A stretch of 41,111 nucleotides of DNA from Scleroderma bovista (taxonomy: Eukaryota; Basidiomycota; Agaricomycetes; Boletales; Sclerodermataceae), in NCBI GenBank assembly GCA_037178675.1, contig JAYMGJ010000060.1, positions 1 through 41,111 on the forward strand, given 5' to 3'. The position numbers and the translations under genes were made by a program. The notes beneath the pieces are model-generated. The model was not told the DNA's origin and ran no database searches. It worked only from the letters and a program-made list of their open reading frames with translations. Shown in pieces: positions 1 through 41,111 of the stretch. Each line of letters starts with the position of its first letter. Position 1 is the first letter of the stretch.

Positions 1-1071
1 ATCTCCAGATCTAAAGTTCAATAAATCATAGGTTGTGCTTCCCTTCTTTCTGAGTCACACAGAGTCACTCTGGCTCACTCTGACTCACTCTGCTGCGCAT
101 TATTCATCCCCTCTTGGCATTACTAATCCCCATTACTCCCCTTACCAATCACTTACCAATCATCCTTCAAATCATGCTTATCATGCTGCTTATCAATTCA
201 TGACTCATGCCCCTATGATTCATATGCATTATGTCATCGCATATGCTCATTTAGCTTTGATCTACTCATCCCATGCTTTCTCCCCCTCTCTTTTGGGCCC
301 CATGCAATGATCTTTCCATATTCTTGGTTATGCACCCCTTTTTACCTATGTTTTTGCTCATTCCCTTGGCTCAGCAGCTTGTTTAGGCTCTCCCCATCGA
401 TGACTCAGCCTGATTACACTGCTTATCAATCACTTACCAATTTCTTACCAATCTCTTACCAAGCACTTAGTCATTTGTGCTTACAGGGCCACAGCCCCTC
501 CTGTATATAAACCAGCAGCCAAAGGCTGCAAGGAAGTGTCTGCTTCCCCCTCAATAAAGCGACCACATTCACTCTCCCTCACTGTCTATAAGCTCTATCT
601 CTGTCTTTGGACTTGTAGGTCACCCAGTGCTGGCCTAAAGCTCCTATATTGCTGTTTATCAGATATATCTTGTATCTGATCATTTCTCTAGGCTGAAGCG
701 CAGTCTAGCATCTCTGTCCACTCCATCCCATCACTGTCCATCGCATCCTTGAAGCAGGAACTGTCCCCTTGCTTCCCTGTTGCTCCATCACTGCTGTTAC
801 ACCCCTGTTGCCAATCTATCATCGCTCTTCTATCCCAGGACTCTTCCTAACCACTGTGGTAGGCTGAAGAGGAGTCAATACCATCCCCAGTCGCATTCCA
901 TCCCCATCAGAAGCCCTTCCCTTCCCTCCTGCATCCTGCCTGAAGGCGTGCAGCACATCCCCCTGAGGAGATTAAATACCAGAAACGCAAAGGAAGACCA
1001 CCACTCGCATATTGCTGTCATTTGGTGTTGGTTGTTGGTTGTTCTGACCTCTTCCCTCACTTAGGCGCACA
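1..1071 (+). repeat. Ty3/gypsy-type LTR, 3' part, left edge cut by the window
   Basis: This stretch is the inverted counterpart of 39498-38456, with small indels; position 1 aligns to 39498. The shared block ends with TTAGGCGCACA at 1071, matching TTAGGCACACA at 38456 where the truncated gypsy element's leader begins, so 1071 is taken as the LTR 3' end (terminal CA). It carries a TATA box (504-511) and an AATAAA signal (553-558), as expected of a promoter and polyadenylation LTR. The short open frames inside it, rich in Ser, His, Tyr and Pro, occur in both copies and are not credible genes. Here the LTR abuts a copia LTR rather than gypsy coding sequence, so it is a solo LTR or part of a nested insertion. 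Confidence 0.75.
504..511 (+). promoter_or_regulatory. TATA box of the gypsy LTR
   Basis: TATATAAA lies about 40 bases before a polyadenylation-like AATAAA at 553-558. The same arrangement occurs in the inverted copy near 38990. It probably marks the U3/R promoter of the retroelement. Confidence 0.5.
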
Positions 1072-1072
1072 G

Positions 1073-1224
1073 CGTCACACTATTTGTTGTATATAAACAG
1101 TGTTCATCACTTATATAATACAACAGCTCTTAACCAGCTACCACTACCATCTCTGGTTGTGCACTCCACCCAACAGGTGAGTTGGAGTAGCAGTTCCTAT
1201 ACATATATAGGTATTGCTTCAATA
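1073..1224 (+). repeat. copia 5' LTR, truncated
   Basis: Nearly identical to the end of the 3' LTR (6685-6836), sharing the TATATAAA box (1090-1097 versus 6702-6709) and the terminal ATTGCTTCAA. It ends ATA where the 3' LTR ends ACA. The first 136 bases are missing at the junction with the gypsy LTR. Confidence 0.88.
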
Positions 1225-1238
1225 GGTTATGAGCCCTG
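1225..1238 (+). other. Primer binding site for a tRNA-iMet half-molecule
   Basis: GGTTATGAGCCCTG follows the LTR directly. GGTTATGAGCCC is complementary to the GGGCTCATAACC anticodon arm of eukaryotic initiator tRNA-Met, not to a tRNA 3' end. Priming by an internally cleaved iMet tRNA is known for Drosophila copia and several fungal copia elements. The same 14 bases follow the LTR of the unrelated copia element at 32446. Confidence 0.7.
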
Positions 1239-1607
1239 TGAGTGCACTGTGTGCAGCAATGCACCAGACAGTGCTCCAGCTCCCTGAGTGTCGCTTTAAC
1301 TAGCTTGATGCTGTGAACCACAGTGAGCTCCTAGCTGAGCCCCTGCACAGCCACAAGGCGAAGTCAGTCAACGACTTGCACCAGACAGTGAGCTCCTAGT
1401 TGAGCACCTGTATTGCCACAGGTGAAGTTCGTTGATGACCTGCGCCAACCATGGTGAACATCGACAACGACTTGCGCTGGCATGACCTAGTCATGAGTTA
1501 GCTGTTGACAGAAGTGCTTTCACTAGCACTCAGGTGTTTCTTCTTTTCTTGCTTGTCCATTGTCGCATTCACTTGCTGACTCCATTGACTCCCAACAGAA
1601 CATCACC

Positions 1608-2546
1608 ATGTCCAGCACTCTTGACAAGATGGTTCCCGTGTTCACTGGCTCCAACTGGCAGCAGTGGCACACCTCTATGCAGGCCTACCTCCGGGCACAA
1701 GGCCAATGGTATGTTTATTCGACAATGCAACCCGCTGCAGGTTACGATGACCGAAAGGAGTGGGACGACAACACTGAAAGAGTGCTCAGTAACATCACCT
1801 TGCACCTCGCCCCTTTGATCCAGGTTGCGGTCTCGAACCTTGACAACGTTAAGGACATCTGGGACCACCTCAAGAAGAACTTCGGCACCCCCAGTATCAG
1901 CTCTGCCTACGCTGAGCTTAGCAAGCTCCTGTCAACTACCATCTCCGCTGGCTCCCATCCCGCTCCGGCTATCACCAAAGTGCTTAGCCACTTTGCTTAT
2001 CTCAAGGACGCCAGCTTCGAGTTCCCTGCCCCCGTGCAGGCAATGATTATCCTTTGCAAGCTCCCTCCCACCATGGAGGTCATAGCTCAAATTCTTAGTC
2101 AGACATCGCCCGATGAGATCAAGAATCTGAAGCCCGACGGGATCATCAAGGCTGCCATGCTCTCATTCAAGCAGAAAGGCGCCTCTTTGCACGCCGGTGG
2201 TAAGGGCCCCCAGGCCAACAAGCTTAGCGCTGTGAAGCGCAAGCTGGCTGACCCAAAGTTCACCCAGCAGCAGCAGCAGCAGCAGCAAGGTGGGTCCAAT
2301 GGCAGTGCGAGCGGAAACGCTCCTGCCCAAGGACAGGGAGGCCACACTCAACGTGGCGGCAAGAAGGCTCGTGCTCGCCGCGAGAACGCCCAACAGGCTG
2401 CCTTTGCCACATACGTCCACTACAATGGACCAGAGCCCACTGTCGACCCTCATGCCTTAGCTCACACTCCCGGTGCTGCCCACTACGGCCCCCCGCATTC
2501 GATAATACTATTCGGGCCTTCGACTTGGCACACCGTCTGGGGGTAG
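1608..2546 (+). pseudogene. copia gag region
   Basis: The ATG at 1608 sits in CATCACCATG and begins MSSTLDKMVPVFTGSNWQQW, typical of fungal copia Gag, where the opening residues resemble the UBN2/DUF4219 type (GxNWxxW). An in-frame methionine also exists at 1560. The middle follows the usual Gag helix pattern, and a Gln run (about 2264-2287, CAG repeats) precedes a basic, RG-like tail that may bind RNA instead of a CCHC knuckle. The frame stops at 2544 because a C run at about 2489-2494 has apparently lost one base. The following frame, from around 2500, continues the protein with PAFDNT and onward. Confidence 0.85.
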
Positions 2547-4711
2547 AGCCCTCCTGCCAGACCATCCGCACCCTCGACCAAGTTGTGTCGATGGCAAGTG
2601 TGAACCTGGACCAGCCCGAGGCCGGTCCCTCCTCGCTGAAGCGCCCTTGTCTTGAGGAGCGCATCACGATGTATGAGGAGGACGCCATCTCCCTTGGGGA
2701 TGATGAACCCTTCACCAACAAGCCTTTCGCCGACGACGAGTTCGACGAAATCGATGCGATGGGCGCGGAGGCCAGCCTCTTCAGGCAAGTACCTTCTGCA
2801 CATGTGCTGACTGACACTGACATGCTCCCTTTACATGTGCGCTTTACGCCGTCACTGTATATAGCAAGTAGTAACTACAATTTGTCATGTCATGTCTCCT
2901 TGAGTAATGCATATACTTGTTCGTGTTCTCATGAAACGAGTGATGCACGCTGTGCTAAGTGTAAGGGAAAAATGGTCGACAATAGCGAACTATCTGGTGC
3001 CTTCTGGCTCCTAGACTCTGGCGCATCACACCACTTTACCGGTGACATAGGCGATTTCGCCTCCTATAATGCGCTAAAGCGAGCGCACTACGCCAAAACA
3101 GCTAATGGTGTAGCACTGATTGCTGGCATTGGCACGGTATTACTCCGGTGCCTAGACCACAACTCTGGGGATGAGAAAGTCATCACACTCACCCAAGTGC
3201 TCCATATGCCAGGTGCTACTGCATGCCTTATTTCTATGGGCGAGATGCTCCAGCGTAACTATAAAGTCACTGGCGATAAGCGAGGCATTAGCCTCATTCA
3301 TAAAGCTGAACGCCTATGGTTTGGGCCAGACCCAGAAGACGATCGCAACATCATTTTCGGGATTAGATCTATCCTGATAATTAGATCTAACTATATTGCC
3401 TCTGTGAGCAAAGTCGATTACGACATTATGCACTGGAGATTCGGGCACCCCTCAAAGGAAGTACTCCGACGTGCACAAAAACATACGCAGCGCTTCCCAG
3501 AGATTCACTTTCCAACTGAGGATTGTGTTTGCCCTGGATGTGCTCTTGGCAAGATGCCCAATTGAGCTTTCCCAGAGAATGAAAGACATGCTTCCAAGCC
3601 CTTTGAGCTGGTGCACTCTGATCTCAAATCCTTCCCGGTTACATCGTACCGGAAGTTTAAATATGTTATTACCTTCTACAACGACTATACTTCTCATGCC
3701 TGGACTATGCCTCTTTGCTCCAAAGCTGCAGCGATTACGGCTGCCAAAGATTTCCTCGAAATGGTGCACGTCCAACATGATACGCACGTCGTTGGATGGA
3801 TGTCCAATGCCGGCGGAGAGTATAAATCCGATCTATTTGATCGAGCACTCCTTGAAAAAGGAATTAAAATATATCAAAGTGCTCCAAGAACCCCCATGCA
3901 GAATGGCCGCGCCGAGCGTTTAGGGCGCACTCTCATGGATAAAGCTGAGTCTATGCAGCATCAAGCCTGCATCCCTGACTCCTGGTGGGAATTTGCGTTC
4001 GCTCACGCAACTCACCTTTACAACCGTACTCCGGTAGCTCGCCTGCGATGGCGCACCCCCCATGAAATGCTTAAGGGGGAGATGCCTAACATCGATCACC
4101 TCTGTGTATTCGGCTGTGGAGCATTTGTATATCTCCCAGCAATGGCTAGAGCAAATAAGATGGCTCCCAAGTCAGAGCTTATGACCTATGTCGGTGTTGC
4201 CCCTGGCAATGAGCGCAATTTCTTGTTTATGTGCTCCACCAATGCAGTGTTTACTGCTGCTCACGCCGTCTTTGACGAGCGTCATTTCCCTTGCTGCCCT
4301 AAGAACAGGTGCGAACCTCTTGAGAACCCTTTCGGAAGGGCAAATCCGAAACCAGCCACTGATCGACCAGGGAATCCCCCTGATGATACTGACAGTGATA
4401 ATGATGTGGAACATGACCATGGCTACCCACATCCCCAAGCGCAGGATGATGATCCAAAGTGCAAGGAACCCAAGGCTCCTGAGGAAGAGCCTAATCAAAT
4501 AAATCCTCCCCGTATGCCATCTCCAGTGCCTCCACCAGCACCGAGAATGCCTTCACCGGCGAGAAACCCGCCACCTCCGGCACCGCAGTGCCCTGGCCGA
4601 GCTGAACGCTGCCAGAATGCGCCACGACCTCCTGCAGTTAATATACCTGCCCGCCCCCAACGTGAACGTAGAGCGCCATTGCACCCCGGTAACGTGTATG
4701 GTGAGCGCTGA
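2497..4711 (+). pseudogene. copia protease and integrase region
   Basis: Protease motif WLLDSGASHHFTG lies at about 3006-3044. The GAG-pre-integrase zinc finger (HxxxH and CxxC around HWRFGHP and CVCPGC) is at about 3430-3550. TGA at 3563 interrupts the frame just after CALGKMPN, and the protein continues with AFPENERHASKPFELVHSDL. The integrase core has the first Asp (HSDL) and the Glu in NGRAER, but the middle Asp motif reads SNAGGEY (about 3804-3824) where DxGGEY is usual, so a catalytic residue is probably lost. A Pro-rich, acidic linker follows, then TGA at 4709. Both stops fall where Arg would be expected. Confidence 0.88.
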
Positions 4712-6502
4712 CATCCCGTTGAGCAACTCCAGGATATCGAAAGTGCCTCTCGATGGCGAGAAACAGTGGGTGAGGCCCCTAGGCCCCCACAACCAGACAC
4801 GCCAGACCATATCCCTGGTGGTTTCCCCAACACCTCTGCAACGCCCAGTGAGGAAGATGTGCAAAAGATGTGCGAGGAAGGGGGAGCAAACCTAGTCCGA
4901 TACCTGATGGGCAAAGCCCTCAAAACCCGCGAGCCTCAATATGAGAGCGTCCGCAACTGGTCCTACAAGGACATCGCTCGCTTACCCCAAGCTGAGCAGA
5001 AACTCTGGCGACTTGCTTGCCAAGAAGAGCTCGATGTGCTGCGAAAGCGCAAGGTCTTTGTCTTTGAGCTAGTTGACCATCCCCGAGACCAGAAGGTCAT
5101 AAAGAATTGATGGGTCTTCGACGTGAAGTCGGATGGCCGCAAGAAAGCCCGCTTAGTAGCAAAAGGCTTCTCCCAGGTCGAGGGATTAGATTTCAACCAG
5201 GTCTTCTCACCAGTCGTGCGCTTTGAAACAGTGTGCCTCATGCTTGTGCTTGCCGCACTTGAGAATTGGTATATCACTGGACTTGACGTTCGGAGCGCCT
5301 ACTTGTATGGCAAGCTCAATGAAGAGATCTACATGGAACAACCCAAAGGGTTTGCAGTTCCCGGGCAAGAGTGCAAAGTGCTCCGCCTCTGGCGTGCCCT
5401 CTATGGCCTCAAACAGGCTGGCCTAGCTTGGTGGCGCACACTCGATGAGTCTCTCAAAGAGCTCAGGTTTGAGTGCCTTAAGTCTGAAGCAGGCATCTTC
5501 TTCTACAAGAAGAAAGGCACCAACATCATCATCGGTATTATCTACGTTGATGACGCTCTGTTCTGCGGCCCTAACAAGGCTGTTGTTGATGTCATCAAAG
5601 CACAGTTCATGCGCAAATGGGAGTGCAGAGACCTTGGAGAACCTAAGGAGTTCCTCCGAATGCGAATCACTCGCAAGGGTCATGCTATCCACCTGGATCA
5701 ATGCGCGTACCTCCAAAAGGTCGTCGAATGCTGCGGCATGCTCAATGCAAAGTCCGCAAGCACCCCACTGCCGGCTGGCTACTATGCCGCCAAAAATACA
5801 GAGCCTGTTGATGCGGAACTCCGCTCCCATTTCCAGATGGTTATTGGGTCCCTCCTGTACCTTATGTTAGGCACTAGGCCCGACATTGCCTTTGCAGTCA
5901 CGCACCTCTCGTGCCATGCCGCGAACCCATCCCAGGACCACCTATCCAAAGCACTTTATATTTCTCGCTACTTGATTGGTACACCTAATTACTCCCTAGT
6001 GTACAATGGTGGATCCGGTGCTGGCCTGATTGCATGCACGGACTCAGATTGGGGATCAGACCCTATCTCTCGCCTCTCGCAGACAGGTTTCTACCTGAAA
6101 CTTGCAGATGGCTTGATCAGTTGGACTTCTCGTGCGCAGAAGACTATTGCGTACTCGTCCACTGAGGCCGAATACATGGCTTTGAGCGATTGCGCTCGCC
6201 AAGTTACCTGGATTCGGAGTCTACTTGGTGAGCTCAGCTATAAGCTGAAAGCTATCCCGATTTGTGGTGATAATCAGGGGTCCATATTCATGGCATCCAA
6301 CCCTGTAACAGAGCCTCGCTCCAAGCACATCGACATCCGCTACCACGGAATCCGCGAGTCAGTCGCGAAAGGTAACATGGAACTATTCTTTATTGATGGT
6401 GCTGAGAATCCTGCTGACCTGCTCACCAAGAACTTACCCCGCGAGAAGTTCACGAAGTTCAGAGCTCAACTAGGCTTACAGTTTCCCTCTGGCAGCATCT
6501 AG
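4712..6502 (+). pseudogene. copia reverse transcriptase and RNase H region
   Basis: The RVT_2-type reverse transcriptase starts near WSYKDI (about 4960), is interrupted by TGA at 5108 just before WVFDVKSDGRKKARLVAKGF, and then runs open from 5111 to 6502. Visible motifs are GLDFNQVFSPV, LDVRSAYLYG, LWRALYGLKQAG and the catalytic YVDDALF (about 5542-5562). RNase H carries TDSDWG, SSTEAEYMAL and DNQGS, then SKHIDIRYH and NPADLLTKNL near the C terminus. Apart from the single TGA this half is intact and of usual length. It ends 46 bases before the 3' LTR. Confidence 0.92.
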
Positions 6503-6537
6503 CGCCTTATTCGCTGAAGTGCTCTACGTGCAGCACA

Positions 6538-6548
6538 GCGAGGGGGAG
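6538..6548 (+). other. Polypurine tract of the copia element
   Basis: GCGAGGGGGAG directly precedes the 3' LTR that starts TGTTGAAG at 6549. This is the standard plus-strand priming site of LTR elements. Confidence 0.75.
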
Positions 6549-6836
6549 TGTTGAAGTTGCACGTGCACCTGGCGTAAACTGTCGACGAAGTGCACACAAG
6601 ACTGCAACCCATATTAGTGTAGACTTAGTAATAGTCCTCTTTAGAGTAGATGTTACATGTCACACATCACACATCACAGTCACATGTCACACTATTTGTT
6701 GTATATAAACAGTGTTCATTGCTTATATAATACAACAGCTCTTAACCAGCTACCGCTACCATCTCTGGTTGTGCACTCCACCCAACAGGTGAGTTGGAGT
6801 AGCAGTTCCTCTACATATATAGGTATTGCTTCAACA
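6549..6836 (+). repeat. copia 3' LTR, complete
   Basis: 288 bp, beginning TGTTGAAGTTGC and ending TTCAACA, so with the usual TG...CA ends. It contains a short run of CACATCACACATCACA-like repeats (about 6657-6692) and TATATAAA at 6702-6709. The flank from 6837 is Plavaka sequence. A target-site duplication cannot be tested because the 5' flank has been replaced. Confidence 0.85.
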
Positions 6837-9800
6837 GGTCCTCATCCTAGAAAGAAATGGCGGTAATGTGGGGACCTAGCACAGCATATTCAGATAAAGG
6901 ATTGCATGGATGATTGAGTGAGATGTGGTGTCAGCATTGGCAGGTAGGTTTACCACTAGTGGAGTGAGATGAAACTGGCAAGAAAGACTGTGGATAATGA
7001 TACAGGACAAAAAATAGAGTGGATCTACTTGGATCAAAGGCCTACAATTTCTGATTAGCATGTAGTGCCTTCATCCGAAGGAACATGTCACTGTCCAAAT
7101 GGTCAACAACAAAATACTTGTTAGCACTGTCCGAAGGAACCAAGACAGCACTGCAAATAATGGACTCCAATGGAATGAACATTGAAGATGTCCCTGGAAG
7201 GGCTTTGACCTGAGTGAGCTGAAAATTGCGGTCCAAAGAACATCCCAAACGTGCTAATGTGTATGGTTGTACCAGCGCAAACTTGAAAGTGCCGAATGTT
7301 GAGATTTGACATGTGAACATGAACAGAAGGTGAATGAATGCCATCTTGTCAGTAGTGTGCTGGATGAGCGCAGCATCAAAACGTGGTCTCCCAAAGAATG
7401 ACGGATTGCATCGCAGATGATCCATCATTAGTCCCCAATCTACCATCGACTCATAGTTCACACGTAGGTACCTGTATTCTCAAATCTATAGTAGTAGCAG
7501 GTGAAAGCATCAAACTTCAGGTACTAATCATGGGATACGAGTGAAGGCAACCTACTTCAAATTGAGGTGGTACAGTAAACCACTGGGTCAGTGCATAACC
7601 ATAAGATGGGAGTGATTGATTGATATATTCAGTGAATTTTCTCCAAAATCCCTCGAACGTGCGATCCTTCAAAGCACGAGTAGTTTCAATGTCTTGAATT
7701 GACTCCTGTTTGCATGGTGAACCTAGCTTGATGTGTCCATTAGCAACAGGACTCTGCACATTACAAGTTTCAGTGGCTCCACTATCTTCGTTATCCTCTG
7801 TGCCTTCCACTTGTTGTTTATACTCTTCAAGAGTGTCGACATGTGATCTAAGTAACTTAACTGCAAGTTTGTTGTGGTCCATTCGAAGAATCTTTGTGCA
7901 ATAATAGTGTTTTATTAATATAGATAATGATGGTGCTATGACACGAACCTGCTGAGCGAAATCTCTTCCATTTGAATTGTGATACGCCTCTTTTAACGGT
8001 CCATGGAGCTTCTCGTTTGGACGTGTGCTGTAATTATGTGCAGCACCTTTGGCCCGGATGTCGCGAACAACATGCTTCCAAAGGTGAATCTTTGGAAAAT
8101 CCCAGTTCATCTTCAGATCCGTTCAGCCAATCTGCCTGAGGTAATCCAGGTATTCCTATGCAGTAACATACCAATTAATATGAACAATGTGTACAGCACA
8201 AAGGCAATACCTTCAATTCCTTGTCGAAGACGAGTAGCTCCTCTTCAATCATTGCGAGAGTACTCTCAGTATGGATGTTGAGACCGATCAAGCTATCAAG
8301 TTGTAAGTAGCTGCGAAGCATGCGAACTAGCCGATAGCCCTCTGGGCTAGTCTTGCGCATCAGACAGATTAACACCGCATAGAACACTTGCTGTAGGTTT
8401 CACAGGGTTGGCATATAATCAAATATTGGGTACAGGACTAAGACAACATACCTTTGACATATCACGGAACTTATTTCCGTCACTGAATATGATGTGAATA
8501 AAGTTGTTGAAGTGCGTGAGGCCAGGCCATCAAGGAAACTCAGAAACACTAAATATTGTAGCTCAATGCTAGAAATGCTAGATGGATAATAAAGCTTACT
8601 ACTTCTCAACTGATGCTTCGTAATTTAGACCAAGGTCTTTGAGGATCTTTTTCAGTTCTTCCAATATGTGCTTCTGCCAAATGCCGAGATGGAGGTAATG
8701 TAAGCAGTCGAAGCTGAGGGTGGCATGGGGATCCGAAAATGCAATAATCCAAAAGACATTCTGCATTTAACATTATGGATCATATGAGAAGTGCAAGGAA
8801 AAATGAATGGTACACACTGAAATAGCACGCAGACCAAATGCTTTTAATCGCTCCTCACCTTTAGCATGATCAATCTGGTATAAACAAAGGGCCTCCACTG
8901 CATCAGCCACTATTCGGGCTGGAAATGACCTTGAAAGCTCATGGAGCCGGTCAAGGGGAACAAGGCAGACTGGGCATGGGCACTTTCCTTTTGCGCCTCG
9001 GATTAATGACATCATACACCTATATTGATAGATCTTGGTTTCAACACAAAGTAATTGATAGTGACTTACTGCTCTTCATAATCCCCTGACAATATGAGTA
9101 CCACTGGAAATAATGAGTGACAAACTTTGTCATAACAAGTGTGTGCATATCCTGTCTTTGAAAGTATGCCAACGTCCTCCAAGAACTTTACGAAGGACTC
9201 ATGCCAGACGACATGCTTAAGGTTCATGAATCCTTTCTTCCCTACTTCATCTGCATCTTCGGGAACCTTTGTTTTGGTTCGCCCGCATTAGTAAAGTCTT
9301 GGCTTAGACTCCTGAGAACTGACATACAATAGGTAACCAACCAGAAACACAGCCACCTCCCACTCCATTGCCATTGCGTATCTCTACAGGCAGATTTGTG
9401 CAGCGCACAATTACTGGATACCCTTTTACCAAGCCTTGTGTAGACAGTTGTGTCTTATCTGCATAGAGAATCAGCCCAAATGGGACAGCATCCTTAACAC
9501 CTGCAGGGAGCTGAGACTAGTTGAAATGAATTCGAAAAACGTAGAAAATACATGTTAAATACACAAAGATCATCATGATACAAGTGAACACACTTGAATA
9601 TCCCACCAACGGTCACCAGTCCAAGGCTCTCCAAAAAAGCGCTCATATTTTTCACCATCATGTTTGTGGAGGCGCTGTGCATCCCACACAAAGTGAGGTG
9701 TGAGTTGGGGATTCTGCAACAAGTCAAGTGCCCACTCTCAAATTGATCGTGTGTAAAGATTGTAGGTATGTTCTTCATTCTTGTACTTGGTGGTGACTGG

Positions 9801-11008
9801 GATTTCCGTAAACTACCAAATGATTAATTTCTCAGCATACTACTACAGACCAAATGTTGGAGTGGCATACTGGTGTCAATTCCTTTGCAGCGTTCTCATA
9901 TGCCTGGCGCAGATCATTTTCATTCTTCAAGGTCAGCTCGGTCTGCCCCATTTTGACATGAGAAATGAGGTCCAGTAGTGCATTGATATGGGTCTTGCTC
10001 AGTGAGGCATCCACTGCAATTTCAGCAAAATCGAGGTCACCACGAGACTGGAAAGGGCGCCATGGCTCTTCATCAGCAGGTACTTCAGGAGCATTACTGG
10101 TAACACCAAATTGCTCGAAACTCTGCAGTAGATCAGGACGGCAACTGTGTGGATGGAATTCGGTTTTAAACTCCTTTGGACAGTCAATAGATATCCTTGA
10201 AGTCTCTCCAGCAGGAAGAGAGCGCATTGACATATCAGACACTATCACAGATGTGTGAGAAAACAACTTGTACCAATGGGAGTTGGGTACATACTAGGAC
10301 TATCATTATTAACAGGTATAAACAGGTCCTCGGGCTCGGGATGCGATAAGGGATTGCCTATGGATACATCAGCTTCAGGACTGGAAAAAAAATAAACAGA
10401 CCACCTTCATCAGTATTAACTAAGCACTCGTCTACAGTGGCCACGATCCTTGATGGACCCACATGGGAACCGCCATTGCCATCAATGTTCATCCTGCGGT
10501 GTTGCTCATGTGCGTTGCCTATATGTAATCGAGCTGTTGATCCAATTAGATCAGTATTGTAAATATCTATGAGAACACTTACTATTGCACATCTGACTTT
10601 CGAAACGGTGGTTATACTCCTCGATTTCTTTCTGACTGTCCTTGGTCGATCTACAGGTGGTCTCATGCTTGTTAAAACCTCGGCGCTTGAATGATTTTCC
10701 ACAATAGGGGCATGGGATCCGAACATCATCAACGACGTTCTTGCGCTTGTTTTGCTCTGTTCGAGCTGGTCCGGCCATTGGTGGGATGAGTATTACAAGG
10801 TATGTTAATGGTGCATCGCCCATTACAAAACAATTACCACACCCCTTGGATTATGTCAATGGCTTGAGGACCATTGTTATTATCTGTTTGTCATTCCCAT
10901 ACCATTACCAGCTAAGTACAACCCCCATTACCACACCATTACGACGTTCGTTGTAATGAAGGCACTCGGTCGTAATGGCCGTTGTAAGGCTGAGTCATTA
11001 CAAGGGGG
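6837..11008 (-). mobile_element. Plavaka-type (CACTA-like) DNA transposon, one end lost
   Basis: A minus-strand transposase gene occupies 10778-7042. The upstream end (10823-11008) is a dense cluster of ATTAC/GTAAT motifs in both orientations, such as the palindromic stretch around 10926-10960, which is typical of subterminal transposase-binding repeats. It ends in a CCCCCTTGTAATG-like terminus at 11008 (minus strand). No matching terminus is visible near 6837, where the copia LTR begins, so the downstream end was probably removed by that insertion. Only a hint of the motif, GGTAATGTGG, remains at about 6862. Confidence 0.75.
7042..10778 (-). pseudogene. Plavaka transposase, many introns, two TGA stops
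   Basis: The start chosen is the ATG at 10778 (MAGPARTEQ), soon followed by a C2H2-like finger CPYCGKSFKRRGFNKHETTC. Further exons, all minus strand, read in order: EPWRPFQSRGDLDFAEIAVD (about 10030), HFVWDAQRL...GDRWWDIQ (about 9600-9710), DAVPFGLILYADKTQLS (about 9450), HVVWHESFVKFLEDVG (about 9190), GKCPCPVCLVPLDRLHELS (about 8960), SDPHATLSFDCLHYLHLGIW (about 8700), NWDFPKIHLWKH (about 8090), and a C-terminal exon ending at 7042. This order matches basidiomycete Plavaka transposases of the CMC superfamily. TGA codons at 8530-8532 and 8123-8125 fall at probable Arg positions, so the copy is likely inactive. Exon borders were not all resolved. Confidence 0.85.
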
Positions 11009-11222
11009 CCTGAGAAATTTGCGACATGTCTCTTCGAGGTTGCTTCGAGGGTGGACATAAAACTACCAGACGGGCACCAGTCCCTAATATGAACTTGGGT
11101 TTCTTGTGCAGATCAGCGGGTGGCGACGGCAACATCCTTCGATTTTTGGGGTAGTCGATAATATGGCCATAACCAGCTGCCAGCCGCGCTTGGCTTTTGC
11201 TGTTGGAGAGTGAGAAAAACAT
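10998..11222 (-). CDS. Small hypothetical reading frame beside the Plavaka end
   Basis: A 74-residue frame with GYGHIIDYPKNRR and a Pro- and Lys-rich middle. I do not recognise it. Its last residues read into the Plavaka terminus, so if it was an exon its natural 3' end has been displaced by the transposon. It lies head-to-head with the dehydrogenase gene, and the gap 11223-11606 would hold both promoters (an AT-rich TTTAAAATATA lies near 11411). It may equally be noncoding. Confidence 0.2.
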   Translation of the reverse strand: MFFSLSNSKSQARLAAGYGHIIDYPKNRRMLPSPPADLHKKPKFILGTGARLVVLCPPSKQPRRDMSQISQAPL

Positions 11223-11606
11223 ATTATTACTCGTATATTACATAAGCGTAATGTCCGGCTTTTCTTTGGCTATATTTGTCCACAACTGCAAGCCACCGTT
11301 CGGCTGACAGAATTCCGGAGCACAAGTGTCCGGCTTTCCATATTCTAACGACAACAGTCAACACCCTTGCACTTGCACGTCGCTCATTCATACCCACCCA
11401 CTTTTCCCTTTAAAATATACCACAGCCATGTAGTAGTTATCTTACATAGTATTGTTGCCAATCCATCTCTCCATTCCTGAAGGCCCTTATCATTGTCTTG
11501 TCCCTTTCTGGTCATTACCCTTATCTCTGCAGGCTGACGAGGTATTCACCCTTGTAGCATAGTCTCATTCTCATTCTCTTCGACAGGTGCACTCGGTTTG
11601 TCAGCC

Positions 11607-11830
11607 ATGGCAACCACAGCATCGAAAGTTGACCTTATTACTGGATGTTCGACGGGGGGTATCGGCTTCCATCTGTCTGTCATCTTTGCCTTGGTTTTTG
11701 CTTATGTGCTTATGCGCATCCACGGGTGTTTCTTTCCAGGTGCGAGCAGTTTGCAGAGTGAGGATGTACTGTCTATGCTACGTCTCGACGCCTCGAGACT
11801 ATGCAAGGTTTCAAACATGAAACATTCGTA
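11607..11830 (+). pseudogene. Short-chain dehydrogenase/reductase, 5' fragment
   Basis: The ATG at 11607 opens exon 1 (to 11674), which carries the Rossmann NAD(P)-binding signature LITGCSTGGIGFHL. A 65-nt GT-AG intron follows, and exon 2 starts at 11740 with CEQFAE, then TGA (11759-11761), then GCTVYATSRRLETMQGF. The family normally has Arg or a similar residue at the stop, as in 1-acyldihydroxyacetone-phosphate reductase-like proteins. Exon 2 is cut at 11829-11830 by a Tc1-like transposon with TA duplication. The gene resumes at 15033 and 15216 and is cut again at 15267. Confidence 0.8.
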
Positions 11831-14800
11831 AGGTAGACGACTTGCGGATTCCACGAACATCACGTGCTTTTGCGTGACTTTTGCGTGACAAGGAGAAAAA
11901 ATCAAAAACAATTTGATGAGCACAGAGAACAAGAAAGTGATCAAAGTAAAAAATGTAGCGGCCTCAAATTTATATTGTCCATTGAGCAAAAGACAAAGAT
12001 GTGATGTGTGAAGATATATTTTGAATTTTGAATGGGATTCAGAAGGCTTAGCAGGCAAGAAAAGTCCGACACAAATTCAGCAATAACCAAGGAGAGGTGC
12101 TGTGCAAGCCGAGGGTGGACTGCAGTGGGCACACTGCACAGCACACATCATGGGAAGGCGGAGGCACTTCCACGAAGCGCTGGGTGCCAATCTCGCTGTG
12201 GCACGAGAAGCAAAGTGTTTGAAACGCCTGTGCAGTGCGGGAAACCATGATATTGACAAGTCAGTGCAAGTCACGGAAGAGAGAGCAGGGGGAGATAACT
12301 CACCAGTGTGTATCCTGGTCCTTCTCCCGAGTCCAAAGCTGATGTATATTCTGGATCCAGTTGTCAATCATTAGTCCAGTCTTTACAGTGAATGATGACA
12401 CTTACATTCTTTCCACATCACCTCCGAGTCCAGTTGATACAGCTGAGGTGTTCTCCGAGACTCACAACTGGTTTGGGAACGAGTCTAGAGCTACCAGTCC
12501 AGGTACAGAGTTCCAAGAACTTACCACTAATATTTTTCTCCCCCAAACCCCAGCACAGGTTGACTGGGAACCTATTGACACATTGGAATGTGACTCTATC
12601 CAACTCCCTGGAGACTGTAGGGCCAGTGACCCTCCTGACTCAGACTGCTGTTGAAGGTTGCAGCGATCCGTCTCGTGTGAAGAGGTTTTTGATGAAGAGG
12701 AAGACCTTGTGGCTGTAAGGGGCATACGACGGCGCGAAAACTTGATGAATCCATTCATGGGACCAGGGATCTTCGAGGAGATTGAGCTGGGAAGTGGGGA
12801 GGCAGGGGCAGAAGAGCATTTGTGGGGGAATGATGAAACCTGCTCTCTCACACTCGGAGAATCCATCAATGCACGCACAGCCGCACATGGTGCTTCGACT
12901 CACACACTTCAAAATACGAACCTCTGCATGGAGATGGATGCTGAGACTGTCACAGAGGGTCACAGTGATGACAAGAGTGACGAGGATAGCAGTGACAAGG
13001 TGGCCGCTGAAAGTGCTGCAGCTGGGCAGACTCAGGACTACAGCTGGGTGCTGCGTTGTCCCCCAACTATTGAAGCTGCAAAAAAGGCTTTAGCTGATCT
13101 TCGGACTGTCCTCAGGCCACAGAGAGCAGATAAGACTGGGTACACTGACCCAAAGCTCAGCCCTGTGCTCGAGGAGCGCCTCCGAGCAATGAAGGACTTC
13201 CTTGTCATATTCACCGACCTTGAAAACAAAGAAAATTTGGTTGGAGGGCAGTGGGGAAAGGCAGCATTGCAAGTGGCACGACGTCTGGAGAAGGGGCAAT
13301 GGTTTGCACGGTGCCTTCGTCAGTGGACAAAGCGATACATCCAAGATCGGACACGCCTGCCAATCCGTAAGCGGAATTCTCTGCCTTCCCGTATCGAAAA
13401 CAAGGAACTTGCTGCGGGGATCAAGCTCCACTTACAGAGCATAGGCAAATATATTCGGGCTGCAGATATTGTTCATTATCTTGAAGACCCTGTGGTGCAG
13501 AAGCGTCATGGCCTATCAAAATCTGTGTCATTGAAAACTGCGCAGCAGTGGCTTAAAATATTGGGCTATTGATGGAAACAGGAAAAAAGGGGACAGTACA
13601 TTGATGGCCACGAGCGTGAAGATGTGGTTGGATACTGCCAAAAAACCTTTCTGCCAGCATGGACAAGTCTTGAGCCCTGCCTGCGGACCTGGGACACCAA
13701 TGACCTCACGCACGAACTTGATTCCCCCCCTCTCCCCCCCTTGATGTGTCACACTGTTGTTTGGTTCCATGACGAATCAACATTTTATGCAAATGATCGC
13801 CGTAAGCTTCGATGGGAACACAAAAATGAGGATGCAATCCCCCAGCCAAAGGGGGAAGGGGCATCATTGATGGTGGCACATTTTGTCTCAATGGATTACG
13901 GATTCCTCCAGTCACCAGATGGAGAAGAAAGTGCCCAGGTCCTTTTTAAGGCAGGAAAAACTCGTGATGGATACTTCTCAAGTGACGAAATTCTGAAACA
14001 TGCAGCACTTGCTATGGACATCCTCACGAAACACTATCCAAACGAGGACCATGTTTTTATTTTTGACAATGCCACCACACATGTCAAACATGCTGATGAC
14101 ACATTATCAGCCCGGCATATGCCAAAGAAGCCAACACAAACATGGGGAGTTGAGGTGACGGTGACAGGTGCTGATGGGAAAACAGTCTATAAAGCAGACA
14201 GAAAACCACAGAAAACGAAAATCCAGATGGCCTCTGCATGCCATGAAAATGGTGATCCTCAGCCTCTCTATTTCCCTACTGGCCATCCATGAGCTGGTTG
14301 GTTCAAAGGAATGGAACAGATCCTCCAGGAACGAGGCTACAACACAAAAGGTCTCAATGCAGAATGCAAGGGATTCAAATGCAATGTGGGCCGAAAAAAT
14401 TGTTGCTGCCGCCGCATTTTGTTCAATGAACCAGACTTCTTGCATGTCGAGTCCCTCTTGGAAGCTCAGTGCCACCAACGTGGGTTCCGCATGATTTTTT
14501 TGCCAAAATTTCACTGTGAACTTAATTTCATTGAGATGTGTTGGGGGTATGCAAAACGATTATATCGGCTTAACCCCCCGTCCCCAAAGGAGGCTGATCT
14601 CGAGCGGAATGTCATCACTGCACTCACTGCAATACCACTCACCTCAATGAGACGGTAAGCTGGTTTTATTTGTGTATTTTATTAACTCACATCAATGCCT
14701 ATGTCTATAGCTTTGGTATGCGATCTTGTAGGTTTATTGATGCCTACCGATGTGGCCTCAATGGTGCTCAAGCTGCCTGGGCTGTGAAGAAGTACTGAGG

Positions 14801-15030
14801 CCATCGAGTCTTCCCAGAAACATTGCTGGCAGACCTGGACAAGGCCAGCAACTCTTGCTCACCCTAATCACAGTTAACTTAGTAATTGATACAGTACATA
14901 GAGTAGCCTACCACCGTAATAATGCTCCTACTGATATTCTATCTCCGCTGCACTCAGGACTGTCAGATATTCCAATGTCACACACGGGTCACATCACATG
15001 AGGTTGGATGTTTTCGCAAGTCGTCTACCT
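11831..15030 (+). mobile_element. Tc1/mariner-like DNA transposon A, inserted in the dehydrogenase gene
   Basis: 3200 bp bounded by inverted ends AGGTAGACGACTTGCG (11831-11846 and the complement at 15015-15030) and by TA at 11829-11830 and 15031-15032. A two-base TA duplication is the hallmark of Tc1/mariner elements. It contains one transposase gene reading plus. No second gene is evident in 11831-12360, which holds only the terminal region. Confidence 0.9.
12361..14867 (+). pseudogene. Tc1/mariner-like DDE transposase with TGA stops
   Basis: Exon 1 runs to 14654; a 77-nt intron follows; exon 2 (14732-14867) ends LDKASNSCSP. The N-terminal half is acidic, followed by a basic DNA-binding-like section (around 13090-13570). 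The catalytic DDE_3-like part reads FHDESTFYAND (first Asp, about 13765), HVFIFDNATTHVKHADD (second Asp, about 14050) and FLPKFHCELNFIEMCWG (Glu, about 14500-14550). TGA codons at 13570, 14290 and 14796 interrupt GY*WKQ, GHP*AG and KKY*GHRVF, all at positions where the family shows Arg. A further TGA at 12652 may be a fourth. No in-frame ATG was found near 12361, so the start is unresolved. Confidence 0.85.
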
Positions 15031-15032
15031 TA

Positions 15033-15267
15033 CGATGGTTATGGACGTAACAAAGGACGATGATGTACAAACTGTTGTCCAGAAAGTCCTGGCGGACGAG
15101 GGAAAGATTGACATTGTGGTCAACAATGCTGGTACTATCGCATTAGGCAAGTCCTCCCCCCCACGTCCTTACCCTCGATTTGCAGTGCTTCTGATTCCTG
15201 TGGCTTCATACGTAGGCCCCCTTGGCGAGGTGACGGTGGAGCAAGTCAGGAGCACATTCGAGCTTAA
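15033..15267 (+). pseudogene. Short-chain dehydrogenase, middle fragment
   Basis: The reading resumes after the transposon with VMDVTKDDDVQ, then GKIDIVVNNAGTIALG, which holds the family's NNAG motif, ending at 15146. The next exon starts at 15216 (PLGEVTVEQVRSTFEL) and is cut at 15265-15267 by the Harbinger element. The intron between them would begin GCAAGT rather than GT, so it is a GC-AG intron or a mutated donor. Rejoining exon 2 across the TA site leaves the frame one base off, so the gene was or became damaged there too. The catalytic Tyr-x-x-x-Lys part is not present anywhere in the window. Confidence 0.75.
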
Positions 15268-15464
15268 GGTCCAGTCTGGACGGTGAAACCTGGAACGAAA
15301 CTGAAACTGAAATGTTCAGTTCAATGTCACGTGTGGTCACGTGGTGACCTTGCAAGCACGGTATCTACTATCAGCGTAGTCAGCCATAATCTTAGTTTAT
15401 TTCATATCAGGATTGTTCTGATAAGGTATACTGGCTATGGACATCGCAGATTATCACCCTCACG

Positions 15465-16799
15465 ATGGACCTCGAAGCTCAACAAGTACAGGATGCTCAC
15501 CGCCACCGCCTTGTGATTTTAATCACACTCATTGCTTCCCAAGTAGTTTGCTACTATAACCTCATCTTTCTCACCCCCATTGCACCTATACCATACCATA
15601 CGTCTATACTATCCGGTGAAGGGTGGATGCTTGAGTTACTGAATGGCCATCCCAACAGAATTCATACGTGCCTTGGGGTCACACACAATATATTCGATAA
15701 ACTAGCGCGAGTATTGATGCGTGCGGACGGCATTTCCTCCTCGCCAGTATCGATCGAGGAGCAACTAGGTATATTTCTATATACCTGTGTCACCGGTCTG
15801 TCATCCCGACACATTGCAGAGAGATTTCAACGTTCACCAAGCACGATCACAAAGTTAGTACCATAGTTTCTCCACACTTCTCATTTGATGACACATTTTT
15901 CAAGGTACTTCAAACAGGTGTTATTTGTTTTCTCGGGACCATCATTCTACAACTCTCAAGTACAATTCCCAACGGAGAACACACCAATTTCACCTGCAAT
16001 CACCGACGACCCACGCTTCCGATTTTTCCGTGATTGTATTGGTGCGGTCGATGGCACACACATTCGTGCCTTCACGGCCCTTGAAGACCAGCCCCATATG
16101 CGCAATCGGAAAGGGTATCTGTCACAAAACTGCCTATTCGTTTGCAACTTCGACTTCTTCTTTACATACACGCTCACTGGATGGGACGGCTCAACTGCAG
16201 ACGCCCATCTATGGAATGACGCGCATACCCAGGACTTGCGAATGCCGCAGGGAAAATATCTTCTAGCTGATGCAGGGTTTGGGACATCGGACGCTCTTCT
16301 CGTTCCATTTCGTGGGGTTCGGTACCATCTCAAGGAGTGGCGCCAGGCAAGTCAAAGGTATATTTGATTCTGCCAGTTTACCAGCAGTGACAGAGTACTC
16401 AAATTCATAACCAGGCCATGCAATCGAGAGGAACTTTTTAATCTGTGGCATGCTTCACTCTGGAATGTAATTGAACACATATTTGGCGTTTTAAAGTGCC
16501 AATTCTGTGTTCTCCAGTTTCCCCTCAAGTATAATATGGACATCCAAGCCCGGCTTCCCGTTGCGCTGTGCGCAATCCACAATTTCGTTCGTCGATATGA
16601 CCCAGATGCCTTTTTTGACCCAGAGCTCACAGAGGGAGATCAGCTCATAGAGCTTGGAGATGAGCTTGGAGTGCTTGGAGATGGCCCTGCAGATGCAGCA
16701 GAGAGAAGGCGAGCAGACCATCGCCGCGACAATATTGCTCAGGAGATGTGGCAGGACTACCAGCAGGAGCTGGCGCATCGCGGGCTACAGGTGTCATGA
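15465..16799 (+). CDS. Harbinger transposase (DDE_Tnp_4 type)
   Basis: Three exons: 15465-15853, 15905-16357 and 16415-16799, joined through GT-AG introns of 51 and 57 nt. Residues 1-130 are a helical N-terminal part with an HTH-like stretch (GLSSRHIAERFQRSPSTITK). The DDE core reads DCIGAVDGTHI (first Asp), GWDGSTADAHLW then LLADAGFG (second Asp), and LWNVIEHIFGVLK (Glu). The C-terminal tail (EGDQLIELGDELGVLGDGPA) is acidic. Length and order match fungal Harbinger transposases, and the phases agree at both splice junctions. It probably cuts and pastes the element together with the Myb-like partner. Confidence 0.92.
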
Positions 16800-16898
16800 T
16801 TCAGGTCGCAAAATCAACACTATATTATACTACTATCGCATATGTAATACATTTGTGGGTAGACGACTGCAAGGCGATACATCGAAGGGGACACAACA

Positions 16899-18165
16899 TC
16901 AGTCAGTTGGATGTTGACTGGCCGTGATCTCGCACAACCTGCGTGCCAACCATACCTTCCTCTCCTCTTCACCGAACTTGTGGAAAAGTATGGCCTGATT
17001 CTTGTTCTGTTCGAGCGCGAGATATTCACCAATGTCGAGTCGTTGGATGGGTGTAAGTTCATGGTGTTGCTGGAGGATATCAATAGCAGTGCCAAGGGCA
17101 TCAGGTGGGGCTATAGAATGGGAAATGTCCTTGACCACAGCCGCAAGCTCCTGCATCGCTGCACCACCCACTTGCTGTGCCTGTGCTGCAACAGACAGCG
17201 GACGTGACTGCTTGCATAAGCTAGCCACTGAGTCGGCGACCGAGGGAGATACCTTTCTCTTGGCACGACTAACACTGGTGACTGCAGATGACGTGGACTC
17301 AGAGGCAACAGATGGCGAAAGATAACTGGATGGTGCAGACGTTGGCATGGAATTTGGGTCACTGGCACCACTCCGTGTACCAGGAATTCGGGGAGTTACA
17401 ACCGGCTGCTGGCGACTGGCCCTGGTAATCTCATCTGCAGCAACAGTGAGCTGCTCGAGGTTAAGGGAAGCGCCGCTGGAAATGAGTGTTGGAGGGGGGA
17501 TATCATGTGAACCAGAACCACTGGCATCAGCCATGGTAGGGTTGGTGGTGGGGCAAAAAACAAAATGCCCCTTCCCCTTCTTGGGCATGACGGCCTCAAC
17601 CTGCGTGAAATGGACGAAACCCTTCTCTTTGAAGGGCTTCACATGTGGATGGGACTGCTCAACTGCTCAGCCGCACCATTTTTAATAATCTAATATGTTT
17701 TATACTCACCTTGACATATCTCTTCCATACATCAGTTTGTACCAGCGTGATCCCGGCACCATCCTTATCAGAGTACGTAAATCCAGAAGCATTCTTGAGA
17801 TCGACAACAGCTTTGTAGTGTTTCTTCAGCTGTAGCATTTATTAGTGATGATCAGATGATCCAGGTAGATCCAACTTACCAACTGAAATCTACGCTCGCA
17901 TGAGTCGGCATCTTTCACCCCCCATTTGGTGATCCCAGATTGGGTTGAGAAAAGCGACGCAGCTGCTGTCCAGGTTGATCTCTTGAAGTTTCCATCGCCA
18001 GCTTTGGGTAATTCTTCGATAAGAAATTCGAGAAGTGTTGTAGTATCTTCGTCTGTCCAGTGGGCAGCCTTCTTGCAAGGTTTTGTCTTTGTAGTATTGC
18101 TCTCAGATTCAACAATGGGCCCTTTCGAGCGCAATGAATGGGAGGAGTGTGACCTGTCAGACATG
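16899..18165 (-). CDS. Myb/SANT-like accessory protein of the Harbinger element
   Basis: Read from ATG at 18165 in three exons: 18165-17880, 17829-17710 and 17654-16899, with phases that agree. The first exon holds a Trp-based SANT-like region HWTDEDTTTLLEFLIEELPKAG, FKRSTWTAAASL and SCERRFQL. The second continues it (LKKHYKAVVDLKNASG, VWKRYVK). The third is Ser/Pro-rich and ends in a helical region LTPIQRLDIGEYLALEQNKN. In Harbinger elements such a protein binds the ends and helps import the transposase. It is complete here. Confidence 0.85.
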
Positions 18166-18308
18166 GAAGGAAATGTCGCTAGGTGCAAGAGCACTGCGGT
18201 GCTGGCGCAGGCTGTGTACAGGGCAACAGCTCCACGTGACCACACGTGACATTGAACTGAACATTTCAGTTTCAGTTTCATTCCAGGTTTCACCGTCCAG
18301 ACTGGACC

Positions 18309-18502
18309 TAACAGTCCCACTTCACCCATTCCGCAAAGTCATTTCGACCCGGTAAGTCATGAATGTCCTCTGGGGATGGTCCGGTAGTTGATTATCATTT
18401 AGACCCTCTTGTCATCCATCTGGATACAGTCTTGGCGATCGTAGGGACCACCTCAGCAAGGCAGAGTACGCACTTCCCCGAAATTCTACCGCACTTTTCT
18501 TA
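18309..18502 (+). other. Remnant between two transposons, probably damaged dehydrogenase 3' part
   Basis: After the Harbinger duplication, 18312-18352 reads VPLHPFRKVISTR in the +1 frame, reminiscent of the segment that follows the NNAG motif in short-chain dehydrogenases. A GTAAGT donor at 18353 and an acceptor near 18430 suggest an intron. No further dehydrogenase motif follows before the next transposon at 18503. The assignment is tentative. Confidence 0.3.
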
Positions 18503-18645
18503 CAGCTGTTCCCAAGTATAATGAGATTGCATGTGTTTGTTCAAGTCGCGAGTCGCGTGCTTCCAAATTGGGAACAGCCTCTGCGGTGCCCTCACCCCTG
18601 GCCTTACCGTGCATCGTCATCACCCCCGCCGCCCCGCGAAGCACT

Positions 18646-20376
18646 ATGGATGCTTCAAACGACTCTGATTCTGTTGCAGATGTCACGCTTGTGGAAGAAA
18701 GGGACAATATTGGTTGCGAGAGCCACGACGAATTCCTCAGTGGTATGTACAGTTACTCAATGATGCTAGCCTATGATCGTGCCACACTCACACCTGATAG
18801 TGACCGAAGAAATGCAGCGGTATACCTTCATAGATGACGCATATATCCCAGAGGGCCATTCTGTGCCGTCCACACCTATCGCTAGCCCTGTCAAACCCTC
18901 ACCAAAGAAGGGAAGAAGGGGCCGCAAGCGTAAGCAGTCTGAAAACGAATCCCCATCTTCTCAGGTACCCGTGACTACGAAGAAGAAGAAGAAAGGGGTG
19001 TCAAAGGCAGCTGTCTTCGATATCGATGAGGATGAAGTTGCTGAGCCACCACTGCAATCCATCACCGCACATTTTCATCTCGAAACCACTGTTGAAGTCC
19101 CAGGTCGGCCCGGACAAGGCAAATCAGCATCGACGTCAGTTCGACTCCGGCAGTGCAACCCATTTATTTTCACTGTAAAGGACACCTACGACATCTTCGT
19201 TGATGCAGTTGCAGACACTGCGGATACAATGTCGTGGCATTTAGCCATGTCCCATCTGCGCTGGCGCTTTGAAACACCAGCTAATCTCCAACCGAAACTC
19301 CTGGCAAACGAAGTTGGCTATACGGCAATGATCACTGCTGTCAAGTCACGTCGAAAGGACCAAGTAATCTTCCTGTACATTCCTGAGCCAGTTTCGCGTG
19401 AAAAGGTATGTTTGATACTGTGGATATTGTCGTGTTGACCGAGATTTTACAGCCTACAATTGATGTGTCAAGCAAGGGGAAGTACTCGATGTCCGTAACT
19501 CAGGAAGCGGACGACATCTCGTCACAATCGTCCTCTCTGAAGTCTCAAATTGTGAGTGTTCTATTGAGCTGTTAGCGTGTTTCTTCTGCTGAAATACGAC
19601 CAGAATTGGCTGCGAAACCGTGCCGGAGGCGAGCTCCAGCAGCTTGAAGAGAAGTATCCAGTTGGTAACCACCCGTGCTTTCCCAACAAGCGGATATATG
19701 CGTCGGATGGGCTTTATTGGGAGCTCACACAGCTCCGTCTTCAGGTTTGGGCTAATGCAATAGCAGCAAAGGTGCATCATAAGCGCTAGGTACACCAGTT
19801 ACTCACTATCTCCAATAGCCACCAACAGCAACATATGAAGAGCCACCTGCATCCAATCACTTCACGAAGGTGTCTGCCATACTGGCAAGTCAGATACCAA
19901 AGGATCGCTCTGCCAGGCAGCCCCCTGGTGTCACAGAAGGTCATCAAAATGGTTTCACACCCTATGGTAATGCTTTTCAGGGCCATCCTCCACAGGCCCC
20001 ATACCCATATTTTCCCTATCCCCCACCGCCGCAAATGCCATATGGTCCATATGGTTATTACATGCCGCACATGCCTCATCCACCAACTCCGATCCCTCAG
20101 CCTCCACCTGCTCAAGCTGCTGCTGGATTATCCTCGCCTGATGTGACTATGTCACACAATGTTTCACTTTCGGAGTTCTGTACCAAGTATCAGCTGTCAG
20201 CGCATACCCAAGAGAAACTATTGGAACTCGATTACTCCCCTGGAAACGAGGTCATCGAAACTCTCACAGAGGTGGACTGGAAAGAAACCGGACTTTCGAT
20301 TCTTGCTTCGCGCTCATTCATGGCAGCTCACCGGAATTTCTGTGAGCTAATTCGTACAGGCAAGTGGAACCAGTAA
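18646..20376 (+). CDS. Accessory protein of transposon B with a C-terminal SAM-like segment
   Basis: Five exons fit in phase: 18646-18742, 18801-19405, 19453-19551, 19604-19771 and 19819-20376. The protein starts MDASNDSDSVADV. It has a nuclear-signal-like basic stretch (KKGRRGRKRKQ, then KKKKKG), a central region (RQCNPFIFTVKDTYDIFVDAV, MSWHLAMSHLRWRF) and a Pro/Tyr-rich linker (PYPYFPYPPPPQMPYGPYGYY). The C-terminal 65 residues (SLSEFCTKYQLSAHTQEKLLELDY, EVDWKETGLSILASRSFMAAHRNF) resemble a small SAM-like helical fold. I do not know a named function. Its place inside the inverted ends argues that it is an element gene, perhaps a DNA-binding or targeting partner. Confidence 0.8.
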
Positions 20377-20510
20377 GTCCTGGTAGTCGCTAGAATCATG
20401 TACAATACGTCCGCGAACATGTAAACTATAGAGTTCAAGTGATTCTTGCAATCAATACAGCCACGGTTTTATCATCGAGAGCTGCCTTGGGAGTTGGACA
20501 TAAATTTGAA

Positions 20511-21637
20511 CTACATAATATACCCTGCATGACGAATCCAGCCCCGACATTTCTCAGCAGTAATACAGGCGGTTGCTTCAATGAGTGTTGCCATAGGGTC
20601 ATTCTCTTCATGAAGATGGTGTGCGTGATGACGGAGATATGATTTTACTGTAGTCATGATCAGCAAATCATCATCCGTTCATAGGCAACAGCTGGACTTA
20701 CATGCACTGAACGATTCTTCGATTGGATTGAGATCGGGTGAGTATGGCGGCAGGAACAGTAAGATACATCCTATGAATAATGAAGGCTATATTACACAAG
20801 ATGGCGGCCCGGGAACATACCAGCTTGCAGCAGGGCTGCTTCAAGGTCCTCATTTTGGTGGATACGGCAGTTGTCAAGGACAATCACTGATCGTTCTGCA
20901 GGGAACGGGTTCATTGAAGGAAGCTGTGAAGGAATATGAGAAAATGTCCATGTAAAAAATACAAAACATACGACTTGTTCAATGACGAACTGGGAGAACA
21001 GATCACGATCAAATGATCCCTCAACGACATCTGCTGCGATGTACCCATCCACTGCCATGGCAGCCACAAGTGAGTACCGGTCACCACGAACAAAGACATC
21101 CGCGAAGCGTGCTCGAGTGCCTGACATTGCCCATCCATAGTGACGTGCCCATGTCCGCTCGTCTTTGCTGGTCTCGTCAATGAAGATCAACTCTGAACCA
21201 TCACCTTGAAAGTTGTTGTGCACCAGTTCTCGGAACTCTCTGCAACGTTCCTCGTCTCTTTCTGCAGCGATTTTGTGGAGGATCTTTCTGGTAAGACCGG
21301 CTTCAGCAAGGTTGCGGGAAAGAGTCGAAGTCGAGATGGCAATATCATGTGTGAGCGCAAGCCATGCAACAACCTCGTCGAGAAATAGGTCTGTTTCCTG
21401 AGAAAAGAGGTCCTTGCAGGCCTGGATGAGGGTACGTGTGAGGACACGGAGGCCCTGACCTTTCAAAGGTGATGGAGGGCGGATGACAGTGCCATGCTCT
21501 TCGAAGATTGCATGCCATCGAAAGAGGCTGGCACGCGAAACTCCTAGAATGTCGCATATATCCTCAATCTCCCAACCTTGATCCCACAGCTTGAGGGCGA
21601 TTAGCTTGACATCTTCACTGATACGGCGGTTCCCCAT
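20511..21637 (-). CDS. Tc1/mariner-like transposase of transposon B
   Basis: ATG at 21637 (MGNRRISEDVKLIALKLW). The N-terminal helix-turn-helix pair reads ALKLWDQGWEIEDICDILGV and SRASLFRWH, then a second one around LALTHDIAISTSTLSRNLAE. The catalytic core has FIDETSKDERTWARHYGWA (Asp), VIVLDNCRIHQNEDL (Asp) and FLPPYSPDLNPIEESF (Glu), which is the Tc1 signature. Three introns are evident, and the last exon ends EKCRGWIRHAGYIM at 20511. No stop codon interrupts it. It is complete and of normal length. Confidence 0.9.
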
Positions 21638-21781
21638 GGTTGTTGGGCCCACAATTAGGCTGTTCCCAATTTGGAAGCACGCGACTCGCGACTTGAACAA
21701 ACACACGCAATCTCATTATACTTGGGAACAGCTGTAATATCCCGTTTCGGCGAACGCCGTCTTCTCGTATCCCGTCCCTCA

Positions 21782-23107
21782 ATGCCACCCATCAATGCCT
21801 CCTTCCACTCCACCAACCCCCTGTTACGCAACCAACTCCCCGATGGGCACAACCACCCCGATTTGACGTCAACGGATCCACAAAGAACTACAGCTACGGG
21901 TCGGTCACGATGCCCTACACCGACCGCGGATGGTTCGAGTATGTACATACTTCCCCACGGACTCAGATACTTCGGCAACCCTCGTAAAAGCGCAATCAGT
22001 GACCTCGATCTGCGAAACTTGTCCAAGCTCGACCAGGTAACGAGTGCTATTGATACGATGAATGGTGTACCGGATGGATGCGAAATATGGATTAGGCCGA
22101 GATACAAGGCGATGGGATGGAGAGAAAATACACCCGGACGGCTGGTCATTTATTGGGTGGACCATAGGTATCGTTGCATCCTGAGCGAGATGCCTTTCGA
22201 TGATCTGCCCCTGTCGGGAGAAGATGATAGTGCGTTGTTACCCTACTTCGTTAATATCGGGGGTGCTCATGTTTTTACAAGGCTCGATGACGAGTACAGA
22301 TACTGGTCCTACGTCGAGATGCACCCTACTCATGTTCCTACACCAATGTTGACACAGGATGCCGCCGACGCCCTTCATTGGTCGTATACCGATCGGCTTC
22401 TTTCGCATCCCCAGCCCATCCAGCCTCCGTTTAGCCATGAGGAATGTTAAGAACTCATCAGACTCCTCAATGGTGCGGCGTTCATTCTACATTGTCTTTG
22501 CGTTTCTCAGGTTTCTCTACAGATCCTTGCCAGCGATCTGGTCTTTCACACACGCGCATGGTCGCGAATCCTATTACGAGTCGGTGCGTTCTATTTTTGC
22601 ATCGACTGCACGGAATCCCCGTCTTTATTTTGTACACGCAGCACATTGGCGCCAGGTCCACTTCGGGCTGCACAGACCTCTACCCCGCGACATCAGTCGT
22701 ATGCACACTGCAAAGCACGTCGATCCTCCGCACAGTGCTGAAAATCAACTACGCTGAGCAGCGCTCCGCTATTCGTCATCGGCCCATGTGCATGTCTCGT
22801 GGTGAGGGCAGCATTCATGTTGTTGAAAGTTATACTCATCTCCTAACCACAGTCGGCCATCATCCTCAGTGCTTCGGTGACGCTCATGACCCTGCCGGAA
22901 TTGGATAGTATAGCCCGGATTGAAGGTTTGGTCGCCATCTTATGCTCTGTGCTGAGCATGGTCACATCGGAGTGCGACCATCAACTTTGTCCATGCTGGA
23001 ATGCCTATCGCTGCGAAGTTTGATGAGTATGTGTGGTGGATGGTGATAGGTGTTCTTGGAACTCTGACGGGGGTGTTGATCGCTTCTGTAATGGTGTCGG
23101 TGAGGTA
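21782..23107 (+). pseudogene. Degraded fungal membrane protein with WW-like N-terminal segment
   Basis: The ATG at 21782 opens a 220-residue exon with LPHGLRYFGNPRKSAISDLD, VPDGCEIWIRPRYK and VIYWVDHRYRCIL. This layout resembles a family of agaricomycete proteins with a WW-like start and several C-terminal membrane helices. TAA at 22448 breaks EEC*ELIRLLNG, although GTTAAG there could be a splice donor. Further on, frames change, but hydrophobic segments are clear: SAIILSASVTLMTLPELDS and GLVAILCSVLSMVTS (about 22852-22973), and WWMVIGVLGTLTGVLIASVM (about 23035-23095). Transposon B lies just upstream, where the promoter would be. Family assignment is from memory and uncertain. Confidence 0.4.
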
Positions 23108-23173
23108 ATTAAGTGATTTGTGTATCAGTAGGTTCGTGATGTATCCTTCCGTCCTCATCCGAATCGTCGTACA

Positions 23174-23380
23174 ATGTCATTCGTCACAAACTGCCATCTC
23201 TTCGTGCCATCGGAGGCCTTGGATCCCATCGTAAACTTATTTCAAGCTTGTCTAGTTGCCGAACACAACACGGGATTTGAATTTCTGTGTATGCGACCGG
23301 GTTTCTCAGCGGAACTGGGTGAAAGCTTTGCGATGGCTAGAGCTCGGACTTCTCAGGTATTGTATCTAAGTTTGCGGTAG
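23174..23380 (+). CDS. Hypothetical short reading frame
   Basis: 68 residues beginning MSFVTNCHLFVPSEALDP. Not recognised. It may be a chance frame in the 3' region of the preceding degraded gene. From 23381 to 23744 I see no gene, only the probable promoter and 5' region of the GTPase gene; an upstream in-frame ATG at 23595 could extend that gene. Confidence 0.15.
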   Translation: MSFVTNCHLFVPSEALDPIVNLFQACLVAEHNTGFEFLCMRPGFSAELGESFAMARARTSQVLYLSLR

Positions 23381-23744
23381 GTTTTGCATATGATACGGTG
23401 ATAATAACGGTCTTTGAATGGACTTAGTACTACTTGACTCGCCAACTATGTTAGCATAACGCACTGCTTCTCATAAGTACACGTGCTAATAATCAGTTGC
23501 TCAGCGTTAGCCGCTGTGTTTCTGTCCTTGACATAGGTACCAGATATTGTATACATGTTTTGCACAATGAATTGCATGGCGAGAATAAAACACTGTGGCT
23601 CGACTAGCGCCCATGGCCCCAGATGGTATGAGCGAGGCGATGCTGATACCTCGTGTCATCCGTGCGACGCTTGCAGGTCCCACTCAACCTTGTGCCCTAA
23701 CCACCACTTACCTCTACTCAACACGCCACTTTTTCGCGATCGCC

Positions 23745-26700
23745 ATGACTCCTCAACCCACTGAGAAGCCTCAGCCTTGCTCAAGTTCCAACGCGAGTAA
23801 GTTTAGGCTCAATATCATGCATAGGATAGTAGTGACCGGACACTCTAGGTACGGATCCTGCCGACCAGAGGGCTTGTACTAGTACTGTTGAAACTGGATT
23901 TCGCACCGATGCCACCAAGAATGTCCCACGCGACTCTACGGGGAATATCCCTCGCATGGACCCTGCGATCACCAGAAAGCACTTCGATCGCATTGGCCGT
24001 TTTAGAATCCTTGTCATCGGCAGATCCAATGCTGGTAAAACGACACTCTTACAGCGCATTTGCAACACCACCGAGCTGCCGGAGGTCTTCAATTCTGATG
24101 GAGAAAAGGTATGGGTATATCGTCTCCCACATTATAATATATCATTCATTATGTCAACTTGCTGAAACCCCAGATTGATCCTAATGTTGTGCGGGGATCT
24201 TTGGAGGTGAGTTCATGACCTGCCCGTTACACCAGGTGACCAAGTTACTGACTGTCCTTCAGAGAGGGGAACATACAATTGAAAAAGAATTGATTTTTCG
24301 GAGCAATACATGCTTCATCTTTCACGACTCCAGAGGATTTGAGGCTGGTTCCGAGGAGGAAGTAAAGCTGATGAAGAATTTTCTCATGGACCGTGCAGCC
24401 ACAACAGAATTAGAAAAGCGAATCCATGCAATATGGTAAGGCCATACTATAACTAAGAGATAACTGATCCTAAGTGGGGCAGGTATTGTATTCCATTGAC
24501 TGATTCTGAAAGGCCAATTTTGGCTGCAGAAGAGCTCTTCTTCAATGAATGCAACACAGGAAATGGTGAGATAGTCTGTTGTGATATAAGGTAGCAGGGC
24601 TCTGAAAATATATGGAATAGTTCCTGTGATTGTGGTGTTGACAAAGGCTGATGCCATGGAGTTTAAGGCCATTGGGCAGCTCAGGGATGAAGGTTTGACA
24701 ATGAAAGAAGCAAGGTCACAGGCAGGGGAATTAGCCAAACAGCTACTGGTACAGGTGAAGAAACAGGTTGAAGACCAATTGGGAGAGTGCAAGCACCATC
24801 CTAATGACTGTTTGGCACTATTTGGAGGGTATCAATTCATTTAGGTGTGGGGATGTGCTGACTTCTCTTATTTGTGCAGGTATGAACAAAACCAATGCAG
24901 ATTGTGATCCACTTCTAAGGTGTACAACCAATGCACTGGATGATATGGAAATGCAACAGCTTTTGGTATCAGCACAACAAGTCAATTTCAACCTGAATAT
25001 TGAATATGCTATAAAGTAAGAAGGTTGCCTTCCTGTGGCTGTTGCATAATGGAACTGTGATCATTTGTAGATATATTGTGAAGAAAGCCAATAGTCCATT
25101 TGACAAAAAAGCACTGGAATTGGTGATTCTGGAATGGATGCCATATCTAGAGGTATTGTCACCATTGGTATTGCTTGTCATATTAATGGGGATTTGTTTA
25201 TAGGTGATTGATTGTCTGGTTAATGCAATAGAAGAAAGCTAACCATAAAATTGTACATGAATTATTATTGTGGCCTCTTGCCTTGACAGAGAGTGAGTGA
25301 TTTTATGGCAGGTCCAGCTGGGTGTCTTCTCACTGTCTTCACCCCCAATCTGGTGCTGTTGTCTTCACAGAAAGTGGGTGATTTTAAGCCATGTTGAGCT
25401 GGGTGTCTTATCACCATCTTCACCCCCACTCTGGTGCTGTTGCATTTACAGAGAGTGAGTGGTTTCATGTTAGGGCCAGCTGGGTGTCTTCTCACTGTCT
25501 TCACCCCCACTCTGGTCCTGTTGCCTTGACAGGCTGTGAGTGATTTCATGGCAGGTCCAGCTGGGTGTCTTCTCACTGTCTTCACCCCCACTCTGGTCCT
25601 GTTGCCTTGACAGGCTGTGAGTGATTTCATGGCAGGTCCAACTAGGTGTCTTCTCACTGTCTTCACCCCCACTCTGGTCCTGTTTCCTTGACAGTCTGTC
25701 AGTGATTTCATGGCAGGTCCAGCTTGGTGTCTTCTCACTGTCTTCACCCCCACTCTGGTCCTGTTGCCTTGACAGGAAGTGAGTGATTTCATGGCAGGTC
25801 CAACTGGGTGTCTTCTCACTGTCTTCACCCCCACTCTGGTCCTGTTGCCTTGACAGGAAGTGAGTGATTTCATGGCAGGTCCAACTGGGTGTCTTCTCAC
25901 TGTCTTCACCCCCACTCTGGTCCTGTTGCCTTGACAGTGGGTGAGTGATTTCATGGCAGGTCCAACTGGGTGTCTTCTCACTGTCTTCACCCCCACTCTG
26001 GTCCTGTTGCCTTGACAGTGGGTGAGTGATTTCATGGCAGGTCCAGCTGGGTGTCTTCTCACTGTCTTCACCCCCACTCTGGTCCTGTTGCCTTGACAGG
26101 CTGTGAGTGATTTCATGGCAGGTCCAGCTGGGTGTCTTCTCACTGTCTTCACCCCCACTCTGGTCCTGTTGCCTTGACAGGCTGTGAGTGATTTCATGGC
26201 AGGTCCAGCTGGGTGTCTTCTCACTGTCTTCACCCCCACTCTGGTCCTGTTGCCTTGACAGTCTGTGAGTGATTTCATCGCAGGTCCAGCTGGGTGTCTT
26301 CTCACTGTCTTCACCCCCACTCTGGTCCTGTTGCCTTGACAGTCTGTGAGTGATTTCATGGCAGGTGCAGCTGGGTATCCTCTCACTGTCTTCACCCCCA
26401 ATCTGGTGCTGTTGTCTTCACAGAAAGTGGGTGATTTTAAGCCATGTTGAGCTGGGTGTCTTCTCACCATCTTCACCCCCACTCTGGTGCTGTTGCCTTT
26501 ACAGAGAGTGAGTGGTTTCATGTTAGGTCCAGCTGGGTGTCTTCTCACTGTCTTCACCCCCACTCTGGTCCTGTTGCCTTGACAGGCTGTGAGTGATTTC
26601 ATGGCAGGTCCAACTAGGTGTCTTCTCACTGTCTTCACCCCCACTCTGGTCCTGTTGCCTTGACAGTGGGTGAGTGATTTCATGGCAGGTCCAGCTGGGT

Positions 26701-29700
26701 GTCTTCTCACTGTCTTCACCCCCACTCTGGTCCTGTTGCCTTGACAGGCTGTGAGTGATTTCATGGCAGGTCCAGCTGGGTGTCTTCTCACTGTCTTCAC
26801 CCCCACTCTGGTCCTGTTGCCTTGACAGGCTGTGAGTGATTTCATGGCAGGTCCAACTAGGTGTCTTCTCACTGTCTTCACCCCCACTCTGGTCCTGTTT
26901 CCTTGACAGTCTGTCAGTGATTTCATGGCAGGTCCAGCTTGGTGTCTTCTCACTGTCTTCACCCCCACTCTGGTCCTGTTGCCTTGACAGTCTGTGAGTG
27001 ATTTCATGGCAGGTGCAGCTGGGTATCCTCTCACTGTCTTCACCCCCAATCTGGTGCTGTTGTCTTCACAGAAAGTGGGTGATTTTAAGCCATGTTGAGC
27101 TGGGTGTCTTCTCACCATCTTCACCCCCACTCTGGTGCTGTTGCCTTTACAGAGAGTGAGTGGTTTCATGTTAGGTCCAGCTGGGTGTCTTCTCACTGTC
27201 TTCACCCCCACTCTGGTCCTGTTGCCTTGACAGGCTGTGAGTGATTTCATGGCAGGTCCAACTAGGTGTCTTCTCACTGTCTTCACCCCCACTCTGGTCC
27301 TGTTTCCTTGACAGTCTGTCAGTGATTTCATGGCAGGTCCAGCTTGGTGTCTTCTCACTGTCTTCACCCCCACTCTGGTCCTGTTGCCTTGACAGGAAGT
27401 GAGTGATTTCATGGCAGGTCCAACTGGGTGTCTTCTCACTCTCTTCACCCCCACTCTGGTCCTGTTGCCTTGACAGGCTGTGAGTGATTTCATGGCAGGT
27501 CCAACTGGGTGTCTTCTCACTGTCTTCACCCCCACTCTGGTCCTGTTGCCTTGACAGGAAGTGAGTGATTTCATGGCAGGTCCAGCTGGGTATCCTCTCA
27601 CTGTCTTCACCCCCAATCTGGTGCTGTTGTCTTCACAGAAAGTGGGTGATTTTAAGCCATGTTGAGCTGGGTGTCTTCTCACCATCTTCACCCCCACTCT
27701 GGTGCTGTTGCCTTTACAGAGAGTGAGTGGTTTCATGTTAGGTCCAGCTGGGTGTCTTCTCACTGTCTTCACCCCCACTCTGGTCCTGTTGCCTTGACAG
27801 GAAGTGAGTGATTTCATGGCAGGTCCAACTGGGTGTCTTCTCACTCTCTTCACCCCCACTCTGGTCCTGTTGCCTTGACAGGCTGTGAGTGATTTCATGG
27901 CAGGTCCAGCTGGGTGTCTTCTCACTGTCTTCACCCCCACTCTGGTCCTGTTGCCTTGACAGTCTGTGAGTGATTTCATCGCAGGTCCAGCTGGGTGTCT
28001 TCTCACTGTCTTCACCCCCACTCTGGTCCTGTTGCCTTGACAGGAAGTGAGTGATTTCATGGCAGGTCCAACTGGGTGTCTTCTCACTGTCTTCACCCCC
28101 ACTCTGGTCCTGTTGCCTTGACAGTGGGTGAGTGATTTCATGGCAGGTCCAGCTGGGTATCTTCTCACTGTCTTCACCCCCACTCTGGTCCTGTTTCCTT
28201 GACAGTCTGTCAGTGATTTCATGGCAGGTCCAGCTTGGTGTCTTCTCACTGTCTTCACCCCCACTCTGGTCCTGTTGCCTTGACAGGAAGTGAGTGATTT
28301 CATGGCAGGTCCAACTGGGTGTCTTCTCACTGTCTTCACCCCCACTCTGGTCCTGTTGCCTTGACAGGAAGTGAGTGATTTCATGGCAGGTCCAACTGGG
28401 TGTCTTCTCACTGTCTTCACCCCCACTCTGGTCCTGTTGCCTTGACAGTGGGTGAGTGATTTCATGGCAGGTCCAACTGGGTGTCTTCTCACTGTCTTCA
28501 CCCCCACTCTGGTCCTGTTGCCTTGACAGGCTGTGAGTGATTTCATGGCAGGTCCAACTAGGTGTCTTCTCACTGTCTTCACCCCCACTCTGGTCCTGTT
28601 TCCTTGACAGTCTGTCAGTGATTTCATGGCAGGTCCAGCTTGGTGTCTTCTCACTGTCTTCACCCCCACTCTGGTCCTGTTGCCTTGACAGGAAGTGAGT
28701 GATTTCATGGCAGGTCCAACTGGGTGTCTTCTCACTGTCTTCACCCCCACTCTGGTCCTGTTGCCTTGACAGTGGGTGAGTGATTTCATGGCAGGTCCAA
28801 CTGGGTGTCTTCTCACTGTCTTCACCCCCACTCTGGTCCTGTTGCCTTGACAGGCTGTGAGTGATTTCATGGCAGGTCCAACTGGGTGTCTTCTCACTGT
28901 CTTCACCCCCACTCTGGTCCTGTTGCCTTGACAGGAAGTGAGTGATTTCATGGCAGGTCCAGCTGGGTATCTTCTCACTGTCTTCACCCCCACTCTGGTC
29001 CTGTTGCCTTGACAGGCTGTGAGTGATTTCATGGCAGGTCCAACTGTGTGTCTTCTCACTGTCTTCACCCCCACTCTGGTCCTGTTGCCTTGACAGTCTG
29101 TGAGTGATTTCATGGCAGGTCCAGCTGGGTGTCTTCTCACTGTCTTCACCCCCACTCTGGTCCTGTTGCCTTGACAGTGGGTGAGTGATTTCATGGCAGG
29201 TCCAGCTGGGTGTCTTCTCACTGTCTTCACCCCCACTCTGGTCCTGTTGCCTTGACAGTCTGTGAGTGATTTCATGGCAGGTGCAGCTGGGTATCCTCTC
29301 ACTGTCTTCACCCCCAATCTGGTGCTGTTGTCTTCACAGAAAGTGGGTGATTTTAAGCCATGTTGAGCTGGGTGTCTTCTCACCATCTTCACCCCCACTC
29401 TGGTGCTGTTGCCTTTACAGAGAGTGAGTGGTTTCATGTTAGGTCCAGCTGGGTGTCTTCTCACTGTCTTCACCCCCACTCTGGTCCTGTTGCCTTGACA
29501 GGCTGTGAGTGATTTCATGGCAGGTCCAACTGGGTGTCTTCTCACTGTCTTCACCCCCACTCTGGTCCTGTTGCCTTGACAGACTGTGAGTGATTTCATG
29601 GCAGATCCAACTGGGTGTCTTCTCACTGTCTTCACCCCCACTCTGGTCCTGTTGTCTTCACAGAAAGTGGGTGATTTGAAGCCATGTTGAGCTGGGTGTC

Positions 29701-31025
29701 TTCTCACCTTCTTCACCCCCACTCTCTTCCTGTTGTCTTCACAGAAAGTGGGTTATTTTAAGCCATGTTGAGCTGGGTGTCTTCTCACCATCTTCACCCC
29801 CACTCTGATCCTGTTGCCTTGACAGCTTGTGAGTGGTTTCATGTTATGTCCAGCTGGGTGTTTTCTCATCATCCTCACTACCACTCTGTTTTTCTTACCT
29901 TTCCAGGAAGTGAGTATTTTCCTCTTGAGTCCAGCTGAATATTTTTTGATTATCTATCACTTTCCCTCTGGTCCTGTTATCTCAATAGTGTGTGAGTAAT
30001 TCTGTTTTACATCTAGCTGAGTGTCTTCTCACTACCTTAAACCCCACTCTGGCATTGTCATATTTACAGCTGGTGAGTGATTTCCCCTCAAATCTGGCTG
30101 GATATGATTTCTCATTGGCCCTCTGTCTTTTATCATTCATTTTTTTGATAGAGTGTGAGTGACTTAATTTCATATCTAGCTTTGTATTTTCTCACTGTTA
30201 TTATTCTCACCATGATTTTGGTGTCAACAGAAAGTGAGTGATGTGATGTATATATTATTGTACTATCATACCAATGCCCTGCCTTCCCATTTCTCCAGCA
30301 AGTAAGTCAATTTCCATTATTTGCCTCTTATGGCCATCATTGTGCACTTTTCTTACATTGCTTTTTAGGATGTTAGTCATTTCTATACCTTCTTCACCCT
30401 GCTTATCCTTTACATATTTTACATTTTCTAGGCAGTAAGTTATCATTTTCTCATTCACCAATATCTTTTCATGTGTTCCCTTAGAATCTGGTATGTTCTT
30501 GTTTTTTATCCATCATATCTCCATCATATCTCCCACATAGAATGTCAGTCAATTTTTCATGGGTTTATCCTTAGCTTATGGTTCTCATTGCAACAAAGAG
30601 AATACTTTTCATTGATGATTTTGAACTACCTCTTTTGTGCCCATCTCACATGGAGTCTTCTATGCAGCAGTGCATAATACATGGTGCTGGTGAGCCACAT
30701 CCAGTCCTTGTCCACAATTTCTAAATTTGTCCAAGGATGTATTCTCATCTTTGAGTACTCCTACTTCTATTTACAAGCAAAAGCAGATCAGAAGGACATC
30801 ATTGCACTTGCAGTCAAGGAATACCAAGAGTCTAGGATTCAAAGTTCTATTGTTGTGGCCCTTCAACACACTATCCAGGAATATAATAAAGATCATATTA
30901 AATTACAGCAGGCCATTTTTGATATCATTGTGGCAAACCGCATGTGTAAGTCTGTATTATTTATAAACACATAAAATCTTGAATCAAGTTTTGTCTCAGC
31001 AAACAAATTCAATTTGGCACAGTAG
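23745..31025 (+). CDS. GTPase-domain protein gene spanning a 67-microexon array
   Basis: Conventional exons: 23745-23796, 23849-24108, 24174-24206, 24263-24435, 24483-24565, 24621-24828, 24880-25015, 25071-25152 and 25204-25218. Motifs are G1 VIGRSNAGKTTLL, G3-like FHDSRGF and G4 VVLTKADAME, as in the small G domain of Era/AIG1-like fungal proteins. The array at 25290-30543 adds 67 potential microexons (68 codons). C-terminal exons are 30599-30689 (RILFIDDFELPLLCPSH), 30736-30945 (IALAVKEYQES, AIFDIIVANRM) and 31000-31025 (SNKFNLAQ, then TAG). All junction phases agree except 24828/24880, which is one base off in a G run. The product would be about 520 residues. Exon 25204-25218 uses a GTTAAT donor; without that splice the frame ends with TAA at 25240 after AIEES. 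Function is unknown beyond GTP binding. Confidence 0.65.
25290..29828 (+). repeat. 81-bp tandem array; each unit one codon plus a 78-nt intron-like sequence
   Basis: 57 units start at 25290 + 81(n-1) with no length change over 4.5 kb. Each is: three bases, then GTGAGT (or GTGGGT, GTCAGT), a TTCTCAC branch-like motif about 44 bases before the end, a C/T-rich tract, and TTGACAG, TTCACAG or TTTACAG. The three bases are GCT at 14 units (4, 5, 11, 12, 17, 19, 20, 25, 28, 33, 41, 45, 47, 53), TCT at 11 (6, 13, 14, 21, 22, 26, 34, 37, 42, 48, 50), GAA at 10 (7, 8, 27, 29, 32, 35, 38, 39, 43, 46), TGG at 7 (9, 10, 18, 36, 40, 44, 49), AAA at 7 (2, 15, 23, 30, 51, 55, 56), AGA at 6 (1, 3, 16, 24, 31, 52), ACT at 54 and CTT at 57. 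The opposite strand has a 1485-codon open frame only because 81 is divisible by three. Confidence 0.97.
29829..30598 (+). repeat. Diverged tail of the array with retained splice-like signals
   Basis: Ten more units continue with codons GAA 29907, TGT 29989, CTG 30070, AGT 30152, AAA 30231, CAA 30299, GAT 30369, GCA 30432, AAT-CTG 30485 (six bases) and AAT 30541. Spacing drifts from 81 to 82, 79, 68, 70, 63, 53 and 56. Intron bodies lose similarity to the main array, yet each keeps an AG before and GTGAGT, GTAAGT, GTTAGT, GTATGT or GTCAGT after. The minus-strand frame is broken throughout this part. After 30541 the next acceptor is ambiguous: CAACAAAG at 30598 is used in my model. Confidence 0.85.
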
Positions 31026-31977
31026 CCAGAAAATCAGGCTTGATCAAACCAGATTTTTTTGATGATAGGTAAACTTCTACCCATGCTATATTCCAAATTG
31101 AAGGTATATTAACACCTTTATCTAGTACAAAGCAATTTCCTCCTTCCTATTGATGTCAACTGTCTAAATTGTTGAGGCTGGCAGCCACCTCCTGAGCCAC
31201 TAAGTACACAGTATATAGCTTGGGTAGAATAATTGCTGTTTCTCTTTGTCTGTGAACCACTTACCACTGTACAACCCTGATTCTTCCCTTCAATTGATCT
31301 TTGTAGTCACTGTAGGGGGTGAGTCCCTTGAAGGTGTGAAATGGGTGTCTGCCCAAGAAGACCTGGTCTGGCTGGACTAGAGGAGCTGCAGGAGGGATTC
31401 TATAGACCAATATGGCCATGAAAAAATTAACATGGCCTGGCACAGCTGCAGTACACATGTCCCTAACAAATAAGGCCATGCAAGACAGTTCCTAGGCAGG
31501 TACAACTGTGTATATTGTATGTTGAGCAACTAATGCATCAAAATGCAAGTCCTGGCCACAGGAAGGGTTGTATGGACAAATTTGGCCATGGGAAAATTAC
31601 CATGACCTACATCAGCAAGACTACAAATTACTTAATCTCACTTAGTCTTACTTAATTACTTGGGATATTTTAGCTAAGACAAAATAAGTAGTTGAGTCAC
31701 CTAAGTGCATTAAGTCTTCTTGGCTTGGATGACTTGGCAACTTATCAACTTACAAACACAGCATTTGACTTATGAACATGTTACCAAGTCACTAAGTTCA
31801 GTTGTCATGCAAGTGATATCAGTGTATTAAATGGTGCATATCAAAGGGGGAAAGGGGAAGCAAGGGAATGTGACTGCTGACAATGATAATGAGAACCTTG
31901 ATTTAAAACAAGGCAAGCACCACTGCTGAAGTGAATTGAGTATCAATGGAGAAAGGAATATAAACAGTGTGAGTCAA
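31026..31977. other. Intergenic stretch without a recognisable gene
   Basis: AT-rich. It holds an imperfect direct repeat of about 56 bases (31391-31446 and 31561-31616, sharing ATGGCCATG and AAATTA) and a cluster of ACTTAGT/ACTTAAT-like words at 31630-31800. A short minus frame at 31261-31479 has no recognisable domain. Confidence 0.5.
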
Positions 31978-32161
31978 AGTGTGAATTTGGGTTGGAGTAA
32001 TAACCCAAACACAACACCAACAAAGGACTACAAAATTGTGCAAGGGGTGGTTTACCTCCATGGTATCCAGAGAGGATCTACACCAACAGGGTGATGCAGA
32101 TGATGATGCAGGATACTCCTGGGGTACAGGAGTAATAGAGGATGAAGGGGATAGATATCTA
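31978..32161 (-). repeat. Gypsy-type LTR fragment
   Basis: Matches 34082-34276 closely, sharing TGTGAGTCAAAGTGTG, the AACACAACACCAACAAAGGA stretch and the ACACCAACAGGGTGATGCAG stretch. It is the 3' end of a minus-oriented LTR and is cut at 32162 by the start of a copia LTR. Confidence 0.8.
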
Positions 32162-32445
32162 TGTTGGAGATAAACAGATTTGTTATGGTATATTTACCTA
32201 CTTACATAAGCATACATCGCACTACAGTAGAGTTTCTATTACCATAGTCCCTCAGTAGCTTGCCAGACTACTGAGGGTAAGTACCACTGACTATCTTGTC
32301 TATTCCTTACTGATACCTTGTAGTTACCCTACAGGTATATCTAATATATCAGTAGCTTGCCAGACTACTGAGGTTACCCTACAGGTCTCCTCCTTTTCCC
32401 TTCCTTAGGCTAGACCTTCCCTGTGCAGACCACTACCTTTCTATA
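32162..32445 (+). repeat. LTR of a second copia-type element
   Basis: Begins TGTTGGAGATAAACAG and ends TTTCTATA, directly before a tRNA-iMet primer site. A second, shorter copy lies inverted at 33100-32916. Inside, CAGTAGCTTGCCAGACTACT occurs twice about 95 bases apart; the inverted copy has it once. No 3' LTR in the same orientation was found. Confidence 0.8.
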
Positions 32446-32459
32446 GGTTATGAGCCCTG
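32446..32459 (+). other. tRNA-iMet half-molecule primer binding site
   Basis: GGTTATGAGCCCTG, the same 14 bases as at 1225-1238, placed directly after the LTR. This identifies 32162-32445 as a 5' LTR in plus orientation. Confidence 0.7.
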
Positions 32460-32523
32460 ACTCTGCCTAGCCAGGAGGAAAGGAATAACAGGAGAAAAGG
32501 AACCCACTGGAAAAACAAGTGAA

Positions 32524-34081
32524 ATGGTCAAAATTTCCGAACTCACAGAAGATGGTCAAAATTGGAAAATTTACCGCACAAAATATCTCGAGGTCACAGC
32601 CACCGAAAACTTACTGAGCATTGTAGCTGGCTGGGAATCGGACAATGGAAGCAAAGACTGGGATCATAGAAACAGAGTGGCTCAAATGCTATTCTATATT
32701 ACACTCCCACCTCTACTCCAATCTCGTGTCCAACTCTTGGAGAATGCACAAGAAGTTTTCCGGTACCTCGCATTCTATTTCTATGACTGTGAACCCATAG
32801 TGGACCCCCATGCGAAGAAACTCGTGACCTGCGCAAATGAGGACAAACATTATCTGTCAGCAGAAGCTCCTACGAGCGAGAATGCAGCCACTGGCGCAGA
32901 ATGGGAAGACCCACCTATAGAAAGGTGGTGGTCTGCACAGGGAAGGTCTAGCCTGAAAGAAGGGAGAAGGAGAACTGTAGGTAACCTCAGTAGTCTGGCA
33001 AGCTACTGAGGGAACTATGGTACTTGGAACTCTACTCTAGTGCGATGCATGCTTATGTAAGTAGGTAAACATACCACAACAATTCTGTTTATCTCCAACA
33101 CCACCTACCAAAGACCTCACTTGAGGCACTGAAGATGTTGACAACAGAAATGTCGGACGTGAAGACCCACACACGAAAGCTGTGGCTTCGGTGAAGGGCA
33201 CTAGTGCTAAGTGCACAGAGACGACAGTTGTCATACTCAAAAGTGCGCCGCACCAAATGCAAGACCGACCACAGAACTCGCTGCAAGCGACACCACAGAG
33301 GCTACCCATTGAGGATAAGCCATCTGAGTGCGAGCAGGAGGCAGCAGAGAGCCTTGTGACGGCAGAGCACACAAATGAAATGGTCCAGTTGGCCAAACCA
33401 CCTGAAATGGACATGGACGTTGACAGGAAGGCTGTGCTGGGGAGAGTACCAGCGGAGAGGGCTTGTAGAAATGATGATGGCGATGAAACGGAGTGCAACA
33501 GCCAATCGTGACTCCAACAAACAAATTTCTACTACAAAGAACACTGTCAGCACAATGAAGACACAAACAGAAACGTACCTAACGTGCATGGACTGCCACT
33601 TGTGGGGGAGTGGTCAGTATGTCCGAGTGGTGAGATGAAGAACTCGTCAGAGGGCTGCAGAGGTACGAGCGAGCGAGTGAGCGCTGAAAAGGCAGGAATG
33701 GACATCCAAACACCTGTCGAATGCTGCCAGCAATTATGCATGGCAGATGGCGACGGAGATTGAGGAATTGAGCTTGTGGGCACATCAAATGAGTTGGAGG
33801 GACTCATACCTGTGTCAATAGAGCTGGAGAGCCCAGACGGCGGTGGGATACCGCGCATGCATCTTGGAAGTGTGAATTGGCATGCAGGCAGCGTGAACAG
33901 TCCCAGATGCGAGACGGAAGGGTCGACAGGCCAGGCGGATACATTGAGAGGGTCGATGGACACGTTGGGCATGTCGAACAGTGCTGAAACAACTGGGATG
34001 AGCAATGGTGAGGGTGCAGGGACATACCTGGGAGCTGGAGGTGTGAATCACATTGTAAACACAATGAATGGCATCAGACGC
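32524..34081 (+). pseudogene. copia-type gag-like gene, long acidic tail, broken
   Basis: The ATG at 32524 gives MVKISELTEDGQNWKIYRTK, a Gag-like start with the GxNWxxY pattern, then LLQSRVQLLENAQEVFRYLA. A solo LTR interrupts it at 32916-33100. Coding-like sequence resumes with MLTTEMSDVKTHTRKL (about 33130), SECEQEAAESLVTAEHTNE (about 33327), PPEMDMDVDRKAVLGR and, in another frame, EGAGTYLGAG (about 34010). These pieces resemble the long hydrophilic tails of Gag-derived proteins repeated in Boletales genomes, as far as I recall. Frame changes and stops (for example TGA near 33511) show it is dead. No protease, integrase or reverse transcriptase follows. Confidence 0.65.
32916..33100 (-). 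repeat. Inverted solo LTR inserted in the gag-like gene
   Basis: Complement of the LTR at 32162-32445 with one internal copy of its 20-base repeat removed. It is flanked by CCACC at 32911-32915 and 33101-33105, a five-base target duplication, so it arrived as a separate insertion and was reduced to a solo LTR. Confidence 0.85.
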
Positions 34082-36182
34082 TGTGAGTCAAAGTGTGGAT
34101 TTGGGTCAGAGTAATAACCCAAACACAACACCAACAAAGGACTACGAAAATGTGCGAGTGGTGGTTTACCTCCGTGGTGTCCAGAGAGGATGTGCTGAGG
34201 AGGGGGGAAGAGGATCTACACCAACAGGGTGATGCAGACAGTGATGCAGGATACTCCTGGGGTACAGGAGTAATAGAAGATGAAGGGGATAGGGGTCTGG
34301 ACTCTTCCTAAAGCCTAGGAAGTGTCAAAGCAGGGATTGGGTTGACTGAGACTGAAACAGCGATACTACACCTAGAGATGGGTGCAGCAAGGGGACAAGG
34401 GGGCTCCTGACGTCCAGAAGCAATGAGAGATGAAGGATTGACTGGCTAGACTCCGCTTGAGCCTAGAGAAACACTTGGACTTGAATAGACTGAATAAACT
34501 TGAGATATCAGAGCCTTTAGACCTTCACTGAAGCCTACAAGACTCAAAGAACTGAGGGGATACTGACTGAGAGAGTCTGAGAGAGGGATAATTTCATGCA
34601 ATTGGGTCTTTTTTTCACTGGGCTGAGCCCAGGGGTTTAAATACATGGGGGGGCACAGCATTAAAGTACAAAAAGAGAAGGGAGTAAGCAGAATTTGTCA
34701 AGGATTGGTAAGGGATTGGTAAGAGCTTTGTAAGGGGTTTGTAAGCGATCAGTAAGCAAGGGATAAGCAGGAATGAGTAAGCATAGGGAGCATGAATAAG
34801 CTGCTGAGTAAAGGAATGAGTAAGCTGCATGACAAGATTGATCGGTAAGGGAGTGAGTCATCAGCTGAGTAATATACCAAAAATGTGAAAGGGATAGAGT
34901 AATACTGATGACAAGAGAGCATCAGTAAGCAAGGGATGAGTCACTGCACAGCAGAAGGAGTCATTGATGCACAGCCTAAGAAGTTTGATGGGGGGCTGTG
35001 TACCATCAGGAATTTGATGGGACAATAATGGGGAAGATCTGAGATAAACAGGGGGATTGATCCGAGACAAAATAGCCACAAGAAGGGTACCAGGGGTCCA
35101 GAGGTCTTTTTTGGGGGGTCAGCATACACTAAGGTATAGTGCATGTGTTCTAGCACCGCTGAAGCGCAACCATGGGCTCCCTTGACAAGCTCTCTTCTGG
35201 GAAAGAACGAGAGAGGGTTTTTCTTCCTAATAGCACTATAAAGTGGGGGCATTACTGTCATGGTGCTGGGGGATGTTGTCTGAAAGTAGGGAAGCAGATA
35301 GAGTACTGAATTTGACGCATCCAGGGAAGCAAGACGAACAACAGAGGAAGATGGACATGGCAAGTATCTGGGAGGAAGGGACCATAGGCTGAGGGCTCAG
35401 GGGACACAGAGACGACCAGAGAAGACTTCTCAAGCTTGACAATAGACCTAAGATGACCAAAGTACGTCCTTGATGCAGGACTGATGAGGAGAATGCACTG
35501 ACCAAAAACGAGAGAGACTGAGGGAGCAGGCTGGGAAGATATGTGCCAGGCAGTGCACAGGAACTCTGGGAGAGGCTGTCCTAAGAGCAAGACATAGTGG
35601 AGATCTGCAGCAATAGCGGAGAAATGATCCAGAGAAAATATGGACTCCATAGTGAGCGATGAAGCGAACATCTGGATTGCGGGGGGAATATCTCCATGCG
35701 AAATGAATGGATTTGCATCGGAACTTGACAGGCAGATAGACCACGTTCTAGGCTCTCTGACGGTATAGTAACGTGCCTGATAGCTTCAGAAACGACGGAG
35801 CTATTCAAAATATTGGAATGCCGGCACTGGGTGCCTAAAAATGACATTTGGGCGCTAAAAATCATTTATTCTCTTTCTCCTTCGTTTCTCCATCAATTCT
35901 TCAGCTTCTTTGATCGTTTTGGTATGGGAGTTGGACTGCAGACGTGTGCATTCCTTTCTCATACCACAATTGACATTATTCCTTCAGTTTCTTCTGCTTC
36001 TTGGCGGTTCTCGTGTGATAGATGACTGTCTGCATTGGCATTCATCTCTCGCATCAGGATAGTCTTCTTGTGCAATAGATGGCTACGATGAGGGTCCGTC
36101 GTGCTTATCCTTTGCATAAGGATCATTCAATATAGGTATTATCTTCCATGTTCACTGTACCAAACCTGTTTGGTGCGTGACG
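34082..36182 (-). repeat. Gypsy-type LTR, about 2.1 kb
   Basis: Organised like the LTR at 38456-40771: its minus-strand start reads CGTCACGCACCAAAC (counterpart of TGTCACACACCAAAC at 40771) and its end is GACTCACA at 34082. The block 35816-35945 clearly matches 40315-40437, including GCCGGCACTGGG and TATGGGAGTTGGACTGCAG. Divergence from the other LTR is too great for the two to be a fresh pair from one insertion. Small frames within it are not credible genes. Confidence 0.7.
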
Positions 36183-36183
36183 C

Positions 36184-36938
36184 CGCGTAATCACAATACT
36201 CCGGAGGAACAATGTCCAGAACTGGAGGTGCGGATGAGGAGGAAGATCAGGCCTTTACTGAGTCGGAGGGACACAGCTGAAGTTGGTATTTCATTGATCC
36301 CTCTAATTTGCACGCACGCACAAATGCGGCTGCGTTAATCAGAGAGATTCGCGGAGGGGTGCAAGCCAGAGTGTCGACAGATGGTGCGAGGCCAGGGTCA
36401 GATTAGCTGGAGAGGCCGGAGACAGGGTTACCAGACAGAACCGGAGAGGGGGTTGACGGGGGCGCTAGCACACTTTCTGCAGGAGTCTGGAATGTTAAAC
36501 TGCTCAGTACCCAGTCAATCAACGGATTGTAGTGGGTGAGCCAGTTATGTCCAAGGACAATCGAGCATTCAGAATCTAACAGAGCGAGGTAAAAGGTCAT
36601 AGGGGTGACATCACCGGATGCAGGGAATTTCACTGATAAATCGACAGCTTGAGTGATTACAAAGTTTGATGTACCATCAAAGAACCGGAGAGTAATTGGA
36701 GGAATGGAGTAGGTGGTAATATTGTTTTTGTGCACGAATTGTACATCTACAAAGCAATGTGTGGACCCAGAGTCCACAAGTGCGCAGGTTTTAGGTAAGT
36801 CAAAAGATAAGAGGATAACATGTGGCATAAGGGAGTTAGGATCTAAGAGAGCGGATGCGTTGAGGCGGGCCTCCTTGGGTGCACTTCCGGAGTCAATGCA
36901 GCTTGCTGGTTGTGCGGAGGGCCAGGAGCTGCTTACTC
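36184..36938 (-). pseudogene. Gypsy pol remnant: aspartic protease
   Basis: Protease-like section MPHVILLSFDLPKTCALVDS then GSTHCFVD (active-site Asp in DSGST, about 36765-36785), SIVLGHNWLTHYNPLIDW with the second family motif (LGxxWL, about 36530). TAA at about 36405 and TGA at 36246 break the frame before APPVLDIVPPEYCDYA. It then stops at the LTR junction. Confidence 0.8.
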
Positions 36939-38342
36939 TTTTTTTGACTCGGAGTTGGCACCCAAGTTGGAGTCCATCTTACCGGACTCAGCAGCAATGG
37001 CCACAGCACGAGCTTTGGCCTTTTTGGTCTTTTTGGGACAGTTGTCCACAAAATGGCCAGTACCCCCGCAGAACATGCACAGGTTATTGTCTAGTCGCTG
37101 CTTTCACTCATCAGCAGTGAGCTTCCCATCCTTACCAAGCTTGTTGGTGAGATCTGGTCTGGTGGAGCCGGAAGAGGATGGGTTGCTGGTCATTTTGGAC
37201 GAGCCAGCAGGGGCAGAGCTAGAGGTGCTGCCAGTTTTGGATTTCTCCTTGCCGGACTTGGGTGAGGTGCCTCTGGAGTCGGAGGACTTAGCTGGGGATG
37301 AGGTGGACTGACTCTTTGTGGTATGAGCAATCTCGTCTTTGTGCTCCCAGTAGTGCACATTGATCTCCTGGCATAGTGCCCAGAGTCCATGGAGAGTCAG
37401 GGGTTTGCTGACTCAAGCAATCTTGTCTTTGAGACGATCGGGAAGTCCAGAGTAGAACAGGCAGTGGAGCGTGCCATCTCTGTAGTCCTGGACCTGGGAG
37501 GCGAGTCAGTTGAAGTCTACTATATACCGCATAATGCAGTGAGCATCCTTCATCCGGAGATGCTCGAGTTGATGCTCAGCATCAGCAATGGGGTCATGAG
37601 GCCCAAAGGTGCTTTGCAGCTCAGCCACGAAGTGGATCCAGCTGTCCATCCAGCATGGGCGATCAGCCAGATCACCAGAGTTAAGCAGGTCCAGTTCAAA
37701 CCATTCTAGGGTCATTCCTTTTAAATATGATTGGGCGAAGGTTACCTTTGCCCTGTCAAGGCAGAATGCCTTGGCTCAATCCTGGAAGCATAGCTCACAC
37801 TGGACCAAGAAGGTCCTGAGCTTTTTGGGGTCCATACTGTCGAAGGTGTCCGGTTCACGGACTTTGGCACGGGAGGAGGAGGAGTCGTTAGTCCGGCAGG
37901 AGGAGTGGGAGAGGCGGTTGATGGCGATGGCTAGATTTTGGAATACAGCTAGACTAGGGTCTAGCTCATCCGTGGTGTCGACGAAGTCGTTGTTGTCATT
38001 GTTGTTGTTGTTGTTGTTGTTGCCATCTCCAGGGTCGTCCGGATCACCTCTGGGACCATCCTCGGTGCCAAACCATTGGTATTGACCGGGGTTGCAATGT
38101 TCCAGAGGGTGACCAGGGTCTGCAGAACCACAAAGGCTCTGAGATGCAGCGTTGTGATGCGGAGTCATCGACACTGCTGGACTTCGAGCTGTGAAGCTCC
38201 TAAATTGGCTTACAGAAGCCAGAGGTTGCCTGCGGTTAGACAGGGCTTGTTGAGCAGCAGAAAGATGGAGGTCATTGACTGCACCTGCTTCTTCAGCGAG
38301 TGCGGCAGCAGTACAAGCGTGAGAGCACGTAGTCATGGTCAT
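36933..38342 (-). pseudogene. Gypsy gag with CCHC knuckle
   Basis: The start is MTMTTCSHAC at 38342. A polyasparagine run (ACA repeats, about 37996-38024) follows, then DTFDSMDPKKLRTFLVQCEL, FAQSYLKGMTLEWFELDLL and FGPHDPIADAEHQLEHLRM, typical of fungal gypsy Gag (retrotransposon gag family). The nucleocapsid knuckle CMFCGGTGHFVDNC (CX2CX4HX4C) is near 37060. TGA stops at 37776, 37506, 37413 and 37104 all sit where Arg is likely (FQD*AKAF, DFN*LASQV, IA*VSKP, DE*KQR). The natural gag end is TAA at 36935-36933, just after a run of seven A. Confidence 0.85.
36939..36945 (-). promoter_or_regulatory. Candidate -1 frameshift site between gag and pol
   Basis: On the minus strand TCA AAA AAA GAG TAA closes gag. 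The heptamer A AAA AAA is a classical -1 slippery sequence, and pol is open in the -1 frame. This arrangement is expected for gag-pol expression, although no downstream structure was evaluated. Confidence 0.45.
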
Positions 38343-38455
38343 AAGGGATAGGAACTAGTTTGCGTATGAGATTGGGATAGTGAACCCACACAAGTGTGAG
38401 TCTGAAATACTGTCAAATCTGGGTCTACTCTGGTAGGGGGTCCAGTCAAGTCCGG

Positions 38456-40771
38456 TGTGTGCCTAAGTGAGGGAAGAGGTCAGAACAACCAACAACCAAC
38501 ACCAAATGACAGCAAAATGTGAGTGGTGGTCTCCCTTTGCGTTTGTGATATTTAATCTCCTCAGGGGGATGTGCTGCACGCCTTCAGGCAGGATGCAGGA
38601 GGGAAGGGAAGGGCTTCTGATGGGGATGATATGCGACTGGGGATGGTATTGACTCCTCTTCAGCCTACCACAGTGGTTAGGAAGAGTCCTGGGATTGAGC
38701 AGCAATGATAGATTGGCAACAGGGAAGCAAGGGGACAGTTCCTGCTCCAAGAATGCGATGGACAGTGATGGGATAGAGTGGACAGAGATGCTAGACTGCA
38801 CTTGAGCCTAGAGAAATGATCAGATACAAGATATATCTGATAAACAGCAATATAGGAGCTTTAGGCCAGCACTGAGTGACCTACAAGTCCAAAGACAGAG
38901 ATAGAGCTTATAGACAGTGAGGGAGAGTGAATGTGGTCGCTTTATTGAGGGGGAAGCAGACACTTCCTTGCAGCCTTTGGCTGCTGATTTATATACAGGA
39001 GGGGCTGTGGCCCTGTAAGCACAAATGACTAAGTGCTTGGTAAGAGATTGGTAAGAAATTGGTAAGCAATTGATAAGCAGTGTAATCAGGCTGAGTCATC
39101 AATGGGGAGAGCCTGAACAAGCTGCTGAGCCAAGGGAAAGAGCAAAAACATAGGTAAAAAGGGGTGCATAACCAAGAATATGGAAAAATCATTGCATGGG
39201 GCCCAAAAGAGAGGAGGGGAAAGCATGGGATGAGTAGATTGAAGCTAAATGAGCATATGCAATGACATAATGCATATTAATCATAGGGGCATGAGTCATG
39301 AATTGATAAGCAGCATGATAAGCATGATTTGAAGGATGATTGGTAAGTGATTGGTAAGGGGAGTAATGGGGATTAGTAATGCCAAGAGGGGATGAATAAT
39401 GCGCAGCAGAGTGAGTCAGAGTGAGCCAGAGTGACTCTGTGTGACTCAGACAGAAGGGAAGCACAACCTGTGATTGATTGAACTTTAGATCTGGAGATGA
39501 GCTTCTGAAGCAGTGCCACTGATGGGAGTGGCTGGGGGATAATAAAAGGATTGATCCGACCAGAAGAGCAGTGTCAGGGGGCCTGGAATGACAAGTAGAG
39601 TCACAGCTGGTCACAGAGTGTCACAAATCCCTTGGATTGAGCTTCTGTAGAGCAAAAACGCGAAATTTGGTGCTCCCAAAGTGCAGTCTTCCCTTGAGCA
39701 GTAAGGGGAAGGTTCTGTACTCTATTAGGGCTCCTAAGAAGGGTTCTAGAGCACTGTTTCATTTGTGTTTGTTGTGGGATAGCAGGGAAGTGAAACATGA
39801 ATAGCGGATTCGACGTGTCCAGGGAAGCAAGATGAATGATAGAGGGAGATGGATGTGACAGGACTCTGGAATGAAAGGACCATATGCAGAGGACTCAGGA
39901 GACACAGAGATGACCAGGTATGAATTTTAAAGTCTAACAATAGACTTGAGATGACCAAAGTATGTGCGCGACGCAGGACTGACGAGGAGAACGTGCTGAC
40001 CGTGAACGAGAGGGACTGAGGGAGAAGGCTGGGAAGATATGTATCAGACAGTACACAGGAGCTCAGGGAGAGGCTGTCCCAAGAGCAGGACATAGTTGAG
40101 GTCTGCTGCAATAGCGGAGAAACATTCCAGAGAAAATGCGGACTCCATAGTGAGTGATGAAGTGGGTGTCTGGATTGCAGGTGGAATATCTCTGTGGGAA
40201 ATAAACAGATTTACGTCGAAACTTGACAGGCAGATAGACCACAGTCTAGGCTCCATGATGGTATAGTCACATGATTGATAGCTTCAAAAATGGCGGAGCT
40301 ATTCAAAATATCAGATTGCCGGCACTGGGCGCCTAAATTTGACATTTGGGTGCTAAAAATGATTCTTCCTTTTCTCCTTCGTTTCTCTATTGTTTCTTCT
40401 GCTTCTTTGGTTGTTCTGGTATGGGAGTTGGACTGCAGTAGGTTGCATTCCTCTCTCATACTGAAATGATCATCAATCCTTGGATTCTTCTGCTTCTTGG
40501 TGGTTCTTGTGCGAGGGATGACTGCCAGACGATGGCATTCATCTCTTGCTCCAGGATAGTCATTCTTGTGCGGATAGATGGCTATGACAAGGTTGTATTC
40601 ATTCTTTGCATAAGGATAGTCTTGACTTTGCATGATATGGATAGCGAGGGCTGTCTGTATCCCTCAAGTCGGGACAATCTTTCAACAGATCTTGGGTGTG
40701 TGTTCTTTGTACTAGTTTCATTGGCTAACTTTCTCCATGTCCACAGTACCAAACATGTTTGGTGTGTGACA
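38456..40771 (-). repeat. Gypsy 5' LTR, about 2.3 kb
   Basis: The minus-strand start is TGTCACACACCAAACATG (with the inner palindrome CCAAACATGTTTGG) and the end GGCACACA, followed by the gag leader. Its 3' half is the inverted partner of 1-1071. It holds a TATATAAA box near 38990. Confidence 0.75.
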
Positions 40772-41111
40772 CCAGACGAAAGCAGATGAAGTAAGAGAGC
40801 AGAGGGCTGGACAAGGGGTTAGTCCGGCTGGAGTTGGTGACTGTTTGGATTCAATGACTAAGGATAACGAGCATTGATCCCTTGCGTAGGTTCCGGTGAA
40901 GAGGAGTCGGAGACAGAGACAGACAAGAACTGGAGTAGAGACTATGGTTGATTTCAGACTGAGGAGTACAGGATAATCTACAAAGTACTTATACTAAGTG
41001 CAAACTAGGGACAAGTATATATGGTGACAAGTAAACAGCCTAATGGCAGACAAAGGATGTCCGGAGTAAGGGATAGATCAGGTCCGATGAAAATAAAGTC
41101 AGGTCCGATGA
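40772..41111. other. Right flank without recognisable gene
   Basis: No coding sequence or domain recognised. GATCAGGTCCGATGAAAATA and GTCAGGTCCGATGA at the very end repeat a short word. It could be the edge of another transposon. Confidence 0.3.

Follow-up and report, generated by a model that had tools for sequence, protein, structure and literature searches.

A predicted array of single-codon microexons within a family of GTPase genes in Scleroderma bovista

The DNA analysed here (the window) is a stretch of 41,111 nucleotides from Scleroderma bovista, and on its forward strand we predict a GTPase gene whose ordinary exons lie on both sides of a long array of very small exon-like units (Table 1). 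Joining the flanking exons through the array in phase 0 gives a predicted protein of 509 residues with no in-frame stop, consistent with the claim of a preliminary description that ordinary exons stand on both sides in matching phase. The predicted protein is homologous to Scleroderma G-domain proteins, and its N-terminus as predicted (MTPQPTEKPQ) looks polar on inspection. Other stretches of the same genome, given L numbers here, carry related genes. The last ordinary exon before the array has its counterpart in the paralogs L010 and L012, where a 15-nt exon GTGATTGGTTGTCTG is followed by gtgaat, and the intron before the array is also 71 nt long in L010, L012 and L013. Because the exon 6 donor reads GGAGGGTATC, the same as in L011, the model assumes the weak donor GTTTGG at 24810, and given this donor the window copy could be damaged. 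Scans of the window for Rfam families and for tRNAs returned no matches.

Table 1. Predicted features of the GTPase gene and its microexon array in the window
Feature	Position	Strand	Basis and remarks
Ordinary exon 1, GTPase part	23745-23796	+	predicted, phase-consistent splice model
Ordinary exon 2, GTPase part	23849-24108	+	predicted, phase-consistent splice model
Ordinary exon 3, GTPase part	24174-24206	+	predicted, phase-consistent splice model
Ordinary exon 4, GTPase part	24263-24435	+	predicted, phase-consistent splice model
Ordinary exon 5, GTPase part	24483-24565	+	predicted, phase-consistent splice model
Ordinary exon 6, GTPase part	24621-24809	+	predicted, phase-consistent splice model
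Ordinary exon 7, GTPase part	24880-25015	+	predicted, phase-consistent splice model
Ordinary exon 8, GTPase part	25071-25152	+	predicted, phase-consistent splice model
Final pre-array ordinary exon, 15 nt, V-I-D-C-L, phase 0	25204-25218	+	splice model; paralog equivalent
Predicted 71-nt intron entering the array	25219-25289	+	splice model
Regular array part, 58 single-codon microexons (AGA AAA AGA GCT ... CTT GAA)	25290-29909	+	intron-like stretch after each, nearly all 78 nt
Diverged 3' array tail, eight 3-nt exons and one 6-nt exon (TGT CTG AGT AAA CAA GAT GCA AATCTG AAT)	29989-30543	+	unlike introns; adjacent intron identity 0.55-0.67
First ordinary exon 3' of the array, starts in phase 0	30599-30689	+	splice model
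Conserved C-terminal exon (CILIFEYSYFYLQAKADQ...VANRM)	30736-30945	+	splice model; 39 same-genome matches; mapped part of gene ends here

A splice-chain parser without any preference for exon length, permitting exons of 1-24 nt, found exactly 67 acceptor-exon-donor units at 25290-30543, 66 of them 3 nt long and one of 6 nt (AATCTG, 30485-30490), with splice-site sequence signals around all 67. The chain of the preliminary description was thereby recovered exactly, together with its intron-like intervals of 50-79 nt; the lengths found were 78 nt (58 times), 79 nt (twice), 50 nt (twice), 76, 65, 67 and 60 nt. The 68 codons are all sense and in phase, and so contain no stop, as had been stated. 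Strict sites of the form YAG-N3-GTRAGT occur 53 times on the forward strand of the window and once on the reverse strand, and when any different spacing between acceptor and donor is required, from 0 up to 24 nt, the forward-strand count is 0 to 3. The longest unbroken run of strict sites is 8, because many window donors deviate from GTRAGT.

From 25274 to 29868 the array consists of about 57 tandem copies of an 81-bp repeat with 91% matches. This repeat, and the recurrence of such arrays in the same genome, were absent from the preliminary description. Since the window units are mostly copies of the repeat, they are not 67 independent coincidences. The array might be a minisatellite within one large intron, spliced out as a whole by joining 25218 to 30599, with the splice-like sites as decoys. 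The annotated relatives agree with such a reading, as P0001, the best-scoring of them, stops near the array position and P0024 from Pisolithus jumps over it. However, the 81-bp repeat by itself leaves the triplets unaccounted for. Among 56 aligned window units the codon columns carry 1.42-1.55 bits of variation and all other columns at most 0.96. Of the 24 arrays that have 8 or more regular units, all 24 show more variation at the codon than at any other triplet of the unit.

The tandem repeat also bears on the opposite strand, where an open frame of 1,485 residues runs across the array (25265-29722) and could be taken for a protein of 27-residue repeats. In 10 of 26 stretches, 80-95% of the array lies within the longest antisense run; but 81 is a multiple of 3, and therefore a single stop-free unit yields a long antisense frame. 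Elsewhere the frame is broken, the longest run falling to 12% of array length in L033 and L016, 17% in L029 and 21% in L013 (12-25% when L032 is taken with these), so that the frame is not conserved across arrays. We give practically no credence to this antisense protein, which would leave the splice sites and the single-triplet variability unexplained.

The same organization was found in a gene family, and the preliminary view of a single odd gene was thus too narrow. The C-terminal exon of the window gene has 39 matches in the genome, the window copy counted, and the microexon chain is present in 27 of the 28 same-genome stretches examined (the window, L009-L033, L034 and L035, with L027 and L028 being halves of one gene); the only stretch without it, L035, is 1,077 bases long and lies at a contig end. 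The chains of the window and L009-L033 comprise 931 exons, of which 875 measure 3 nt and 21 measure 6 nt; the chain of L034 comprises 46, of which 45 measure 3 nt and the other 6 nt. Near the 3' end of the array the successive exons CAA and GAT are retained in 25 of 27 chains, and in 19 of 27 they are followed by one exon (x) and then a 6-nt exon. In L033 the introns are fully diverged, with adjacent identities of 0.47-0.66, and still the 28 exons that come after the first keep their size: a run of 26 with 3 nt each, then a 6-nt exon and a final 3-nt exon. This stretch has 20 strict YAG-N3-GTRAGT sites and none at any different spacing from 0 to 24, against a mean of 0.03 in 1000 shuffles. Both the spacing in L033 and the retained CAA and GAT exons argue against a minisatellite.

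The composition of the triplets argues in the same direction, since they avoid stops, NNC and NAG. Stops account for 3 of the 875 triplets of the 26 stretches, all TGA; about 61 would be expected in the 524 unique contexts under column independence, where the same 3 were observed. The third base is C in none of the 875 triplets (0 of 524 unique) compared with 1461 of 6522 ordinary codons (p=1e-55), and the NAA:NAG ratio is 166:13 compared with 545:591 in ordinary codons (p=1.5e-33). An NAG abutting GT would create a rival acceptor. Genome-wide units of the form AGNNNGTGAGTGATTTCATG (n=851) include no TAA or TAG, 2 TGA, 4 triplets ending in C and 5 NAG. A minisatellite spliced out as a whole is, in our judgement, very improbable.

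Exceptions to the regular pattern were also found. The three TGA units, one each in L013, L021 and L032, would end translation if included, and 29 of the 931 chained exons are not a multiple of 3. From reading the parsed chains, 13 of these contain a GT donor in frame at +3, another 4 stand at the end of a chain, and 12 lack an explanation (CTTG in L010; GAAGG and AGGTTGAG in L013; AATGCAT in L015; GTGTA in L016; GA and TTGA in L018; GG in L020; a 23-nt exon in L021; GA twice in L023; TGATGTCATG in L032). These few paralogs with stops or frame breaks, and the weak or shifted exon 6 donor shared with L011, would fit a family with genuine microexon arrays in which the window copy is a pseudogene. 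This is unlikely given 68 of 68 codons sense and in phase and a 509-residue model open throughout, although it deserves more weight than the other alternatives.

Nearly one codon is used per amino acid in the arrays: pairs of the same amino acid use differing codons in 112 of 2009 cases, and in 0 of 570 in L030. Codons are linked to their introns in the window, L011 and L013, while in L010 the linkage was not significant. Runs of equal codons are no more frequent than expected (109 against 111.5), and this argues against a process that does nothing but duplicate single units. A puzzle is presented by L020, where 27 of 28 introns are identical and the codons are mixed. A recent expansion of each array from a single unit fails by itself to account for L020, and random mutagenesis of codons does not fit the use of one codon per amino acid.

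Near-identical introns such as those of L020 could also suggest an introner burst, in which an ordinary exon that was already there received copies of one mobile intron between its codons, and the multiplication of similar introns by introners is known (PMC9860276). However, the intron is seldom seen outside arrays, and similar introns were not found across many unrelated genes. Two classes of exact donor core were compared, those preceded by AGNNN (851 cases) and those with a non-G four places upstream (14 cases); 7 of the 14 lie inside parsed arrays and 4 in L015 upstream of the parsed chain. Acceptor cores without unit context number 11, with 3 away from any array found (C281, C321 and C472). 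Insertion in phase 0 only, at every third base, is also a poor fit to invasion of an ordinary exon, and so are the missing NNC codons and the use of one codon per amino acid. We therefore rate such a burst as highly unlikely, slightly more so than the minisatellite.

Additional evidence comes from homologous proteins. P0002 has 453 residues (longest contig behind the protein, 2,346 bases) and is open throughout the GTPase part, which is followed by 78 array-like residues. Next come VSDFMAGPAGC, which is the repeat intron translated in frame from its start, and PLWSCCLD from the 3' part of that intron. P0002 reads as the expected product of spliced microexons with one retained intron, and such a sequence speaks against removal of the array in one step. 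The contigs behind P0002, P0046 and P0100 bear the source tag 'lgn', which we take to denote assembled sequencing runs. P0046 is nearly identical to P0024 up to the point where the latter jumps ahead, and there P0046 has a Q/E/Y-rich stretch. In a Pfam scan of homologs for PF01926, P0002, P0001 and P0207 scored above the cut-off and P0019 and P0121 below it. The L033 array with the C-terminal region, used as a protein query, gave 73 candidates with none at E 0.001. AlphaFold models the array part of P0002 as long helices (block pLDDT about 66-84) and the variable stretch of P0121 with low confidence (about 44-55). Foldseek with the P0002 model gave weak matches, including EngB and IRG-type GTPases (best E 4.5e-4), and a PDB sequence search with P0121 gave none. 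An amphipathic helix was rejected as a shared theme, as the hydrophobic moment was clearly above shuffles in L015 only, out of 24 arrays and 4 protein stretches.

The earlier proposal of codon-by-codon encoding in the middle of the gene thus gains support from 26 of 27 further stretches, from the codon and splice statistics and from a transcript-like homologous protein. Judging from these sequence data, the window very probably holds a member of a GTPase family in which an array of 67 microexons would be spliced in frame to a hypervariable linker of 68 residues, connecting the GTPase part to the conserved C-terminal domain. Each unit would pair a single codon with a short but complete intron, always in phase 0, and units could therefore be gained, lost, reordered or skipped without frameshift or damage to splice sites. 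An exon of 3 nt is too short for ordinary exon definition, and therefore intron definition is likely, with splicing probably ordered from the 5' side, codon by codon onto the growing upstream exon. Unequal recombination within the near-identical introns likely reorders and copies codons as ready-made letters, which we infer from the use of one codon per amino acid and from the codon-intron linkage; the introns would be homogenised alongside, and amino-acid diversity is apparently kept by selection. That the linker serves recognition or partner specificity is our guess. More tentatively, it is a serious possibility, short of an even one, that one-codon cassettes with interchangeable introns, forming an alphabet in which each amino acid has roughly one codon and reordered by recombination or else by a process that writes codons into otherwise identical units, allow fast open-ended protein evolution with possibly countless in-frame isoforms.

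If this is true, an exon as small as a codon can be the repeat unit of a gene, and a protein sequence can be edited in steps of a whole amino acid with the frame kept throughout. How the spliceosome treats dozens of consecutive 3-nt exons and how arrays of identical introns retain mixed codons would also become testable. A protein region would have been overlooked by standard annotation, as in P0001, which stops near the array position.

Among known systems, the schistosome MEG genes have chains of small symmetric exons, skippable without frameshift, and their products are secreted, with a signal peptide, whereas the window chain, for the most part a tandem repeat, sits within a GTPase gene. 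The Agaricomycete G-domain GTPases (PF01926) are homologous in the GTPase part and likewise vary before the C-terminal domain, with the annotated P0001 and P0024 stopping near or jumping over the array position. Exons of the aphid bicycle genes are larger than the codon-sized exons of the array. Bicycle and megacycle genes have very many small exons, with more than 100 microexons reported in one gene, and almost all bicycle exons start in phase 2 (PMC9168663); array exons are one codon long and in phase 0, with introns that are tandem copies. Introners and introner-like elements are near-identical introns that have multiplied (PMC9860276, PMC4457414), whereas array introns are amplified in tandem in one gene family and not dispersed among genes. 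Microexons are taken as internal exons of at most 15-51 nt between spliceosomal sites, and from their sequence signals the window units fall within this class. Single microexons of 1-15 nt are described in plants and animals, among them a 1-nt exon in Arabidopsis (PMC4674806) and a 3-bp exon in Drosophila homothorax (PMC7392893), with a survey for plants (PMC8831610); like the window units, such exons can be as short as a codon or shorter and lie between introns that are complete. No chain of one-codon exons was described in the titles and abstract openings searched among open-licence PMC papers. Plant and animal microexons are reported singly, whereas in the window family dozens follow in succession, with the codon as the variable part.

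The window holds 67 consecutive units, each a predicted tiny exon between an acceptor and a donor, which is the number claimed in the preliminary description; 66 of these exons measure 3 nt and the remaining one 6 nt. As that description also had it, the 68 codons include 0 stops and the ordinary exons on both sides join the array in matching phase. In the predicted gene model this is phase 0; the model, taken as far as the conserved C-terminal exon, is stop-free over 509 residues, with the 68 residues of the array standing between a GTPase part and a C-terminal part. The introns of the last nine units are unlike one another (adjacent identity 0.55-0.67). The gene is enclosed by a long inverted repeat, whose two arms may be the termini of a large element or may reflect the assembly.

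Features of the window and their positions
Feature	Position	Strand	Remarks
Run of 67 units	25290-30543	+	
Regular units, first 58	25290-29909	+	81-bp tandem repeat (TRF: 56.7 copies, 91% matches)
Exon-6 donor	24809-24880		GGAGGGTATC here and in the paralogous stretch L011; frame shifts unless another donor is used
Inverted repeat	1-1074 / 38453-39498		Matching segments of 783 nt (97%) and 272 nt (95%); separation about 38 kb
Retroelement-like broken open frames	1560-6502	+	Copia-like, judged by eye from translations
Transposase-like open frames	20792-21706	-	Judged by eye
Transposase-like open frames	12658-14292	+	Judged by eye

The genome (51.8 Mb, 850 contigs) contains 189 matches to the GTPase exons and 39 to the C-terminal exon, and the best protein matches were the contig-derived P0002 (76%) and Scleroderma yunnanense (73%), which makes Scleroderma or a near relative the likely source. 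Our sample comprised the window and 27 further stretches, leaving out 8 small loci cut from the window itself. The array does lie inside a GTPase gene, as first described, and this gene belongs to a family: chains of mostly 3-nt exons recur in 27 of the 28 stretches; the chain is absent from L035, a 1,077-base contig end. L027 and L028 (contig C127) appear to be the two parts of a single gene that a long insertion has interrupted inside the array, L029 (C298) being a near-identical intact counterpart (upstream 99.7%, downstream 100%). The array of L015 (C512) is longer than its parsed chain because four more TAT-donor units sit upstream, between the chain and the contig end; none of them has AG at four to five places ahead of the donor.

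In all 24 arrays compared, each with 8 or more regular units, no other part of the unit varied as much as the triplet; two stretches had fewer units and were left out. Stops among the triplets were limited to 3 TGA in 875, and 61 would be expected in 524 unique contexts, assuming independence of the three columns. Exact units AGNNNGTGAGTGATTTCATG in the whole genome (n=851) gave TAA/TAG 0, TGA 2, NNC 4 and NAG 5. C-ending codons numbered 0/875 in the arrays of 26 stretches versus 1461/6522 among ordinary codons of the same genes, located through similarity to the window's protein. Copying of units makes the triplet counts non-independent, which is why the analysis drew on unique contexts and on counts per locus. 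NAA:NAG was 166:13 in unique array contexts versus 545:591 outside; per locus, NNC was present in 0/26 stretches, and NAA exceeded NAG in 26/26 for array codons versus 7/26 for ordinary codons. Avoidance of NAG would be expected if NAG before GT offered a second acceptor. The array triplets are likely codons.

L033 retains the 3-nt spacing even though neighbouring introns share an identity of only 0.47-0.66: the exon series runs 21 nt, 26 times 3 nt, one 6 nt and one 3 nt. Strict YAG-N3-GTRAGT sites numbered 20, with 0 at every other spacing from 0 to 24, and the longest unbroken strict chain was 6; dinucleotide shuffles (n=1000) had a mean of 0.03 and never more than 1. Near the 3' end, CAA|GAT occurs in 25/27 chains (in L016 and L032 when an in-frame donor is used) and is absent from L021 and L027; in 19/27 it is followed by x and then a 6-nt exon coding AL, NL, PL or TL. 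Exons that are not a multiple of 3 account for 29/931. Sorting by eye showed a GT donor in frame at +3 for 13 of them and put 4 at the ends of chains; the other 12 are unexplained, and 7 of the 12 sit within units of L010, L013, L018, L020 and L023 that are regular in other respects.

Arrays use 4-13 amino acids and nearly always one codon for each, codons differing in 112/2009 same-amino-acid pairs (0/570 in L030). Whether codons are linked to the intron variants beside them was tried in 9 arrays and computed for 7 (two had too few units): the window, L011 and L013 showed clear linkage, L030, L031 and L032 partial linkage, and L010 none that was significant. Codon order was compared in close pairs (flanks about 93-98% identical) against 200 shuffles, the units being picked out by a simple pattern, which overlooks some of them. 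It was near chance in L018/L020, L014/L019 and L025/L026 (25, 24 and 81 shuffles as good); the counts were 11 for L011/window, 2 for L023/L024 and 0 for L009/L010, as for the near-identical L027/L029. Taken together, codon usage, linkage and order suggest that the codons are copied letters, reordered through recombination in introns. This leaves L020 unexplained, with 27/28 introns identical and codons mixed. L018 (C298) and L020 (C127), a possible haplotype pair, have the same intron sequence, near-unrelated codon order and flanks at about 96.5%; each also holds 2- or 4-nt exons.

Some homologous proteins are transcript-like. P0002 is 453 residues long, its longest contig being 2,346 bases. 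It has a continuous GTPase part without the introns present in the window gene, then 78 residues rich in K/E/S/W/L, then VSDFMAGPAGC, exactly what the first 33 bases of the repeat intron encode when read on in frame; further along, PLWSCCLD is the other-frame translation of its 3' part. Judged from sequence, this is what spliced microexons and one retained intron would give. P0100, from another fungus, has a similar stretch closing with VSMLFLPW, which could, less convincingly than in P0002, be another retained GTRAGT intron. P0046 nearly matches the annotated Pisolithus protein P0024 up to WFPNTK, past which it goes on Q/E/Y-rich while P0024 jumps to the C-terminal part, and P0121, with both ends, aligns an H/E/Y-rich stretch at the array position. 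Scores for PF01926 (Pfam, GTPase part) lay above the cut-off for P0001, P0002 and P0207 and missed it for P0019 and P0121. Helices were predicted for the array part of P0002; helical periodicity was looked for in array peptides, and none that was consistent appeared. Our guess is a variable linker or recognition surface beside the GTPase switch.

The preliminary description knew of no described gene with such a chain, and in the portions of the literature searched no chain of one-codon exons turned up; what these sources contain are tiny exons that occur singly, aphid genes with many exons, and introners in dispersed positions. The spliceosome is an ordinary one; the gene design, to the extent that these sources cover it, is undescribed.
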